DNA of 64,000 nucleotides from Pseudomonadota bacterium. Its GTDB lineage: Bacteria; Myxococcota_A; UBA796; GCA-2862545. Shown piece by piece: positions 1 to 64,000 of this stretch (position 1 is the first letter of the stretch; the number at the start of each line of letters is the position of its first letter). The stretch is from the NCBI GenBank assembly GCA_947505245.1, contig CANNIZ010000008.1, positions 62,001 to 126,000 of the forward strand, written 5' to 3'. Made by a program: the position numbers and the translations under genes. The notes under the pieces are model-generated. The model saw only the letters and a program-made list of their open reading frames with translations. It searched no databases and was not told the DNA's origin.

Positions 1-322
1 CGTCCGCGCGGGTGAGCAGCACCTGGGCGACCGATACGCCGTGGCGCGCGAACGCCTCGGCCCACTTCGCCATCAACCGGCTCTGACCGGCGGCGGCGGC
101 GGCCTGCAGCGAGGGGAGGTCGCGGGGACGCGCTGCGAGGCCCATCGGGGCGAGCCCGAGCGCTATCGCTCCGGAGCTCACGACCAGGACGCGTAGACCG
201 CGCGCGCGCAGCGCGACGACATCATCAGCGAGGCGCGCGAACGGGTCACCATCGCCGACGAGCAGGGCCGAACCGACCTTGATCACCACGCAACGCGCGA
301 GGGACAGGGCGTCGCGACTCAA
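1..322 (-). CDS. proB: Glutamate 5-kinase, N-terminal part (cut by window edge)
   Basis: ProB phosphorylates glutamate in the first step of proline synthesis. The visible first ~107 residues read [20 protein letters not shown], then a stretch ending in [12 protein letters not shown], then [16 protein letters not shown]. This is the amino-acid kinase fold start (VIKVGS phosphate loop, SSGAIALG, and the AxxGQ segment typical of ProB). The chosen start is TTG at 322, which overlaps the stop of the upstream minus-strand gene (TTGA), so the two are probably translationally coupled. The C-terminal half, including any PUA domain, lies outside the window. The identification is firm; the start codon is less certain. 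Confidence 0.88.
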
Positions 323-903
323 TCGCCGATGACCCGTTGAATGACGACGGGCTCGAGGCTCGCTGTCACGGCGAACGGGTAGGGCCCGACGGTGTAGTCG
401 CCGACGGGCAGCAGGCCATCGAAGCCGCCGGTGGTCTTGAGCTGCTTGGTTGCGAAGTCGACGGCGGCGCGCCCCTCGGGCATGAGCGGGAACGCGACGA
501 TCCCGAGGGCGATCGGGGTGGCCTCCATGCGGCGCACCGTCACGCGGCCCCAGCCGTCGCGGTAGATCTGCATCTGGCCTGCAACCCCGTTCGCTTCGGC
601 TTCCTCGGGCGTCGCCAGCCGGAGGACGTCGGCGAGGCGCTGGTAGGCGGACCAGGCGTCGCCTCGGATGCGCGCGCTATCGGCGCCGAGCATGCGCAGG
701 TTGACGGGGATCTCCACCCCGAGGCCAGCCATCTCGACCCACGCGTCTTCGACGCCGCCCCACGCGTTGCGGCTCGCCAGGCGTTCCATCTCGCCGCGCA
801 GCTGCTCGTAGCGGCCCTGCGCGACCTCGGGGGAGATCGCGGTGGGCTCACCCACGTCGGGCTTGCCCGCGAGCGCGAGGGCGATGAGGAACGTGTTCAG
901 CAT
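319..903 (-). CDS. Secreted protein of unknown function
   Basis: This 194-residue protein begins [13 protein letters not shown], a short hydrophobic export signal, followed by an alpha-helical, charged segment (residues ~25-110) and a C-terminal beta-rich part that includes [18 protein letters not shown]. No lipobox cysteine and no catalytic motif are visible. The end resembles the small beta domains that bacterial lipoproteins use for describing a value or prefactor, but I do not recognise the family. The stop overlaps the proB start. It is probably periplasmic or surface-exposed. Confidence 0.6.
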
Positions 904-946
904 GGCGTAGCGACAACCCCCGTGGCGTGGCGATCGTTCCCGACGA

Positions 947-2518
947 TCATGGGGTGCCGCGGACGGCCTTCGCGACCTCGGCGAGGCCTTTGACGATCTC
1001 CACGCCGGGATCGAACTTCACGACGTTCGCTTCGCCCATGATCGCGAAGTAGTTCGAGACCGCCTTGTCCCACTCGGGCGGGCCGGCGATGCCGGGCCGG
1101 CGCTGGAACGAGCACAGGTTCTGGACCTGCTGCAAGAGGTCGCGCGGGTGGCAGAACCGGAACGGCCGCGGCGCCCGCTGCGGCGTTTGCCCCATGAACT
1201 TGTAGTGGCGATCGATGAGGTACTGGATCGAGCCGCGCGGGAGCTGGATGCGCATCTTCACCGCGAGGCTCTCCGTGATGCTGCGGAACTCCTCCTCGGA
1301 CGGGTCGTGCACCTGGATCTTGTACGGGATGCGGCGAAGGAACGCCTCATCGGCGAGGTCGCGCGGCTCGAGGTTGGTGCTGAAGATCAGCAGGCCGTCG
1401 AACGGGACGGCGATCTTGCGGCCGTCCGGCAGCTTGAGGAAGTCGATCCGCTTCTCGAGCGGGAAGATCCACCGGTTGAGGATCTCGCGCGGGGACGTCT
1501 GCTGGCGCCCGAAGTCGTCGATCACGAACGTTCCGCAGTTGGCCTTCATCTGCAGCGGCGCTTCGTTCACGTGCGAGATGGGATCGTGCTGGATCTCGAG
1601 CATCTCGAGCGTGAGCTCACCGCCGGCGATGACGGTGGGGCGCTTGATCTTGGTGTAGCGGCGATCGACCTTCTCGTTCGGGTTCGGCGCGTTGAACTCG
1701 ATCTTCTCGTGGTACATCGCGTCGAACATCTTGACGTAGTGGCCGTCGATCAAGATGCAGTGGGGCAGCCAGATCGCGTCGCCGAAGCAGCGCGTCATCC
1801 GCTCCGCGAGGCTCGTCTTGCCGTTGCCGGGCGCGCCGTAGAGGAACATCGCCTTGCTGCCGGTGATGGCCGGTCCGATGGACTCGAGCATGTCTTCGGA
1901 GAGTGCAAGATCAGCGAAGGCGCGCTGCATGTCTTCGGGGCCGGGGCTCTTTAGCGAGAGCGACTGGGCCTTCACGGTGCGCACCCAGTGCTCGTACAAC
2001 ACCGGCGCGGGGCCGACGTACGCGCAGATCGAGCGCGCGTCCATCGCCTTGACCTTTCCGGCTTCCGACAGGCCGTACGACGACTCGCCGACCTGGTTGG
2101 TGCCCGTCAACGCGATGAGCTTCTTGCCGCGCAGCGACTCGCTCTGCTCCTTGACGAGCTGCAGCGCGAGGCAGAGCTCCTGGGCGAGGTCGCGCACCGA
2201 CGCGCTCGGCGTGTTGAGCAGGTACTTGAGGATGAGCTCCTCGCCGAGGATCGGGTCCAGGCCGAGGTCTTCCCACGACTTTGGCTCGCGGGGGAAGCGC
2301 TCCTCGCGCTTGACCTCCTCGGGTGGCGGCGCCTGGGGTGGTGGCCCTTGCGTGGGCCCTGCGCCGAGGCTCGGGGCCGCGCCGCCGATGCGGACGGCCG
2401 CTGCGGGACGGGCGCCGGGCATCGCGATGGAGGCCGGCCCGGTCGGAGCGGCCGCGGGGCCTCCGGGGATGGGAATGGCGGCGGGTCGGCGTGGATCGTT
2501 TGGATCGTTGGTAGACAT
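947..2518 (-). CDS. AAA+ ATPase with N-terminal low-complexity and winged-helix-like region
   Basis: The 523-residue protein starts at ATG 2518 (MSTNDPNDPRRP). Residues ~1-85 are Pro/Ala/Gly-rich and probably disordered. Residues ~100-190 look like a helical winged-helix region (LILKYLLNTPSASVRDLAQ). The AAA module follows: Walker A GAPGNGKTS at about residue 228, Walker B TFVIDDFGR, a sensor FSTNLEP, and an arginine-containing FLRRIPYK segment. The C-terminus is a helical lid domain (FCHPRDLLQQV). Proteins with this layout are widespread in Deltaproteobacteria, but their substrate is not known to me. The gene is divergent from the OmpA lipoprotein gene at 2617. Confidence 0.8.
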   Translation of the reverse strand: MSTNDPNDPRRPAAIPIPGGPAAAPTGPASIAMPGARPAAAVRIGGAAPSLGAGPTQGPPPQAPPPEEVKREERFPREPKSWEDLGLDPILGEELILKYLLNTPSASVRDLAQELCLALQLVKEQSESLRGKKLIALTGTNQVGESSYGLSEAGKVKAMDARSICAYVGPAPVLYEHWVRTVKAQSLSLKSPGPEDMQRAFADLALSEDMLESIGPAITGSKAMFLYGAPGNGKTSLAERMTRCFGDAIWLPHCILIDGHYVKMFDAMYHEKIEFNAPNPNEKVDRRYTKIKRPTVIAGGELTLEMLEIQHDPISHVNEAPLQMKANCGTFVIDDFGRQQTSPREILNRWIFPLEKRIDFLKLPDGRKIAVPFDGLLIFSTNLEPRDLADEAFLRRIPYKIQVHDPSEEEFRSITESLAVKMRIQLPRGSIQYLIDRHYKFMGQTPQRAPRPFRFCHPRDLLQQVQNLCSFQRRPGIAGPPEWDKAVSNYFAIMGEANVVKFDPGVEIVKGLAEVAKAVRGTP

Positions 2519-2539
2519 GCGCAGGGAATTACCACGTGG

Positions 2540-2551
2540 AGGGGTACCCCT
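2540..2551. promoter_or_regulatory. Perfect 12-bp palindrome in divergent promoter region
   Basis: AGGGGTACCCCT lies in the ~100 bp between two divergent genes (AAA ATPase and OmpA lipoprotein). It is symmetric and placed where an operator could act on both. No known regulator recognises it as far as I can tell, so this is only a positional suggestion. Confidence 0.25.
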
Positions 2552-2616
2552 TCCCGCGGAATCTTGCGCTTTCGCGGATCGCGAGGTAACGACGGACTTC
2601 CCGTGGGGGCGTAGTG

Positions 2617-3423
2617 ATGCGACTCGGTCTGTTTGCTGTGGCGCTCGGTCTGTGCCTGTCGTGTGTGCCGAAGAAGGACTACGACGCGGCGCTGGCTGAG
2701 AACGCCGGATTGAAGACGCAGATCGCCACGCTCGAGGGGACCATCGCCGAGCGCGAGGCGACGATCGCGCGCCTCGAGTCGGAGCTTGCGACGGTGAAGA
2801 CGGAGCTCGCTGCGGTGAAGGCCGACCTCGAGAGCACCAAGACGACGCTCGCGACGACCACATCGGACGTCGAGAAGATGAAGAAGGCCCTCTCCGAGCT
2901 CGAGAAGCGCAAGGCGGAGGCCGAGGCGAGCCTGAAGACGTTCCGGGACCTCGTCGCGCGGTTCCAGAAGATGATCGACGCCGGCACGCTGCGCGTGAAG
3001 GTCATCGACGGGCGTCTTGTCGTTGAGCTCGCGACGGACATCCTGTTCGCGCCGGGTTCGGCGTCGCTCTCGAAGGAGGGCAAGGCCACGATCCTCGAGG
3101 TCGGCGGTGTGCTCGCGTCCATCCCCGATCGCGAGTTCCAGATCGCCGGCCACACGGACAACGTGCCCATCGGAAATGCCCAGTTCCCGTCGAACTGGGA
3201 GCTCGGTTCGGCGCGGTCCATCACCGTGACCAAGCTGCTGATCGAGGGCGGCGTTCCCCCCGAGCGCGTCTCGGCGTCGTCCTACGGCGACACGCTGCCC
3301 GTCGCGCCCAACGACACGAAAGAGGGCAAGGCGTCGAACCGACGCATCGAGATCGTGATCGTGCCGGATCTGTCGATGATGCCCGGGTACGACGAGCTGA
3401 AGAAGCTCGGTTCGGGCAAGTAA
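2617..3423 (+). CDS. OmpA/MotB-family peptidoglycan-binding lipoprotein with coiled coil
   Basis: The 268-residue protein begins MRLGLFAVALGLCLSC, a signal peptide with the lipobox LSLSC-type cysteine at residue 16 (GTG at 2614 is an alternative start). Residues ~20-125 are a long coiled coil with heptad-like KTELAAVKADLESTK repeats. The C-terminal ~120 residues are an OmpA_C/MotB domain: LFAPGSASLSKEG, the peptidoglycan-binding HTDNVPI segment, NWELGSARS and NRRIEIV. It should anchor in the outer membrane and reach the cell wall. The architecture is common in Myxococcota. The exact partner is unknown. Confidence 0.88.
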   Translation: MRLGLFAVALGLCLSCVPKKDYDAALAENAGLKTQIATLEGTIAEREATIARLESELATVKTELAAVKADLESTKTTLATTTSDVEKMKKALSELEKRKAEAEASLKTFRDLVARFQKMIDAGTLRVKVIDGRLVVELATDILFAPGSASLSKEGKATILEVGGVLASIPDREFQIAGHTDNVPIGNAQFPSNWELGSARSITVTKLLIEGGVPPERVSASSYGDTLPVAPNDTKEGKASNRRIEIVIVPDLSMMPGYDELKKLGSGK

Positions 3424-3536
3424 CGATCGGCCTCGCAGGCTGAAGTTCGCGCTACGCGGCCGTTTCGTAAGGTTGACTTTCGATTCGTCGGCTGTTTATG
3501 AAGTTGGCCGTTCCGGCATCGGAGGCGCGCACTCCG

Positions 3537-3804
3537 TGCGGCCAGAAGCCGGGGGAAGGTCAACCTTCCTGGCGCTCTTGGCCTGTGGCCCGACTCACGA
3601 TGCTCGCGCGCCAGGAAACGCACTTATGGACGTCACCATCGATGCCGTAGACGTTCCCGTCAGCAGCGACTCTGACTGGCTCCCAGGCCTGGCCGCAGGC
3701 AAGGTCGTCGCGGTGACGATGTACGAGGACCCGTGGCGGGACGACGTCGACGGACCCCCGCGCGCATCGTCTCAAGGAACGTGTCACACTTTGCGGGGGG
3801 ATTC
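3537..3804 (+). pseudogene. Possible degenerate lipoprotein fragment in the 3424-3804 gap
   Basis: The 381-bp stretch 3424-3804 has no clear gene. One frame reads a lipobox-like STFLALLACGPTHDA, then a plausible secreted-protein sequence (DVTIDAVDVPVSSDSDW, GKVVAVTMYEDPWRDD). It lacks a convincing start or RBS and then runs out of frame into the next lipoprotein gene. It could be a decayed lipoprotein, or a real small gene starting at GTG 3537 that overlaps the next one. Nothing else is recognisable in the gap. Confidence 0.3.
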
Positions 3805-4284
3805 ATGCGCGTCGCGTGGCCAGATCGCGGAATTTCGCTCCTCGCGCTGCTAGGTGCGTGCGACTCGGTACCCTACCGCGTGCTCGAGCGGGGAGACGAC
3901 GCGATCAGCCCCCCCTTCGAGTGCACCGACGACTGTTGTACGCCTTGGATGGAGATCGCGACGACGCCGGAAGACGCGGCACTGCTCCTGGGACGCCGCC
4001 TTAGCTGGCCCGACGATCTCGCCAATGAGCTGCGGGACGATGAGCAGCTGCTGTTCTCGTGGGCGCCCGCGTGTCCGGTGCCGAACGTCCGATACCGGAT
4101 CACGGGCGTGAAGCTCGCGGGCGACGTGCTGCTGGTCGACCACCACATCCACGTGCCGACGAGAAACTCCCACTGGACCAGTTCCCACCCCTACGAGGTG
4201 ATCGCCCTGCCGCTGCAGCCGGAGGGTGTCACGTACGAGTCGACGTTCACGTCGAACTATCCGCCCCCGGGCTTCGGGGAATGA
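3805..4284 (+). CDS. Small lipoprotein of unknown function
   Basis: The 159-residue product starts at ATG 3805 behind a GGGGGG run: MRVAWPDRGISLLALLGACD, where LGAC is a lipobox at residues ~16-19. The mature part holds a CTDDCC cluster that could form disulphides or bind metal, and a beta-rich C-terminus ending in Pro-Pro-Pro-Gly. No known domain was recognised. It is likely anchored to the outer membrane. Confidence 0.6.
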   Translation: MRVAWPDRGISLLALLGACDSVPYRVLERGDDAISPPFECTDDCCTPWMEIATTPEDAALLLGRRLSWPDDLANELRDDEQLLFSWAPACPVPNVRYRITGVKLAGDVLLVDHHIHVPTRNSHWTSSHPYEVIALPLQPEGVTYESTFTSNYPPPGFGE

Positions 4285-4404
4285 GATCCTCCGACAAGCG
4301 GGATCTGCGGGGCCTCTGAGGGCTCACGTGACACCGCCTTGACGCAAACCTCGTTGACGGCCGACCGATATCCGGTCAGGTTGCAACGCCGTTTCGGAGG
4401 TCTC

Positions 4405-6141
4405 ATGCGCCGCACCCTGCCTGTCCTCGTGTTGCTCGCGGCGTGCCGTGGCCAGGGTGAGGTGCCGTTTCCGGACCCCGTGATCACCATCGATTCTCCC
4501 GCGTACGGCTCGTTCAACGGCTACGCGCCGGTCGAAGTCCGCGGCCACGTGACGCCCGCGCCGGCGATCGTCGGCGGCACGACGGTGAAGGTCGAGGGCG
4601 AGGTGGTGGACGTGGCGCCGGACGGCTCGTTCACCACGACGGTGCAGTTCGACCGGCGCTGGCGCGTGATCGACGTCGAGGCGACGCTCGGGCCGAACAA
4701 GGCGCGCACGCGGTTGCCGGTGTTCGACGGCGCGGATCCGCTGCTATCCTGGCCAGGCGGCATGACCGCGCGGGTCACTCCGCAGGCGCTCGCTCACCTC
4801 GGCTCGAAGCTCGGCGGGCTGATCGACGGCATGGGCTGGGACACGCAGCTCGCGAGCGCGCTGCCGACGATCGACACGACGGCGTTCGACCTCGTGCCGC
4901 AGGGGATCTCGCACGCGCCGTCGGAGGTGGTGCTCGCGCCGGACACGAACGGCATCCACGTCGGCGCGGCGATCAACGACGTCACGCTCGACTACAGCGC
5001 CACGGTCGACGTCCTCGGCACGCCGATCTCGGCGCCGCTGTCGATCGGGTTCGAGCAGATCATGGTCACCGCCTTGGCGACGCCGGTGATCGACGAAGAG
5101 GGCATGCTCGTGCTGCAGATCGGCGACCCGCAGGTCGACCTCGGCGAGCCCGTCGTCCAGGTGTTCGGCAGCAACGTCGACCTGATCGAGTTCGTCGTCG
5201 GGCTCGCGGTGGACATGTTGATCGAGCCGCTTACCGACACCCTCGGGAACCTTCTCCTTTCGCAGCTGACGGACATCACGCTCGGCGGCCCGTTCGCGTT
5301 CCAGACCGAGCTGATGGGCACGACGCTGGATGTGCAGCTCTCGCAGCTGACCACCGACACGATGGGCGTCGGCGCGGGGATCGGCATCGGCATCGGTGAG
5401 GACGCCCCCACGCCCGACTCGTTCGACATCCCGACGCCGTACGCGCCGGGTGACCCCGTGCACTTGGCACTCGGCGTGCACGAGGGCGTGTTCCAGATGG
5501 CGCTCGACAACCTCGGCGTGCTCGACCTGCTCGACCAGGACCTCCAGCTTCCGGGCGCGTTCGGCGAGGTCATCGGCATGGGGATCAAGTCGCTCCCGGG
5601 CGGCTCGTCGGCGCCGGCGGGGGAGGGCTGGTGCCTCGCGCTGAACCCGAACCCGCAGCTTCAGGCGGAGCCCGCGCAGGTGGTGCGCGTCTCGACGGAC
5701 GGCATCGCGCCGCTCGCGACGATGTACCTGCCAGACCTCGGCGTGAACGTGGGCATCGTGCAGAACGGCGTGTGTACGCCGTGGCTCGACGCGTCGGTGG
5801 CGGCGGAGATCGGGCTCGTGGTGCGTGGCACGACGGTGAACGTGGACGTGCAGTTCGTCGATGGCGCGGTGTTGTCGTACTCGGCGCTCGGCGACTGGGA
5901 CGAGACCGAGGTGATCACGGGGTTGAACGGCTTCCTCGGCGGGGCGATCGGCCTGTTCGGCGGGCAGCTGTCGTTCGACCTCGCGGATCTGTTGGGCGGT
6001 CTCACGGTCGATCCCGCGCAGGATCCCTACGGCCTGATGGAAGGACTCGCCCCCGCAGTGATCGACGCCGAGCCCTTGATCGGCACGAACGGGCAGCCGG
6101 TCGAGGGCATGGCGCAGATCGACGTGCAGTTGTGGGAGTGA
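4405..6141 (+). CDS. Large lipoprotein, Ig-like N-terminus plus possible TULIP (BPI-like) lipid-binding fold
   Basis: The 578-residue protein starts at ATG 4405 behind GGAGG (MRRTLPVLVLLAAC, lipobox Cys14). Residues ~22-110 resemble an Ig-like domain (ITIDSPAYGSFNGYAPVEVR). From ~115 on, long amphipathic helices (a LIDGMGWDTQLASAL segment) alternate with extended beta strands built on alternating hydrophobic residues (GIHVGAAINDVTLDYSATV) and a second helix (LIEFVVGLAVDMLIEPLTD). The helix-wrapped curved-sheet pattern, seen about twice, is what BPI/LBP-type TULIP proteins look like at sequence level. The fold call is inference; lipid carriage across the envelope would follow from it. It is followed by rdgB. 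Confidence 0.6.
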   Translation: MRRTLPVLVLLAACRGQGEVPFPDPVITIDSPAYGSFNGYAPVEVRGHVTPAPAIVGGTTVKVEGEVVDVAPDGSFTTTVQFDRRWRVIDVEATLGPNKARTRLPVFDGADPLLSWPGGMTARVTPQALAHLGSKLGGLIDGMGWDTQLASALPTIDTTAFDLVPQGISHAPSEVVLAPDTNGIHVGAAINDVTLDYSATVDVLGTPISAPLSIGFEQIMVTALATPVIDEEGMLVLQIGDPQVDLGEPVVQVFGSNVDLIEFVVGLAVDMLIEPLTDTLGNLLLSQLTDITLGGPFAFQTELMGTTLDVQLSQLTTDTMGVGAGIGIGIGEDAPTPDSFDIPTPYAPGDPVHLALGVHEGVFQMALDNLGVLDLLDQDLQLPGAFGEVIGMGIKSLPGGSSAPAGEGWCLALNPNPQLQAEPAQVVRVSTDGIAPLATMYLPDLGVNVGIVQNGVCTPWLDASVAAEIGLVVRGTTVNVDVQFVDGAVLSYSALGDWDETEVITGLNGFLGGAIGLFGGQLSFDLADLLGGLTVDPAQDPYGLMEGLAPAVIDAEPLIGTNGQPVEGMAQIDVQLWE

Positions 6142-6166
6142 GTCAGGCCGCCACCAGGGGGCTGCG

Positions 6167-6751
6167 GTGAAGATCGTCCTCGCGACGCGAAACGACCACA
6201 AGGTGTCCGAGCTTCAGGCGCTGCTCGCGGGCGCGGGCGTCGAGGTGATCGGCCTCGGCGCGTTCCCTGCGCTGCCCGAGGAGCTGCCGGAGACCGGGGA
6301 CACGTTCGTTCACAACGCGCTCGAGAAGGCGCGGTTCGTGTTCGAGCAGACCGGACTTGCAGCGATCGCCGACGACTCCGGGCTCGAGGTCGACGCGTTG
6401 GGCGGGCGGCCCGGCGTGTTCAGCAAGCGGTTCTCTCCGGAGGGGACGGCCGCGGGCAACAACGCGAAGCTGCTCGACCTGCTGATCGGGCGGGAAGACC
6501 GCACGGCGCGCTTCCGCTGCGTGATCGCGGTGGTGGGGCCGAAGGGTGCCGAGACGTCGGACGGGACGTGTGAAGGCGCGCTCGGGCGATCGGTGCGCGG
6601 CGCGGGTGGCTTCGGCTACGATCCGCTGTTCTGGCCGGTGGAAGCGCCGGGCCGGACGCTCGCCGAGCTGAGCATGAACGAGAAGAACGCGATCAGCCAC
6701 CGCGGGCGTGCCGCTGTGGGGCTCGTGGACGTGATTCGGAGGTGTCTGTGA
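6167..6751 (+). CDS. rdgB: RdgB/HAM1-family XTP/dITP diphosphatase
   Basis: The enzyme hydrolyses non-canonical purine triphosphates (dITP, XTP) to monophosphates and so keeps them out of DNA. The 194-residue length is normal. The start MKIVLATRNDHKVSEL, the substrate segment AIADDSGLEVDALGGRPGVF and the late GGFGYDPLFW and ISHRGRA motifs are the family hallmarks. Translation begins at GTG 6167 and the stop overlaps the following nicotinate phosphoribosyltransferase start (GTGA), which suggests a nucleotide-metabolism operon. Confidence 0.95.
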   Translation: MKIVLATRNDHKVSELQALLAGAGVEVIGLGAFPALPEELPETGDTFVHNALEKARFVFEQTGLAAIADDSGLEVDALGGRPGVFSKRFSPEGTAAGNNAKLLDLLIGREDRTARFRCVIAVVGPKGAETSDGTCEGALGRSVRGAGGFGYDPLFWPVEAPGRTLAELSMNEKNAISHRGRAAVGLVDVIRRCL

Positions 6752-8130
6752 CGTCAGCGGCCCACGTCGATCTGTACCAGCTCACCTCGCTCGTCACGCA
6801 CGACGTCGCCGGCCACACCGACGATCGCGTGGTGATGACGTTCTTCTCGCGGGCGTTGCCCAAGAACCCGAGCACCGGGGTGGTCGCGCGGTCGTTCCTG
6901 CTGTGGGTTGGGCTGCAGCGCGGTCTTGATCACCTCGAGCGCGCGCGGTTCTCCGGCGAGGCGATCGATCTGCTGCTCAAGCACGACATGCTCGGGCCGG
7001 CGTTGGCCAAGCGTCCGGCGCTGGTGGAGCGCCTGCGCGCGTGGCGGTTCTCCGGGCGTGTGTGGTCGCCGCCCGAGGGCACGCCGATGGTGATGGGCAA
7101 GGCGACCCGCGAGGACGGCGGTGTGCTCGAGATCGACGGGTGCACGCCGGCCGCGTATTGCCCGTACTTCGTGGTCGAGACGGATCTGCTGTCGGCGAAG
7201 CTGATCGAGACGCCGTTGCTGTCGATCATCAACCACCTGACGATGGTGGCGTCGAAGGCGGCGCACGTCGTCCGTGCCGCAAACGGGCGGCCTGTCGTGG
7301 AGTTCGGGCAGCGGCGCACGCACCCCGAGGCCGCAGTGGACGCGGCTCTGGCGGGCTGGCTGGGCGGGTGCTCGGCGACGTCGAACGTGGAGGCCCACGT
7401 GCGCCACGGCGTGCCTGTGAACGGCACGATGGACCACTTCGCGGTGCAGGCGTGGGAGGAGCCGGGCCGCCCGAAACACGAGACGGAGGAGGCGTTCTAC
7501 CGGGCGTTCAGCGCGATGTATCCGGGCAAGGACACGCTGCTCGTCGACACCTACGACACGTTCGGCGAACACACGGGGCTCGCCGCGGCCGTGCGCGCCA
7601 CCGACGGGAAGGGCCCGTTTGCCGTTCGGATCGACAGCAACGTGACCCGCGAAAACGTTTGGAAGGCGCGGCGTCGGCTGGACGAACTCGGCGCGCGCGC
7701 GACGAAGATCTACGTGTCGGGAGGCATCGAGGAGCGGAAGATCGCGGAGCTCGGGGATGCGCCGATCGACGCGTTCGGCGTCGGCGAGAACCTGGTCGTG
7801 TCGAGCGACGCGCCCGTTGGGGTTGGCGCCGTCGGCAAGCTCACGATGATCCGCGGGGTGCCGACGACCAAGCTCTCGCGTGGCTCGGCGAAGGCGCACC
7901 TGCCCGGCGTGGTGCAGGTGTGGCGCAAGGACGGATGCGACGTCGTTGGCCTCGCGGACGAGGTTCGCGACGGCGAGCCGCTGTTGTCCGTGGTGTGGGA
8001 CGGCGAGACGCGCGTGCCGGCTCCGCCGTGGTCGGTGGTGCGCGAGCGCGCGAAGGCCGCCCCGCCCACGTCCATCGTGGTGAGCGACCGCCTCGCCGAG
8101 CTGTTCACCACGGTCGCGAGGAGCCCATGA
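6748..8130 (+). CDS. pncB: Nicotinate phosphoribosyltransferase
   Basis: It joins nicotinate to PRPP to give nicotinate mononucleotide in the NAD salvage (Preiss-Handler) pathway. The 460-residue protein begins MTSAAHVDLYQLT at GTG 6748, five bases after GGAGG; an earlier GTG at 6742 overlaps the RBS. Family features include the N-terminal DLYQLT, the EFGQRRTHPEAA segment, GTMDHFAVQAW, the DTYDTFGE motif, and KIYVSGGIEE with FGVGENLV near the phosphate-binding site. It overlaps rdgB upstream and the nicotinamidase gene downstream, so the two salvage steps are co-expressed. Confidence 0.93.
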   Translation: MTSAAHVDLYQLTSLVTHDVAGHTDDRVVMTFFSRALPKNPSTGVVARSFLLWVGLQRGLDHLERARFSGEAIDLLLKHDMLGPALAKRPALVERLRAWRFSGRVWSPPEGTPMVMGKATREDGGVLEIDGCTPAAYCPYFVVETDLLSAKLIETPLLSIINHLTMVASKAAHVVRAANGRPVVEFGQRRTHPEAAVDAALAGWLGGCSATSNVEAHVRHGVPVNGTMDHFAVQAWEEPGRPKHETEEAFYRAFSAMYPGKDTLLVDTYDTFGEHTGLAAAVRATDGKGPFAVRIDSNVTRENVWKARRRLDELGARATKIYVSGGIEERKIAELGDAPIDAFGVGENLVVSSDAPVGVGAVGKLTMIRGVPTTKLSRGSAKAHLPGVVQVWRKDGCDVVGLADEVRDGEPLLSVVWDGETRVPAPPWSVVRERAKAAPPTSIVVSDRLAELFTTVARSP

Positions 8131-8828
8131 TCGATCTCGAAACGGCGTTCCCGATCTCCCGCCGGACCGTCGAGCTACGAGGCCTCGTCGGGCTGGTCGT
8201 CATCGACCCCGGCGTCGGCTTTGTTCGTCGCGGCGCCCTCTCCGACCCCGAGCGCATGGTGCCGATGTGCACGCGGATCGGCGCGGTGTACCGCGAGCTC
8301 GTCGGGCGGCTCGGCGAGGACCTGCGCACGTGCGTGTTCCTCGACACCCACGCGGCCGACATCCCGGAGCCGCCGTACCCGCCGCACTGCGTGGTGGGAA
8401 CCGGTGAGGAGCTGATCGACGAGGAGCTCGCGTGGCTCGTCGAAGAGCCGCGCGTCACCGTGATCAAGAAGGACTGCATCAACGGGTTCGTCGGGTCGAT
8501 CGACCGCGACACAGGCCGCAACGCGTTCGCCGAGTGGGTGAAGGGCGAGGGGGTGACGACGTTGCTCGTGACGGGCGACTGCACGGACATCTGCGTATCG
8601 GACTTCGTCGTCACCGCGCTTTCGGCGCGCAACCACGGGCTGTTCACGCGCGCGGCACCCGCCGATCGAGGCGCGTACACGGCTGCGATCACCGGGTTCG
8701 AGATCGTGGTTCTGCCGGACGCGTGTGCGACGTTTGAAGCGCCGGGGCATGCCTCGGCGCCGGCGCACCACGTGGGGTTGTGGTTGATGGCGAGCCGCGG
8801 AGCGGTGATCGCGGCCGAGCTTCGGTAG
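8127..8828 (+). CDS. pncA: Nicotinamidase (isochorismatase-like hydrolase)
   Basis: It deamidates nicotinamide to nicotinate, feeding the enzyme encoded just upstream (ATGA overlap). The 233-residue protein has the expected Asp-Lys-Cys triad: D27 in VVIDPGVGF, K115 in VIKKD and C156 in GDCTDICV. A likely metal site is D73/H75 (FLDTHAADIP) with H87 (PPHCV). The usual 'VDVQNDF' motif is changed to IDPGVGF, so it is a divergent member. The pairing with pncB makes nicotinamide the most likely substrate. Confidence 0.87.
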   Translation: MIDLETAFPISRRTVELRGLVGLVVIDPGVGFVRRGALSDPERMVPMCTRIGAVYRELVGRLGEDLRTCVFLDTHAADIPEPPYPPHCVVGTGEELIDEELAWLVEEPRVTVIKKDCINGFVGSIDRDTGRNAFAEWVKGEGVTTLLVTGDCTDICVSDFVVTALSARNHGLFTRAAPADRGAYTAAITGFEIVVLPDACATFEAPGHASAPAHHVGLWLMASRGAVIAAELR

Positions 8829-8894
8829 CCCGGGGCGTCGAGCCTCGCGGCCATTCCCGGGTCTCGAACCCTCACGGGAGCTGCGGAACGGCGA

Positions 8895-9761
8895 TCAGGG
8901 TGAGACCACGGCGCACTCGCCACCGCCGTTCATATGAGCGAATTGAGCGCTGGTGTAGAGAATGTAGGCCTTCAGGTTCTGCAGCCCGAGACCCGCGTCA
9001 TCGTAGGAGAGCGGGTCGCCGTTGGCATCGAGGATCGCCTCGCCGGAAGCGTCTTCGAGCGGCGCAAGCGGCGCGTCGGCGAGATCGTCGAGGTGGATCT
9101 CGCCGTTCTCGTCGGCCCAGGCGGCCGGCGCGTCGAATCGGAGGTTGGCCTCTTCGGTGCCGAGGCGGTCCCAATACGTGTGATCCTGGTGGAAGAACAT
9201 CGTCGCGTCGGTCGACTCGCCGGCGGAGACGGCGATTCCGTCGGTGTCGTCTTCGCCGTTGAGGCAGAACCGGTAGTGCGTAGGGCTCGGCATTCCCCAC
9301 TTGAACGTCACCGTGACGTCGCCTTTGGTGGCCTGGCCGTCGATGTACGTGCTCCAGCCGTTTGCGATCATTTCCCCGAGGGCGTCTGCGTTGACGTCCG
9401 AGATGGCCGTCGCCTCCGCTGTCGCTGCGACCGTGTCGAAGCTGAATTTGTACCGACCTTCGGCGACCGTGATCTCGCTGACTGCGGCCGGATCGGTCGT
9501 TTTCACGAAGTCCGCGACGTAGAGGTTCGCGTCGGACGCCACGACCTCTTCGGTGCTCGGATCGGCCAGTTCGACGTTTCCGAATGCGGTGATCGAATGG
9601 TTGAACGATAGGGCCCAGCCGTCGACGAAGGACAGCTCCGCGTTGGGGAAGCCGTCGTACGGCGCCTCCTCGCCCCAAGCTGCCAGCGCCACCGTACCCT
9701 CTCCGCCGCCCTTGCATCCCGCCAATGCCGCCATCATCCCCACGATCGCCAACTTCCGCAT
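8895..9761 (-). CDS. Lipoprotein of the TonB-receptor operon, unknown family
   Basis: The 288-residue protein begins MRKLAIVGMMAALAGCKGGG (lipobox LAGC, Cys16) behind AGGAG. The mature part is beta-rich, with ALSFNHSITAFGNVEL, a TKGDVTVTFKWGMPSPTHYRF strand pair around residue 150-165, a His/Tyr-containing MFFHQDHTYW, and a C-terminal GLQNLKAYILYTSAQFAH. It shares its general layout (short conserved strand, then an FKW/FKG core) with the next lipoprotein upstream. As the last gene of a receptor operon it may bind the ligand taken up by the receptor. No family is recognised. Confidence 0.7.
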   Translation of the reverse strand: MRKLAIVGMMAALAGCKGGGEGTVALAAWGEEAPYDGFPNAELSFVDGWALSFNHSITAFGNVELADPSTEEVVASDANLYVADFVKTTDPAAVSEITVAEGRYKFSFDTVAATAEATAISDVNADALGEMIANGWSTYIDGQATKGDVTVTFKWGMPSPTHYRFCLNGEDDTDGIAVSAGESTDATMFFHQDHTYWDRLGTEEANLRFDAPAAWADENGEIHLDDLADAPLAPLEDASGEAILDANGDPLSYDDAGLGLQNLKAYILYTSAQFAHMNGGGECAVVSP

Positions 9762-9778
9762 GTCGTTCTCCTGTCGGT

Positions 9779-10540
9779 TTACTCAGCTGTCCAAGCGAGG
9801 GTCCACGGGCCGGTGGAGCCGCTCTGGCGCACCTGGGCGTACCAACGGGACCACACGGTGGTGCCGTGCGCGATGTCGTAGACGCCGTCGGCATCGGGCG
9901 CCTCGTCGACGAGGTCGGCGAAGTCCGCGCCGCGCAGCCAGCGGGTGGCGTCGATTCCGATTCGTACGGTTCCGCCCTGGGTCATTTCGGCGTCGAACGG
10001 GATGCCGCGAACCTTTCGTTGCTCCTGGGCCGTCTGCCCCGCCGACTCGTCGACCACGGTGTCGTCGATGGAGAGCGCCCCTTTGAACGCCACGGTGAGG
10101 TCTTCGTTGGTGGCTGTGCCCGCGACCACGAATGTGCCATCGAGATCGGCCGTCGGTGCGAGCCAGAGCTCTGCGCTCTGCGCCTGGCCGGAGAGACCGT
10201 CCCCGGTACCCACCACCACGGCCTCGTCGGACAGCAGGTCGATCGATGCCTGAGTGACGATCTCGCCGCGGAGGAAGCCGTAGTCGAAATGATCGATGTC
10301 GGCGTACGCGACGGGCACGATGAGGTCCCACAGCGACGCCGTGTGGAGGGGCTTCCCGGACCAGAAATAGGCGGGGCCTACGCTGACCTTTGCGGTCGTG
10401 ATGACGACGTGCCAATCACCGTCGTCGTAGGCGATCGTCCCGTCGGATTCGATGGGCGCGGCCGGCTCGGCGACCACGTCGAAAGTTATGCGCTCGCCGC
10501 CTGTCGTGGAGACGCAGGCTGCCAGACTTAGGAAGATCAC
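9779..10540 (-). CDS. Lipoprotein coupled to TonB-dependent receptor
   Basis: This 253-residue product starts at GTG 10540, overlapping the receptor stop by 4 bp (GTGA). The N-terminus MIFLSLAACVS carries a lipobox (LAAC) only nine residues in, with no positive n-region, which is unusually short. The mature protein is beta-rich (DWHVVITTAKVSVGPAYF, HFDYGFLRGEIV, EDLTVAFKGALSIDD). It looks distantly related to the lipoprotein encoded next. A role as a surface or periplasmic partner of the receptor is inferred from coupling only. Confidence 0.65.
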   Translation of the reverse strand: MIFLSLAACVSTTGGERITFDVVAEPAAPIESDGTIAYDDGDWHVVITTAKVSVGPAYFWSGKPLHTASLWDLIVPVAYADIDHFDYGFLRGEIVTQASIDLLSDEAVVVGTGDGLSGQAQSAELWLAPTADLDGTFVVAGTATNEDLTVAFKGALSIDDTVVDESAGQTAQEQRKVRGIPFDAEMTQGGTVRIGIDATRWLRGADFADLVDEAPDADGVYDIAHGTTVWSRWYAQVRQSGSTGPWTLAWTAE

Positions 10541-13041
10541 GAGGCCTCCGGGCGGAAGGTGACGGACACCATCACGGCGCGCGGCGGACCCGGGCTCACC
10601 TGCCGCGTCGGCACACGCGTGGGGAATGCGTTCCCGCTCACGTCAGGGAACCACGACGAGAAGTTGTACTCGGCGAGGGCGTAGCGGGCTCCGAGCGCGT
10701 TCGTGACGGACACACCGAGCGCGACGGGCCCGACGTTCGCCGTGGTCGCGAGGTCGACCGTGAACACGGCGTCGCTTCGCTGCGACTGGGGTAGCGGCCG
10801 CGGGGCGATGTAATCGACGCCAAGCCCGTGCTGGAGCGACAGCCACGGCGTCGGGTCCCACGACTCGGCGATGTCCGAGCGCAGCACCCAGGGAGGTACG
10901 TAGGGGATCAGCTTTCCAGCGACGCGATCGCTGTTGTAGTACGCATAGGACGGAGGCAGATCCTTGCCGAATACGCCGTAGGTGTACGTGATCGAGTTTC
11001 GCGCCACGAGGCCGTTGACGTAGAGCTCGCTCTGGGCGATGGCTCCGTAGCGCGACGTCTCGCCGGCGATGACGTTCTTGCCGGCCTCCTCGTCGAACAC
11101 GAGATCCTTGTTCACGTGGGTTGTGAAGCCGATCAGACGCACCTTTCCGCCGCCTCCGCGCAGCGAATGGTCGAGGACGAGCCCGGTTTCGCCCGCGCTC
11201 ACGCGCCCGAACGGCGCCTTCTCATCTTCGGAGATGGAGAGCGCCTCGATCGAACGAACTCCGCTTCCGGCGGCGGTGGTCCAGTGCAGCTTTTGGGTGA
11301 GCTTCAGGTCGATCGAGCCGCGCGGACCGAGGCCGGTGCCGTACGCGGTGCGAGATGCGTCCTGGAGCCTCGCGCCGTACCGGTCGGTTTCGGGGCAGTT
11401 CACCTGGTCACGGGCGATGCCCGGGTACCAGCCGTCCTTGGCGGCGCAGGCGTCCTTTACCTCGTAGACGAACGACTCAGCGCGCAGGCCCGCTCGAAGC
11501 GTGACGCGATCGGCGAAGGTGGCGTCTGCGTCGACCCACGGTGCGATGTCGCTCTGGCGCACCTCCGCGTCGATCTCGGTGCGGTAAGGCACAGCGTCCT
11601 GATCGCGCAGGCGCCGCGCGGTCGCCGTCGTGGTGTCGAACCGGCCGGACAGGCCGGCGGCGTAGCTCCCGTCGAGGTGTTCGAACGAATAGGGCCGACG
11701 CGCCTCGGCGCGAATGCCCCCCGTTATCGCGTGGTACGTCGCTTCGAGCAGGTCGCCTCGTTGCGCGTGGGGACTCTCTCCGGGTCGGCGGTCATCGAGC
11801 AGAAATCCCGTGAAATTCTCCCGGTCGCGCATCGCGACCTGGTCGACGTACGCGACGAACGACCAGGTTCCGTTTTCCCTCTCGCCGTCCAGGCCGACCG
11901 TCGCGAACACGCGCTCGCTCGAGCCGCCCTGGCGCGTGTCGTACGTTCCGAACGCGTCAATGCGATTGGCCTCTACGTCTTCGCGTCGGAGCAGTCCGGC
12001 GGAGTCGTAGGCCGCGCCGTAGGCCCCCACGATGGCGTGCCATTTCGTGTCCACACCCGCTTCGCCGTCGACGCGTGCGATGGCCGATCCGCGCTGGGCC
12101 CCGCGGTTGACGCCGTACCCCCGGGTCGAGAATACCTCGCCCGCGAAGAAGGACCCCGCCGAATCACCGGGTCGCCAGCCGATGAACGCGCGGCGGGTGC
12201 CAAAGCTGCCGGCCTCGGCCTTTGCAGTCAGGCCGCGATCGGTCAGTCCGAGCGTGAAGGCTGCGCTGCCTGCGACTGCGAAGTCCCCCTGGGACGGGTC
12301 GAAGGGCCCCTCGACGATGCGCACGCCCGAGATCACCTCGGGGATGAGGAAGTGGGTGTTGGCGAGCCCGTGTCCGTGGGGATTATCGACCTCGTTCAGC
12401 GGCATTCCCTCGAGCAGGAACTCGACGTCCTGGCCCTCCCGCGCGTCGAACCCGCGCATGAACACCTGCTCGGCGTGGCCGGCGCCGCCGGTCTGTGTCT
12501 GGAAGACGCCCGGCGCGACGGTGAGCATCTTGGCGGCGCTGTCGCGAGGGATGACGCGAATCGTGTCGATGGCGACGCGTACGTCGCCAGCCCCCGCCTC
12601 CGGGACGGCGGAAGCCTTGGCCTCGACGACGATGATGTCGGTGGGCTCCTCGGGATCGTCGACCTCCTCGACGGCCTCCGCGACGGGCGGCGTGAACGTG
12701 AATGACACGACGACCACGGCCTCGACGGGTTGACCGTCTTGCAGCGCGGGGGTGAACTTCAGCTGGCGAGCGGCGTCGACTGCCGGCCCGACGAACTCCG
12801 GGATGGCGTTTGGCTCAGCGACGGCGGCGGTCACTGTGCCGTCGAGGCCAACCGTGACCGAGACGTGAACCACGCCGGACAGGCGTTCTGGGCTGGCCTC
12901 GTCGGGGTAGACCGGGACGACCTGTCCGAGCAGTGTGGCAGGTACGACGACCGGTTCCGCGGCGGGCGTTTGCGCGTCGTCCTGTGCGAACGCGGGCACG
13001 CCGATCGACAGCATCCCGACGATGCTCCAGCGCATTCGCAT
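10537..13041 (-). CDS. TonB-dependent receptor with its own N-terminal TonB domain
   Basis: The 834-residue protein has a signal peptide ending at PAFAQ. A TonB C-terminal-type domain follows (residues ~35-118: QVVPVYPDEASPERLSG, AARQLKFTPALQDGQPV), then an acidic linker (EEVDDPEEPTD). A plug domain comes next (IRVIPRDSAAKML, AEQVFMRGFDAREGQ, VRIVEGPFDPSQGDFAVAG), and then a ~600-residue beta-barrel ending in strands such as ALGARYALAEYNFSS. The plug carries a His-rich NPHGHGLANTH. A TonB domain on the receptor's periplasmic N-terminus is uncommon and could pre-couple it to ExbBD. The substrate is unknown; metal or a metal chelate is a guess. It is downstream of regBA. Confidence 0.9.
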   Translation of the reverse strand: MRMRWSIVGMLSIGVPAFAQDDAQTPAAEPVVVPATLLGQVVPVYPDEASPERLSGVVHVSVTVGLDGTVTAAVAEPNAIPEFVGPAVDAARQLKFTPALQDGQPVEAVVVVSFTFTPPVAEAVEEVDDPEEPTDIIVVEAKASAVPEAGAGDVRVAIDTIRVIPRDSAAKMLTVAPGVFQTQTGGAGHAEQVFMRGFDAREGQDVEFLLEGMPLNEVDNPHGHGLANTHFLIPEVISGVRIVEGPFDPSQGDFAVAGSAAFTLGLTDRGLTAKAEAGSFGTRRAFIGWRPGDSAGSFFAGEVFSTRGYGVNRGAQRGSAIARVDGEAGVDTKWHAIVGAYGAAYDSAGLLRREDVEANRIDAFGTYDTRQGGSSERVFATVGLDGERENGTWSFVAYVDQVAMRDRENFTGFLLDDRRPGESPHAQRGDLLEATYHAITGGIRAEARRPYSFEHLDGSYAAGLSGRFDTTTATARRLRDQDAVPYRTEIDAEVRQSDIAPWVDADATFADRVTLRAGLRAESFVYEVKDACAAKDGWYPGIARDQVNCPETDRYGARLQDASRTAYGTGLGPRGSIDLKLTQKLHWTTAAGSGVRSIEALSISEDEKAPFGRVSAGETGLVLDHSLRGGGGKVRLIGFTTHVNKDLVFDEEAGKNVIAGETSRYGAIAQSELYVNGLVARNSITYTYGVFGKDLPPSYAYYNSDRVAGKLIPYVPPWVLRSDIAESWDPTPWLSLQHGLGVDYIAPRPLPQSQRSDAVFTVDLATTANVGPVALGVSVTNALGARYALAEYNFSSWFPDVSGNAFPTRVPTRQVSPGPPRAVMVSVTFRPEAS

Positions 13042-13092
13042 TCCCGACTCCGTGTTGGGTGCGAAGGTAGTCGACTGCGCGGCGGCGTGAAT

Positions 13093-13107
13093 GCGACATG
13101 ATGTCGC
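13093..13107. promoter_or_regulatory. RegA/RegR-type box upstream of the TonB receptor operon
   Basis: GCGACATGATGTCGC is a near-perfect inverted repeat fitting the RegA/PrrA-type half-site arrangement GCGNC-N5-GNCGC, with one mismatch to the RegR consensus GNGRCRTTNNGNCGC as I recall it. It lies 7 bp past the regA stop and about 50 bp before the receptor start, so the adjacent regulator could control this operon. Confidence 0.5.
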
Positions 13108-13113
13108 GCCTGT

Positions 13114-13623
13114 TTAGCGGACGGGCGGCAGTTTCTGGAGCTTCCTCTGCAACGTTCGCCGGTGGAGCCCGAGACGTTTTGCCGCGACCGAGATGTTTCC
13201 GCCGCACGCGTGGAGTACCGCGAGGATGTGGGAGCGTTCGACGTTGTCGAGTGATTCGGAGGGCAGAGGGTCGAGCGCGTCGCGGAGCGCCTGGACGATC
13301 TCGGCGCCCGCGAGCGGCTTGGTGCGGAAGTCGACCGCGCCGACGCGCATGGCGTCGACGGCAGACTGAATCGTCGCGTTGCCCGACAGGAGCACGCAGC
13401 GGCACGCGGGAGCCCTGTCGGCGAGCAGGCGGACCACGCCGACGCCGTCGCCATCGTCGAGGCGCAGATCGATGAGCGCCAGGTCGGGCTGCAGAGCTGC
13501 GCAGGCCCCGGCGGCCTCGGTCAAGCCAGCTACGAGGGTCACGCGGAAGCCCGCTGCGCGCAGCGTACGCCCCAGCACCTCGCGGTAGGCGGCGTCGTTT
13601 TCGACCACGAGCACGGTTGTCAT
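13114..13623 (-). CDS. regA: RegA/PrrA-type redox response regulator
   Basis: The 169-residue protein has a receiver domain (TVLVVENDAAYREVL; phospho-acceptor Asp in LALIDLRLDDGDG; KPLAGAE for the conserved Lys). A short linker and a Fis-type helix-turn-helix follow: ACGGNISVAAKRLGLHRRTL. That HTH, with the HRRTLQRKL ending, is the signature of RegA/PrrA/ActR regulators of redox-responsive genes. The ATG overlaps the regB stop (ATGA). The length matches the family (~180 aa). Confidence 0.88.
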   Translation of the reverse strand: MTTVLVVENDAAYREVLGRTLRAAGFRVTLVAGLTEAAGACAALQPDLALIDLRLDDGDGVGVVRLLADRAPACRCVLLSGNATIQSAVDAMRVGAVDFRTKPLAGAEIVQALRDALDPLPSESLDNVERSHILAVLHACGGNISVAAKRLGLHRRTLQRKLQKLPPVR

Positions 13624-14822
13624 GCCGACCTCCGGGGCATGTGAATCGTCGTGAGAGCGCCCCGGTCGACACCCGCGCTCAACACGACGTCACCACCGAC
13701 CGACTGCGCGAAGCTGTGGGCGACGAACAAGCCGAGCCCGGTGCCGGCCCAGCCGGTTCGAAACGGCTCGCCCGTGTGGCCGATCACGGTGGAATCGATG
13801 CCGACGCCATCGTCGCGGACGACCAGTTCCACCAGGTCGCCGACGACCCGTGCAGAGACATGGATCTGGCGCGCTCCTGCGCGGCGCGCGTTGTCGAGGG
13901 CAACCCAGACCGCGCCCCGCCAATTCGCCTCCGCTCCGGACACCCTGGGCAGGCCGCGCTCTTCGATGACCTCGACCTGAACATCGGGTGCCGCCCTCCG
14001 CCACTCCGAGACCCAACCGCTTGGGTCGGGCACACAGGTGGCGTCGCCCTGGTCGTCGTTTGCTCTGAGACGTTCCAGTATTGAGCGACAGCGGTCGACC
14101 TGGCTGATGAGCGCGGTACGTGCAGGTCCTGGCGCCTGCTCCTCGACGAGTAGCTGGATTGTTCCGAGCGGCGTGCCGAGCTCGTGCGCTACACCTGCCG
14201 TGAGGGTTCCGAGAGCGGCGAGACGATCGGTGGCGGCTCGCCTTCGTTGGCCCGACAGCTCCTCGGCGTCTCGAGCGCGGACGGACGCGGACAGTTGCCC
14301 GATGACCCAGGCGATGGCGATCGCGGCGAAGTCGAACGCGACGATGTGTGACAGCAGGTGCTGCGGTGTGAGGGCTTCGGCGGGGTTTCCGTGCAGTCGC
14401 CCAAGCTCCACCACGACGAGGCCTTGCAGGAACATCGCCGCGCCGACCACGATCCATGCGCGCTGCGGCGGCAAGACGACGGCAATCAACGCGACGTACA
14501 CCAGGTACGCCGACATCAGCGGGTTGGCGGGGCCGCCGGACAGAGCCAGGATTACGGTGAGTCCTACCAGGTCGATCGCCCCGTGCAGATACACGAGGCG
14601 CGACCCGGGCTCGTGGAGGCGGATCCATGCGGCCTCGAAGATGTCGATCGCGCCAAGCACAGTCAGGGCGACGAACAACGCGACCGAGTGCAGGTGCAGA
14701 TCCGTTTCGGCCTCGGCTACCAGCATGATCACGACCTGAACAACCAGGACGCTGCGTCGGGTGCGCGCGAGCCATCGCAGCGCGAGCGCGGCGTCGGACG
14801 TATCGATGAGTTCGTTCGCCAT
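13620..14822 (-). CDS. regB: RegB/PrrB-type redox sensor histidine kinase
   Basis: The 400-residue membrane kinase has about six hydrophobic segments in the first 180 residues, including the quinone-binding-type motif GGPANPL (~residue 94, cf. GGxxNPF). The H-box AHELGTPLGTIQLL (~208) is the RegB form of this motif. A cysteine in DRCRSIL (~243) sits where RegB has its redox-active Cys. The ATPase domain shows ALDNARRAGA (N-box), VVRDDGVGI and GWAGTGLGLF. It probably reports quinone or redox state to the RegA partner encoded downstream. The start is ATG 14822. Confidence 0.88.
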   Translation of the reverse strand: MANELIDTSDAALALRWLARTRRSVLVVQVVIMLVAEAETDLHLHSVALFVALTVLGAIDIFEAAWIRLHEPGSRLVYLHGAIDLVGLTVILALSGGPANPLMSAYLVYVALIAVVLPPQRAWIVVGAAMFLQGLVVVELGRLHGNPAEALTPQHLLSHIVAFDFAAIAIAWVIGQLSASVRARDAEELSGQRRRAATDRLAALGTLTAGVAHELGTPLGTIQLLVEEQAPGPARTALISQVDRCRSILERLRANDDQGDATCVPDPSGWVSEWRRAAPDVQVEVIEERGLPRVSGAEANWRGAVWVALDNARRAGARQIHVSARVVGDLVELVVRDDGVGIDSTVIGHTGEPFRTGWAGTGLGLFVAHSFAQSVGGDVVLSAGVDRGALTTIHMPRRSA

Positions 14823-14856
14823 GGGGTTCCCTAACCGCGCGTGTCGGTGGTCCTGT

Positions 14857-14871
14857 GTGGCAATTTGTCGC
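14857..14871. promoter_or_regulatory. RegA/RegR-type box upstream of regB
   Basis: GTGGCAATTTGTCGC matches GNGRCRTTNNGNCGC at all but one position. It lies 35 bp before the regB start, in the intergenic region shared with the divergent lipoprotein gene at 14920, and suggests autoregulation. Confidence 0.45.
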
Positions 14872-14919
14872 GGCGAAGCCAGACGCCGCATCGGATAGCA
14901 TCGGTGCATCGGAGGAGTA

Positions 14920-16128
14920 ATGACCGCCTGGTTGTTCCTGGTGGCGTGCGATGTGGGAGGTCGCACGGTCCACATCGTGGAGGCGCCATCGAACAATCCT
15001 GCGCCGACCGAGGACACCGACGATTCGCCGGTGACGCTCGAGCAGCCGCTTCCGTGCTCGTACGCGGAGGTGGACCCGACGGATCTCGATGTTTCTTACT
15101 GCGCGGGCGTTTCGCCGGAGCCTGGCGACGCCTTGCCCGGAGGCGCGCCCGACCCAGAGGCCGCGCATACATCGGGCCAAGATGCGCTCATGCAGGAGCG
15201 TTGCGGCGTGTTCAACATCCTCGGGGTGTTCGGTACGGACGGTGCGATCGATACACCGTCGAGCCTTTACTGCGATGCCGACGCCGGGTTGCGGCTCTCG
15301 CAGGTGATCGGCGCCGACGAGGCCGTTTCCTATCGCACGCTTGCGGATAGCTGCATCGCTGTGCCCTACGCGGGTAGCATCGCAGCCGTCGACGGTGGTT
15401 GGAAGACCTGGTGGCTCGGGCGCGCGGATGACGGGACCTCGATCGTGCACCGTTCGCTCGTGAGCGACGATGGTGGCATGGACGATGAGATCCTGGACAC
15501 GCCGCACGCCTATTTCGTGGTCCCGGTGGCCGGCGACCCGGACTCCGCGTTGGCGATCGACGGCGACGGCGTGGTGCGTGTGATCGACGCAAGTGGAGTC
15601 GAGTCGGCCCCGCTGCCCTCCCGTGATCATGTGTCGGCGGTGGCAAGCCCGGATGGAATCCTGGTCGCTGGCTGTGACAACGATGGGCACCTCTCGATCG
15701 TTCGGCACGGCGCCACCGACGAGACGCTGTTCGAGCGCGACGGATGCGGGTGGTCGTATGCGCCACGGATCGCTTCGGGCTTGAGCGGATTCGCACTTGC
15801 GTGGCGCCATGACGAGGGGACGAGCGTGCTCGTCAACGGTGTCGAGACTGTGTTTCCGGAGGGCGGGGCGACAGCCCTGGCCGCCGACGGCGACACCTGG
15901 ATCGCTGTGGTGGGGGCGAGCGTGATGCGGATCGGCGCTGACGGCGTTGTGACGGCGACGCGACGGCACCCCGTGCTCGCTGCGGCCGGCGACGATGTCG
16001 ATCAGATCGATGTCGCGGTGATGGACGATCACCTCCTGTTTCAGGTCGTGAACCTGTCTGCAATCACAGTGCCGCCGCATGTGTTCGTGTACAACCGCTT
16101 GGAGCTCTCCGCGACGTCGGCGCCGTGA
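14920..16128 (+). CDS. Lipoprotein with repeated beta-propeller-like segments
   Basis: The 402-residue protein starts at ATG 14920 after GGAGG (MTAWLFLVACDVGG, lipobox LVAC). After a Thr/Asp/Pro linker it has a Cys-containing region and then short repeated beta segments (VVPVAGDPDSALAIDGDGVV, SAVASPDGILVAGCDNDG, GGATALAADGDTWIAVVG). The blade-like spacing fits a beta-propeller, without catalytic residues I can name. The stop overlaps the next gene (GTGA). Confidence 0.6.
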   Translation: MTAWLFLVACDVGGRTVHIVEAPSNNPAPTEDTDDSPVTLEQPLPCSYAEVDPTDLDVSYCAGVSPEPGDALPGGAPDPEAAHTSGQDALMQERCGVFNILGVFGTDGAIDTPSSLYCDADAGLRLSQVIGADEAVSYRTLADSCIAVPYAGSIAAVDGGWKTWWLGRADDGTSIVHRSLVSDDGGMDDEILDTPHAYFVVPVAGDPDSALAIDGDGVVRVIDASGVESAPLPSRDHVSAVASPDGILVAGCDNDGHLSIVRHGATDETLFERDGCGWSYAPRIASGLSGFALAWRHDEGTSVLVNGVETVFPEGGATALAADGDTWIAVVGASVMRIGADGVVTATRRHPVLAAAGDDVDQIDVAVMDDHLLFQVVNLSAITVPPHVFVYNRLELSATSAP

Positions 16129-17147
16129 GTCCGACGTTCGCGACGGAGTCTCCGGGGGTCACGCTCGCGGTGGGCGAGGCGAGGGTCGACTTGTCTGCAG
16201 CGTTGGGCGCGACCGTGTGGCCGTACGTCGGTCCTGACGCGGACGTCGTCCGGCTCGATGCGCTCTCGCGCCCCGGCGTGCGCGTGAGCCCCGCGGTCGC
16301 AGGGGTGCATGTAGCGCGTGACGATGGTTTTTTCGGGGAGGCTCGCGCCGAGGAGGGTACGGTCCACGAAGGGGGCCTCGAGCTTGGCGAGGCGCGGGTC
16401 GGGTACCAGCATCCCGACGGATGGGTCGGGGCCTGGGTCGGTCGGTCCGAGCTCCCGCTCGCGTACGACCGCGAGGTGGAGCCGGAGGGGCTCGGCTACG
16501 CGACGCGTCCCGTCCTGTCGAACGCGGTGCTCCCGGTCCACGCGAACGGTGCGGGCACGTCGATGGCGTGGCCAGACCACGGGTCCGTCGATGTCGGAGC
16601 GTCCTGGCCGGCGTTGACGTCGGATGCACCTGTCCTTTGGACGCGCCTGCATGTGACACCGTGGGGAGCCCTTCCGGACGATGCCGATGCCGCTTCGGAC
16701 GCTGCGAGGGCGATGATCGCGGTCGGGGCAGCGACCCAGCGGTCTACGTCACTGGGCACGCTCGCTCTCGCATCGGCCGATCTCGCAGTCCGTTGGCGCA
16801 GCCTGGGCTTTGATGCATCCGGTCTCGTCGCGCGGCGGGGTGCGACGCGGACCTCGCTCCTGGTGGGGTTTCAGGTGCCGCTCCTGCCCGGCCACGCGCC
16901 GGACCTCCTGCTCCGGACGCGAATCGAGCGGGTGGGGGCGCTTCTGCCCGACGAGGACTCACGGTACGTCGCGGATGTTCGTCTGGCCGCGCGAACGCGC
17001 GATCGCCGCGTCACGACCTACCTCGAATGCGTGCTGTCGCGCGAGCAGGGCGCGGCTGTCGCAGAGGGCGAGGACGTGGTCGACCTCGGGCGAGGCATCG
17101 AGCGCGCGAACGACGCGTGTGGCGCTGGGTTGTTGCTTCGGATGTAG
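16125..17147 (+). CDS. Porin-like beta-strand protein, unknown
   Basis: The 340-residue protein is coupled to the preceding lipoprotein by a GTGA overlap. It is rich in alternating-polarity strands with Gly/Trp/Tyr (EGGLELGEARVGYQHPDG, GAWVGRSELPLAYDRE, LASADLAVRWRSLGFDASG, TSLLVGFQVPLLPG). That pattern resembles outer-membrane porins of the polyphosphate/phosphate-selective type. No signal peptide is visible after the GTG start, which is odd for a barrel, so the true start or topology may differ. Confidence 0.5.
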   Translation: MSPTFATESPGVTLAVGEARVDLSAALGATVWPYVGPDADVVRLDALSRPGVRVSPAVAGVHVARDDGFFGEARAEEGTVHEGGLELGEARVGYQHPDGWVGAWVGRSELPLAYDREVEPEGLGYATRPVLSNAVLPVHANGAGTSMAWPDHGSVDVGASWPALTSDAPVLWTRLHVTPWGALPDDADAASDAARAMIAVGAATQRSTSLGTLALASADLAVRWRSLGFDASGLVARRGATRTSLLVGFQVPLLPGHAPDLLLRTRIERVGALLPDEDSRYVADVRLAARTRDRRVTTYLECVLSREQGAAVAEGEDVVDLGRGIERANDACGAGLLLRM

Positions 17148-17155
17148 GAGTCACA

Positions 17156-17995
17156 ATGTGGTGGATCGCTTCGGCGCAGGCGTGGGATCAGGTTGGGGCG
17201 ACGTGGGCGCCCGAGGATCGACCCGTGGAGGTGTGGCTCGGTGACGTCGGCGACCTGCCCGACTCGGAGGTGGAGGCGGCCGCACAGGCGGCGATGGCGA
17301 CGTGGTCCGACGTCGACTGTGCGGACATCGATCTCGTCTACGCCGGCCGGGCGCCCGACGCGATCCACGGTTCGGCAGACGGGAAGAACGTGCTTTCCGT
17401 GCTGTCTGCGGCCTGGGCGGGTGAGGCTGCCTTGCTCTCCGAGCCGGTGATCGTGCGCGACGGCGCGCGCATGGTCGAGGTGGACATCGCGCTGAACGAC
17501 CACGACCACGCGTTCGTGACGTCGGGCGCGGACGGGCTGACGACGTTCGACGTGCAGGGCGGCTTCACGCACGAGCTCGGCCACCTGCTCGGGCTGTGGC
17601 ACAGCACGGTCGCCGACGCCTCACTGAACCCGCTCTTGGACGGCCGACCCCAGGCGACATCGCTCGCCGAGGACGACATCACCGGACTGTGTGAGATCTA
17701 CGCTGTGGGCACGGGCGGTCTTGGCGAGGTGTGCGGCGAAGGTCCCGATTGTGCGAGCGGGACGTGCCTGGCTGATGGGGCGGATCGGTACTGCACCGTC
17801 ACCTGCCCCGACGACTCGTGCCCCGATGGTTACGACTGCCTCGACGCCAGCGGGGACCAGGTCTGTGTGAAGGCATCGGACGGCGGCTGCGGCTGTCGTT
17901 CGGCATCGGCGCCCGGCAGCGGCGCCCTGGCCGCCGGGTTTGCGGTTTGTTGGATGCGCATTCGTCGCCGCCGAGTGGCTGCGGAAGTCGCCTGA
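17156..17995 (+). CDS. Matrixin-type metalloprotease with MYXO-CTERM-like sorting tail
   Basis: The 279-residue protein starts at ATG 17156 behind TAGGAG and has a short export signal (MWWIASAQA). The zinc motif FTHELGHLLGLWH (~residue 138) is the metzincin HExxHxxGxxH signature of matrixins. A Cys-rich domain follows (CGEGPDCASGTC, CPDDSCPDGYDC). The C-terminus has GCGCRSASA, a hydrophobic stretch (GALAAGFAVCW) and an Arg cluster, matching the tripartite MYXO-CTERM pattern for surface sorting in Myxococcota. It is probably exported and proteolytic; substrates are unknown. Confidence 0.87.
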   Translation: MWWIASAQAWDQVGATWAPEDRPVEVWLGDVGDLPDSEVEAAAQAAMATWSDVDCADIDLVYAGRAPDAIHGSADGKNVLSVLSAAWAGEAALLSEPVIVRDGARMVEVDIALNDHDHAFVTSGADGLTTFDVQGGFTHELGHLLGLWHSTVADASLNPLLDGRPQATSLAEDDITGLCEIYAVGTGGLGEVCGEGPDCASGTCLADGADRYCTVTCPDDSCPDGYDCLDASGDQVCVKASDGGCGCRSASAPGSGALAAGFAVCWMRIRRRRVAAEVA

Positions 17996-18122
17996 CACCA
18001 CGCTATGAGTCCGGCGTTCGCCGAGACGTTTGGCCTCATCCGTCCATTTCGGGGATCATCGGGTCCCACGTTGCTCCGTCGATACCGCTGCCGAGCTTCC
18101 GGAGCCCGGCGCGTCGCACGCA

Positions 18123-19664
18123 TCAGGTCATCTGCCCCAGCCGCGCGAGCACGGCCCTTAGCGCGACCCGGCCGAAGGGCTTCGGGAGCACGGCGGCTGG
18201 AGGGGCCTCCGCGAACCGTGCCATCAGCTCGTCCTCGGCCCAGCCCGAGCACAGGATGACGCACACGTCGGGCTGCAGCTTTCGCAGCTCGAGGAACGCC
18301 GTGTGCCCGTCCATGCGCGGCATCGTGAGGTCCATCAACACGACTCGGATCCGAGGTCGGTGAGTCGCAAAGCGCTCGATGGCGTGCTCGCCGTCCTCCG
18401 CCTCGATCACCTCGAACCCGAGGGATTCGACGAGCTGGGCGAGCGTTTCGCGCACGTCCTCCTCGTCGTCGACGACGAGCACCATCCCGGTGCCGGCGCC
18501 CTCGCTGACCGCCGGAACGACCGGCCGCTGGGGGATCGCCGCGCTCGCGTCGAAGAACACGCGGAACGACGTTCCCGCACCTGGCCGGCTGTGGATGAGC
18601 ATCCCCGCCCGGTGCGATCGAAGGATGCCGAGCAGCGCCGACAGGCCGAGGCCGCGGCCCGGTCCCTTGGTCGAGTAGAACGGATCGAAGATTCGGACCA
18701 GCACCTCAGGCGTCATCCCGCGGCCCGTGTCCACGACCTCCAACGTGACCTTCTCTCCGGGGTCGATTCGCTGGCCCGCGAAGTCGCGGGCGACCTCCTC
18801 GGCGTCCAGGGACGCGAGGCCTACCCGAACCGTGAGGACGCCGCTCGCGTCGCCGATCGCCTCGGCGGCGTTGGTGACGAGGTTCAGGAGGAGCTGGTGT
18901 CCCTGGGCCCGATCGATCTCGATGATTGCCGGTCGATCGGGCAGGTCGCAGGTGAGGGTGGCCCGCTTCGGCACGGAGACGGTGAGCAGGTCGAGCATGT
19001 CGCGTACGAGGTCGCGCAGGTCGAGGACCTCGACGAACGAAGTCCCCCGACCGCTGTAGGCGAGCAGGTGGTGCGTGAGGCTCGCCGCCTTGTAGACAGC
19101 GGCGCTCGCGAGATCGAGGTGCTGGTTCGCCAGCGCCGGCTCTGCAAGGTTGAGCTTCGCGAGGTCGACGTGCCCCCCGATCGCTGCGAGCAGGTTGTTG
19201 AAGTCGTGCGCGATTCCCCCGGCCAGGACGCCTACGGCTTCGAGCCGCTGGGACTGCCGCAGCGCTTCTTCGCTCCGTCGCCGCTCGGTGATGTCGCGCC
19301 AGACGGCGACGATGACGGGTGGTCCTCCGGTGGGGAGCGGCGTGAGCAGGACCTCGACCGGGAAGTCGTCGCGGTGAGGGCTCCGGTGCACCCACTCGAA
19401 GCGGTGGCTGCCGTTGGCCATGGCGAGGGCGATCATCGCGTTCGCCTTCTCGAACGAGTCCCTCCGGTCTTCCTGAACGGGTGGCGACAGCTCGGAGGGA
19501 TGCAGCGCGGAGAGCTCTTCGCGGCTGCACCGGAGCATGTCGAGCGCGGCCTGGTTGTAGTCGACGAACTGGTTCGTGACGGTGTCGATGAGCAGGATCG
19601 CGTCCCCGCTGCGCTCGAACATGAGACGAAAGTGTGCGTCATTCGCCTGGATTTGATCCGCCAA
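18123..19664 (-). CDS. PAS hybrid sensor histidine kinase with C-terminal receiver
   Basis: The 513-residue cytosolic protein begins at TTG 19664 after GGGGAGG. Residues ~5-130 form a PAS domain (FRLMFERSGDAILLID, ending VAVWRDITERRRSEE). Then come the HisKA segment GGIAHDFNNLLAAIGGH (His ~150), an ATPase domain (LLLNLVTNAAEAI, VVDTGRGM, GPGRGLGLSALLGI) and a receiver from ~395 (VLVVDDEEDVRETL, phospho-Asp in VLMDLTMPRMDG, KPFGR). No output domain is present, so the signal must pass on to another protein. It has no transmembrane segment. Confidence 0.9.
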   Translation of the reverse strand: MADQIQANDAHFRLMFERSGDAILLIDTVTNQFVDYNQAALDMLRCSREELSALHPSELSPPVQEDRRDSFEKANAMIALAMANGSHRFEWVHRSPHRDDFPVEVLLTPLPTGGPPVIVAVWRDITERRRSEEALRQSQRLEAVGVLAGGIAHDFNNLLAAIGGHVDLAKLNLAEPALANQHLDLASAAVYKAASLTHHLLAYSGRGTSFVEVLDLRDLVRDMLDLLTVSVPKRATLTCDLPDRPAIIEIDRAQGHQLLLNLVTNAAEAIGDASGVLTVRVGLASLDAEEVARDFAGQRIDPGEKVTLEVVDTGRGMTPEVLVRIFDPFYSTKGPGRGLGLSALLGILRSHRAGMLIHSRPGAGTSFRVFFDASAAIPQRPVVPAVSEGAGTGMVLVVDDEEDVRETLAQLVESLGFEVIEAEDGEHAIERFATHRPRIRVVLMDLTMPRMDGHTAFLELRKLQPDVCVILCSGWAEDELMARFAEAPPAAVLPKPFGRVALRAVLARLGQMT

Positions 19665-19720
19665 GGTCGCCTCCCCGCCACTCTGCCGATATCACGCCGT
19701 GGATGGGGTAGTGTTCCGTA

Positions 19721-20341
19721 ATGTACACCGAGGCCGCTGTTCAAAATCCCCGCCTTCGCGCGGCGCTGTTCGCCGCGCCAATCGCCATCGCCACGGTCGC
19801 CGCGCTCATCCTCCACCAGCAGGGGCGGTCCTGGTGGTGCAAGTGTGGCTCGCTGGTGCCGTGGTCGTTCGACATCTGGAGCTCGCACAACAGCCAGCAC
19901 TTCTTCGACCCGTACAGCTTCACCCACCTGCTGCACGGCGTGGTCCTGGCGGGCGTGTTCGCGCTGCCTGGCCTCGCCTGGGCGCCATGGAAGCGGATCC
20001 CGGTGGAGGCGCGCGTCGTCGTGGCGGTGGCGTTCGAGTCCGGCTGGGAGCTGCTCGAGAACTCGGACCTGGTGATCCAGAAGTACCGCGAGGCGACGAT
20101 CTCGCTCGACTATTACGGTGACAGCGTGCTGAACTCGGTGTCGGACATCACGATGTGTGCGCTCGGGTTCCTGCTCGCGTCGCGCCTCGGGTGGAAGGCC
20201 TCCATCGCGTTGTTCGTCGCGGTCGAGCTGATGTTGCTGCTGTGGATTCGGGACAACCTGACGATCAACATCATCATGTTGATCTGGCCGCTCGACGTGA
20301 TCAAGCAGTGGCAGATGGGTCTGACGCCGCCGACGCCGTAG
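19721..20341 (+). CDS. UPF0314/DUF2585 family membrane protein
   Basis: The 206-residue protein has about four to five transmembrane helices (AALFAAPIAIATVAALIL; HGVVLAGVFALPGLAW; IALFVAVELMLLLW). It also carries the family's strongly conserved block WWCKCGSLVPWSFDIWSSHN through DPYSFTHLLHG, plus ESGWELLENSDLVIQKYRE and YYGDSVLNSVSD. These blocks are characteristic of DUF2585, a conserved membrane family of unknown function. Length and layout are normal. Confidence 0.85.
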   Translation: MYTEAAVQNPRLRAALFAAPIAIATVAALILHQQGRSWWCKCGSLVPWSFDIWSSHNSQHFFDPYSFTHLLHGVVLAGVFALPGLAWAPWKRIPVEARVVVAVAFESGWELLENSDLVIQKYREATISLDYYGDSVLNSVSDITMCALGFLLASRLGWKASIALFVAVELMLLLWIRDNLTINIIMLIWPLDVIKQWQMGLTPPTP

Positions 20342-20365
20342 TAGACTGCGGGTCTGGAGGCCGCG

Positions 20366-21106
20366 ATGTGGTGGTTCATGGCGGCGGCGTTCGCGGGCTC
20401 GTTCGACGGCGCGTGGCAGGTGACGCAGGTCGTGCCGGTGGGGGCGGCGTGTGCGCCGATGCCGCGCTTCGACGAGGCGATCGTCATCCAGGGCGCCGGC
20501 ATGCGCTTCGGCGCGGTGGAACTCGGCGGAACGATCGACGGGGAGAGCCTGTTCGCCGCTGGGGTCGCGGGTCACCCTCCGTCGATGATGCGGTGGGAGT
20601 TGCACCCAAAGGGCGACAGTCTCGTCGGGACCGTGCGCGTCGAGGCGGCGTGTGTGTCGTCGCTCGCGGTGGTGCTTGGCCCGTTCGTCGCGCGCGCGCC
20701 GGTGGAGAGCCCTCCGCCGCCAGCCGCCCCGCCCGTGGCGCCGCCGCCACCGATGACGTCCGAATTTTGGTGGACGGTGGAGCCTGCGATCACGTTCCTG
20801 AGCGGAAAGGCGGACCTCGCGCCGGAGTCGGCGGCGGGGCTCGAGGCCGTGGCCGAGAAGATCCGGGCGCGTCCAGACGGCGTGATCGAGATCGCCGTGC
20901 ACTCCGATTCGATGGGCTCGGACGTGTTCAACCTGAAGCTGTCTCAGGCGCGCGCGGACGAGGTTCGGACCTGGCTCGTGTTGAACCTGATCCCCGCTTC
21001 GCGGCTCGTGGCGGTGGGGTACGGCGAGGTGTACCCGATCGCACCGAACACCACGGTGGAAGGCAAGGCCACGAATCGACGCGTCGAGCTTCGGCTCGCG
21101 AAGTAG
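20366..21106 (+). CDS. OmpA-domain envelope protein with Pro-rich linker
   Basis: The 246-residue protein begins MWWFMAAAFAGS (short signal) behind GGAGG. Residues ~12-110 form an unknown beta domain with three cysteines. A Pro/Ala linker (PPPPAAPPVAPPPPM) leads to an OmpA_C domain: ITFLSGKADLAPESAAGL, IEIAVHSDSMG, LSQARADEVRTWLV and NRRVELRL. The usual 'HTD' is HSD here. It should bind peptidoglycan from the periplasmic side. Confidence 0.85.
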   Translation: MWWFMAAAFAGSFDGAWQVTQVVPVGAACAPMPRFDEAIVIQGAGMRFGAVELGGTIDGESLFAAGVAGHPPSMMRWELHPKGDSLVGTVRVEAACVSSLAVVLGPFVARAPVESPPPPAAPPVAPPPPMTSEFWWTVEPAITFLSGKADLAPESAAGLEAVAEKIRARPDGVIEIAVHSDSMGSDVFNLKLSQARADEVRTWLVLNLIPASRLVAVGYGEVYPIAPNTTVEGKATNRRVELRLAK

Positions 21107-21107
21107 C

Positions 21108-21452
21108 TCAGGCGAGCGCGTCCTTCCAGGCGTCCTCGTCGCGGCCGATGATCACGCGCTTGCCGACGACGACGATCGGCCGCTTCAACAGGTTGTTGTC
21201 GGCGGCGACCGCAGCGGCGAACGTGTCGGCGTCCGGCGGAGACGTGGCCCAGCCGCGCTCCTTCACGACGGTGTTTCGCGTCGACACCAGCGGGGCGACA
21301 CCGCCCGCCAGCTTCACGAGGGCTTTGACCTCGTCCTTGGTGAGCGGCTTCTTCGCGAAGTCGCGCTGTTCGATGTCAGGACTCAAGTCGCGCACGAACC
21401 CGCGTGCATCACGACACGTCGTTCACGTGCTCTTCCAGTACAAGATCGACAT
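21108..21452 (-). CDS. ArsC/Spx-like thioredoxin-fold protein, probable selenoprotein (TGA as Sec10)
   Basis: Read through the in-frame TGA at 21423-21425, this is a 114-residue protein: MSILYWKST-U-TTCRDARG, then RDLSPDIEQRDFAKKPLT, and the family's late NNLLKRPIVVVGKR block. The start ATG 21452 follows GAGG. The length equals that of complete ArsC/Spx/YffB-like proteins, while starting after the TGA would lose the active-site strand and helix. The redox motif is therefore UxxC instead of CxxC (Sec10, Cys13). A SECIS-like hairpin begins 8 nt after the TGA (see the separate entry). The likely role is a thiol/selenol reductase. It sits at the end of an envelope-protein gene run. The alternative is a nonsense mutation or sequencing error. 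Confidence 0.75.
21387..21415 (-). promoter_or_regulatory. SECIS-like hairpin downstream of the TGA codon
   Basis: In the mRNA, 8 nt after UGA, GUCG pairs with CGAC (4 bp). After a small UGAU/G internal loop, GCACG pairs with CGUGC (5 bp), closing the six-base loop CGGGUU. The loop starts 20 nt after the UGA and has G at its second position, matching the usual description of bacterial SECIS elements (loop about 16-37 nt from UGA, G among the first two loop bases). Confidence 0.65.
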
Positions 21453-21459
21453 GATCACC

Positions 21460-22290
21460 TCAGGGGGGAAAGCCGTTGACGAAGGGCATGACGAGCCCTT
21501 CGAACTGGTTCGGCGTGTCGTCGGCGAAGTCGACCGGGCCGTCGATCGCCAAGCGCGCCTCGTCGATAGCGAGCTGGCGATCGGCGATGAGCGCGTCGAG
21601 TTCGGCGTCTTCGGGGAGGCGGTCGAACGTCTGCAGCAGCTTGCCGAAGTGGCAGGACATGCAGGTCCCGGAGCCGCCAGCGACCGCGACCATCGGGTCG
21701 ACCTCGGGAGCGAGGGCACCGTCGGCGTCGTAGACGGCGAAACGCATCGCGCCGTTCGGCAACACGTCGAGCACCTCGTGGGAACCGTCGGACTCGACGG
21801 AGTTCGAGTGCAGCGACGTGCGATCAGAGTCGAAGTGGACGGTGCGATCGCCGAACGAAACCGAGGAGGCGCTGACGGTGTGTTCGAACGGAGCGGGCAT
21901 CGGGTGCCCGGCTTCCCAGGTCGCGAAGTCCGAGGGGGTGGCGGTGATCGCGTAGTAGATCTCGGGCTCGTAGACGGTGGCGAGGAACAGCTGACCGATC
22001 TCGACAGGGGTTTGAAGTGCGGCGAGGTCGTCGTACGCGGCCTGAAAGGCGACAGCATCGCCGAGTTCGAGGCGGCCGGGGTCGACGGAGAACACGGTCG
22101 CGCCGCCGTCGTCCTGCTCGTGGGAGAGGGCGGCGGAGTCGGGTGCGGCCCCGAGCGACGCGAGGCCCCACCACACGCCGCGGCGAGCGTCGGCCCACGT
22201 CTCGGGGCCTTCGGACGCGGGCGTCCAACGGAGCGCCAGGCCGCCCTGGCAACCTGCGAGGAGCACGAACAGGCTCGCGCGACCGATCAC
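21460..22290 (-). CDS. Lipoprotein with a single CxxCH haem-binding motif
   Basis: The 276-residue protein starts at GTG 22290, overlapping the upstream stop (GTGA): MIGRASLFVLLAGC, lipobox Cys14. The body is an unrecognised mixed domain (EIGQLFLATVYEPEIYYAIT). Near residue 210 is GTCMSCHFGKLLQTF, a CxxCH motif that would bind a c-type haem covalently after export. It is followed by a helical stretch. It is not a recognisable cytochrome class. It lies 7 bp before the ArsC-like selenoprotein gene, which suggests redox work at the envelope. Confidence 0.65.
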   Translation of the reverse strand: MIGRASLFVLLAGCQGGLALRWTPASEGPETWADARRGVWWGLASLGAAPDSAALSHEQDDGGATVFSVDPGRLELGDAVAFQAAYDDLAALQTPVEIGQLFLATVYEPEIYYAITATPSDFATWEAGHPMPAPFEHTVSASSVSFGDRTVHFDSDRTSLHSNSVESDGSHEVLDVLPNGAMRFAVYDADGALAPEVDPMVAVAGGSGTCMSCHFGKLLQTFDRLPEDAELDALIADRQLAIDEARLAIDGPVDFADDTPNQFEGLVMPFVNGFPP

Positions 22291-23009
22291 GGTACGAACC
22301 TCGGCAGGCGCTCGGGATTCGGGAGGGTCGCATAAAGGCGCGCGACCGCGGGGTGCTGAAGGGCGTTGCTCTGCAGCGACCAGCACGCCGCGCCCTTGAT
22401 TTCGAGGTGCATCACGTGATCGTCGGGGAGCGCGAACGGCAGCTCGGTGCGCACCTGCCAGCCGTTGGACATCAGCTTCCAGACGTGGAGATCGACGTCC
22501 ATCGCGTTGCCCAGGCGCGGCTGGGTGACGTCCGTGGCGAGGCCCGCCGCGTGAAGCCGCTTCAGTTGTCCGGGGCGGGAGAAGAACGACAGGAGGCCGG
22601 GCGCGCGCACCCACCGATCGAGCGCGGTGAGCGTGCGGTCGTCCCCGTTCAGCACGTCGAGGATGCGCTGAACAGGTGCGTCGGCGCCTGATACGAGGAA
22701 CGCACTCCACAACACGTCCAGGTCACCCGGGTCGGCGATCGGCATGACCAGCGGGTCCGGCAGCCCCTTGTTGTTTGCCGCGGTGAGCACGCTCTGCACG
22801 GCAGCGGCGAGCTCCGGCCGCTGGGCCGCCAGCGCTGAGAACGCGTCGGCGACAGCGGGGTCGTGCCGGGCGGCGACGACGAACATTCGCCAGGCCGGGT
22901 TTGCGGCCGCGTTGGGCCTCGCGAAGAAGTCTGCGAGCGCCTCGGAGGCGAGTTGGGGATCGGGCTCGCGGTAGTAGCCCGCGAAGAAGCGTTCGGCGGC
23001 GTTGCCCAT
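22287..23009 (-). CDS. Helical protein of unknown function
   Basis: The 240-residue product (MGNAAERFFAGYYREPDPQL) has no signal peptide and is mostly alpha-helical in its first 160 residues (ALADFFARPNAAANPAWRMF, VADAFSALAAQRPELAAAVQ). A beta-rich tail includes AMDVDLHVWKLMSNGW. Repeated helical segments resemble HEAT/TPR-like packing, but no motif is clear. It is tightly packed between a beta-barrel gene and the CxxCH lipoprotein gene, so it is probably co-transcribed. Confidence 0.55.
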   Translation of the reverse strand: MGNAAERFFAGYYREPDPQLASEALADFFARPNAAANPAWRMFVVAARHDPAVADAFSALAAQRPELAAAVQSVLTAANNKGLPDPLVMPIADPGDLDVLWSAFLVSGADAPVQRILDVLNGDDRTLTALDRWVRAPGLLSFFSRPGQLKRLHAAGLATDVTQPRLGNAMDVDLHVWKLMSNGWQVRTELPFALPDDHVMHLEIKGAACWSLQSNALQHPAVARLYATLPNPERLPRFVP

Positions 23010-23016
23010 CAGCGCC

Positions 23017-23589
23017 TCACAGGTCGAAGGTGAGCCCGGCGCCTAACAGACCGCCGGCGTACAGGCCCGACAGTTCGTCGGGGTCGTCGCTCGCGACCAT
23101 CCACGCGACGCCGCCCTGTGTGTAGACCGTGACGCCGTTGCGGCGCTCCGCACCGATTGTCTCGCGCCACCCGACGCGGACGTGGGCGATGGGCCCGAGC
23201 GCGACCGCGTAGGCGGTGCGGGAGGGTTGGGGGCAGCGCGGGTCGTCCCCATAGGGGCAGTTCATCGACGCCGCCAGGCCACCGAGCGACACGCCGAGCA
23301 ATGGCCCGGAAGTTGCGAATCCGTTGGGCACGTAGTCGGTGAGGACCTGGAGTTCGAGCCCGGTCGGCAGACCCGCGTGAAACATGCCCCCGACGCGGAA
23401 GCGCTCGCCGAGCCGAATCGCGACCCCGGGGCCGCTCGGAGCCTTGGCCACGAACTCGACGGGGTCGAGGTCATGCACGTACAAGCTGACCCCGATCGCG
23501 AAGTCGAACAGCACGTCGACGCGCTCGGGATCCTTGGCGAGCGCGCTTGACGCCAGCAGCGAAACGAGTGCGATCAAAGGGGCGTCCAC
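23017..23589 (-). CDS. Small outer-membrane beta-barrel-like protein
   Basis: The 190-residue protein begins MDAPLIALVSLLASSALAKD (signal peptide, GTG start overlapping the OmpA gene by 16 bp). The mature part is Gly-rich with alternating strands (LFDFAIGVSLYVHDL, FRVGGMFHAGLPTGLELQV, LLGVSLGGLAASM, YAGGLLGAGLTFDL) and ends in a hydrophobic-X-hydrophobic strand (GLTFDL), the usual BAM signal. An 8-10-stranded barrel is likely; its function is unknown. Confidence 0.6.
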   Translation of the reverse strand: MDAPLIALVSLLASSALAKDPERVDVLFDFAIGVSLYVHDLDPVEFVAKAPSGPGVAIRLGERFRVGGMFHAGLPTGLELQVLTDYVPNGFATSGPLLGVSLGGLAASMNCPYGDDPRCPQPSRTAYAVALGPIAHVRVGWRETIGAERRNGVTVYTQGGVAWMVASDDPDELSGLYAGGLLGAGLTFDL

Positions 23590-24560
23590 GACACCGAAGG
23601 CACGCCCGATCCGGTCGGCGGCGGGTTGGCGCCCACCATGTACGCGGCTCGGCGGTTGATCGCTTCGTCGACCCCGTCGCCCGTGGGTGCGGCGAGCCAG
23701 CGCTCGCCGAAGCCGTGGTAGAAGATCGGCTTGTCGTAGCCGTGGCCGCGAAGCCAGCCGGCGATCGCCTTCGCGCGCGCCTGGGACAACACGTCGTTGT
23801 GCGCGCCGTCGCCGACCGTGTCCGTGCAGCCTGCGATGTACAGCTTCACGGGCACGACCTCACCGTACTTGTCGAGCACGTCTTTCAGCTGCTCGAGGGT
23901 GGCCTGCAGCTTCGGCTCTTCGGACGCGAGGATGGCGGACTGATCGCTCTCGAAGCGCACGTCGTCGTGCGGGATGTCCAGGAACCACGGCGAGTACGTG
24001 AAGCCCGCCCACGACCCGCCAGCGTGCACCGTGACGTCGAGCAACACGACGTCGCGGGCGTCGAGCGTCCACGGCACGACGATGTCTCCAGGGCCCGCGT
24101 TGATCGGAACCGACCGCCGATCGAGCTCGGCCTTGTGGGCGCCAAACGACACGACATCGACGTTGTCGACAGGTGCGGTGACCTTGACGGTCAACGTCTT
24201 GGCGGCGACGTCGGCGGTGGCGTGGGACAGGTCCACCGACAGCTGCGCTCCGTAGCTGTACGCGAGCTCGAGGTACTGCTCCTCCTCGGAGCCGTCGGCG
24301 AACGTCGCGAGCGCATGGATCGTGACGGCGGTCACGTTGGTGTCGCGGGCCCACTCGAAGCGCACGGCCTTTCCGGCGGCGAGGTTGGTCTTGACGACCT
24401 TGGTCGGTGCGGCGCCTGTGGCTTCTACGACGACCTGCATCGACGCCACCGCGCGGGCCGGCGTGATCGACAGGTACGGCTTGGCTCCGGGCTCGATCGT
24501 GGGGCTGTAGTTGAACGTCAGGTCGCCGGCGAGGGCGGCGGTTGCGTACAGGGCGATCAT
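23574..24560 (-). CDS. OmpA-domain envelope protein with repeated beta domains
   Basis: The 328-residue protein starts at ATG 24560 behind GAGGTG (MIALYATAALAGD signal). Residues ~15-200 contain beta-rich segments (YSPTIEPGAKPYLSITP, VRFEWARDTNVTAVTIHA). The C-terminal OmpA_C-like domain has ILASEEPKLQATLEQL, VKLYIAGCTDTVGDGAHN, LSQARAKAIAGWLRGHG and INRRAAYMV. The 'GCTDTVG' replaces the usual G(H/Y)TD. It likely binds peptidoglycan. It is 8 bp downstream of the VWA gene. Confidence 0.8.
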   Translation of the reverse strand: MIALYATAALAGDLTFNYSPTIEPGAKPYLSITPARAVASMQVVVEATGAAPTKVVKTNLAAGKAVRFEWARDTNVTAVTIHALATFADGSEEEQYLELAYSYGAQLSVDLSHATADVAAKTLTVKVTAPVDNVDVVSFGAHKAELDRRSVPINAGPGDIVVPWTLDARDVVLLDVTVHAGGSWAGFTYSPWFLDIPHDDVRFESDQSAILASEEPKLQATLEQLKDVLDKYGEVVPVKLYIAGCTDTVGDGAHNDVLSQARAKAIAGWLRGHGYDKPIFYHGFGERWLAAPTGDGVDEAINRRAAYMVGANPPPTGSGVPSVSWTPL

Positions 24561-24567
24561 GGGCACC

Positions 24568-25719
24568 TCACGTTGGGGCTCGGAGCTTCTTCACCGCGTC
24601 GCGCAGGCCGTCGAGGGTGAGCTCGTACATCGGGAACAGCTTGCCGATCGCGGACACGGTCGGGTGGGACCACCAGCGCGGGGGATCGGGGTTGAGCCAG
24701 ATCGACGCCGGGCAGCGCTCGTGGATGCGCCTGAGCCAGTCGTAGCCAGCCAATTGGCCTTCACCAGGCCAGCCGAACGGGGAGAACAATTCGTACGGGG
24801 CCATCGCGGCGTCCCCGACGAACACGAGCCGGTGCCGTGCTGTGAGGCCTGCGAGCACCTTGGCCGTCGGGATTCGCTTTCCGGACTCGATGTCGAGGTA
24901 GAGCTTGTCGTACACGCAATTGTGGAACGCGTAGCTCTTGAACGTCTTGAATGTTTTGATGCGTGAGGCGGCGGTAAACAGCCGCTCCACCTTCTCGACG
25001 TGGGGTTGCATGGAGCCGCCGGTGTCCATGAGCAACACCACGTGCACCTGGTTCTTCCGCTCCGGGCGCTCGATCACCTCGATGTCGCCGGCGTTCTTGG
25101 CGGTCTTGTCGATTGTCTCGTCCAGATCGAGCTCGAGGCGCCCTTCCCGCTTGAGCGATCGCACCGCGCGCAACGCGACCTGCATGTCGCGCACGTCGAG
25201 TACGCGATCGGTGCGGTAGGACTCCCACTGGCGCTCCTGCGCGACCGCGACCGCCCCCCCGCGCTGACCGGAGCCTCCGAGGCGGATCCCAGGCGGTGCG
25301 TTGGGAGCGCCCGAGTTCCCGAACGGGCTCGTGCCGCCGGTGCCGACCCAGTGGTTGCCGCCGTCGTGGCGCTCCTTCTGCTCCTTGAGGCGCTTTCGGA
25401 GCTCGTCCCAGAGATCTTCTTGGGGGACGGGCTTGGGCGGCGGCGCGTTTGGATTGACGGCGGCTGCGTTCGCGAGCCACTCCTCGAGCTTTCGACGGAG
25501 GTCATCCGGGAGCGTCGCGCCCTTGAACGCGGCGGCGAACGCGAGATCGAACTTGTCGAAGTCTGCTTCGGTGCGGCAGAGCAGGGCGCGGCCGATGATG
25601 TAGAGCTGGGCCGTGTCGGTCGCGAGGCCCTTCTTCAGGGCATCCAAGAATCCGACCCAGTCGCCCGTTCCGATCTTCAGGCCCTGAGCGCGCAGAAGGT
25701 AGAGGAAGTCGGTAAACAT
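24568..25719 (-). CDS. CoxE-like protein with von Willebrand A domain
   Basis: From ATG 25719 the protein is 383 residues (ATG 25743 is an alternative adding eight residues; MFTDFLYLLRAQGLKIG better fits family starts). Residues ~1-85 form the helical CoxE N-terminus (LKKGLATDTAQLYIIGRALL). A Gly/Pro/Asn-rich linker follows. The C-terminal VWA-like domain has a degenerate MIDAS motif, VVLLMDTGGSMQPH. CoxE-type proteins work with MoxR AAA ATPases as chaperone or metal-insertion pairs, and a moxR-like gene lies just upstream. The client is unknown. Confidence 0.85.
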   Translation of the reverse strand: MFTDFLYLLRAQGLKIGTGDWVGFLDALKKGLATDTAQLYIIGRALLCRTEADFDKFDLAFAAAFKGATLPDDLRRKLEEWLANAAAVNPNAPPPKPVPQEDLWDELRKRLKEQKERHDGGNHWVGTGGTSPFGNSGAPNAPPGIRLGGSGQRGGAVAVAQERQWESYRTDRVLDVRDMQVALRAVRSLKREGRLELDLDETIDKTAKNAGDIEVIERPERKNQVHVVLLMDTGGSMQPHVEKVERLFTAASRIKTFKTFKSYAFHNCVYDKLYLDIESGKRIPTAKVLAGLTARHRLVFVGDAAMAPYELFSPFGWPGEGQLAGYDWLRRIHERCPASIWLNPDPPRWWSHPTVSAIGKLFPMYELTLDGLRDAVKKLRAPT

Positions 25720-25740
25720 CACCGCCGCCGTCGGTGGAGG

Positions 25741-25919
25741 CATGTGGTGGGAAACGGAACATCTGGAGAGGCAAGCTCCTCCGAACGGAACATTCGACGG
25801 GGCCGCGCGGTCGGCCCGACGAGCGGACGCCGGTTTTCGGAGGCGGCCGGGGCCCGGAGCGGCGCTTTGTTCCGTTTGGCCTGGCTTGCCTCGGCGATTG
25901 TTCCGAAATGGGGGGCATG
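25741..25919. repeat. Imperfect 52-bp inverted repeat between moxR-like and coxE-like genes
   Basis: The arms 25741-25792 and 25868-25919 align without gaps as inverted copies. Identical blocks CATG, CGGAACA, GAGGCAAGC and ACGGAACA are separated by the same 10, 6 and 8 bases in both arms, with 75 bp in between. The CGGAACA motifs are 31 bp apart in each arm. It fills the 265-bp gap between two genes that are usually adjacent. It may be a MITE-like insertion, a paired operator or a long hairpin RNA. Confidence 0.6.
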
Positions 25920-26008
25920 CCCGTCGCGAAGGCGGACCGCAGGCGCGTCGATGGCGCAGGGGGGAGAGCCGCCGACTCCGGCGGGGATCAACGGGTTCCT
26001 ACAGGACA

Positions 26009-26833
26009 TCACATCCCCGGGAGCGCGGTCCGCTTCTTGTTCTGCGCGGTCTGGATGTCGGCTTCCTGTTTGAGGAGGACGCCGAGGAACGGGTCCGCGT
26101 GCTTCAGCTTGTCGGGGTCCATGCCCGCGTGCATCAGCACGGTGAGCCAGTCCACGAGCTCGGACGTGCTGGGGGGTTTGCGCAGGCCCTGCGTCTTGCG
26201 GATCTGGAAGAAGCGATCGAGGGCGGCGTCCAACAGCTGCTGATCGAGCGCCGGGTGATGCACGCGCACGATCTTCTCCATGCGCTGACGGTCCGGGAAC
26301 GCGATGTAGTGGAACACGCACCGGCGAAGGAACGCGTCCGGAAGCTCCTTCTCGGCGTTTGAGGTGATGATGACGACGGGCCGGTGTTTGGCTTTGATCG
26401 TCTCGTCGAGCTCGTTCACGTGGAACGCCATCTCGTCGAGCTCGCGCAACAGGTCGTTCGGGAACTCGATGTCCGCCTTGTCGACCTCGTCGATCAGCAG
26501 CACCACAGGCGACTCAGCGAGGAACGCCTGCCCGAGCGGGCCGAACCGGATGTAGCGGCGGATGTCGCTTACGTCGCGGTCGCCGAACCGCGAGTCGTTC
26601 AAGCGCTGCACGACGTCGTAGTGGTACAAGCCGTCCATGCCCTTGGTCGTGGACTTGATGTGCCACGTGTAGAGCGGCATTCCGAGAGCTTCCGCGACGG
26701 CGCGCGCGAGCACGGTCTTGCCGGTACCGGGCTCGCCTTTGACGAGGAGCGGCCGTTTCAGCACAACAGCGGCGTTGACGACCGAGAGGAGGTCGTCGTC
26801 TGCGATGTAATCTTTCGTGCCCTCGAACTTCAT
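26009..26833 (-). CDS. MoxR-family AAA+ ATPase
   Basis: The 274-residue protein begins MKFEGTKDYIADDDLL at ATG 26833 after AGGAG. Walker A is KGEPGTGKTVLARAVA (~residue 38), Walker B VVLLIDEVDKAD, sensor-1 VVIITSNAEKELP and the Arg-finger region AFLRRCVFHY. These are the MoxR hallmarks, and the size is typical. MoxR ATPases remodel or load cofactors into partner proteins with a VWA protein; the CoxE-like gene downstream is the obvious partner. The C-terminal ~30 residues are a charged tail. Confidence 0.92.
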   Translation of the reverse strand: MKFEGTKDYIADDDLLSVVNAAVVLKRPLLVKGEPGTGKTVLARAVAEALGMPLYTWHIKSTTKGMDGLYHYDVVQRLNDSRFGDRDVSDIRRYIRFGPLGQAFLAESPVVLLIDEVDKADIEFPNDLLRELDEMAFHVNELDETIKAKHRPVVIITSNAEKELPDAFLRRCVFHYIAFPDRQRMEKIVRVHHPALDQQLLDAALDRFFQIRKTQGLRKPPSTSELVDWLTVLMHAGMDPDKLKHADPFLGVLLKQEADIQTAQNKKRTALPGM

Positions 26834-26911
26834 CGGTGCTCCTGCCCTCGAGGCTTAACGGGTCAGCGGGGCGGGAGGCGGCCGGGCGCGGTTGAGTGCG
26901 CCTCGTCGTCG

Positions 26912-27619
26912 TCAGAACCAGCGGTACAGGCCGAAGCCGAGCCGTGCCGTTGGTTGTGTGCTGTGGCCCAGATCTTCGACCCCGAAGTCGCCGCGGACGC
27001 TGAACGACGTCTTCCAGTTGACGATGACCATCGTCGCGAGGGCGCCCCCTTCGACCGAGCGCACGTCGCGGTTGCCCTGGGCCGTGGCGTCCACGCCGAG
27101 CCACAGGGCGTTTGGGGGGTCGTGTCGGAACAGCGGGAGGACCTGCCGTTGCGCACCGGCTCGACCAAAGAAGTATTTGTTTGCGCCGCTGAAGTTCCCA
27201 CCGGCGCTGAACGCGACGCGCGGATCGGGTCGCCAGGACGCGTCGATCGCGAGGGTCACGCCGATTTCGAGGTTCGTGAGACGGGCCGCGTCGACCTGCT
27301 CCCGCAGGGTCCGTCGCGCCTCGGCTCCGACGGTGAAATCGAACGACCAGGTCGTGGGCGCATAGGTGAACGCGGCAGCGAGCGCGAGCCCGGGGGAATC
27401 GACGCGGGTCGTCTTTTGATAGGCGTCGATGATCTCGTAACGGAGGAAGCTCGAGGTCGCGCGGAACCCGACGCTCGCTTCCTCGCTGCGACCGAGCGCA
27501 GGCTCGGCCTGGACGAAGCCGTAAAAGCGCGACGGCCCTCCAGACCACCCCGCGGCGACGGCACCGCGCGGGGGCTCGGCGTGGGCGACGCAAAACACAG
27601 CGAGCAGGGCGAGGATCAC
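26912..27619 (-). CDS. Outer-membrane beta-barrel, possibly BcsS-like
   Basis: From GTG 27619 (GTGA overlap with the HATPase gene, behind AAGGGGGG) the protein is 235 residues with signal MILALLAVFCVAHAE. It is built of barrel-like strands: RFYGFVQAEPALGR, TTWSFDFTVGAEARRTL, FSAGGNFSGANKYFFGRAG, TARLGFGLYRWF (terminal aromatic). Size, strand pattern and location next to a BcsA-like synthase resemble cellulose-locus BcsS proteins, but the sequence match is my impression only. It may help polymer pass or anchor at the outer membrane. A TTG at 27655 is a weaker start. Confidence 0.5.
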   Translation of the reverse strand: MILALLAVFCVAHAEPPRGAVAAGWSGGPSRFYGFVQAEPALGRSEEASVGFRATSSFLRYEIIDAYQKTTRVDSPGLALAAAFTYAPTTWSFDFTVGAEARRTLREQVDAARLTNLEIGVTLAIDASWRPDPRVAFSAGGNFSGANKYFFGRAGAQRQVLPLFRHDPPNALWLGVDATAQGNRDVRSVEGGALATMVIVNWKTSFSVRGDFGVEDLGHSTQPTARLGFGLYRWF

Positions 27620-28065
27620 GACCGCCCCCCTTGGAATCGGCGGACGAGCAGCCAATGGTTGGTGCTGCCCACGCGGGTGTAGTCGAGCACGTCCAGGGAG
27701 GCCCGCGCCACCAACAACCCGAACCCCCCCAGGGGAAGCTCGTCGAGGGGAGCCGCCTCGGGTTTTACGAAGGGCACACCCTGGTCTTCGAAGGTCGCCT
27801 CCACGCGATCCAGGTAACGAGCGAGTCCCACGGACACCTCGGCGTCCGGGAGCCCGGTGCAGGCGTGCTCGACGATGTTGCCGACGATCTCGCCAATCGC
27901 GGTGCGGAGCGCGATGGCGTCGGACGTCGGGATCGGGTGACCCTCGACCAGGGCGTCGTCGAGCAGGTGATCGAGCACGGCATGGAATTTCTCCATGCCG
28001 TCGCAGGTCGCCGGGAAGCGGGCGAACTGCTGATGAATGGGGCTATTGGTAGCCGGCAAGCGCAT
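27616..28065 (-). CDS. RsbW-like HATPase (anti-sigma/Ser kinase type), copy 1
   Basis: The 149-residue protein has the GHKL ATPase boxes of RsbW/SpoIIAB-type switch proteins: the N-box AIGEIVGNIVEHA (E, N, H conserved), G1-type FEDQGVPF (DxGxP) and a Gly-rich PLGGFGLLVARASLDVLDY. Such proteins bind or phosphorylate a STAS partner, here encoded by the overlapping gene just upstream. No sigma factor is encoded nearby, so its output target is open. ATG 28065 overlaps the STAS gene by 23 bp. A paralogue lies at 36421. Confidence 0.82.
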   Translation of the reverse strand: MRLPATNSPIHQQFARFPATCDGMEKFHAVLDHLLDDALVEGHPIPTSDAIALRTAIGEIVGNIVEHACTGLPDAEVSVGLARYLDRVEATFEDQGVPFVKPEAAPLDELPLGGFGLLVARASLDVLDYTRVGSTNHWLLVRRFQGGRS

Positions 28066-28381
28066 CGTCGATCGTCGGGTAGGCGACGAGCACACGGTCG
28101 AGGGTGGACACCTGGAGAATGTACTTCGGCTGGTCGGCGGGTCGTGCGATCCGCAGGTCGCCACCTGCGACGCGCGCCGCCTTGAGGCCGCCGATCAGCG
28201 CTCCCAGCCCTGAAGAGTCGACGAACACCACCCCCTCGAGGTCAATGACGAGCCGCGTCCAGCCGTCAGCCACCGCGCGCTGGATGCTCTCCTTGAAGCT
28301 TGCAGCGGAGAGCAGGTCGAGGCGACCGTTCAGCACCACCACGCCGACGGACTTTCCCTGCGATTCAAACCGATATTCCAA
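28043..28381 (-). CDS. STAS-domain anti-anti-sigma-type switch protein
   Basis: The 112-residue protein starts at TTG 28381 behind a strong AGGAGGT. It is a single STAS domain: VGVVVLNGRLDLLSAASF, LVIDLEGVVFVDSSGLGALIGG (with the phosphorylatable Ser in DSSG), and a C-terminal VSTLDRVLVAY. In partner-switching systems the unphosphorylated form captures an HATPase kinase and a PP2C phosphatase resets it. The HATPase is encoded next, and a SpoIIE-type phosphatase lies 20 kb away in the same cluster. Confidence 0.9.
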   Translation of the reverse strand: MEYRFESQGKSVGVVVLNGRLDLLSAASFKESIQRAVADGWTRLVIDLEGVVFVDSSGLGALIGGLKAARVAGGDLRIARPADQPKYILQVSTLDRVLVAYPTIDDALAGYQ

Positions 28382-28479
28382 AGGACCTCCTTATTGCGCT
28401 AGGGACGATTGACCTTCAGTTGAGACGCCGCATTCGCCCGATGTGCAGATCGCAACGCGCGGGAGTGCGACGCCGAACG

Positions 28480-28496
28480 CGCAACGTTGGGTTGCG
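28480..28496 (-). terminator. Weak hairpin after the DUF3131 gene
   Basis: Directly after the DUF3131 stop on the minus strand, CGCAAC and GTTGCG pair around a five-base loop. There is no U-run, so it is at best a weak terminator or an mRNA 3'-end stabiliser in front of the STAS operon. Confidence 0.25.
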
Positions 28497-28500
28497 TAGG

Positions 28501-29886
28501 TCACGGCAGGCACTGGTTGTTGCCAGGGTACTCTTCGTTTGGGACCTCATCCCAGAGGGTGGTCGCGTTGCCGGCGCGCAATAGCTTGCCTTGTTCGCGG
28601 TAGAGTAGCGCCTCGAGGACGATGCCGTTCGTGTTTGCGGTGAACGTCTCGATCTTTCGTCCGTCCGCCTCGTACGTGCCTTCGTAGAAGCCCTTGTCGA
28701 CGTCGTACAGGCGCGAGACGGCCTCTTCGAGGTGGTCTCCGTAGGAGTCATCGAACAGGACCCACATACCAACCGCGGCTTTCGTCGACATCGCAGCGAA
28801 TTCCGGGTGTGGTGTTCCATCGTCGGAGATCGTGTTCCACGGCACGCCGTCGCTGTACACCGTGTCGTACACGAACCACGGGGCCTCGTCGAGTTGATGC
28901 TCGGTGCGCGCGGTGAGAATCCCCGTCCGCGCGTACCGTCGAACCTGGGCCTGATACACGCGCTGGGCCTGTTTCGCGGCCACAGGGTCTGTGTGGATGC
29001 GGTCGTTTCTGCGGGTATCATCGGGCTGGTCCCAATTGAGCTCGATTCCCGAGAGCAGGAAGCTCTCCATGACGACGTAGTTGTGGGCGCCGTACTCAGC
29101 TGGATCGCGCCCGTCGTAGGCGATGGGTACGCCATAGATTCCCGTCTCGTTGTAGGGCTCCTGCGCGGAAGCTGCGGGCGTCGCGAAGTGCCACCGAGCC
29201 CACCCGGCCGCGGCGTATTCTTCGTAGCCGAGTCGACCCTCCTGGAGGTACGTCGTTCCGCTTCCATCCTCGGAGTTCACCGCGCCGTACATCGAACCAC
29301 GCCGGTCCAGGACGTTGCAGAACTGCCAGCGCAACACGAACCGATCAATTGGCTCGGCGTAACGCGGATAACGCTCCTTCACGATGTCCAGCCACAACAG
29401 CAGCCGCCCGAGATCGATACCGGAGAAACCGATCTCGCCCTCCTCGTTCTCGTACGTGGACTTCGTGAGCGCTTGCGTATTGTAGGCGATGTTCGGGAGC
29501 TCGTCCTTATAGAAGGGCAGGTTGTTGAGCGAGTCGAGCAGGCAGGTCATGCGCTCGTCGAAGGTCTCTTCGTGGATCACGCCGAGCTCGAACGCCGAGA
29601 CCATGCCGGCAAGGGACGAAGCGAGATCCCACATCGTGGTGGATGGGTACCCGTCGACGGCGTTGTACAGGCAGGTGTCGGGCTGAAAGTTGTTGTCGAA
29701 ATAGCGCCACGCGGCGCGCGCCATGTCCATTTGTGCGGCGGTGAGGCCCCCGTTCTGGCCCGGGTGGGTCGTCTCCCCCCGCCCTCCACGCACCGACTGC
29801 TCTTCGGCCATGTGGCCAGGATACCCAGCGTGCGCAGCCGAACCGAGCAGCAGTGCGGACGCTGCGAATGCGATACGTTGCAGCAC
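28501..29886 (-). CDS. Secreted DUF3131-family protein (glycoside-hydrolase-like alpha-barrel)
   Basis: From GTG 29886 (behind GGGAGG) the protein is 461 residues with signal MLQRIAFAASALLLGSAAHA. The mature part is an (alpha/alpha)-barrel-type helical sequence: AAWRYFDNNFQPDTCLYNAV, TTMWDLASSLAGMVSAFELG, and WFVYDTVYSDGVPW. The C-terminal part reads NTNGIVLEALLYREQGKLL. These are DUF3131 features, a family related to glucan hydrolases and often encoded beside BcsA-like synthases. It is divergent from the synthase gene and has a sigma-54-like promoter. The likely role is polymer trimming. Confidence 0.82.
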   Translation of the reverse strand: MLQRIAFAASALLLGSAAHAGYPGHMAEEQSVRGGRGETTHPGQNGGLTAAQMDMARAAWRYFDNNFQPDTCLYNAVDGYPSTTMWDLASSLAGMVSAFELGVIHEETFDERMTCLLDSLNNLPFYKDELPNIAYNTQALTKSTYENEEGEIGFSGIDLGRLLLWLDIVKERYPRYAEPIDRFVLRWQFCNVLDRRGSMYGAVNSEDGSGTTYLQEGRLGYEEYAAAGWARWHFATPAASAQEPYNETGIYGVPIAYDGRDPAEYGAHNYVVMESFLLSGIELNWDQPDDTRRNDRIHTDPVAAKQAQRVYQAQVRRYARTGILTARTEHQLDEAPWFVYDTVYSDGVPWNTISDDGTPHPEFAAMSTKAAVGMWVLFDDSYGDHLEEAVSRLYDVDKGFYEGTYEADGRKIETFTANTNGIVLEALLYREQGKLLRAGNATTLWDEVPNEEYPGNNQCLP

Positions 29887-29910
29887 GCGACCTCCCTGCA
29901 GGCTGCAATC

Positions 29911-29926
29911 AGCAGGAATCGTGCCA
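29911..29926 (-). promoter_or_regulatory. Sigma-54 (-24/-12) promoter for the DUF3131 gene
   Basis: TGGCACGATTCCTGCT on the minus strand matches TGGCACGNNNNTTGCW at all but one defined base. The predicted start is ~12 nt before the RBS-start codon region of the gene at 29886. Confidence 0.55.
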
Positions 29927-29954
29927 TTCGCGTTGTGAGCAATGTCCGAGTGGT

Positions 29955-32033
29955 ATGGGATCTGCATCGGCTCGGGGAATGAGCGTACCGATCCAAGTTC
30001 CGCAGCCGACGGTTTCGCCTGCGCAGACCTATATCCAGCCCTACCCGAACGCGCGCCCGGCGCCCCTCTGGCTGGTCCGTACCCTGATCGTGCTGAACCT
30101 CGCGCTGGGCACCAACTACCTTGTGTGGCGGTATTCGGGGACGATCAACTGGCCGCAGTGGTGGGTGGCGATCCCGCTGATCATCGCCGAAACTTACAGC
30201 CTGATCGACGCCTTCCTGTTTGGAACGTCGATGTGGAAGTGGCGAGGGCCGCGAACCACCCCGCCCGCGCCCGCGCCCGACCTGACGGTGGATGTGTTCA
30301 TCACGAGCTACAACGAGCCGGTGGACCTCGTACGCACCACTGCACGGGCCGCTCGTGCGATTCGTTACCCGCACCGAACGTACATCCTCGACGACGGCAA
30401 CTGTGCGGAAATGGCGGCGATGGCCCGCCAGGAGGGCGTCGGCTACCTCACGCGCTCCGCTGAGTGGCGGAACCGGCCGCGTCACGCCAAAGCCGGCAAC
30501 CTGATCAACGCGCTGAGCCTCACGGAAGGGCAGTTCATCGCGATCCTCGACGCCGACCAGATCCCTGCGCCCGAATTCCTGGACCGCACGCTCGGGTATT
30601 TCTCCGATCCGAAAGTCGCTTTCGTGCAGACTCCGCAATTCTTCTACAATGTGCCACCCGACGACCCGTTCGGCGCGCAGGCTCCTCTATTCTACGGTCC
30701 CATCCAGGAGGGGAAGGGTGCCTGGAACGCTGCATTCTTCTGCGGTTCGAACGCGGTGCTGCGCCGCGAAGCGCTCATGTTCACCGGCATCGCGTTCTAC
30801 GTGCGCGACACCGAGGCGAAGGTTCGCGCCACGCTAAAGGCCGCGCGGCGGATGCTGCGCCGGACGACGCGTTCAATGCGCGGACCCGCGCAGGACCCCC
30901 ACGCTGTCGCCGCCTTGCGCGACCTCGATCAGGCCGTCACCCAGGCCCTTCAGGCGCTTGCACAAGGCAAGTCGATTCAGGCGGTGACCTGGGACTTTCA
31001 GCGCAAGGCCGAGGTGGCTTCCCGCCTGGTCGTGGACGCCGATCTCGAGAATATTCGAGCGGACCTCGCCGAGATTGCGGGACGTCAGCCGCCGGTATTC
31101 GAAGTTGCGCGGGTAGCCCCCGACGAGGCCTCCCTGCACACCCTGGCCGGGCGGACCGGTTCGCCGCTGGGGGCGGTGGCCGAGGTGCGCTCGCTGCTGG
31201 TCAACGTCGACGTGGATCGGGCCGAGGACGTGCACGCGGTGTTGCCGCTGGCCACCATCTCGGTGACGGAAGACCTCGCCACCGCGATGCGAATGCACTC
31301 GATGGGGTGGTCGTCGGTCTACCATGGTGAGAACCTCGTGATCGGGCTCGCACCGGAGGACTTCGGCTCCGCGATGATCCAACGCCTGCGCTGGGCGCAG
31401 GGGACGTTGCAGGTGATGTTTCGAGAGAATCCGCTCACGTTGCCCGGGCTTTCGGTGCCCCAGCGCCTGATGTACTTCGGCACGATGTGGACCTACCTGT
31501 TCGGGCTCGTCGCCCCGATCTACCTGCTTGCGCCAATCTTCTACCTGTTCTTCGGCTGGCGTCCGGTGACCGCGTATTCGATGGACTTCGTGCTGCACCT
31601 CGTCCCGTTCCTCCTCGTCAACGAGATCATGTTCGCCGTGATCGGCCGGGGACGCCCGACGTGGCGGGGGCGCCAATACAGCCTGGCATTGTTCCCGCTT
31701 TGGTTGACGGCGCTGTGGACGAGCGCCGCGCAAGTATACTTCGGTCGCAACCTCCCCTTTGCGGTCACTCCAAAGACGCGCCAGGGGCGAGTGTCGTGGA
31801 TGGCCGTTCGTTGGCAGATCGCCTCGATTGTGATGCTCACCTTCGCAGGACTGTACGGCATTGTTCGGTTGGTGCTCGGGACCCCGGACACCCTGGCGAT
31901 CTCGATCAACCTGTTCTGGATCAGCTACGACATCTTGCTGCTCAGCGTCGTGTTTCGTGCCCTCAGGCACGTGCCTCCGGAAACCAGTCCGACACCCGAA
32001 TCGATGCATGTTCTCCCGGTCGGAGGTCGCTGA
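29955..32033 (+). CDS. BcsA-like GT2 polysaccharide synthase with large insertion, no PilZ domain
   Basis: From ATG 29955 (ATG 29979 also possible) the protein is 692 residues. Two N-terminal TM helices precede the GT2 core: VDVFITSYNEP (~111), YILDDGNC (~144), LDADQIP (~198), FFCGSNAVLRR (~263), SVTED (~436) and QRLRWAQGT (~475). These are the D, DxD, TED and QxxRW motifs of processive synthases. About five TM helices follow, and the protein ends without the c-di-GMP-binding PilZ domain of typical BcsA. Between the SNAVLRR and TED motifs are ~160 extra, largely helical residues (ARRMLRRTTRSMRG, DLENIRADLAEIAGRQ). It probably makes a beta-glucan-type polymer; the insertion may replace PilZ control. 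Confidence 0.87.
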   Translation: MGSASARGMSVPIQVPQPTVSPAQTYIQPYPNARPAPLWLVRTLIVLNLALGTNYLVWRYSGTINWPQWWVAIPLIIAETYSLIDAFLFGTSMWKWRGPRTTPPAPAPDLTVDVFITSYNEPVDLVRTTARAARAIRYPHRTYILDDGNCAEMAAMARQEGVGYLTRSAEWRNRPRHAKAGNLINALSLTEGQFIAILDADQIPAPEFLDRTLGYFSDPKVAFVQTPQFFYNVPPDDPFGAQAPLFYGPIQEGKGAWNAAFFCGSNAVLRREALMFTGIAFYVRDTEAKVRATLKAARRMLRRTTRSMRGPAQDPHAVAALRDLDQAVTQALQALAQGKSIQAVTWDFQRKAEVASRLVVDADLENIRADLAEIAGRQPPVFEVARVAPDEASLHTLAGRTGSPLGAVAEVRSLLVNVDVDRAEDVHAVLPLATISVTEDLATAMRMHSMGWSSVYHGENLVIGLAPEDFGSAMIQRLRWAQGTLQVMFRENPLTLPGLSVPQRLMYFGTMWTYLFGLVAPIYLLAPIFYLFFGWRPVTAYSMDFVLHLVPFLLVNEIMFAVIGRGRPTWRGRQYSLALFPLWLTALWTSAAQVYFGRNLPFAVTPKTRQGRVSWMAVRWQIASIVMLTFAGLYGIVRLVLGTPDTLAISINLFWISYDILLLSVVFRALRHVPPETSPTPESMHVLPVGGR

Positions 32034-32869
32034 TGTCTACTTCCATCTTTCTCTCGCCGCACTACGACGACGGCGTGCTGTCGTGCGGTGGGACCATCGC
32101 TTCGCTCGCCCTCGCCGGTCGCCCACCGGTCGTCGTCACCGTGTTCGGCGGGGAGGTCCTCGAAGAGCTGGTGGGCGACTTCGCCCACACCAAGCACGCA
32201 CGGTGGGGATTTGCTCGGGCCGACGACGTGCTCGAAGTGCGGCGCCGCGAGGACGCGACGGCGGCTGCGATCCTTGGCTGCCGGACCCGCTGGCTCGGGT
32301 ATTTTGACGCGATCTACCGTGGCGACCGCTATGCAGCGACCGCTGAGCTCTATGGAAAGCCCACGTCCGTCGAGGACGGTTTGCCGCAGCTGATCGCGGG
32401 AGAGGTCCTTTCGCTCCCAGAATGGGAGCCTGGCGCAACGGTCTACGTTCCTCTCGCGATCGGCAACCACGTCGATCACCAGCTTACGTTCGCTGCGGGT
32501 CGGGTGCTTGCAAGGCAGGGCGTCACCGTCTTCGCGTACGAGGATTGCCCGTACGCGATTCACACGCCGTCGGGTGTGGCCGAGCGTCTCGCGCAGGTCG
32601 ATCGCCAGGTCGGCGAGCAAACGCTGATCGCCATCGGTCCAACACTCGAACTCCGCATCGCCGCGATCGCCGCCTACACCTCGCAGGTGCCGGTCATCTT
32701 TCGATTCACCCAAGACATGCCAGGAGCGATGACGGCGCACGCGCTGCGGACCGGCGGCGCGCTCGGACCCGCCGAGCGCTTCTGGCGGGTGACCGGCGAC
32801 GAGTTCCGTGGGACTGACGTTCAGGCGGCCAACAACAACGCGAACGTCGGTGAGAGCGACGTCCGCTGA
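32033..32869 (+). CDS. PIG-L/LmbE-type deacetylase
   Basis: The 278-residue protein starts at ATG 32033, sharing one base with the synthase stop (TGATG) and with GGAGG upstream. The N-terminal zinc motif is FLSPHYDDGVLSCGG (PHxDD-type) and the third ligand is in IGNHVDHQLTFAAG. These define PIG-L N-acetylglucosaminyl-type deacetylases. Here it could deacetylate an amino-sugar in the polymer or its precursor. No signal peptide is visible, so it acts in the cytoplasm. Confidence 0.85.
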   Translation: MSTSIFLSPHYDDGVLSCGGTIASLALAGRPPVVVTVFGGEVLEELVGDFAHTKHARWGFARADDVLEVRRREDATAAAILGCRTRWLGYFDAIYRGDRYAATAELYGKPTSVEDGLPQLIAGEVLSLPEWEPGATVYVPLAIGNHVDHQLTFAAGRVLARQGVTVFAYEDCPYAIHTPSGVAERLAQVDRQVGEQTLIAIGPTLELRIAAIAAYTSQVPVIFRFTQDMPGAMTAHALRTGGALGPAERFWRVTGDEFRGTDVQAANNNANVGESDVR

Positions 32870-32885
32870 CGGCATGGTCGTTGCA
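32870..32885 (+). promoter_or_regulatory. Sigma-54 promoter for the HlyD-VTC-DUF4956 genes
   Basis: CGGCATGGTCGTTGCA has the -24 GG and an intact -12 TTGCA at the correct 10-bp spacing (two mismatches to the full consensus). The predicted start is ~32896, with the RBS GGGAG at 32899 and ATG at 32914. Confidence 0.5.
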
Positions 32886-32913
32886 TATTCGTTCGGCAGG
32901 GAGCGCTTTCAAG

Positions 32914-33975
32914 ATGGCTCGTCGGGCTCAACGTAGTGCGGGCGCAATCGCCCTGCTCCTGCTCCTCGTGACCACCCTGCTCGTCGCGAGGGTGAGCCCG
33001 GTGCGGGCACCCGCCGTGGTCGCGGCGGACCAGACGTTCTCGGTATCTTCGCCCGCGCTCGGGCGGTACGCGTGGCGCCTCGAGTCCGGGCGTGCACCGC
33101 AGTCCGGAGGATTCGTCAGCGAACGTTCGCTCCAGAGTGAACGCTCCGAGATTATCGACGTGTCGGTGCCCGCGTCCGTCACCACGGGCAGGGCGGTACA
33201 GGTAAATGAGGTCGTCGCGGAGCTCGACTCCCAGCGCACGCTTCGGCGAATGGAAGAGCAAGCTCAGGCCCGCGAGGTGCTGGTGGCGGAGCGCGAGCTG
33301 ATCGTCGCGGGTGGCCGCCCCGAGGCGATCGCGGCGGCTGAGCGCGCCGTCGCCGTGAGTGAGGCGCGGCGCTCGGAGGCCGAGGCTGCGCTTCGCCGCC
33401 TGGCTCCGCTCGTGGACTCGGGCGCGGTGAGCGTCGCGGATCTGGACAAGGCGCGCCTCCTTACCGACACGCGTACGCAGGAGGTGGCGCTCGCGCGTGC
33501 GAGTGTCGCGGAGGTCCGAAATCCCCCGCGAGCTGAGGAGCTCGCCGCACTTGACGCGCAGCTCGCCGCGGTCGATTCGCGCATCACCGAGATCGCGACG
33601 CTGCTCGACAATCAACAGGTACGGAGCCCGATCGCAGGCGTCGCGGAGGTGGGTGGCGAAATGCTGGTGCGTGTCTACGACCTCGACCCCGTGTTCCTCC
33701 ACGTCGCCGTCTCCGAGGTCGACCTCGCGAGGGTGAGCGAGGGCGACGAAGCGACTTTCGCGTCCTCCGCGCTCGGCACTACGTTCAAAGGACGCGTGGC
33801 GGAGGTTGCCTCGTCGGTGGCGATCGGGATCGATGGGAAGCCGGTGATTCTCGTCACCGTCGAGGTCCCGAATCCGGGGCGCCGGTTGCGGGCTGGGATG
33901 ACGGGCGTCGTCGAATTCACGCATGAGGGAACTGTGCCGCGGTTCGCATCGGTCGCCGCTGCGGTGGGCCTGTGA
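32914..33975 (+). CDS. HlyD-family periplasmic adaptor
   Basis: The 353-residue protein starts at ATG 32914. A single N-terminal TM anchor (AIALLLLLVTTLLVAR) is followed by a first half-lipoyl segment (DVSVPASVTTGRAVQVNEVV). A long coiled-coil hairpin (REVLVAERELIVAGGRPEAI through LARASVAEVRNPPRAEEL) leads to the second half-lipoyl part (QVRSPIAGVAEVGGEMLV) and a beta-barrel domain (RLRAGMTGVVEF). This is the membrane-fusion architecture, here presumably linking the synthase to an outer-membrane exit. The stop overlaps the VTC gene (GTGA). Confidence 0.83.
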   Translation: MARRAQRSAGAIALLLLLVTTLLVARVSPVRAPAVVAADQTFSVSSPALGRYAWRLESGRAPQSGGFVSERSLQSERSEIIDVSVPASVTTGRAVQVNEVVAELDSQRTLRRMEEQAQAREVLVAERELIVAGGRPEAIAAAERAVAVSEARRSEAEAALRRLAPLVDSGAVSVADLDKARLLTDTRTQEVALARASVAEVRNPPRAEELAALDAQLAAVDSRITEIATLLDNQQVRSPIAGVAEVGGEMLVRVYDLDPVFLHVAVSEVDLARVSEGDEATFASSALGTTFKGRVAEVASSVAIGIDGKPVILVTVEVPNPGRRLRAGMTGVVEFTHEGTVPRFASVAAAVGL

Positions 33976-34766
33976 GGTCCCTCGACCAGGGACGATACGA
34001 GGTGAAGCACCTGGTGCCCCTCGCGATTCGGGACACGATGCTGGCTGCCGCGGGCGATGCGGTGATTCCGGACCCGCACGGGAGGGCCCTCGAGGGAGGT
34101 GGGTCGGGCTACATTGTTCACTCCACCTATTTCGACACGCCGGATCTGATGGACTACACCTCGCGTCTGGCGGAGCATCGGGTGCGCCTGCGCACGCGGA
34201 TCCGAACGTACGGGGCGCCCGGCGACCACGCTCCGGTGTTCCTCGAGCTGAAGCGAAAGCTCGACGATCAGGTGATCAAGCAACGCGAGAAGGTGTGCGA
34301 TGCAGATACCTGGGCGACGTTCGGTGACGCTCCCTGGGAGCACCTGTACGAAGACAAGCGCCCTGCGGTTCGCGCGATCGCACAGCGGTTTGGGAGCATC
34401 GTCGCGGAGCGCGGCCTCGTGCCGTGGGTCTCCGTGCATTACCACCGCGAGGTCTACATCGATGTTCGACCCGATGCCGGCAGGGTCCGACTGACGATCG
34501 ATCGCCAGATCACGGGCTCGACGCGTCCGAACACCTGTGATTTGTACCCGAAAGCTGATTTTGCGTTGTTTCCGGACGACCTTTGCGTGGTTGAATTGAA
34601 GTTTGCAGGCACGGAGCCCTTGTGGATGCGCAGGCTCGCCCGCGAGCTCGGTCTGCGCCCCGAGCCGATCTCGAAATTCGCGCTCACGATGGCGCGGGCG
34701 CTTCGAGGGGATCACCCCCACGAATTCGCTCGACTCCTTCCTCGCGCGGCGCGGAGTGTTGCATGA
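33972..34766 (+). CDS. VTC-domain (polyphosphate polymerase-type) protein
   Basis: The 264-residue protein is a single VTC/CYTH-like tunnel domain. Basic and acidic strands include RYEVKHLVPLAIRD, YIVHSTYFDTPDLMDY, HRVRLRTRIRTYG, VFLELKRKLDDQVIKQRE, RLTIDRQITG and VVELKFAGTEPLWM. The R/K/E pattern (RxRxR, ELK, VELK) is that of VTC4-like polyphosphate polymerases. VTC proteins recur next to DUF4956 and CotH genes, and all three are present here. GTG 33972 overlaps the HlyD stop; the stop overlaps DUF4956. Whether it makes polyphosphate or binds another phosphorylated ligand is open. Confidence 0.87.
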   Translation: MRSLDQGRYEVKHLVPLAIRDTMLAAAGDAVIPDPHGRALEGGGSGYIVHSTYFDTPDLMDYTSRLAEHRVRLRTRIRTYGAPGDHAPVFLELKRKLDDQVIKQREKVCDADTWATFGDAPWEHLYEDKRPAVRAIAQRFGSIVAERGLVPWVSVHYHREVYIDVRPDAGRVRLTIDRQITGSTRPNTCDLYPKADFALFPDDLCVVELKFAGTEPLWMRRLARELGLRPEPISKFALTMARALRGDHPHEFARLLPRAARSVA

Positions 34767-35443
34767 TCCCCGAGGTCCCTCTGGAATCCGTCCCGCTCGA
34801 CGTGATCGTGGTGGTCCAGGCCATGTTGCTCTCGATCTTTCTCGGAAGTGTGACGGCGCTGGTCCACCGCCTCGCGATGTACGACCGCATGGTCCCGCCC
34901 AGCCTTACGACGGCGCTCGTCGTTCTTGCATCGACCTCAGCGCTCGTCACGCTCGCGGTGGGGAACAGCCTCGCGCGGGCCTTCGCTCTGGTTGGAGCGC
35001 TGGCGGTGGTGAGGTTTCGCGCGCGGATCGACAACCCGCTGGACGTCGCGTTCGTGTTCCTCGCGATGGCGTCGGGAATATCGGCTGGGGTGCTGTCGTG
35101 GCGCGTCGGCATCGTGGGGGTGACGCTCATCTGCCTGACTGTCCTCACCATCGTTGCGCTGCCTCGGTTTCGGGGCAACGTGCATCTGGTACGTTGCGAC
35201 CTCGTCGCGCACGAGGCGCGCGAGGTGGAGGTCCGCGAAGCGCTCGACCGACATGCGACGACCAAATGGCTCGAGCAGGCGCGCAGCTTGCGGTTCGGCG
35301 AGACGCTGTCGCTGTGGTGGAGGGTGGCGCTGCGCAGTGACACCACCCTCGAGGCGCTCCTGCGGGACCTGTCCGCGATTGAAGGGGTCGAGCGGGTCAT
35401 CGCCCTGGTAGGCGGGGACGACAGCACGGCCGATGGCGCGTAA
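34763..35443 (+). CDS. DUF4956 membrane protein
   Basis: The 226-residue protein has four TM helices in its first half (VVVQAMLLSIFLGSVTALVH, SLTTALVVLASTSALVTLAV, PLDVAFVFLAMASGISAGVL, IVGVTLICLTVLTIVALP). The family's central block ARAFALVGALAVVRFRARID is present, then a soluble C-terminal domain (LEALLRDLSAIEGVERVIAL). DUF4956 is commonly co-encoded with VTC proteins, and here the genes overlap by 4 bp. Function is unknown; a complex with the VTC protein at the membrane is likely. Confidence 0.87.
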   Translation: MIPEVPLESVPLDVIVVVQAMLLSIFLGSVTALVHRLAMYDRMVPPSLTTALVVLASTSALVTLAVGNSLARAFALVGALAVVRFRARIDNPLDVAFVFLAMASGISAGVLSWRVGIVGVTLICLTVLTIVALPRFRGNVHLVRCDLVAHEAREVEVREALDRHATTKWLEQARSLRFGETLSLWWRVALRSDTTLEALLRDLSAIEGVERVIALVGGDDSTADGA

Positions 35444-35480
35444 ATGTTGACCATGTCCACCTGTGTGGATCTGCTCAGTG

Positions 35481-35496
35481 TGGCATGGCGATTGCT
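35481..35496 (+). promoter_or_regulatory. Sigma-54 promoter for the nucleotidyltransferase gene
   Basis: TGGCATGGCGATTGCT matches TGGCAC-N5-TTGCW at all but one base. The predicted start is ~35507, just before GAGGTG and the ATG at 35520. Confidence 0.6.
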
Positions 35497-35519
35497 AACG
35501 TTTATTGGTGAGGTGCCTC

Positions 35520-36434
35520 ATGCCCGGTCATAACGGTGAGTCGAACATGACCTGGACGATCGTGCTCGCAGGTGGGACGGGGTCCCGACTCGCCGACGCG
35601 TGCCGCAGGCGCTACGGCTACGCGCGTCCAAAGCAATTCTGTGACTTCGATGGAAACGGAACGCTGCTCGAGCACACGCTCGACAGGGCACGGGCGTTCT
35701 CGCCATCGACGCGCATTGTCGTCGTCACCGCGCGTGCACACCGCGCCGAGGCCGACGAAGTGTTGCGCGACCAGGGGGATCTCGTTCGGGTGGAGCAGCC
35801 CTGCCCGCGCGACACGACCCCGGCGGTCTCCACCGGTCTGTTGGCCGTGCTCGCTCGAGACCCGACCGCAAAGGTGATCGTGATGCCGTCCGACCATCAC
35901 GTCGCCGACGGGGCCAGCTTCGCGCGTGCGCTCGAACAGGCGTGCGCGATCGTCGACTCCGATCCGTTCGGAATCGCCCTGCTTGGCGCGGTTCCAGAGG
36001 GACCTTGCGATGGGTACGGCTGGGTCGTGCCCCAGCGCACTGTAGGCGCAGAGAGCAAGGTCGAACAGTTTTGCGAGAAGCCATCCGCGGCCGAAGCCGC
36101 GCGTCTGATCGACCGTGGCGCCGTCGTGAACACGCTGGTCACCGTCGCGCACGCGACGGCGCTCGTGCGTGCGCTCGAGCAGTTCAGCCCGGTGTGGTGG
36201 AAGTTGCTCGCCGCGGAGCCCGATGAGGCAACCCTCGAAGACGCCTATGCGAAGCTGGCGGGCGAGAACTTCTCCACCGATGTACTGGAGCACATCCCAC
36301 ACCTGTTGCGATTGGTGCGTCTCGAAGCGGACGCCGGGTGGTCGGACGTCGGCACGCCGGCGCGGCTCGATCGGGTGCTCGCACCCATGGTGACCTCCCT
36401 CGTGCGACGGGGCGACCTCGGTGCTCCGCCCTAA
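35520..36434 (+). CDS. Sugar-1-phosphate nucleotidyltransferase (mannose-1-P guanylyltransferase-like)
   Basis: The 304-residue protein (ATG 35520; ATG 35547 is an alternative) has the signature TIVLAGGTGSRLADACRRRY ending in RPKQFCDF, then PCPRDTTPA, VIVMPSDHHVAD, a GYGWVVP segment and VEQFCEKPS. These match the mannose-1-phosphate guanylyltransferase subgroup. It would make an NDP-sugar donor for the polymer. No C-terminal isomerase or left-handed helix domain is present. The gene overlaps the following HATPase by 14 bp. Confidence 0.85.
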   Translation: MPGHNGESNMTWTIVLAGGTGSRLADACRRRYGYARPKQFCDFDGNGTLLEHTLDRARAFSPSTRIVVVTARAHRAEADEVLRDQGDLVRVEQPCPRDTTPAVSTGLLAVLARDPTAKVIVMPSDHHVADGASFARALEQACAIVDSDPFGIALLGAVPEGPCDGYGWVVPQRTVGAESKVEQFCEKPSAAEAARLIDRGAVVNTLVTVAHATALVRALEQFSPVWWKLLAAEPDEATLEDAYAKLAGENFSTDVLEHIPHLLRLVRLEADAGWSDVGTPARLDRVLAPMVTSLVRRGDLGAPP

Positions 36435-36891
36435 CGAGGTCGTGCCGGGCCCCAGGGTGCACGCACCGGGTCGGGTGCTTGCGGCAACCGTCGTGCGCTT
36501 CGCGGCACGGCCTGAGCGGCTGGCGGAGCTGCACGCCGCGTTCGACGACTTCTTCGCGGCGGCGAAGGTCGCACACACGCCCGTGCGGGCGGCCGATCGC
36601 GCGCCGTTGGTGACCGCCGGTGTCGAGATCGCCACCAACATCATCGTGCACGCCTGTCGCGAGGTGCCCGATTCGGAGGTTGGGGTGAGCCTCACCCGGT
36701 TCGCGCACAGCGTAGAGATCGCCTTCGAAGATGTCGGTGTACCCTACGTCGTCGTCGAGGCCACAGGGCGAGGGCTCCGGTTGGCGAGGGCCTCCGTTCA
36801 TTTGCTGCAATATCGGCGCGACGGGTCGATCAACCGTTGGCACCTCGTCCGCGACACGGGTTTGCCCGCACCCGAAGACGGCGAATGGTAG
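36421..36891 (+). CDS. RsbW-like HATPase, copy 2
   Basis: The 156-residue paralogue of the protein encoded at 27616-28065 has N-box VEIATNIIVHACREV, G1-like FEDVGVPYVVV and RGLRLARASVHLLQYRRDGS. The N-box E, N and H are kept. GTG 36421 overlaps the nucleotidyltransferase gene, so the regulator is co-translated with a biosynthetic enzyme. As with copy 1, no sigma factor is nearby; its STAS partner may be the protein encoded at 28043. Confidence 0.8.
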   Translation: MLRPNEVVPGPRVHAPGRVLAATVVRFAARPERLAELHAAFDDFFAAAKVAHTPVRAADRAPLVTAGVEIATNIIVHACREVPDSEVGVSLTRFAHSVEIAFEDVGVPYVVVEATGRGLRLARASVHLLQYRRDGSINRWHLVRDTGLPAPEDGEW

Positions 36892-36910
36892 ATGCGCAGC
36901 AGCCGCGGCT

Positions 36911-36926
36911 TGGCCCGGTGGTTGCA
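36911..36926 (+). promoter_or_regulatory. Sigma-54 promoter for the SRPBCC gene
   Basis: TGGCCCGGTGGTTGCA fits TGGCAC-N5-TTGCW with one mismatch. The predicted start is ~36938; GGAG and ATG follow at 36961-36970. Confidence 0.55.
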
Positions 36927-36969
36927 GCAAAGCATTGCGCAAGTCCACCCTCCCACGCAGGGAGTACAC

Positions 36970-37815
36970 ATGTTCGAATCCAAAGCGGTTGCCGACATTG
37001 TGGTCAATGTTCCGATCCACACCGCCTATAACCAGTGGACCCAGTTCGAAGAGTTTCCAAAATTCATGGCGGCCGTCGAGGACGCGCTCCAGATGGGCGA
37101 CGACCGCGTTCATCTCCGCATGAAGATCGCCGGTCACGTCATCGAATACGACGCGAGCATCACCGAACAGATCCCCGACCAGGTCATCGTCTGGGAGAGC
37201 GACGACGACGAAGGGGCAGGGGGCGAAATCCACTTTGACGCGCTGGGCGAACGCAAGACCCACGTGTCGATCAGCCTGCATTACGTTCCCCAGGGCGCGG
37301 TCGAAGTGATCGGCGACCTGCTCGGTGTGGTCGCCATGCAGACGAAGGCCGACCTCCGGCACTTCAAGAAGTTCATCGAAGCGCGCGGCGTCGAGACCGG
37401 CGGCTGGCGGGGCGACATCCATCACGTCCCCTCCGCCGAGCTTCGTCCCCCTCCCGCCGAAGAGGCAGAGCCTGAGGCTCCCGCTACAGCGGCCGAACCC
37501 GAGGCTCCCGTCGCTGAATCCGACCCGGAACCCGTCCCAGAGGGCCCAGCGCCGCAGCAGATGGAATGGACGACGCAGGAGGTGACCGGGTGGACGACGC
37601 AGCAGGTGCTTGACGCGCAATTCAGCATCGACGAGCTGCTCGAGATGCGGCAGCTGCTGGTGGGGGCCGGGGAGCGTGCGTCGCTGGGACACCCGATCGC
37701 CCACTCTCCGAGCACCTGGGCGGGCCCGCGTCAGCTCGAAGGTCCGAGTGGTCGTGCTCGCGTGCTGGTGCCGTTCGGCGTCCACGCGCACACGGCGCGC
37801 CGCCCCGCTTGCTAG
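36970..37815 (+). CDS. SRPBCC-fold protein with acidic Pro/Glu linker
   Basis: From ATG 36970 (behind GGAG) the protein is 281 residues. Residues ~1-145 form a START/SRPBCC ligand-binding domain (SKAVADIVVNVPIHTAYNQW, FPKFMAAVEDALQMG, VSISLHYVPQG). A linker rich in Glu/Pro/Ala follows (AEPEAPVAESDPEPVPEGP), then a short helical and basic tail. The ligand is unknown. No signal peptide is seen. It converges on the CotH gene: both stops use the same CTAG tetranucleotide. Confidence 0.75.
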   Translation: MFESKAVADIVVNVPIHTAYNQWTQFEEFPKFMAAVEDALQMGDDRVHLRMKIAGHVIEYDASITEQIPDQVIVWESDDDEGAGGEIHFDALGERKTHVSISLHYVPQGAVEVIGDLLGVVAMQTKADLRHFKKFIEARGVETGGWRGDIHHVPSAELRPPPAEEAEPEAPATAAEPEAPVAESDPEPVPEGPAPQQMEWTTQEVTGWTTQQVLDAQFSIDELLEMRQLLVGAGERASLGHPIAHSPSTWAGPRQLEGPSGRARVLVPFGVHAHTARRPAC

Positions 37816-39548
37816 TACGACGCGATGTTTGCGTCCATCCAGGCGAGCCGAGCCGCGATGAACGCGAGGACGCGGGCGTGCTCGTCTTCGTAGCTCGTCA
37901 CGGGGCAGAGCCACTGCGGCAGGTCGTCGGTTGAAACCGTAATCTCGTCGATCGGCCAGCGCTCGAAGTTGCGCTCCAGGGCTGGCTGTAGCGTGGCGTC
38001 GTAGCCCTCGATGCGCGCGAGGATGGCGGCCTCTGCGAGCTGGCCCTGCCGCAACTCAGCCCACCGCGCGGTCAGCGCCTCCTTGAATGCAGGCACGGCG
38101 ACCATGGCTTGAATGTATTCGGGGCGGACCAGCCAGCCCTCCGCGCCACAGTCCATGACGGGGTAGCCCATGCTGAGGTCGAGGTCCCAGGGCGTGAAGT
38201 AGATCTTGCTGTCGGGCGCTCGCCACAGGTGCACGCTGAGCTCGTAGGCGTCTGTGTTCTTCATGAACTCCTGGAGCAGCACGAAGTCCACCGCGCTGTC
38301 GCGATCAAGGTACGTGAAGATGCCGTGGGTCGGGTCGGCCGGATCGGCACTGCGAACCGCCTGCTCCCAATTCACCAGCACCTCCGTCACGGCGGCCTCG
38401 GCTGCGTCGTCGTCCTTCGGGTACACCATCTGCCAGGTGCCAAGTCCCACGGCGTTGGGGTGGAAGCCGTACACGTCGTCGAGCTTGATGATGAAGCTGT
38501 CGCCTGGGACCGAGGTCGCAGGGATGTCGATCCGGTCGTCATCGCGGCCGATGCGTTCACCGAGCGTATACAAGCCCTGGTAATCGCCGTTCAGGTCGAG
38601 CTCGCAGAAGCGGCTCTCGGGCGCGTAACGTTCGTTTGCGCCGAACGACTGGAACAGGTCGTTTGCGAGGCGATTGCGCCACAACACGCGATCCACATAC
38701 AGGCCATTCAGGATCCAATCGGGGTCCGCGCCCATGTCGTCCAGGTTCACCGATTGATTGTTTCCGATGGCCTCGAGGTAGAGGTCGAAGCGAATCTGGT
38801 CATTCGTCGTGTCGGCGCGATGAACCTCGACCGCGAGCGTGTTGGCGCCGGCATGGAGGAGACCGGGGGCGACGTCGATCTGGGCCCACGCGATCGACTC
38901 GGCGTTCGGGCTCGCGGACGAAGCCGGGGTGGCGTAGTCGGCGCCGACGGGGAGGTTGTCGCGCAGGATCTCGGTGCCGTTCAGGTAAACGGCCGCGCCG
39001 TCGTCGCGGATCACCCCGAGCCGGGCGCGGGTGACGCGCTCGAGATTTTCGACGATCATGGTGGTTCGAAAGAACGTGGTGAGGGAGCCGTTTGCCGTGC
39101 TCGGCTGGACGATGGTGATGAGGTGATCCACGTCGTAGCCGAGCGGCGCGCCTCCCGTCGCCCAGGCATCGTCGTCGAAGGCGGGCTCTTTCCAGCCGAC
39201 CCCTGGATCGGAGCCGTCGTCGAGGTACGACCACACCGCGCCGGGCCACACGGGAAGCTCGTTGTATTGCCGGAGCTCCATCGAATACTGCGGCTTCGGG
39301 TACCACAGGGAGGAGCGGCCCCGCCGCTCGAATCCCGCTGACCCCTCGTACATCGCCGTTCCATCGCTCTTCAGGAGGGCCACGGTGCACGGCGCCTTCG
39401 GCTCGTCGAGGATGTCGCCCGGGCATTGAACGTCGACGCGGCACAGGGCTTCGTGGGGGCGCGTCGTGGAGGTGTCCTCGGTGTCGAGCGAATCCGTAGG
39501 TGCGTTTGCGTTGCATCCGAGGAGGAGAGCCAGGCTGGTGGTGCGCAT
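37812..39548 (-). CDS. CotH kinase-like lipoprotein with inserted galactose-binding-like domain
   Basis: The 578-residue protein starts MRTTSLALLLGC (lipobox Cys12). CotH features include the early GSAGFERRGRSSLWYPKPQY, YTLGERIGRDDDRIDIP, and the catalytic-type block FMKNTDAYELSVHLWRAPD followed by IYFTPWDLDLSMG (~residues 425-460). Between the first and second CotH segments is ~130 residues resembling a galactose-binding/lectin-like domain (GVGWKEPAFDDDAWATGGAP, DGAAVYLNGTEILRDNLP). CotH kinases phosphorylate surface proteins; this one would act outside the cell. It partners by genome context with VTC and DUF4956. Confidence 0.85.
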   Translation of the reverse strand: MRTTSLALLLGCNANAPTDSLDTEDTSTTRPHEALCRVDVQCPGDILDEPKAPCTVALLKSDGTAMYEGSAGFERRGRSSLWYPKPQYSMELRQYNELPVWPGAVWSYLDDGSDPGVGWKEPAFDDDAWATGGAPLGYDVDHLITIVQPSTANGSLTTFFRTTMIVENLERVTRARLGVIRDDGAAVYLNGTEILRDNLPVGADYATPASSASPNAESIAWAQIDVAPGLLHAGANTLAVEVHRADTTNDQIRFDLYLEAIGNNQSVNLDDMGADPDWILNGLYVDRVLWRNRLANDLFQSFGANERYAPESRFCELDLNGDYQGLYTLGERIGRDDDRIDIPATSVPGDSFIIKLDDVYGFHPNAVGLGTWQMVYPKDDDAAEAAVTEVLVNWEQAVRSADPADPTHGIFTYLDRDSAVDFVLLQEFMKNTDAYELSVHLWRAPDSKIYFTPWDLDLSMGYPVMDCGAEGWLVRPEYIQAMVAVPAFKEALTARWAELRQGQLAEAAILARIEGYDATLQPALERNFERWPIDEITVSTDDLPQWLCPVTSYEDEHARVLAFIAARLAWMDANIASY

Positions 39549-39599
39549 TCGTTTGCTCCGCGCGAGGGGTCGTGCTCCCGTTCCGTTCAATTCCTGTTT

Positions 39600-39615
39600 T
39601 GCAATCTGTGCGCCA
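39600..39615 (-). promoter_or_regulatory. Sigma-54 promoter for the CotH gene
   Basis: TGGCGCACAGATTGCA on the minus strand has one mismatch to TGGCAC-N5-TTGCW. The predicted start is ~39588, 40 nt before ATG 39548. Confidence 0.6.
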
Positions 39616-39659
39616 AGGTCGCATTGTCTTGCGGCACGGATGGTGCAGGACCGCTGGGC

Positions 39660-40823
39660 ATGTGGTTCCTCCTCTTCGCTTGTGGTCAGTTGCTCGACGT
39701 CGCTCCGACGGCGCCGGACGCGCGCTCGGCGCGCACCTTCCGGACCTGGGAGGTCGACTGTGGTGGTGGCGTGCATTTCACCACGATTCACGACGCGCTC
39801 GAGGCTGCACGCTCAGGCGACGTGATTCGTGTTGCGCCCTGCACCTACCAGGAGTCGATCAAATTCAAGGGAAAGGCCGTGACGATCGAGTCGACGAACG
39901 GCCCTGCCGTCACAACCATTGTCGGGGCGCCTGGTGAACCCGCCGTGAAGGTGAATGACGGGGAGGGCGCGGGGACCGTGTTGGCAGGGTTCACGATCAC
40001 GGGCGGTGGCGGGCCCGCGGAGCCTGCGATCGAGGTCCAATTCTCTTCCCTACATTTGCGGGACGTTCTGATCGTCGGAAATGTCGGGACGACCGTGCTG
40101 TACAGCAACGCAGGCCACGTGCTGCTCGAGGGCGTCACGTTCCGCGACAACCTCGCGAGCGAAGGCTTGATCATCCAGGAGCGCCGCGGCATGACGGTGC
40201 TGAAGGACTCCGTGGTGCAATGCGACGGTGTCGGGGTCGGGTACGTCGTCGAGCACGGGGCGGGCTTCATCGACGGCAGCACCTTCGACTGCCCGGGCGC
40301 CATCGGCGTCGACCTTTACCACTCCGATGGGCGGATCCAGCGAACGGTGATCGACGGGCAGCTTCGCGTCGAGAACGAGGTGCTCGAGCTGCTCGAGCGG
40401 GCCGTGATCGAAGATGTGGTTCTGCACGACGGCGTGGTCATCGATTCCGCCGATGTCACGTTGCGGAACGTGGTGAGCTTCGGTGAGATCACGGCGCGCG
40501 ATGCGAAGGTGGTGCTCCAGTCGAGCATCGTCACCGGTGCTATCTGCGGCGTGAATTCGATAGGCTCTTCCATCGCCGTTCGTAGCTCCGATCTGTGGCA
40601 CAACGACGTGAATCTCTGTGGCGACGTCGACCGAGTCACGTCGGATGGCGTGCTGGCCGTCGACCCTCGCTTTGTGAATCCGGCAGCCGGCGATCTTCAC
40701 CTCGCCGTCGGCAGCCCGTGTATTGACGCAGGGCCTGCAGACGAGGACTTCCGCGATCCTGACGGCTCGGTGAACGATCTCGGCGTCTATGGCGGCCCCC
40801 TCTCGATCGGAGGTGGGTGGTGA
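39660..40823 (+). CDS. Parallel beta-helix lipoprotein 1
   Basis: The 387-residue protein starts MWFLLFACGQLL (lipobox FAC, Cys8). Residues ~40-360 carry right-handed beta-helix turns typical of pectate-lyase-like surface proteins: TIHDALEAARSGDVIRVAP, a TYQESIKFKGKAVTIE coil, VLAGFTITGGGGP, and repeated 'NVVSFGEI'-type strands. It ends with the common closing block DPRFVNPAAGDLHLAVGSPC and NDLGVYGGP. No catalytic residues are evident, so binding or display of surface polymer is as likely as lyase activity. It is first of three coupled genes. Confidence 0.78.
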   Translation: MWFLLFACGQLLDVAPTAPDARSARTFRTWEVDCGGGVHFTTIHDALEAARSGDVIRVAPCTYQESIKFKGKAVTIESTNGPAVTTIVGAPGEPAVKVNDGEGAGTVLAGFTITGGGGPAEPAIEVQFSSLHLRDVLIVGNVGTTVLYSNAGHVLLEGVTFRDNLASEGLIIQERRGMTVLKDSVVQCDGVGVGYVVEHGAGFIDGSTFDCPGAIGVDLYHSDGRIQRTVIDGQLRVENEVLELLERAVIEDVVLHDGVVIDSADVTLRNVVSFGEITARDAKVVLQSSIVTGAICGVNSIGSSIAVRSSDLWHNDVNLCGDVDRVTSDGVLAVDPRFVNPAAGDLHLAVGSPCIDAGPADEDFRDPDGSVNDLGVYGGPLSIGGGW

Positions 40824-42046
40824 TCCCGGTCGCGCTGCTGCTGGCTTGCGATTCGGGCCCCACCGCGGTGGAGACGGACACCGTGGACACCTCGGCTGCG
40901 GTGGACACCGGCATACCCGACCTCGAGGAGGCGCCCCCGCGTGTTCCGGACGTGATCGTCGATTGCGGTGGTGGATCGGACTTCGTAACCATCCGTGAGG
41001 CTATCGCAGCCTCGCCGTCGGGCACGAAGATCGGGCTGCGTCCGTGCACCTATGTGGGGGACATCGACTTCATCGGAAAGTCGCTCGACATCTTTGGCAT
41101 CGAGGGGTCCGCCGTCACGACAATCCAGGGGAGCGGGTACGGTCCGGTGGTGCTCGCGACCCATGGGGAGTCCGTGGGCACGCGCCTGGCGGGCGTCACG
41201 ATCACGGGTGGCGCGACCGACGGGTACCACGGCTCGGGCATCGGGGTCGATTTTGCAATGGTCCAATTGGAGGACGTCGTCTTCACGCGCAATGACGTCG
41301 GTCTCTCCGTTCTGTACGCGAGCGGCGCGTTCATCGAGTTGCTCGACGTGTCGTTCGACGACAACGAGGTCGACCCGACGGGCGGGATCACCGTGATGAC
41401 GAACGGCAGCGCGCTCGCGCAGCGAATGACGATTGATTGCGCCGACGCCGACTACGGCATGTTCATGCACAACGCCTCCTTGCTCCTGGACAGCGACGTC
41501 GACTGTGGCCGCACGTACGGCATCTACAACCAGGGAAACGGCGTGCATCTCCGGCGGTCGCGGGTGCAGAGCGACGGGATCGCGGTGTTCAGCGAGGACC
41601 GGGACGACACGCGCAACGAGCGTTCTTTCTTCTACAACAGCGCGATGATCGGCGGCGACGTCGCCGTGCTGTCGGCCTATACCAACGTGCACGCCGAGAA
41701 CAACGTGTTCTGGGGAGGTCGGGTCGGACTTGATCTCCGGTACGTGAACGCTCAGTCGTATGTGACGAACAGCTACGCCTGGGGCTCGGAATGTGGCATC
41801 CAGGTTCCCTATGGCGAGGTCTACGAGCTCGGCTGGAACGCGGTGGCGGATGGGTCCGCCTGTGCCTCGGGGCACGACACCGTGGACCTGGCCCCCGGAT
41901 TCGTGGGCGCGCCGGACGACTTCACGCTCCAGGCGAACAGCCCGCTGATCGATGCCGGGGATCCCGACCCCGATCGACGGGATCCAGACGGTTCACGCAA
42001 CGACATCGGAATTTACGGTGGCCGTGAAGGCAGGGGGCAGCCATGA
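40820..42046 (+). CDS. Parallel beta-helix lipoprotein 2
   Basis: The 408-residue protein starts at GTG 40820, overlapping the previous stop (GTGA): MIPVALLLACDSG, lipobox LLAC. A Thr/Asp linker is followed by helix coils closely matching its neighbour: FVTIREAIAASPSGTKIGL, RLAGVTITGGATDG, GIAVFSEDRDDTRNERS, and the ending FTLQANSPLIDAGDPDPDRR with NDIGIYGGR. The two proteins look like duplicates. It overlaps the third gene by ATGA. Confidence 0.77.
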   Translation: MIPVALLLACDSGPTAVETDTVDTSAAVDTGIPDLEEAPPRVPDVIVDCGGGSDFVTIREAIAASPSGTKIGLRPCTYVGDIDFIGKSLDIFGIEGSAVTTIQGSGYGPVVLATHGESVGTRLAGVTITGGATDGYHGSGIGVDFAMVQLEDVVFTRNDVGLSVLYASGAFIELLDVSFDDNEVDPTGGITVMTNGSALAQRMTIDCADADYGMFMHNASLLLDSDVDCGRTYGIYNQGNGVHLRRSRVQSDGIAVFSEDRDDTRNERSFFYNSAMIGGDVAVLSAYTNVHAENNVFWGGRVGLDLRYVNAQSYVTNSYAWGSECGIQVPYGEVYELGWNAVADGSACASGHDTVDLAPGFVGAPDDFTLQANSPLIDAGDPDPDRRDPDGSRNDIGIYGGREGRGQP

Positions 42047-45000
42047 TCGCGCATCCATTGGCGTTGCTTATTCTCGCGTGCCAACTTCCGGACACGGGAG
42101 CGGTTGACGATTCGCACACCGACCCGGTCGAGACGGGGCAAATCGACACGGAGCCGATCGACACCGATGTGGTCGACACGGACACCGACGTGCCGGTCGA
42201 CACGGACACCGATGGCGACGCGGACACGGACGCGGACACGGATTCCGACGCGGACACGGATTCCGACACGGACGCGGACACGGATTCCGACGCGGACACG
42301 GATTCCGACACGGACGCGGACACGGATTCCGACGCGGACACGGACACCGGCACCGATCAGGACGACGACGGCAGCGCGGACGCCGTCGACTGCGCCCCGC
42401 TGGACAGCACCATCTACCCGGGCGCATCGGAGTCTTGTGACGCGATCGACTCGGACTGCGACGGCGATCTCGTCGACCTGTTCGCGAACTTCGACAGCGA
42501 CCTGCAACCCGACTGCATCGACCCGGACGACGACAACGACGGCGATCCAGACGCGACCGACTGCGGCGACTTCGACGCGACGATCTTCACGGGCGCGGTC
42601 GAGTCTGCGTGCGACGCGATCGACAGCAATTGTGATGGCAGCAAGACGGACGGCGACGGGTCGTTGGACACCGACAAGGACGGTACGCCGGACTGCACGG
42701 ATGTAGACGACGACGGCGACGGAACGGTCGACGCGGCGGACTGCCGGCCGCTGGACAAGACCATCCACGCCGGTGCGGTCGAGGTGTGTGACGCGATCGA
42801 CTCGGACTGCGATGGCGATCTCGTCGATACGTTCGCGAACGTCGACGGCGACCTGCAGCCCGACTGCATCGACATCGACGACGACAACGACGGCACCGCA
42901 GACGCAGCCGACTGCGCCCCGCTCGACAAGGCGGTTCATCCAGGAGCGGCCGAGGTGTGCGACGCCGTCGACCAGGACTGCGACGGCGATCTCGTCGAGG
43001 CGTACGCCGACACGGACGCCGACAAGACACCTGACTGTACGGACCCCGACGACGACGGCGACGGGACCGTCGATGCCACCGACTGCAGGCCGCTGGACAA
43101 GACCATCCACCCAGGAGCCACGGAGGTGTGCGACGCCATCGACCAGGATTGCGACGGCAATCTCGTCGAGACGTTCGCAAACTTCGATAGCGACCTTCAG
43201 CCGGACTGCATCGACGCGGACGACGACAACGACGGCGATCCGGACGTGACCGACTGTAATGACGCCGACAAGACGATCTTCGCAGGCGCCGTCGAGTCTG
43301 CGTGCGACCTGATCGACAGCGACTGCGATGGCGACAAGAACGACGGCACCGGCGGGCTGGACACCGACGCGGACGGTACGCCGAACTGCAGGGATACCGA
43401 TGACGACAACGACGGCACGGTCGACACGGCGGACTGCTCACCCCTCGACGAGGCCATTCACCCCGGTGCGGTCGAGGTTTGCGACGCTATCGATCAGGAC
43501 TGCGACGGCGACCTCGTCGAGACGTTCGCGAACTCCGATGGGGACAAGCTCCCGAACTGTGTGGACCCCGACGGAGAGCCGGCCATCCCGGTCCCGCGGG
43601 CGGATCTGCGCGTGTGCGCGGCCGGGGGCGGCGACTACAAGGACATTCAGGCCGCGGTCAACGTCGCCGAGGCAGGTTGGCGCATCGAGGTTTGTCCGGG
43701 AACGTACGGGCCCGTGTTCGTCGACTGGGGCCAGGACCTGCAGATCACGTCGACCGGCGGGCCGGCGGTGACGTTCATCGACGGTGGGCCTGGCCCCGCG
43801 GTGGTCGTCAAGGACGGCGTGCTTTCACTGAGCGGGTTCCACGTCACGGGCAAGGCGCTCGAGGACCCGTGGTACCCCGAGGGCGCTGCGTTTTCGATCC
43901 ACGAGGGTGATCTCACCGTCGCGGACTGTGTGGTGGCCGACACCACCGGCACGTTCACCGTGCTGTTCGACGAAAACTTCCTCGCGATGGATTCTGTGGT
44001 CTGGGAGGACAACAACACCAAGTTCCTTTGGTATCTTTACGAGGGCGACATCGCCGACATCTTCAACAATGTGGTCCTCGGCGGGACGCACGAGTCCATC
44101 GTTCAGACACCCGACATCGACAACATTCGGATGACGAACAATCTGTTCCAGGACGTGCGGATCCATTCCGGATTGACGGCGTTCGAATTCGTCTCGAACC
44201 GCAAGGGCGGCGTGCAATGGATCCAGAACAACCTGTTCGACAACATCGACGACGACAATGTGTGGGGCGGGCGGTTGCTCAAACTCGATACGGTGGAGTT
44301 CGAGAACAACCTCGTCATGGGCTGCAACAGCATGGCGTTGCTGCCGATGATCGGCGACTACAACCTGTTCTGGGGCAATGACGCCGACTACGCGAGCCAG
44401 GTGACGGGCACGGGCAACCGGTTCGTCGACCCCAAGATCGGAACGGATCATCGACCGCAGGTCGGGTCTCCGATCATCAACGCGGGCGACCCCGCGATCT
44501 TCGATCAGGACGGCACCCGAAGCGACATCGGCATGTACGGCGGCCCGTTCGATGTGAGGCGGGTACCCGACGGACCCGATCCAATCGTCGAGGTGATCAC
44601 CGGCACGACGCGCCACACGCTCACGGTGGTCAACGGCTACGGCGGCGGCCAGTACCTCGCAGGTGAGCGCGTCCACGTGTGGGCGAAGGTGAACCCGCAG
44701 GCCCAGTACGTGTCCGGTTGGACAGGGCCGGTGCAGTCCGACGAGTGGAACACCACCCTCGTCATGCCAGACGCGAACGTCACCGTAACCGCCTCCATCG
44801 TCAGCGCCGCGCTGCCGCTCGTCGAGCAGACCTACACGTTGGGAGGCACCGCTCGCTCGGTCTTGACGGCGATCCCTGCGTCGCCTCGCGGGCTGGTCCT
44901 GTTCTACCACTCCTCCGAGGGCGACAACCGGGAGATCTACGGCAACGCCGCGTCGTCGGTCGCGCGCCAGCTGTATGCCGACGGTTGGGGAATTGTGGCG

Positions 45001-45651
45001 ATGGACTCGAACGTCGCCGCGATCGCTGGGCGCGGGCCCTGGGGTGACGGCTTCGACTCGGAGACCCTCGACCTCAACGCCACGCAGGAGATCGTCTTTT
45101 TCCTCGGGATCTGGAACGTCCCCGTGGTGGCCTGGGGCGTCGGGAGCGGCGGCAATTTTGCCAACAGCATCGGAAATACCTACCCGGCCTCCGCGGTCCT
45201 CTCGTTCGCGGCGCCTGGCCGTCGGTTCACCGAGGAGTCCACGGACGCACCGACCGCGTGGTTCCTCGCCGAGCGGGACGCGTACTACCCGGCGGCGGAT
45301 GACGATGCGGACGCGTGGGCTGGGCTGATGGCGGCCCGGGGCATCGACGTCGAGGTGTACACCCATCCCACCACACCTCTGTACAATGAGCGGTTCACGC
45401 GCGTCGCCGGAATTGATTCGGCGACGTCCGCTCTCATCGCCGATGCGCTGAGAACGAACGCCGCCGTGGACGCTCAGGGCCGGTGGTTGGTGACCGGCGA
45501 GGATGCTGTGCGGGGCCTCGAGGCGCTCTCGCTCACTCCGGCACAGCGCGAGGGCGTCAGTGCCGAGGTGCGGATCATGGCTGCCGAGGGGGTCATGTAC
45601 GACGACTACGCTACGGCCGCGGTCGACTTCCTCAACAGCCAGTTCCCCTGA
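42043..45651 (+). CDS. Giant lipoprotein: Asp-rich repeats, beta-helix, InlB-like and alpha/beta-hydrolase-like domains
   Basis: The 1202-residue protein begins MIAHPLALLILACQLPDTG (lipobox LAC). A DTD/SDAD linker (~40-105) is encoded by a DNA minisatellite. Next come ~10 metal-binding-type repeats of form CDAIDxDCDGDLV (~110-500), then a beta-helix (ADLRVCAAGGGDYKDIQAAV to RSDIGMYGGPF). An InlB B-repeat-like segment follows (HTLTVVNGYGGGQYLAGERV). The C-terminal ~280 residues look like an alpha/beta hydrolase (GLVLFYHSSEGDNREI, VVAWGVGSGGNFANSIG); the nucleophile region is GVGSGGN, so the catalytic Ser seems retained. It is the third gene of the beta-helix operon. Confidence 0.78.
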   Translation: MIAHPLALLILACQLPDTGAVDDSHTDPVETGQIDTEPIDTDVVDTDTDVPVDTDTDGDADTDADTDSDADTDSDTDADTDSDADTDSDTDADTDSDADTDTGTDQDDDGSADAVDCAPLDSTIYPGASESCDAIDSDCDGDLVDLFANFDSDLQPDCIDPDDDNDGDPDATDCGDFDATIFTGAVESACDAIDSNCDGSKTDGDGSLDTDKDGTPDCTDVDDDGDGTVDAADCRPLDKTIHAGAVEVCDAIDSDCDGDLVDTFANVDGDLQPDCIDIDDDNDGTADAADCAPLDKAVHPGAAEVCDAVDQDCDGDLVEAYADTDADKTPDCTDPDDDGDGTVDATDCRPLDKTIHPGATEVCDAIDQDCDGNLVETFANFDSDLQPDCIDADDDNDGDPDVTDCNDADKTIFAGAVESACDLIDSDCDGDKNDGTGGLDTDADGTPNCRDTDDDNDGTVDTADCSPLDEAIHPGAVEVCDAIDQDCDGDLVETFANSDGDKLPNCVDPDGEPAIPVPRADLRVCAAGGGDYKDIQAAVNVAEAGWRIEVCPGTYGPVFVDWGQDLQITSTGGPAVTFIDGGPGPAVVVKDGVLSLSGFHVTGKALEDPWYPEGAAFSIHEGDLTVADCVVADTTGTFTVLFDENFLAMDSVVWEDNNTKFLWYLYEGDIADIFNNVVLGGTHESIVQTPDIDNIRMTNNLFQDVRIHSGLTAFEFVSNRKGGVQWIQNNLFDNIDDDNVWGGRLLKLDTVEFENNLVMGCNSMALLPMIGDYNLFWGNDADYASQVTGTGNRFVDPKIGTDHRPQVGSPIINAGDPAIFDQDGTRSDIGMYGGPFDVRRVPDGPDPIVEVITGTTRHTLTVVNGYGGGQYLAGERVHVWAKVNPQAQYVSGWTGPVQSDEWNTTLVMPDANVTVTASIVSAALPLVEQTYTLGGTARSVLTAIPASPRGLVLFYHSSEGDNREIYGNAASSVARQLYADGWGIVAMDSNVAAIAGRGPWGDGFDSETLDLNATQEIVFFLGIWNVPVVAWGVGSGGNFANSIGNTYPASAVLSFAAPGRRFTEESTDAPTAWFLAERDAYYPAADDDADAWAGLMAARGIDVEVYTHPTTPLYNERFTRVAGIDSATSALIADALRTNAAVDAQGRWLVTGEDAVRGLEALSLTPAQREGVSAEVRIMAAEGVMYDDYATAAVDFLNSQFP
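42232..42344 (+). repeat. 42-bp higher-order minisatellite inside the giant lipoprotein gene
   Basis: The unit is two copies of an 18-bp block beginning gcggacacggattccgac plus a 6-bp acggac. It is repeated at 42232, 42274 and (partly) 42316, all in frame, and encodes Asp/Thr/Ser-rich linker. Copy number could vary between strains by slippage. Confidence 0.85.
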
Positions 45652-45652
45652 A

Positions 45653-46972
45653 CTACAGCCAGGCCGCCGCGGCGAGGTCACGCGCGTACGACGGCCACCA
45701 GGCACCCGCGACCGGACCGCCGTTGCACGAGCCGTCGGACTCTCCCGGCGGCTTCACCCACAGGTAGGCGTCGAGGCCGTCTACGCCGGTGTTCGTCGTC
45801 GGGTTGGCGCCGATCGAAACACCTAAGGGATTGCACCATTCGTGGGTGGCCGTGGGCCCGGTGCCGTTGCGGTCCGTGTCGATGACGTAGTGGACATCTC
45901 CGATCCGCGACCGAATGTCTTCGGCGTAGGCGATGCTGTTCGGGGTCGATTCGGTGTGGGACACGTTCAGCGAGAACCCTGCTGCGTTGTGCACGCCCGC
46001 CGCGACGAGTCGGTCTGCGATGTCACTCGCGGCGAGCCAGTCCGAGTCGCCGGCATCGATGTATACGTAGGCGCCGGCTGCCGTGAGCGTGTCGACCGCT
46101 TCGGCGAGCATCTGGTACCGCTCGGTGGTCTGCGCCGCCGTGAGGCACTCGGTGAGCGGGAGCGCGTCGGGCTCGAGAATGACGATCGCCGGCCGGCCGC
46201 GGAGGCCGCTCGCAAAGTCGTCGATGAACGCGGTGTACGCGTCTTTGTTCGCGACGCCGCCGGCCGACCAGTTTCCGCAGTCGCGGTTCGGGATGTTGTA
46301 CACGACGAGCGTGCGCAGCTTGCCGCCGCCGGCGGTGACTGCGTCATCGACGGTTCCAGTTACGTCGCTGAACCAGTCGCCAATCCAGAACGCGATGGGC
46401 TGGGCCGCCATGCGATCCATGAGCGCTGCGCCCTGCGGGTCGCTCTGCCGCCACAATCCCGCCTGACGCGACGCATTCGAGTCCGGATCCGTGTACAGCG
46501 AGAAGCTCGACAAGTCCCCTGCGGGCGCCTGATCGACGGGCGGGACGACGTCGACGGGCGGGACGACCTCGACGGGCGGGACGACGTCGACGGGCGGGAC
46601 GACCTCGACGGGCGGGACCACGTCGGCGGGCGGGTCGACAATGCCGGTATCTGCAGGCGGCGTGGCCGTGTCTTCGGTGGCCGTGTCTTCGGTCGCCGTA
46701 TCGACGGGATCGACCGGCACGTCCGTTTCAGTCTGGGCATCGGTGTCGGCCGGAGGCGTGGTGTCGACGTCGTCTGCGTTGCCGTGGCCCCAGACGCGTC
46801 CCTGGAAAATGTCGGCTGTGCCTTTCACCCGGTTCCAATGCCCGTGCCGGCGCGCTGTCGACTCTTCCTGCGAGGACGTGGCCCCCGCGCTGTCCGTCGC
46901 ACATCCCGTGATCAGGGGTGCGAGCAAGAGGGCGAACATGACGACGCGTGACGGCGACTGACGACCATTCAT
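45653..46972 (-). CDS. GH6 cellulase lipoprotein
   Basis: The 439-residue protein starts at ATG 46972 behind GGAG (MNGRQSPSRVVMFALLLAPL, lipobox ITGC, Cys24). A disordered Thr/Asp and VVPPVE/D-repeat linker reaches residue ~150. The GH6 catalytic domain has PIAFWIGDW, VVYNIPNRDCGNWSAGG, the general acid/base-type Asp in VILEPDALP, and the late YLWVKPPGESDG with the Asp of the family signature. GH6 enzymes cut beta-1,4-glucan with inversion. Being surface-anchored next to a BcsA-like synthase, it probably trims the cell's own polymer or attacks external cellulose. Confidence 0.92.
   Translation of the reverse strand: MNGRQSPSRVVMFALLLAPLITGCATDSAGATSSQEESTARRHGHWNRVKGTADIFQGRVWGHGNADDVDTTPPADTDAQTETDVPVDPVDTATEDTATEDTATPPADTGIVDPPADVVPPVEVVPPVDVVPPVEVVPPVDVVPPVDQAPAGDLSSFSLYTDPDSNASRQAGLWRQSDPQGAALMDRMAAQPIAFWIGDWFSDVTGTVDDAVTAGGGKLRTLVVYNIPNRDCGNWSAGGVANKDAYTAFIDDFASGLRGRPAIVILEPDALPLTECLTAAQTTERYQMLAEAVDTLTAAGAYVYIDAGDSDWLAASDIADRLVAAGVHNAAGFSLNVSHTESTPNSIAYAEDIRSRIGDVHYVIDTDRNGTGPTATHEWCNPLGVSIGANPTTNTGVDGLDAYLWVKPPGESDGSCNGGPVAGAWWPSYARDLAAAAWL
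46532..46639 (-). repeat. Six 18-bp repeats encoding VVPPV(D/E) linker of the GH6 protein
   Basis: Six tandem 18-bp units based on tcgacgggcgggacgac lie in frame in the GH6 gene and encode a Pro/Val linker between lipid anchor and catalytic domain. The units differ by one or two bases. Confidence 0.85.
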
Positions 46973-47105
46973 CGGTACTCCAATTCACGTGTGAGCCGAA
47001 GCCAACACGCGGGCGCAGGTGCACTCAACTGACGAAATCGCCGGTGAGCGCGTTGGTGTTGAGGCCCGGAGCGCAATCGCGCCGCAAGGACCTTCAACGC
47101 TTACA

Positions 47106-47134
47106 ACATTACACGCGGCCGCCGCACGTGTAAA
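47106..47134 (-). promoter_or_regulatory. Possible sigma-70-type promoter for the GH6 gene overlapping an inverted repeat
   Basis: On the minus strand TTTACA (-35, one mismatch), a 17-bp spacer and TAATGT (-10-like) lie ~130 bp before the GH6 start. TTACACG/CGTGTAA arms (47109-47133) overlap it and could be an operator; a third TGTGTAA is at 47151. The downstream leader contains self-complementary stretches. Confidence 0.35.
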
Positions 47135-47206
47135 CCCTTAAGGCCAAAATTGTGTAAGACGAGGCGATGGAGGGTCGCTATCGCCCGACATTCGACGTAT
47201 TTTCGT

Positions 47207-48430
47207 TCACGCCGACGCGATTAACAGGTCCCAGGCGGCGTCGACGATGGTCGGATCGGCGTGCGTCGTAAGCTCGTGAGCCCGCGCGATCACGCGGGGG
47301 TCTCGCGTCCCGCAGAGGAATCGCAGCGCCTCGACCGTGCGCGAACGATCGGCCGGGGCGCTCGCCCACCACGGCTTCGGAACGATGACCTCGAGCCAGG
47401 GTTCGACCTCCAGCGGGTTGTCGGGTCGCAAGGCCAGGGCCCGGGCTGGGCCGCAGGTCGGCACGGCCGCGTCGTGTACGGGTCCGAAGTCCTCGAGGAA
47501 TGTGAGGTCGGGCCATCGATCGCGTCCCGACTCCATCGTCGCTTGCCGCGCTTCGTCCAGCGCGCAGATGTGGGCTGCGGCGTAGGGGCGAAGGTCCACG
47601 TCCGGAGGCGTGATCGCCTCGAGCTGGACGATCACCTCGCGAGCCGTCGGCCGAGCCGTCGGGTCGAAGGCGCACATCTGCTCGATAAGCTTGCGCAAGG
47701 GCCCGATGTCGATGGTCCCCGGCGGAGCCAGAGACTTGAGCTGGAGCTGCAGCTCGGCGTCGTGGTTGATCCAATCCTTCGCCCGCGGCATCAACCGCGC
47801 GGTGAGCATCTCGAACAGCGTCACCCCGAGCGCGTACACGTCGAGCGCCGGCGTGTCGGCGGCGCCAAGGAGCCGCTCGGGCGCCATGTAGCTTCGGGTG
47901 CCGATCACGGGGCCGCCCGGCTCGCTTAGCCCCCGGATTGCGATGCCAAAGTCGACGACCTTGACCTCTCCGCAGACCGAGACGATAAGATTCGCAGGTT
48001 TGATGTCGCGGTGGACGATGCCCATCGGCTCGCCGTCCGGCCCCGAGGTGGCCTGCGCCGCCAGGAGGGCCAGCGCGCATTTTCGCACGATCTCGAGTGC
48101 GATCGTCACCGGTAGCCCGCACCCGAGGGCCTCGAGCTGTTCGCTGACCGACGCGCCGCGCACGTACTCCATGACGACGACAGGCCTTCCATCCTTCTCC
48201 AGGAGACGGTGCACGCTCACGACGTTCGGGTGCCGAAGCCATGCGAGCATGTGCGCCTCTTCGCGAAGGCCGGCGTACATCCATCGGTTGGATGCTCCGA
48301 AACGCCGCAGCACCTTCAGCGCGACGGGCTCGGAGCTGGCGTCGGCCCGGTCCCGCGCGAGCGCCACCACGGCGCACCCTCCTGTACCTAGGACGCCAAG
48401 GATCTCGAATCGAGCCACGTGATCTCGCAA
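47207..48430 (-). CDS. Ser/Thr protein kinase (PknB-like, soluble)
   Basis: From TTG 48430 (behind GGGAGG; GTG 48499 is an alternative) the protein is 407 residues. Kinase motifs: a Gly-loop LGTGGCAVVALARDR, ALKVLRRF (Lys), catalytic loop IVHRDIKPANLIV, VVDFGIAI (DFG), GTRSYMAPERLLG (APE) and DVYALGVTLFEML. About 130 residues of unknown C-terminal sequence follow, with no TM segment or PASTA repeats. It is divergent from the GAF-SpoIIE phosphatase gene, making an opposed kinase/phosphatase pair. Confidence 0.9.
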   Translation of the reverse strand: MRDHVARFEILGVLGTGGCAVVALARDRADASSEPVALKVLRRFGASNRWMYAGLREEAHMLAWLRHPNVVSVHRLLEKDGRPVVVMEYVRGASVSEQLEALGCGLPVTIALEIVRKCALALLAAQATSGPDGEPMGIVHRDIKPANLIVSVCGEVKVVDFGIAIRGLSEPGGPVIGTRSYMAPERLLGAADTPALDVYALGVTLFEMLTARLMPRAKDWINHDAELQLQLKSLAPPGTIDIGPLRKLIEQMCAFDPTARPTAREVIVQLEAITPPDVDLRPYAAAHICALDEARQATMESGRDRWPDLTFLEDFGPVHDAAVPTCGPARALALRPDNPLEVEPWLEVIVPKPWWASAPADRSRTVEALRFLCGTRDPRVIARAHELTTHADPTIVDAAWDLLIASA

Positions 48431-48463
48431 ATGCGGCCTCCCGAAAATCACGATCGCCGAATA

Positions 48464-48479
48464 TGCACGAAATGTGCCG
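48464..48479 (-). promoter_or_regulatory. Sigma-54-like promoter for the Ser/Thr kinase gene
   Basis: CGGCACATTTCGTGCA on the minus strand keeps GGCAC and a GTGCA -12 element at the right spacing (two mismatches). The predicted start is ~48452, before the RBS at 48435-48440 and TTG 48430. Confidence 0.4.
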
Positions 48480-48496
48480 ACAATACGTTCGGCACA
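48473..48496. promoter_or_regulatory. Inverted repeat TGTGCCGA-N8-TCGGCACA between divergent kinase and phosphatase genes
   Basis: Two perfect 8-bp arms, separated by 8 bp, sit exactly between the two divergent sigma-54-like promoters and overlap their GGCAC elements. It could be a shared regulator site, or simply the mirror image created by two promoters facing away from each other. Confidence 0.5.
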
Positions 48497-48505
48497 CACA
48501 TTGCA
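48490..48505 (+). promoter_or_regulatory. Sigma-54 promoter for the GAF-SpoIIE phosphatase gene
   Basis: CGGCACACACATTGCA matches TGGCAC-N5-TTGCW at all but the first base. The predicted start is ~48516; ATG is at 48559. Confidence 0.6.
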
Positions 48506-48558
48506 CCGGCAATGACTGGTGATTGGGAGTTTCCCTCGGTCGGAGCGCCTCGAATCCC

Positions 48559-49848
48559 ATGACCACGATGCTCACATCGTTGAACAGCGCCACACCGGTG
48601 GGTATCCCACCGACCGCTGCGATCTCGCGAATCCTGGACATCGCGCGGGAGCTCGCCGTAACAATTGAGCTCGACGACATTCTGCGGCACGTCGTCGATG
48701 CAGGGCGCGCTGTCCTCTGCGCAGAGCACGGGGCGATCCTACTTTATGCGGCGGACACGGACGAATTCGAGGCTCGCGTCGCCTCCACGGGCACGGGCTC
48801 CCGGTTTCCACGTGGCCTCGGTGCCGCCGCCGCCTGTGCCCGGCGCCGCGGGCCCGTGAACCTCGCCGACGCCCGAGCCGTTTTGCGTCTCGACTCCGAG
48901 GTCGATTGGGCGGAGGACTCGTCCATCCGATGCCTGCTCGCTGTACCGATGATCGGGCTGGGCGACGAGTTCGTGGGGGTGCTCGAGGCGCTCAACAAGG
49001 TCGGTGGTTCGTTCGACAGGAACGACGAGTCCGTGCTCGAGGTGCTCGCGGCGCAGGCTGCGGTGGCCGTCCAGCGTGCCCGCCTGCTCGCCGAGCGCGA
49101 GCGCGCCCAGTCGATGGAGCGCGATGCCCAACTGGCCGCCGATTTCAGTCGCGCCTTGCTCCCGACCGTCCTGCCGACGGTCGCCGGCTATGACCTCGCG
49201 GGCTGGAGCCGGCCTGCGGCAGAGACCAGCGGCGATATCTACGACGCGATCGCTCGCTCGGACGGATCGGTCGTGCTCATGCTCGCCGACGCGGTGGGGC
49301 ATGGAGTCGGGCCCGCGCTCTCGGTCACCGAGCTGCGCGCGATGATTCGCATGGGACTTCGGCTCGGTGTCTCGCTCGATACGCTGGTGGTTGAGGCCGA
49401 TCGCCAGCTCTGCACCGACCTGAAGGAAAGTGGCAGGTTCGTCACCGGTTTCGTCGGCCGGCTCGATCCGTCCGGCCACCTGCTCACGTACCATGCGGCC
49501 GGCCAGGGACCGTTGCTGCACAGGCACGCGGGGAGTGGAGTTTTCGAGTGTCGAGGCGCCTCGGCGTTGCCGTTCGGCGTGCAGGAGCAGGTCTTCGAGC
49601 CGCCGTCGCCGATGGTCATCGAGCCCGGCGACATCGTCCTGCTCGCCACGGATGGCCTCTACGAGTGTGCGAATCGCGACGGCGTGTTGTTCGGCACGGA
49701 ACGCGCCATCGCCGCGGTGGCCGAGGTGGCCGATCGGCCGGCGACCGAGATCGCGGCCCACCTGCTCGCCCGTTTGGACGCGTTCGCGGCTGGGTTTCCG
49801 ATCGGCGACGACGTCACGCTCCTCGTGGTGGTGCGGAAGCCCGCGTAG
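48559..49848 (+). CDS. GAF-domain SpoIIE/RsbU-type PP2C phosphatase
   Basis: The 429-residue protein (ATG 48559) has a GAF domain at ~20-180 (ARELAVTIELDDILRHVVDA, CAEHGAILLYAADTDEF, CLLAVPMIGLGDEFVGVLEA) and a SpoIIE phosphatase domain at ~215-425. The metal-binding Asp motifs are SGDIYDAIARSDGSV, LADAVGHGVGP, LLATDGLYEC and IGDDVTLLVV. Such proteins dephosphorylate STAS partners; the STAS protein at 28043 is the likely client. The GAF domain would sense a small ligand or signal. Confidence 0.9.
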   Translation: MTTMLTSLNSATPVGIPPTAAISRILDIARELAVTIELDDILRHVVDAGRAVLCAEHGAILLYAADTDEFEARVASTGTGSRFPRGLGAAAACARRRGPVNLADARAVLRLDSEVDWAEDSSIRCLLAVPMIGLGDEFVGVLEALNKVGGSFDRNDESVLEVLAAQAAVAVQRARLLAERERAQSMERDAQLAADFSRALLPTVLPTVAGYDLAGWSRPAAETSGDIYDAIARSDGSVVLMLADAVGHGVGPALSVTELRAMIRMGLRLGVSLDTLVVEADRQLCTDLKESGRFVTGFVGRLDPSGHLLTYHAAGQGPLLHRHAGSGVFECRGASALPFGVQEQVFEPPSPMVIEPGDIVLLATDGLYECANRDGVLFGTERAIAAVAEVADRPATEIAAHLLARLDAFAAGFPIGDDVTLLVVVRKPA

Positions 49849-49917
49849 GCCGCGCGCGGCTCGTGACGAGGTTCATCGCTACACTCCACCCTGCGGTAGT
49901 CTTCCGAGGGAGGTCCT

Positions 49918-50445
49918 GTGGTTCTGCTCAGCCTGCTCGTCGCGTGCTCCACTCCGCCGAAGCACCCGGACCCGTTCTTCGGGGGCGGCCGCTGCGGAGA
50001 CGTCGCGTACTACTACGCCTCCGAGGACGTCCTCGTCGACGACAGCACCGAATACTGCGGCGGCGTCATGGGCACCTTCTACACCGACTATGCCGACAAC
50101 AGCGCCATCGGTGACAGCCTGTTCTTCGACGCGTGGAACCGCGACAACGACGTGTACTTCACGTCGCCGATCCTCACCTTCGTCGTCGATGTGTCCGACC
50201 TGGTCGACGGCAACGAGGTGGACGGGCTCGGCGGGGGCGCGTTCTGGCTCGACGAGAACGCTGACGTTCGCGACCCCGCCGGGGTGACGAGCGGCCACGT
50301 GCGCGTGGAGCGCTCCGAGGTGGACGGCATGTTCGATGACACCTACTGGCTGCTCGAGTGGGACGTCACGTGGGGCGATCCCGACGGCGCTGGCCCCTGG
50401 TACACGGCTACCGGACACGACTGGGTGTGGTTCACGACCGGGTGA
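49918..50445 (+). CDS. Small lipoprotein, unknown
   Basis: The 175-residue protein starts at GTG 49918 behind GGGAGG: MVLLSLLVACST, lipobox LVAC (Cys10). The mature part is acidic and aromatic (VAYYYASEDVLVDDSTEYCG, YWLLEWDVTWGDPDG) with two further Cys that could pair. It is a small beta-sandwich-like secreted domain; no family recognised. Confidence 0.6.
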   Translation: MVLLSLLVACSTPPKHPDPFFGGGRCGDVAYYYASEDVLVDDSTEYCGGVMGTFYTDYADNSAIGDSLFFDAWNRDNDVYFTSPILTFVVDVSDLVDGNEVDGLGGGAFWLDENADVRDPAGVTSGHVRVERSEVDGMFDDTYWLLEWDVTWGDPDGAGPWYTATGHDWVWFTTG

Positions 50446-50585
50446 CGATCACGGCGGTTCACACGGGACCTCGAGGCCGCGGCCGGCGTGCGTGCCCGCG
50501 ATCGGCGCGCTGGCGGCGGGATTCGCGACGACTCCCCCCGTGGATTTCACTTCCGCGGCGGGAGGGCGCCGTATAGCCGGGTGGA

Positions 50586-51479
50586 ATGCAACCGTGGCAC
50601 CTGGTGATCGCGAGTCGAGGCCGAGCGACGTTGTTCCCGCGGGGGACGCTGTCGGCGGCGAGGGTCGTCGCGCGCGTCGGTGGCGACCGGCTGCTGCTGT
50701 TCTCGATCGTGGACGATCACGCGCACTTCGTGGTGTGTGGCACGCGACAGGAGGCCGGGCTCGCGGCGAGCGCGCTATCGCGGGCGCTGGGAGCGGCAGG
50801 CGCTCCGGCGCGGCAGGCGGCGTTCGTCGGCGAGGTGGAGGGCCGCTCGCACCTCGAGTCGCTGGTCCGGTATACCTCCCGGCAGGTCGCGAAACACGGG
50901 CTCGGCGCCTCGCCGGCGACGTGGCCTGGCTCGTCGGCGCCGGACCTGTTGGGGGTTCGTCGGCTCGCGGGGTTCGATCCGGGCCGGATCGCGGCGGCGC
51001 TGCCGCGGTTGGACGTGCGCGGGGCAGTGGCGTCGGCGTGTGGAGTGCGCGTTCCCGCCCCGGCTTCGGCGGTGGGACTGTCGGAAGACGACCTGTACGC
51101 GGCGGCGCTCGCGGCGGGTGGCGTGACCGCCGAGGACCGCGACTTGCACGCGGTTGCCGTGCGGGTGGCGTGGGCGTCGTTTGGGATGCCCGTGGACAGC
51201 GTGCCAGCGCGCACGTGGCGCGGGCTGCGCGCGCGGGAGGCGGATCCCCGGCTGGTGGACGCGATCCAGCGGCGGATCGGCCTGCTGCGGCTGACGTCGG
51301 GGGCTTCTGCTGAGAACGGGCCGAGTTCAGCCGCCGGAGGTGCTGAAAGCGGCGAAAGTCGGGGGCTTCACCCGAGAAGCAGCGGAGTCTGGCCGCCGGA
51401 GGGGCCGGAAGCGGCGGAAGTCGGGGGCTTCTCGACCGAAGGCAGCGAGTTCAGCCGCTGGGGTGGCCGTCACCGGTGA
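50586..51479 (+). CDS. REP-associated tyrosine transposase-like (Y1/HUH) protein
   Basis: The 297-residue protein (MQPWHLVIASRGRATLF) has the IS200/RAYT pattern: a first strand HLVIASRGRATLFP, the HUH-type metal motif VDDHAHFVVCG (HAH), and a helix with a candidate catalytic Tyr in LVRYTSRQVAKHGLG (cf. YIxxNPVRAGL). The middle to C-terminal part is helical. The last ~55 codons read through 62-bp DNA repeats in changing frames (Ser/Gly/Glu-rich), so the functional end may be near residue 240. RAYTs are single-copy enzymes that move or maintain REP palindromes, and the neighbouring repeats fit. It is divergent from typical Y1 proteins. Confidence 0.68.
   Translation: MQPWHLVIASRGRATLFPRGTLSAARVVARVGGDRLLLFSIVDDHAHFVVCGTRQEAGLAASALSRALGAAGAPARQAAFVGEVEGRSHLESLVRYTSRQVAKHGLGASPATWPGSSAPDLLGVRRLAGFDPGRIAAALPRLDVRGAVASACGVRVPAPASAVGLSEDDLYAAALAAGGVTAEDRDLHAVAVRVAWASFGMPVDSVPARTWRGLRAREADPRLVDAIQRRIGLLRLTSGASAENGPSSAAGGAESGESRGLHPRSSGVWPPEGPEAAEVGGFSTEGSEFSRWGGRHR
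51296..51467 (+). repeat. 62-bp tandem repeats with conserved hairpins (REP-like)
   Basis: Units start GTCGGGGGCTTC at 51296, 51358 and 51420 (the last partial). In unit 1 TTCAGC pairs with GCTGAA around CGCCGGAGGT. In unit 2 the same places read TCTGGC and GCCGGA, so base pairs changed together. The 62-bp period is not a multiple of three, which argues that the DNA or RNA shape, not the protein, is conserved. Confidence 0.7.
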
Positions 51480-51483
51480 CCGA

Positions 51484-51500
51484 CCCCGCCGCAGGCGGGG
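51484..51500 (+). terminator. GC-rich hairpin after the transposase-like gene
   Basis: CCCCGCC-gca-GGCGGGG forms a perfect 7-bp stem with a 3-base loop, right after a perfect palindrome GTCACCGGTGAC (51469-51480) that contains the stop codon. No T-run follows. It may act as a terminator or as another REP-like palindrome. Confidence 0.4.
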
Positions 51501-51568
51501 GCACCCCCACAGGCCGCTGCACCCCGCGCAAAGCGATCTCGGGTAGTCTCGGCCGCCTGGGAGGTTCC

Positions 51569-52966
51569 ATGTCGACCTTGCTGATCAAGAACGGCCGCAT
51601 CATCACCGCGGTGGACGACTATTACGCCGATGTGTTCGTGAAAGACGAGATCATCGCGCAGATCGGAACGAACCTGCAGGTGCAGGCGGATCGCGTGATC
51701 GACGCCACCGGAAAGCTCGTGATCCCCGGCGGGATCGACCCGCACACCCACATGGACATGCCGTTCGGCGGGACGAACAGCGCGGATGACTTCGAATCGG
51801 GCACGATCGCGGCCGCCTTTGGTGGAACGACGACGATCATCGACTTCGCGATCCAGAGCAAGGGCAGGAGCACGATCGAGGGCCTCGACACGTGGCACGG
51901 GAAGGCCGACGGCAACGCGACGATCGACTACGCGTTCCACATGATCGTGACGGACATGGCGAAGGAGCGCCTGGGCGAGCTTCGCGAGCTTCGCGATCGC
52001 GGAATCACGTCGTACAAGCTGTTCATGGCGTACCCGGGCGTGTTGTACGTGGACGACGGCACGCTGTACCGCACGTTCCGGCAGGCGGGCGAGAACGGCA
52101 CGCGCATCTGCATGCACGCCGAGAACGGCATCGTCATCGACGAGATCATCCGCGAGGCCGTGGAAGCCGGGCACAAGGACCCGGTGTGGCACACGCGCAC
52201 CCGCCCGACGCGCATGGAAGCCGAAGGTGTCCACCGCGCGATCGCCATCGCCGAGGTGGCCAAGGTGCCGCTGTACATCGTGCACCTGTCGTCGCATGAC
52301 GCGCTCGAGCAGGTCCGCATCGGCCGCAACCGCGGCGTGGACGTGCAGGCCGAGACCTGCCCGCAGTACCTGTTCCTCGACAGCACCTGGTACGAGAAGC
52401 CGAACTTCGAAGGTGCGAAGTGGGTGATGACGCCCGCGCTGCGCGAGAAGTGGAACCAGGCTTCGCTGTGGCAGGGGCTGAAATTCGGCGATCTTTCGGC
52501 GGTTGCGACGGATCACTGCCCGTTCTGCTTCGTCGGCCAGAAGGACCTCGGCAAGGAGTCGTTCACGAAGATCCCGAACGGCGCGCCGGGCGTCGAGAAC
52601 CGCATGAGCATGATCTTCACGGGCGGCGTGGCGGAGGGCCGGTTCACGCTGAACCGGTTCGTCGAGCTCACGTCGACGTCTGCCGCAAAGACGTTCGGGC
52701 TGTTCCCGAAGAAGGGCACGATCGCGGTCGGTTCGGACGCGGACATCGTGGTGTTCGACCACAACCGCAAGGAGACGTTGTCGATCCACCGCCCGCACAC
52801 GCACCACATGAAGGTGGACTACTGCACGTTCGAGGGCTTCGAGGTGACGGGCTGGAGCGAGATCGTGATCTCCCGCGGCCGCGTGATCTGCGAAGACGGA
52901 AAGCTCGTCACGAAAGGCGGCGGCAAGTTCATCAAGCGCGTCGGCGCGGGTGAATTGAACCGATAG
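51569..52966 (+). CDS. hydA: Dihydropyrimidinase (D-hydantoinase)
   Basis: It opens the ring of dihydrouracil/dihydrothymine (or hydantoins) in reductive pyrimidine breakdown. The 465-residue length is typical. Start ATG 51569 follows GGGAGG. Metal-binding motifs: GGIDPHTHMDMPFGG (HxH), the carboxylated Lys in TSYKLFMAYPG, MHAENG, YIVHLSSHDALEQV and AVATDHCPF (final Asp). ENRMSMIF is also family-typical. The other pathway genes are not in the window. Confidence 0.95.
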   Translation: MSTLLIKNGRIITAVDDYYADVFVKDEIIAQIGTNLQVQADRVIDATGKLVIPGGIDPHTHMDMPFGGTNSADDFESGTIAAAFGGTTTIIDFAIQSKGRSTIEGLDTWHGKADGNATIDYAFHMIVTDMAKERLGELRELRDRGITSYKLFMAYPGVLYVDDGTLYRTFRQAGENGTRICMHAENGIVIDEIIREAVEAGHKDPVWHTRTRPTRMEAEGVHRAIAIAEVAKVPLYIVHLSSHDALEQVRIGRNRGVDVQAETCPQYLFLDSTWYEKPNFEGAKWVMTPALREKWNQASLWQGLKFGDLSAVATDHCPFCFVGQKDLGKESFTKIPNGAPGVENRMSMIFTGGVAEGRFTLNRFVELTSTSAAKTFGLFPKKGTIAVGSDADIVVFDHNRKETLSIHRPHTHHMKVDYCTFEGFEVTGWSEIVISRGRVICEDGKLVTKGGGKFIKRVGAGELNR

Positions 52967-52975
52967 GACGCGCTT

Positions 52976-54133
52976 CTAAAGCGGGTCCTGGAAGGACACG
53001 CCGAACTGCGGGACCGGGTGGCGCGCGCCGCCCGGCTCGTCCGCCCGCCAGCCCCACGCGATGAAGGGGCGCATCTGGAGCGCCTTCTGCCACAACAGCG
53101 TGGTGCCGACCCCGAGCGAGGGGAGGTGCGGGCCCGGGTCCCACCCGTCGAACAGGAAGCCCTCCTCGGCGTAGAACGACCCGTACATGCCGATGTCCCA
53201 GAACTTGTGGTTCGTTCGGAACACCAGGGGCCGCAGCTCGATCATCGCGGTGACGACGCCGTCGCCGCGGGTGCGCGTACGTCCGTAGCCCGACAGCGGC
53301 TGGTCGTTGCCGAGCTCGTCGCGCCAACGGCCGCCCATGACCTCGAGCTCGTAGAACGGCCGGGGGCCGACGGAGTGGTCGAACAACGCGTGGGACGCGA
53401 GGACGAGGCGTTCCCCGATGAGGGGCTGCCAGCGCGTGATCTCGCCGTGCACGTTCGCGACGGCACCTCGCGTACGGTCGACCGGACCCCACGCGTGTGT
53501 GGAGGAGATACCGGCGGAGACGCTCAATTCGCCGGTGGTGCCGCGGTTTGGGACGGGCCACCGATCGGTGTCGAGCACCTCGGCCCCGAGCGTGACGTCG
53601 CCGTAGATGCCGCCTCCGACGCCGTCGGGCACGCGCTCGTCAAGGAGGCCGCCGGGGTGGGGTTCGACGTGGACGGAGCGCAGGTACGTCTGCAGGTACG
53701 GTGCGATCGGTGACCCTGGAAATTGACGGGCCAGGCCGAAGAACGCGTAGGGTCCAACCGCGAAGTTGTCACCCTCGCGCTCGTCCTGGTGGAGGAGCAC
53801 GTCCCCGCCGCCCTCTCCGGCGAAGAGCAGGTTGTCCCACCGACGGTAGCCCATGGTGCCTACGATGCGATTGCGGTCGCCGCGCCAGTCGACGTTGACG
53901 CTGTGGGACTGGTAGGCGAAGCCGAGGGTGGTCCACAATTGGCCGGACACGCGCCAGCGGTAGCCTTCGTCCCAGGCGATGGGGCGCGAATACACGGCGC
54001 CTCCGGCCCCGACGCCGAACCCGTCGGTCGAGGTGTAGCCCGCGAACGGGAGCACGAACGGGAACCACTCGCGCTCCTTCTCGGCGTCGGGCTCCGCAGC
54101 GACCGCGAACCCGACGAGCCACGACAGCAGCAA
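52976..54133 (-). CDS. Omp85-superfamily-like outer-membrane barrel
   Basis: The 385-residue protein starts at TTG 54133 after GGAGG (MLLSWLVGFAVAAEPD signal). It lacks POTRA domains and consists of barrel strands: PFAGYTSTDGFGVGAGG, WRVSGQLWTTLGFAYQSH, VVTAMIELRPLVFR, WDIGMYGSFYAEEG, LGVGTTLLWQKALQMRP, ending PQFGVSFQDPL. The YTSTDGFGVGAGG start and the RPLVFRTNHKFW region resemble the D15/BamA C-terminal barrel (surface antigen). Function unknown. Confidence 0.75.
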   Translation of the reverse strand: MLLSWLVGFAVAAEPDAEKEREWFPFVLPFAGYTSTDGFGVGAGGAVYSRPIAWDEGYRWRVSGQLWTTLGFAYQSHSVNVDWRGDRNRIVGTMGYRRWDNLLFAGEGGGDVLLHQDEREGDNFAVGPYAFFGLARQFPGSPIAPYLQTYLRSVHVEPHPGGLLDERVPDGVGGGIYGDVTLGAEVLDTDRWPVPNRGTTGELSVSAGISSTHAWGPVDRTRGAVANVHGEITRWQPLIGERLVLASHALFDHSVGPRPFYELEVMGGRWRDELGNDQPLSGYGRTRTRGDGVVTAMIELRPLVFRTNHKFWDIGMYGSFYAEEGFLFDGWDPGPHLPSLGVGTTLLWQKALQMRPFIAWGWRADEPGGARHPVPQFGVSFQDPL

Positions 54134-54228
54134 CCGACCTCCGCGCCGGGACTGTACCTCACGGGGACGCGACGCCCGCTACCGCTGTACGAGGGCCCGG
54201 GTCGCGCCCCGCGTTATGAGCCGCTGGA

Positions 54229-55818
54229 ATGGCGTGGATTCATCGCGAGCGGGTTCGGATTGTACTGGCGGCCGCGGTGCTCGCGGGTGCGTGTGCGGGC
54301 TGGTGGACGTTCGGGTTCCTCACCGACGACGCCTACATCGAGTTCCGCTACGCCTCGAACCTCGTCTTCGGCCGGGGCCTCGTGTGGAACCCGGCGCCGT
54401 TCGTCCCCGTCGAGGGCTACACGAGCTTTCTGTGGGTGGTGCTCCTCGCGTTGGTGTGGCGGGTGTTCGGGGTCGAGCCCCCCGACTCGGCCAACGTCCT
54501 CGGGCTGTTGTGCGGCCTCGGCAGCCTTGCTTTCAGCTGGGCCTGGCTGGAGCGCCTGCCGCTGGGACCTCGGCTCGCCGCACACCGCAACGGGCTCGTA
54601 GCTCTCGCCATGTTCGGCACGCTGTCGAATCGGACGTTCCTCGCGTGGATGAGCTCCGGCCTCGAAACGGCCCTGTTCAACGTGTGCTTCGTCGGTTGGT
54701 TCTACCTCGCGACCTCGCCGACCCGGTCGATCGCGCGGCTCGCGGGGGTGGCGACGGCCGCGGCGCTCACGCGTCCTGAGGGGTGGTTGGCCGTCGTCGG
54801 CACGGTGGCGCTCGCGATCATGGACGCGACGGGCGCGCGGCGTCCGGCTGTTATCGTCGGCCTTGCGCCGGTTGGCGTCGGCGTCGCGCACCTCGTGTGG
54901 CGGCGCTGGTGCTACGGCGAGTGGGTCCCCAACACGTACTACGCGAAACATGTCGCAGCGTGGCCTGAGGCCGGCGCGCGCTACCTCGCGAGCTTCGTGT
55001 TCGAATACGGCGTCGAGGTCTGGCTCGCGCTCCTGGTCCTCGCCGCCGGGTTTGCGATCTGGAATCGGCAGGTGCCGAGCGCGTCGCTCCTCGTGGTGGT
55101 CGCGGTCGCTGCGATTCACGTCGGCTACTACACGTTCGTCATCGGTGGGGATCACTTCGAATACCGCGTGTACAGCTGGTTCGTGCCGCTGCTGTACGTG
55201 AGCGCGGTCGCGCTCGCCGCGAGCCTCGGCGACCGCCCGTGGGTGGTGTACGGCGCGGTGTTCGCGTTTGTGGGCCTCGGCCTGCCCATCCCGTGGACCC
55301 ACTGGGCCCGCACCCACGAAATGAACTCGCGGCGCGCCACCCACGTGCTCGTGGTGCCCGTCGCGGACGCCTTTCCCGAGCCGGTCCGGTCGGCCGTCGC
55401 GCGCTGGGATGGACTTCAGTCATGGCTGATCGCGCACCACGTCGGCATGCGGCACCAGGAGCACGCGGTGTTCGGGCGCAACCGGGCGGCGCGCTTGCCG
55501 ACGCGGGCCGAGGGCGAGATCGTGCCCTGGGAGCCGGGCCATCCGGTGATCGCGGACGGCGCCGTGGGTGTGCTCGGCTGGGTGCTCCCCAACGTGGCGA
55601 TCATCGACACGTTCGGGCTGAACGATCGGGTCGTGGCGCGGACGGTGCGCACGGACACGCACGGGGAACGGCTGATGGCGCACGATCGGGCCGCGCCGCC
55701 CGGGTACGTCGAGTGTTTCGCGGCGAATGTGACCCTCAAGGATCACGTCGTCACCGTGTCGCCGCGGTCGATGGAGCTCACGGACGACGCGATCCGTCGC
55801 TGCGAGTCGCGCGAATGA
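54229..55818 (+). CDS. AftB-like polytopic glycosyltransferase 1
   Basis: The 529-residue membrane protein has ~9 TM helices after a loop with the GT-C catalytic-type motif LTDDAYIEFRYASNLVFGRG, then PVEGYTSFLWVVLLALV. A further LTRPEGWLAVVG, WVPNTYYAKH and GGDHFEYRVYSWFVPLL block recurs in lipid-linked arabinofuranosyltransferase (AftB)-type enzymes. The C-terminal ~150 residues are soluble and outside the membrane (PNVAIIDTFGLNDRVVARTV). It would use a lipid-linked sugar to decorate an envelope glycan; the sugar is unknown. ATGA overlap with its neighbour. Confidence 0.75.
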   Translation: MAWIHRERVRIVLAAAVLAGACAGWWTFGFLTDDAYIEFRYASNLVFGRGLVWNPAPFVPVEGYTSFLWVVLLALVWRVFGVEPPDSANVLGLLCGLGSLAFSWAWLERLPLGPRLAAHRNGLVALAMFGTLSNRTFLAWMSSGLETALFNVCFVGWFYLATSPTRSIARLAGVATAAALTRPEGWLAVVGTVALAIMDATGARRPAVIVGLAPVGVGVAHLVWRRWCYGEWVPNTYYAKHVAAWPEAGARYLASFVFEYGVEVWLALLVLAAGFAIWNRQVPSASLLVVVAVAAIHVGYYTFVIGGDHFEYRVYSWFVPLLYVSAVALAASLGDRPWVVYGAVFAFVGLGLPIPWTHWARTHEMNSRRATHVLVVPVADAFPEPVRSAVARWDGLQSWLIAHHVGMRHQEHAVFGRNRAARLPTRAEGEIVPWEPGHPVIADGAVGVLGWVLPNVAIIDTFGLNDRVVARTVRTDTHGERLMAHDRAAPPGYVECFAANVTLKDHVVTVSPRSMELTDDAIRRCESRE

Positions 55819-57617
55819 CCTTACCGCTGTTCGGCGATCTCGCAGGCACGGCGCTGCTCGCCGCGCTGCCCGTCGTCGTGGTCGCGCTGGTGATCGGGCT
55901 GGTCGGATTTCACGTTGGCGCGCGCGCGCCCGCGGCGTCCGACCGCGATCAGCTGCGGTTCAACGTCGCCGCCATCGTGATCGCGCTGGTCGTCGGATTC
56001 GTATTCGTGAAGCGCCAGGCGTCCGTGTTCGACGACGCTTTCATCTCGTTCCGCTACGCGAATAATTGGCTGCGGGGAGATGGCCTCGTCTTCAACTCGG
56101 GCGAGCGCGTCGAGGGGATCACGAACCTGCTGTGGACGGTAGGCGTCGCGGTCGGGACGTGGCTCACCGGCGTCGAGTTGCCGCTGGTCGCGCTCGTCGG
56201 GGACGTGCTCGCGTACGTCGGGTGCGTCGTTGCGACGGCGTGGCTGTCGCGTTGGAACGCTCTCCAGCGCGGCGGCGCGTGGGGCTTCGCGCTCGCGCCG
56301 TGCCTGGTCGCGCTGCAGTACCGGATGACCGCCTCGGCGACGACGGGCCTCGAGACGGGTCCGGTCGCGCTGACCGTGGTCGCTGCAGCGGTGGGCCTCG
56401 CCGTCGGGAGCGGCCGTGGGCGCGTCATCGCCGGGGGCCTGTTGCTCGCCGGCACGTTGATGCACCCCGACCTCGCGCTCGCGTGGGTCGCAGGTGTGGT
56501 CGCGACGGCCGCGTGTGTACCGTCGGATCGGAGAGTCCGGTCGGTCGTCGAGTTCGCCGCCACCCTGCCGCTATTCGCAGCGGCCACGGCGTGGCGCGTG
56601 GCCTATTACGGTGACCTGCTCCCGAACACCTACTACGCAAAGTCCGCGAATGTTCCCTACTACGCGCAGGGGATCGCGTACGCGGGCTCGTTCTTCGTCG
56701 GCAGCCACCTGTGGGTGGCGCTCGGGCTCGCGGCGATGGGCGCCTTCCTCGTCGTGCGCAGGCGCGATTGGACCATCCTGCACCTGTTCTTCGGCCTGTT
56801 CCTGCTCGCAAAATCGGCGTACGTGATCCGGCTGGGCGGCGACTTCATGGACGGGCGGCTGTTCGTCGACCTGCTCCCGCCGCTGCTGCTGCTCGCCGAG
56901 GACGCCGCGCGTCGCGCGCCTGTGCACCTTCAGGCGTGGTTGTTGGCGGCGTTGCTCGCGACCGTGCGCGGGACGTGCCTGCTGCCACCCGGCCAGATTG
57001 TCGGCTTTCTCGCAGACGAGAATTCGTTCTATCCGCTCGTGTCGCTGAGCCCGGTCACCGTGCAGCACGGGTGCAGCCGCGAAGGTGTCTTGTTGCACCA
57101 GATCTTCGTCGAGCGCGGGCTTCAGCCGGTGATCACCTCCGGTGGGATCGGCCAGCTCGCGTACTATTCGGACCTGCCGCTGATCGATATCCACGGGCTC
57201 ACGGACGCCGTCGTCGCCCACGGCCCGACGCCGTCGCGTCGCGGCCACCCGGGCCACGAGAAGTGGCCGTCGCGGTCGTACCTCGAGGAGCGGCAGGTAC
57301 GCTTCGCGCGGTCTGAGCGCCTTTGCAGCGGGCCCCATGCGGCCCAGATGCGGGTGCGGTTCCGAGGCGTGAAGTCGGGCACGTGGTGCCTGTTCGTCTA
57401 CGATCGCGCCCTGATGGCCGACATCGCCGCGCGCGCCCCCGAGGTGGCGTTCGTCGACTTCCCGGCGTGGCTCGACCGGTACATCGTCGATCTGCCGCAG
57501 AAGGACCCGGAGACCGTGGCGGCCGACTGGGTATGGTTCCAGGAGTACTACTTCAACGCGAACGACGACCCGTTCCGACGGGCGGCGTTCACGCGCTTTC
57601 TGGAGGCGCAGCCGTGA
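55815..57617 (+). CDS. AftB-like polytopic glycosyltransferase 2
   Basis: The 600-residue protein is a paralogue of the preceding one. The same motifs appear: VFDDAFISFRYANNWLRGDG, VEGITNLLWTVG, LPNTYYAKSANVPYYAQG and RLGGDFMDGRLFVDLLPPLL, with ~10 TM helices and a soluble tail (GGIGQLAYYSDLPLIDIHGL). The coupled pair suggests two successive sugar transfers, or a heteromeric enzyme. The last 29 bp overlap the 3' end of the convergent molybdopterin oxidoreductase gene. Confidence 0.77.
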   Translation: MTLPLFGDLAGTALLAALPVVVVALVIGLVGFHVGARAPAASDRDQLRFNVAAIVIALVVGFVFVKRQASVFDDAFISFRYANNWLRGDGLVFNSGERVEGITNLLWTVGVAVGTWLTGVELPLVALVGDVLAYVGCVVATAWLSRWNALQRGGAWGFALAPCLVALQYRMTASATTGLETGPVALTVVAAAVGLAVGSGRGRVIAGGLLLAGTLMHPDLALAWVAGVVATAACVPSDRRVRSVVEFAATLPLFAAATAWRVAYYGDLLPNTYYAKSANVPYYAQGIAYAGSFFVGSHLWVALGLAAMGAFLVVRRRDWTILHLFFGLFLLAKSAYVIRLGGDFMDGRLFVDLLPPLLLLAEDAARRAPVHLQAWLLAALLATVRGTCLLPPGQIVGFLADENSFYPLVSLSPVTVQHGCSREGVLLHQIFVERGLQPVITSGGIGQLAYYSDLPLIDIHGLTDAVVAHGPTPSRRGHPGHEKWPSRSYLEERQVRFARSERLCSGPHAAQMRVRFRGVKSGTWCLFVYDRALMADIAARAPEVAFVDFPAWLDRYIVDLPQKDPETVAADWVWFQEYYFNANDDPFRRAAFTRFLEAQP

Positions 57618-59568
57618 CGATCGAGACGCGCGCGTCGTTGTAGCAGGCGCCGCCGCCGCGCTCGTCGACGTGGGCCGGCACGAGCGCGTTGCCGGTGAAG
57701 CCGTCCAGCGTGCTCCGCCGCCACGTGCCCTTCGGGATCATCACCACGCCCTGCCGCTGCGAGACGTCGACGTGCGCGAGCAGCTCGGCCGAGCCGATGC
57801 TGTTGTGCACGCGCACCCGCGCGCCGTCGACGACGCCGTATTCTCGGGCATCGTCGGGGTGGATCGAGACGCGGGCTTCGCCTGGCGCCAGCGTCTCGAA
57901 CAGGGTGGACGAGATGCCGCGCGACGACGCGGGTGAGATCAGGATCAGCGGCCGATCGGCGTCCACGGGCGGCTCGCGGTACCGCGGCGGGGCGTCTCCC
58001 ACGAGCTGGATCTTGCGCGAGGGGACGGTGTCCACGTACTGAACGAGCGACGGCAGCTTCACGTAGCGCTCGGTCTGCAGCGTCTCCCACGCGCCCTCCG
58101 GAGCCGCGGGGACGCCGGAGATCACGGCCTTCGCGAGGTCTTCTTCGGTGGTGGCGGCGACGTCGGCATAGCCGAGCCGCGCGGCGAGGGCCTGGAACAC
58201 GGCGTGGTTTGGGCGCGACTCGCCGACGGGCGGGATCGCGGGCGTGGCCCACTGCATCATGTACCCGCCGTAGCTGCGCGTGAGCTCGTTGTGCTCGAGG
58301 AACGTCGTCGCCGGCAGAACCACGTCCGCGTAGTCGGTGGTGTCGTTGTACACCTGCTCGTGGACGACGACGAACACGTCGTCCTTTGCGAGGCCCTCGA
58401 TCACGCGGCGCTGGTCGGGCACGGTGGCGACGGGGTTGCAGTCGTACACGTACACGCCGCGGATCGGCGGGTTCTGCGCGGTGGCGAGCACCTCGCCGAG
58501 CTTCGTCATGTTGAACGAACGCGCCGCGTGCGGGGCCGCGATCTTCGACTTGTCGAACCGGTAGCCGGCGGACGTGCTCATCGCGTAGCCGCCGCCCTTC
58601 TTGCCGAATTTGCCGTACACCGCCGGCAGCGCGAGGATGGCGCGGATCGCGTCGGTTCCGTTGCGCGTGCGCTCCACGCCCCAGCCGCAGCGGAGCATCA
58701 TCGGCGACGTCGCAGCGTAGAGCTCAGCGAATTTCTCGAGGTCTGCGACGGGCACGTCCGCGACCTTCGCCGCGCGCGCGGGCGTCCAGTCGGCGACGTA
58801 GGCCTCGTAGCGCTCGGCGTCTGCGGCTTCGGCCGCGAGGAAGGTGCGGTCGGCCCAGCCGCGCGCGAACGCGAGGTGTGCGATGGCGAGCGCGATGGCG
58901 ACGTCGGTTCCGGGCAGCGGGCGCAGGTGGACGGCGGCCTTGCTCGCGAACGGCGTGGCGCGCGGGTCGACGAGCAAGAGCACGCCGCCCTTGTCGAGCA
59001 CGTGTTTCACCGCGGGAACGAGGTGCACGCCCGACGCGTGCGGGTTCACGCCCCACAACACGACGCCGCGCGACTCGCGCACGTCGACCGGGTCGCTGCC
59101 GGGCAGGTCGCCGTACACGCTCGTGGCCGCCGCGCCTGCGTTGGTCGCGCACAACGTGCGCTCGATCTTGGACGTGCCGAGCTTCGCCCACAGCCGCGCG
59201 TCGAGCCCGCCGCCGGTGAGGTAGCCGTTGCTGCCGCCGTACCAGTACGGGAGGAGCGCCTCTGCGCCGTGCTCAGCGATGATCGCCTGGAAGCGGTCGG
59301 CGACGAGGTCGAGCGCGCGCTCCCACGACACGCGCTCGAAGCTGGCGCCGGGGCCCTTCGGGCCGACCCGGACGGAGGGCCACAGGACGCGCTCGGGACC
59401 GTGCACGCGGCGACCGAACTTCGCGACCTTGGTGCAGATGTACCCGTCCGTGAGCGGGTTCTTGCGCGAGCCGCCGATCGCGAGCACGCGCCCGTCCTCG
59501 ACGGTGACGTCGAGCGAGCAGCGGTCGGGGCAGTCGAGCGGGCAGACGGACGGGAGGACGTCCGGCAT
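57589..59568 (-). CDS. Molybdopterin oxidoreductase with 4Fe-4S motif
   Basis: The 659-residue protein (DMSO-reductase family) starts SVCPLDCPDRCSLDV with a further Cys in DGYICTKVAKF, giving the N-terminal 4Fe-4S Cys set. It has LLPYWYGGSNGYL, a cysteine in IERTLCATNAGAAATSVYG that could be the Mo ligand, and VVLWGVNPHASG. The dinucleotide domain is at the C-terminus (ISPASSRGIS, DDAREYGVVDGARVRVHNSI). It has no Tat signal, so it is cytoplasmic. The substrate is unknown. Its start shares a base with the preceding lectin-lipoprotein stop. Confidence 0.87.
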   Translation of the reverse strand: MPDVLPSVCPLDCPDRCSLDVTVEDGRVLAIGGSRKNPLTDGYICTKVAKFGRRVHGPERVLWPSVRVGPKGPGASFERVSWERALDLVADRFQAIIAEHGAEALLPYWYGGSNGYLTGGGLDARLWAKLGTSKIERTLCATNAGAAATSVYGDLPGSDPVDVRESRGVVLWGVNPHASGVHLVPAVKHVLDKGGVLLLVDPRATPFASKAAVHLRPLPGTDVAIALAIAHLAFARGWADRTFLAAEAADAERYEAYVADWTPARAAKVADVPVADLEKFAELYAATSPMMLRCGWGVERTRNGTDAIRAILALPAVYGKFGKKGGGYAMSTSAGYRFDKSKIAAPHAARSFNMTKLGEVLATAQNPPIRGVYVYDCNPVATVPDQRRVIEGLAKDDVFVVVHEQVYNDTTDYADVVLPATTFLEHNELTRSYGGYMMQWATPAIPPVGESRPNHAVFQALAARLGYADVAATTEEDLAKAVISGVPAAPEGAWETLQTERYVKLPSLVQYVDTVPSRKIQLVGDAPPRYREPPVDADRPLILISPASSRGISSTLFETLAPGEARVSIHPDDAREYGVVDGARVRVHNSIGSAELLAHVDVSQRQGVVMIPKGTWRRSTLDGFTGNALVPAHVDERGGGACYNDARVSIVTAAPPESA

Positions 59569-61382
59569 CAGCGCGCTTCACACACGTACGACTGCGACGG
59601 GCGCGCCGAGAAGCACGATACGTCGTTCCACGTGCCGCCGCCGAGCGGCCAGTTCAGCTGCGCGCAGTTGTCGTTCTCGTCGCCGTCCGGGCGCGCGGCC
59701 GACCACGGCAGGTACGTGGCCACGGACGCGTCTGCGTACACCCAGGTGCCTTCGAGGGCTTCGTCGGTCACGCCGAGCCAGGGCGCCTCGGTGGCGAGCT
59801 TGCCCGCGTCCGTCACAAGGGTGACGAGGTACAGCTGCTCGGCGGCGTCCAGCGGCGCCGCGAGCCCGTCGTAGCCCTTCGCGACACACCACGCGTCCGC
59901 TTCGTACCAGTCGTCGTCGTTCGCGCAGAACGCGAAGTACGTGACGCCGTCGGAGGCGGCCTCGCAATCGCGCCCGTCGCAGTCGCTGTCGACGGCGTCG
60001 CCGAAGGTGTCACCGGCGAGCGGGTACACGTCCCTGTCGGCGTCGTTGCAGTCGCGTTTGTTGCTCACGGTGTCGACCGGGTGGCTGCAGCTCTGCGACG
60101 ACTTCGCGGGGTTTCCGAACCCGTCGGCGTCGCCGTCGTTGTACCAGGTGGGCCAGTCGACGGCTTTGTCGTCGATGATGCCGTTGCAGTTGTCGTCGAC
60201 GCCGTCGCAGGTCTCCGGCGCGCTCGGGTACACGGTCTTGTCGGCGTCGTTGCAGTCGTTGGCCTGGAGCACGCGGCCGCCGGGGTCGGCGCACTGCGTC
60301 ACGCTGCCCGCGGTGATGCCGTACCCGTCGAGGTCGACGTCCGTGTACCAGGTCTTTGCGCTGGTCGCTTCTTCGTCCACGATCAAGTCGCAGTCGTCGT
60401 CGACGAGGTTGCACTTCTCGGCTGCGGCCGGATGGATGAACTTGTCGGCGTCGTTGCAGTCCTCTGCTTTGGACGCGCTCGTCGCGCTCGGCGCCTTGCA
60501 CGACAGGCCTGACAGCGGCGTGGTGCCGTAGCCGTCCTTGTCGAGGTCGACGTACCACTGCAGGAAGTTGTCGGGGTCGTCGTCGACGGTGCCGTTGCAG
60601 TCGTCGTCGAGGTTGTTGCACAGGTCGGACGCGCCCGGGTGCGAGGTGGCGCGCGTGTCGTCGCAGTCGAGGTCGTTGTCCGTGTAGCCGTCCGGCTTCG
60701 TACAGCTCACCGCGTAGCCCTTTGCGTCGCCGAACGTGTCCTGATCGTCGTCGTCGAACCACTTCGGCTTGAAGTCGATGTCATTGTCGGCCTTGCCGTC
60801 GCAGTCGTCATCCAGGCCGTTGCAGATGTCAGGAGACGACGGGCCGATCTTGTCGTTCGTGTCGTCGCAGTCGTCGTCGTTCGTGGACAGGCCGGGCTGC
60901 GGATCACACGTGTGCACGCTGCCGTCGCCGGTGCCGTCGCCGTCGCCGTCGGCGTCGACGTACCAGACCGGAGAGTTGTCCGGGTCGTCGTCTGCGGTGC
61001 CGCTGCAGTCGTTGTCGACGTTGTCGCACACGTCTTTCGCGGACGGGTGGATGTTGTTGTCGGCGTCATTGCAGTCTTCGCCGTTGAGCACCCAGCCGGA
61101 GAGCTGGCTGCAGCCGGTCTTCGCGTTGTCCGCGTTGTCGTCGCCGTAGCCGTCGCCGTCTTCGTCGGCATGGAAGGTGAACACCTCCATGTCGTCATCG
61201 ACTACGCCGTTGCAGTCATTGTCTGCGTTGTCGCACACCTCTGGCGCGCCGGGATGGGCGGCCGAGTTCCGATCGTCGCAGTCGAACTCGACGGTGTACG
61301 TGTCATTATCCCCATCGACGCCGTTGACGGCGAAGCTGCCGTCACAACCCGCGAGCGCAAGCAAGAACAGGACCGACTGCAC
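59568..61382 (-). CDS. Lipoprotein with Asp-rich metal-binding repeats and C-type lectin domain
   Basis: From GTG 61382 (behind GGGAGGTCGC) the protein is 604 residues: MQSVLFLLALAGCDGS, lipobox Cys13. About ten repeats follow in which CDNxDNDCNGxVDDD-type loops alternate with (F/W)YxDxDxDGYG (residues ~25-460), the common Myxococcota putative metal-binding motif. The C-terminal ~140 residues form a C-type lectin-like domain (WYEADAWCVAKGYDGLA, WLGVTDEALEGTW, GGTWNDVSCFS). It likely binds sugar on the surface in a Ca-dependent way. It overlaps the oxidoreductase start by one base. Confidence 0.83.
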   Translation of the reverse strand: MQSVLFLLALAGCDGSFAVNGVDGDNDTYTVEFDCDDRNSAAHPGAPEVCDNADNDCNGVVDDDMEVFTFHADEDGDGYGDDNADNAKTGCSQLSGWVLNGEDCNDADNNIHPSAKDVCDNVDNDCSGTADDDPDNSPVWYVDADGDGDGTGDGSVHTCDPQPGLSTNDDDCDDTNDKIGPSSPDICNGLDDDCDGKADNDIDFKPKWFDDDDQDTFGDAKGYAVSCTKPDGYTDNDLDCDDTRATSHPGASDLCNNLDDDCNGTVDDDPDNFLQWYVDLDKDGYGTTPLSGLSCKAPSATSASKAEDCNDADKFIHPAAAEKCNLVDDDCDLIVDEEATSAKTWYTDVDLDGYGITAGSVTQCADPGGRVLQANDCNDADKTVYPSAPETCDGVDDNCNGIIDDKAVDWPTWYNDGDADGFGNPAKSSQSCSHPVDTVSNKRDCNDADRDVYPLAGDTFGDAVDSDCDGRDCEAASDGVTYFAFCANDDDWYEADAWCVAKGYDGLAAPLDAAEQLYLVTLVTDAGKLATEAPWLGVTDEALEGTWVYADASVATYLPWSAARPDGDENDNCAQLNWPLGGGTWNDVSCFSARPSQSYVCEAR

Positions 61383-61437
61383 GCGACCTCCCAACCCCGC
61401 CACGGTTGTAGCGCAGAACACCGCGTCTCCGCTAGTG

Positions 61438-61919
61438 TCACGTCGTTTTCCGGGGCGGGCGCACCAGGGTGATCCGCATTGGATCGAAGCCGAGGCCCTT
61501 CCAGAACGCGACCGCGCGCTCGTCCTTGATCAGGGTCCCGACGTCCACGCCGTCAACGCCGGCGCGTTCCGCGACCGCGATGAACGTCTCGACGAGGCGC
61601 CGCCCCACGCCTTGACGGCGGACACGGGGTGCTACGTAGAGGCTGTCGATCCGAGCACCGGCGACGGGGGCGAGCACGTACGTAGGACCCGTGAGCGTCC
61701 CCGTGACGAACCCGCACAAGGCGCCGTCGTCCGCGACGAGACACCCCGGGAAGGGGACCTTTCGAAGGCAGTCCTCCGCGAACCCGGCCTTCAGCCAGGT
61801 CGTGCGGGCGCCCGTAGCGGTTGCGTACCGCGGATCGGAGGCCGTCCCTTGGGACTGAAGCGCCTCCCACATCGCGAAGATGCCGTCGACGTCGCGTCGT
61901 TCGGCAGGTCGGACGTCCA

Positions 61920-61920
<1 letters not shown>
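61438..61920 (-). CDS. GNAT-family N-acetyltransferase
   Basis: The 160-residue protein (MDVRPAERRDVDGIFAMW) has the acetyl-CoA pyrophosphate-binding motif RVRRQGVGRRLVETFIAVAE (R/QxxGxG/A) after ARIDSLYVAP, and AVAFWKGLGFDPM at the end. The size is normal. Its ATG shares a base with the enolase stop (TGATG). The acceptor substrate is unknown. Confidence 0.88.
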
Positions 61921-63227
<1,307 letters not shown>

Positions 63228-63266
63228 TCAGCACGGCGCCGCGCAATGGGGGATACGTTGCACCCC

Positions 63267-63614
63267 ATGCAACCACGCCCCCAGCCGTTCCTGACGAGTG
63301 TTCCCCTGCAGCGCCGCCTGCTCCACGTCGGGCTCCACGTGGCGCTCGTGCTGTTGGAGGCGGGGTTCGTCTTCGGCCTCACCGTCGTCCTCATCGTCGT
63401 CGACGTGGTCTCCGTCGAGGTCGGCTGGAAGCTCGCGATCGGGTACGTCAGCTGGGTCGCGACCATCACCACCGCGTTCTCTTTGATCGCGTCGAGGTTT
63501 CCGAAGGCGCCGATGTTCATCCTGGGCTTCCACGCGCTCGCGGTGCCGGGGTCGGTGCTGATGTTCCTCGTTTTGAACCTGAAGCTCGTGCTGCGGCTGC
63601 TCGGGCTCACGTGA
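63267..63614 (+). CDS. Small membrane protein, unknown
   Basis: The 115-residue protein (ATG 63267; an in-frame ATG at 63246 is also possible) has three hydrophobic segments: GLHVALVLLEAGFVFGLTVV, an AIGYVSWVATITTAFSLIAS helix and a C-terminal VPGSVLMFLVLNLKLVLRLL. No motif recognised. It is divergent from enolase. Confidence 0.55.
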   Translation: MQPRPQPFLTSVPLQRRLLHVGLHVALVLLEAGFVFGLTVVLIVVDVVSVEVGWKLAIGYVSWVATITTAFSLIASRFPKAPMFILGFHALAVPGSVLMFLVLNLKLVLRLLGLT

Positions 63615-63636
63615 CATACTTCGCTGCGGAGGCCTG

Positions 63637-64000
63637 ATGAACTCGAGAGCCCTGTGGATGTCGACCCTGACGCTGGTGGCGCTCTCGTGCCGGAAGGTCG
63701 AGCCCGCCAACGAGGCGCCCACGGCCATCATCGAGGCGCCGATCGCGGGGCAGGGCTTCCCTTTTGCGGAGCCGATCGAGTTCCGCGGCACGGTGAGCGA
63801 CGCGGAAGACGCATTGGACGCGCTGATCGTCGACTGGTCCAGCGACCTGGACGGGGCGCTGTCGGGAACAAACGCAGGCGCGGACGGTGTGACGTCGTTT
63901 ACGACTGCCAACCTTTCGTCGGGCGAGCACGTCGTCACGCTGTCGGTCACCGACTCGGCGGGGGAGTCGTTCGCGACTTCGCTCGCGTTCTCCGTCGACG
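63637..64000 (+). CDS. Lipoprotein with PKD/Ig-like domain, N-terminal part (cut by window edge)
   Basis: The gene starts at ATG 63637 behind GGAGG: MNSRALWMSTLTLVALSC, lipobox LSC (Cys18). The visible mature part has an Ig/PKD-like domain: EAPTAIIEAPIAGQGFPFAE, FRGTVSDAEDALDALIVDW, SSGEHVVTLSVTDSAGES. It runs off the window end, so total length is unknown. Confidence 0.8.
   Translation, partial: MNSRALWMSTLTLVALSCRKVEPANEAPTAIIEAPIAGQGFPFAEPIEFRGTVSDAEDALDALIVDWSSDLDGALSGTNAGADGVTSFTTANLSSGEHVVTLSVTDSAGESFATSLAFSVD

Follow-up and report, generated by a model that had tools for sequence, protein, structure and literature searches.

Selenoproteins of the ArsC family have been described several times. 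ArsC-like and 'distant ArsC homolog' selenoproteins were reported in 2006 in Desulfotalea psychrophila and Desulfuromonas acetoxidans (PMC1794560), the 2008 GOS selenoproteome contained an 'Arsenate reductase 2' with a UxxC motif, assigned to cd03032 (PMC2398784), and an 'Arsenate reductase-like protein' with a UxxC motif (NF041106) is present in recent catalogues (PMC9312934, PMC13188914). An earlier note on the DNA analysed here, which proposed a gene of this kind from the sequence alone, was right to suggest that the class may not be new, as the 2006-2008 catalogues and NF041106 demonstrate (PMC1794560, PMC2398784). No selenoprotein paper that names Myxococcota turned up in a text search of the literature.

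We analysed this gene in a stretch of 64,000 nucleotides, called the window, and in related genomes. It very probably makes a selenoprotein, the UGA at codon 10 being read as selenocysteine, and its product would most likely be a selenol/thiol-disulfide oxidoreductase. The features of the locus are as follows.

21108 to 21452, minus strand: complete gene of the putative ArsC/Spx-like selenoprotein, from ATG (21452-21450) to the stop TGA (21110-21108), 114 residues including Sec10.
21423 to 21425, minus strand: in-frame TGA predicted to be read as selenocysteine, codon 10, first position of UxxC (U10, C13).
21387 to 21415, minus strand: SECIS-like hairpin, the core of which (21408-21391) aligns in register with the family structure, columns 18-35 of the alignment.
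21453 to 21461, minus strand: ribosome-binding sequence GAGGTGATC, which adjoins the ATG and overlaps the stop codon of the preceding ORF, read directly.
21108 to 21395, minus strand: apparent 95-residue ORF with a GTG start, equal to the portion of the selenoprotein gene 3' of the TGA.
21460 to 22332, minus strand: neighbouring ORF on the 5' side, in the same orientation, which contains CMSCH (a CxxCH motif) and stops 7 nt short of the ATG.

The ribosome-binding sequence is strong, and translation with Sec starts as MSILYWKST-U-TTCRDARG, with UTTC, i.e. UxxC, at the active site. The 114-residue frame contains a single internal TGA (21425-21423), preceded by nine codons and followed by 104. 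The ribosome-binding site, ATG, MSILYWKST followed by TGA, and 114-residue frame described in the earlier note can thus all be read directly in the sequence. A mechanical ORF search returned only the 95-residue piece that starts with GTG at 21395 and lacks the active site. This call agrees with a reading in which translation restarts at this GTG, the 95-residue ORF being the real gene and the upstream part non-coding. Such a restart has hardly any probability: the first strand and the active site, present in every relative, are missing from the 95-residue form, and the YWKST residues upstream of the TGA are kept as protein in all orthologues.

Orthologues were obtained from searches of relatives, of the phylum and of one further family. 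In 19 other genomes of the phylum, representing at least four families, the orthologue has TGA at this very codon, and TGC or TGT occupies it in nine genes from eight genomes. The latter genes are the Cys-containing homologues that the earlier note had expected. Residues flanking the Sec position are conserved on both sides; in the first 12-sequence alignment, in which the proteins aligned over their whole length, Y5, K7, S8, position 10 and R14 were invariant. Conversion of TGC or TGT into TGA within an otherwise ordinary Cys gene, by pseudogene formation or by sequencing error, would also place a stop at codon 10. Such events do occur, as in a family member of genome G134 where TGA stands at a Trp codon unrelated to this site, and the assemblies used here are fragmented. 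Nevertheless, the same codon is TGA in the 19 other genomes, the reading frame is conserved on both sides of it, and covariation in the hairpin described below is limited to Sec forms. The shared position of the TGA refutes a pseudogene or sequencing error, to which we assign a negligible likelihood; an error in one assembly, for which the earlier note had allowed, is excluded.

The nearest genome, G001, which belongs to the same genus, has a Cys form (locus L018). Neither selA nor tRNA-Sec was detected when looked for in this genome, which is only 81% complete, and a recent loss of the Sec trait is possible there. The other Cys-form genomes retain Sec machinery; therefore the Cys form is not only an outcome of machinery loss. 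In one Sec-form genome (G334) SelA is present and a search for tRNA-Sec gave no match, a result that was counted against the selenoprotein reading. The G134 gene mentioned above (contig C82, L117 / L049) is a Cys-form paralogue in which the TGA replaces a conserved Trp (LYUKSTCTTA); this TGA is probably a nonsense change or a sequencing error, not Sec. The gene (row G134b of the tree) is a Cys form although the tree carries it as Sec, and the tree's number of Sec/Cys changes is therefore too high by about one. Scanning the genome collection with the protein produced two distant Bacteroidales loci with 25% identity, which were left out of the analysis, and the sole matches from the plasmid collection were Spx proteins of Priestia and Enterococcus.

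The earlier note had named the presence of Sec machinery as a check on its reading, and selA, selB, selD and tRNA-Sec were all found in the source genome (5.5 Mb; completeness 95%, contamination 1%). SelA scored 466.9 bits (cut-off 268), SelB 273.8 bits (cut-off 242) and SelD 328.5 bits (cut-off 125); the tRNA-Sec scored 71 bits, above the Rfam cut-off, and has the anticodon TCA (UCA in RNA). A binning error is unlikely because the contigs that carry selB and tRNA-Sec agree with the window in G+C and in tetranucleotide composition, with r values of 0.87 and 0.82, respectively, at the high end of the values for other contigs of the genome. The selD gene (L090, contig C14 of genome G000, about 13-822) has an in-frame TGA of its own, in VKAAG-U-ASKLGPEVLG. 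This is the usual Sec/Cys place of SelD, and by its sequence the SelD of the source genome is itself a selenoprotein.

In bacterial SECIS elements the loop is 3-9 nt long with a G in its first two positions, the stem has 4-16 bp, the distance from the UGA is 16-37 nt and the minimum free energy is at most -7.5 (PMC13188914). The window hairpin falls within these constraints: its lower stem GUCG/CGAC begins 7 nt past the TGA (21415-21412 with 21390-21387), its upper stem GCACG/CGUGC has 5 bp, its CGGGUU loop lies 20 nt past the UGA, and its RNAfold energy is -12.2 kcal/mol over 36 nt. The geometry is as the earlier note had described it, but in this one sequence it is weak as evidence. Compared with synonymous recodings of the same peptide, the stability of the hairpin was not exceptional (p 0.31-0.55), and its pairing of 6/7 was often reached with this peptide and codon usage (p 0.44). 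The claim of a SECIS consequently rests on the family comparison: the window hairpin draws its weight from its in-register alignment with the family structure, not from its own strength. The Rfam model SECIS_1 had no match in the genome, and as the same model matched 0/14 control genomes this carries no information; an Rfam scan of the region gave chance matches only.

The family structure is a 7-bp helix, centred about 23 nt past the UGA, with a G-rich apical loop at about 20-25 nt. In Sec forms this helix, formed by columns 18-24 and 29-35 after the UGA, is paired at 94.3% and includes three covarying pairs, with compensatory exchanges of C-G to U-A, A-U to C-G and G-C to A-U. None of 500 shuffles and no slid version reached its values for cells paired and covariation score, and RNAalifold recovered it unguided. 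In Cys forms the same columns were 49.2% paired, no better than shuffles. Against synonymous recoding with codons drawn at the frequencies of the window, 120/126 pairs were observed in Sec forms where 73 were expected, compared with 31/63 in Cys forms where 27 were expected. When one sequence was taken from each of five lineages, 30/35 pairs were observed vs 20.8 expected by recoding (p = 5e-5). One family has twelve members with the core GCGAGGAGUUCCUUGCGC, and the rare codons AGG and AGU that they use fit the stem-loop. In one Sec orthologue, from G051, pairing requires a shift of register, which was counted against the selenoprotein reading. Loss of the stem among homologues, which the earlier note had put forward as evidence against its proposal, was not observed among Sec forms: the stem is kept there, with compensatory changes, and only there. 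In conclusion, the selenoprotein reading of the earlier note is supported by the machinery, the shared TGA, the Cys homologues and a hairpin specific to Sec forms.

From the machinery seen in the genome sequence we infer that ribosomes read the codon-10 UGA as selenocysteine, SelB bound to the hairpin just 3' of the UGA and tRNA-Sec(UCA) directing the insertion. The product would be an ArsC/Spx-family protein of the thioredoxin fold, its active site, U-T-T-C, lying where helix 1 begins. If it works as the CxxC members of the family do, Sec10 would attack a disulfide or another oxidised substrate, Cys13 would resolve the intermediate via a selenenylsulfide, and a thiol partner would then reduce this selenenylsulfide.

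The protein belongs to the ArsC family by its score on PF03960 (49.9 bits, gathering cut-off 24), and its Sec takes the position of Cys12, the catalytic residue in E. coli ArsC. Both observations would agree with a true glutaredoxin-coupled arsenate reductase, which we nevertheless consider unlikely: the score on TIGR00014 (arsenate reductase, glutaredoxin type) is 37.6 bits, under the curated cut-off of 106, there is no adjoining ars gene, and the C-terminal GRP block, kept in the phylum's other UxxC subfamily, is replaced in the window subfamily by [VI]GK, VGF or IGR. The GRP block carries ArsC's third catalytic arginine. The data do not point to true arsenate reductase activity.

From the 12-sequence alignment, AlphaFold2 predicted an Spx/ArsC fold (pLDDT 95.2), and PDB fold matches placed Spx first (TM 0.85), followed by YffB and ArsC-family proteins. 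Among solved structures Spx is thus the closest in both sequence and fold, and the best model is TIGR01617 (Spx/MgsR), which would suit an Spx-like regulator whose UxxC is a redox switch and which binds RNA polymerase instead of reducing a substrate. Such a regulator is very unlikely, as the score of 52 bits is under the curated Spx cut-off of 75, the glycine required for contact with RNA polymerase is not strictly kept (G or S is found there), and Spx-type regulators are known from Firmicutes. It would be more improbable still that the clade is a selenium-dependent Spx relative in which UxxC senses oxidants via a selenenylsulfide and alters RNA polymerase activity outside Firmicutes. A selenol/thiol-disulfide oxidoreductase remains our preferred reading of the product.

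The genes around the selenoprotein gene did not help. None of the window neighbours tested (OmpA-like, CxxCH protein, barrel and others) recurs beside orthologues, even in near relatives, and no shared neighbour linking all orthologues was found. The neighbourhood of CxxCH lipoprotein, barrel and OmpA, presented in the earlier note as new, is not conserved, and since no neighbouring gene is conserved with the selenoprotein gene, it adds nothing to novelty or function.

Other ArsC-type genes with a TGA at the active site were met. A second UxxC subfamily (LICTRTUSTCRKAVALL...GRP) was observed in about 30 genomes of the phylum (L034, L040, L041, L046, L050-L062, L064-L071, L073-L075). Its TGA lies at the same fold position as that of the window protein and is followed by a strong, nearly invariant hairpin, GCAAGGCGGUCGCCUUGC. 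It differs from the window protein in keeping the GRP block, in forming a separate clade in the tree and in being nearer to TIGR00014 (83 bits, still below the cut-off). Its identification with NF041106 was rejected, as it scored <24 bits on that model. A divergent ArsC-family protein in genome G130 (L035) has UTGC, its TGA being followed by a strong hairpin (GCGCGGGGGUUCCUCGCGC), and is nearest to TIGR01616 (nitrogenase-associated protein); it is possibly a third selenoprotein subfamily.

Gene finders truncate the window selenoprotein to the 95-residue ORF, from which the active site is missing, and curated selenoprotein models miss it. The Sec and Cys orthologues together would warrant a family model of their own. 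They also offer a natural experiment on Sec/Cys exchange, as the hairpin is present only in Sec forms and the machinery was undetected in the Cys genome of the same genus.

The ArsC selenoproteins of D. psychrophila and D. acetoxidans likewise belong to the ArsC family and were found by TGA/Cys pairing; they come from another lineage and are likened to the window protein by description only. 'Arsenate reductase 2' and NF041106 share with it the ArsC fold family, Sec as the first residue of UxxC and the existence of Cys homologues. NF041106 differs in that the window protein (31 bits) and its orthologues (23-39 bits) fall far under its curated cut-off of 85. The cd03032 'Arsenate reductase 2' has the UxxC motif in common with the window protein, was compared by motif description and may be the same subfamily; the nearest scored equivalent is TIGR01617. 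Spx of Bacillus subtilis (PDB 1z3e, 3gfk) is the best solved relative (58 bits by sequence) and has a CxxC at the same place; it differs by a Cys where the window protein has Sec and by an identity of only ~27%. A new subfamily of a known kind, separate from NF041106 by score, is a well-supported assignment for the window clade from these sequence comparisons.
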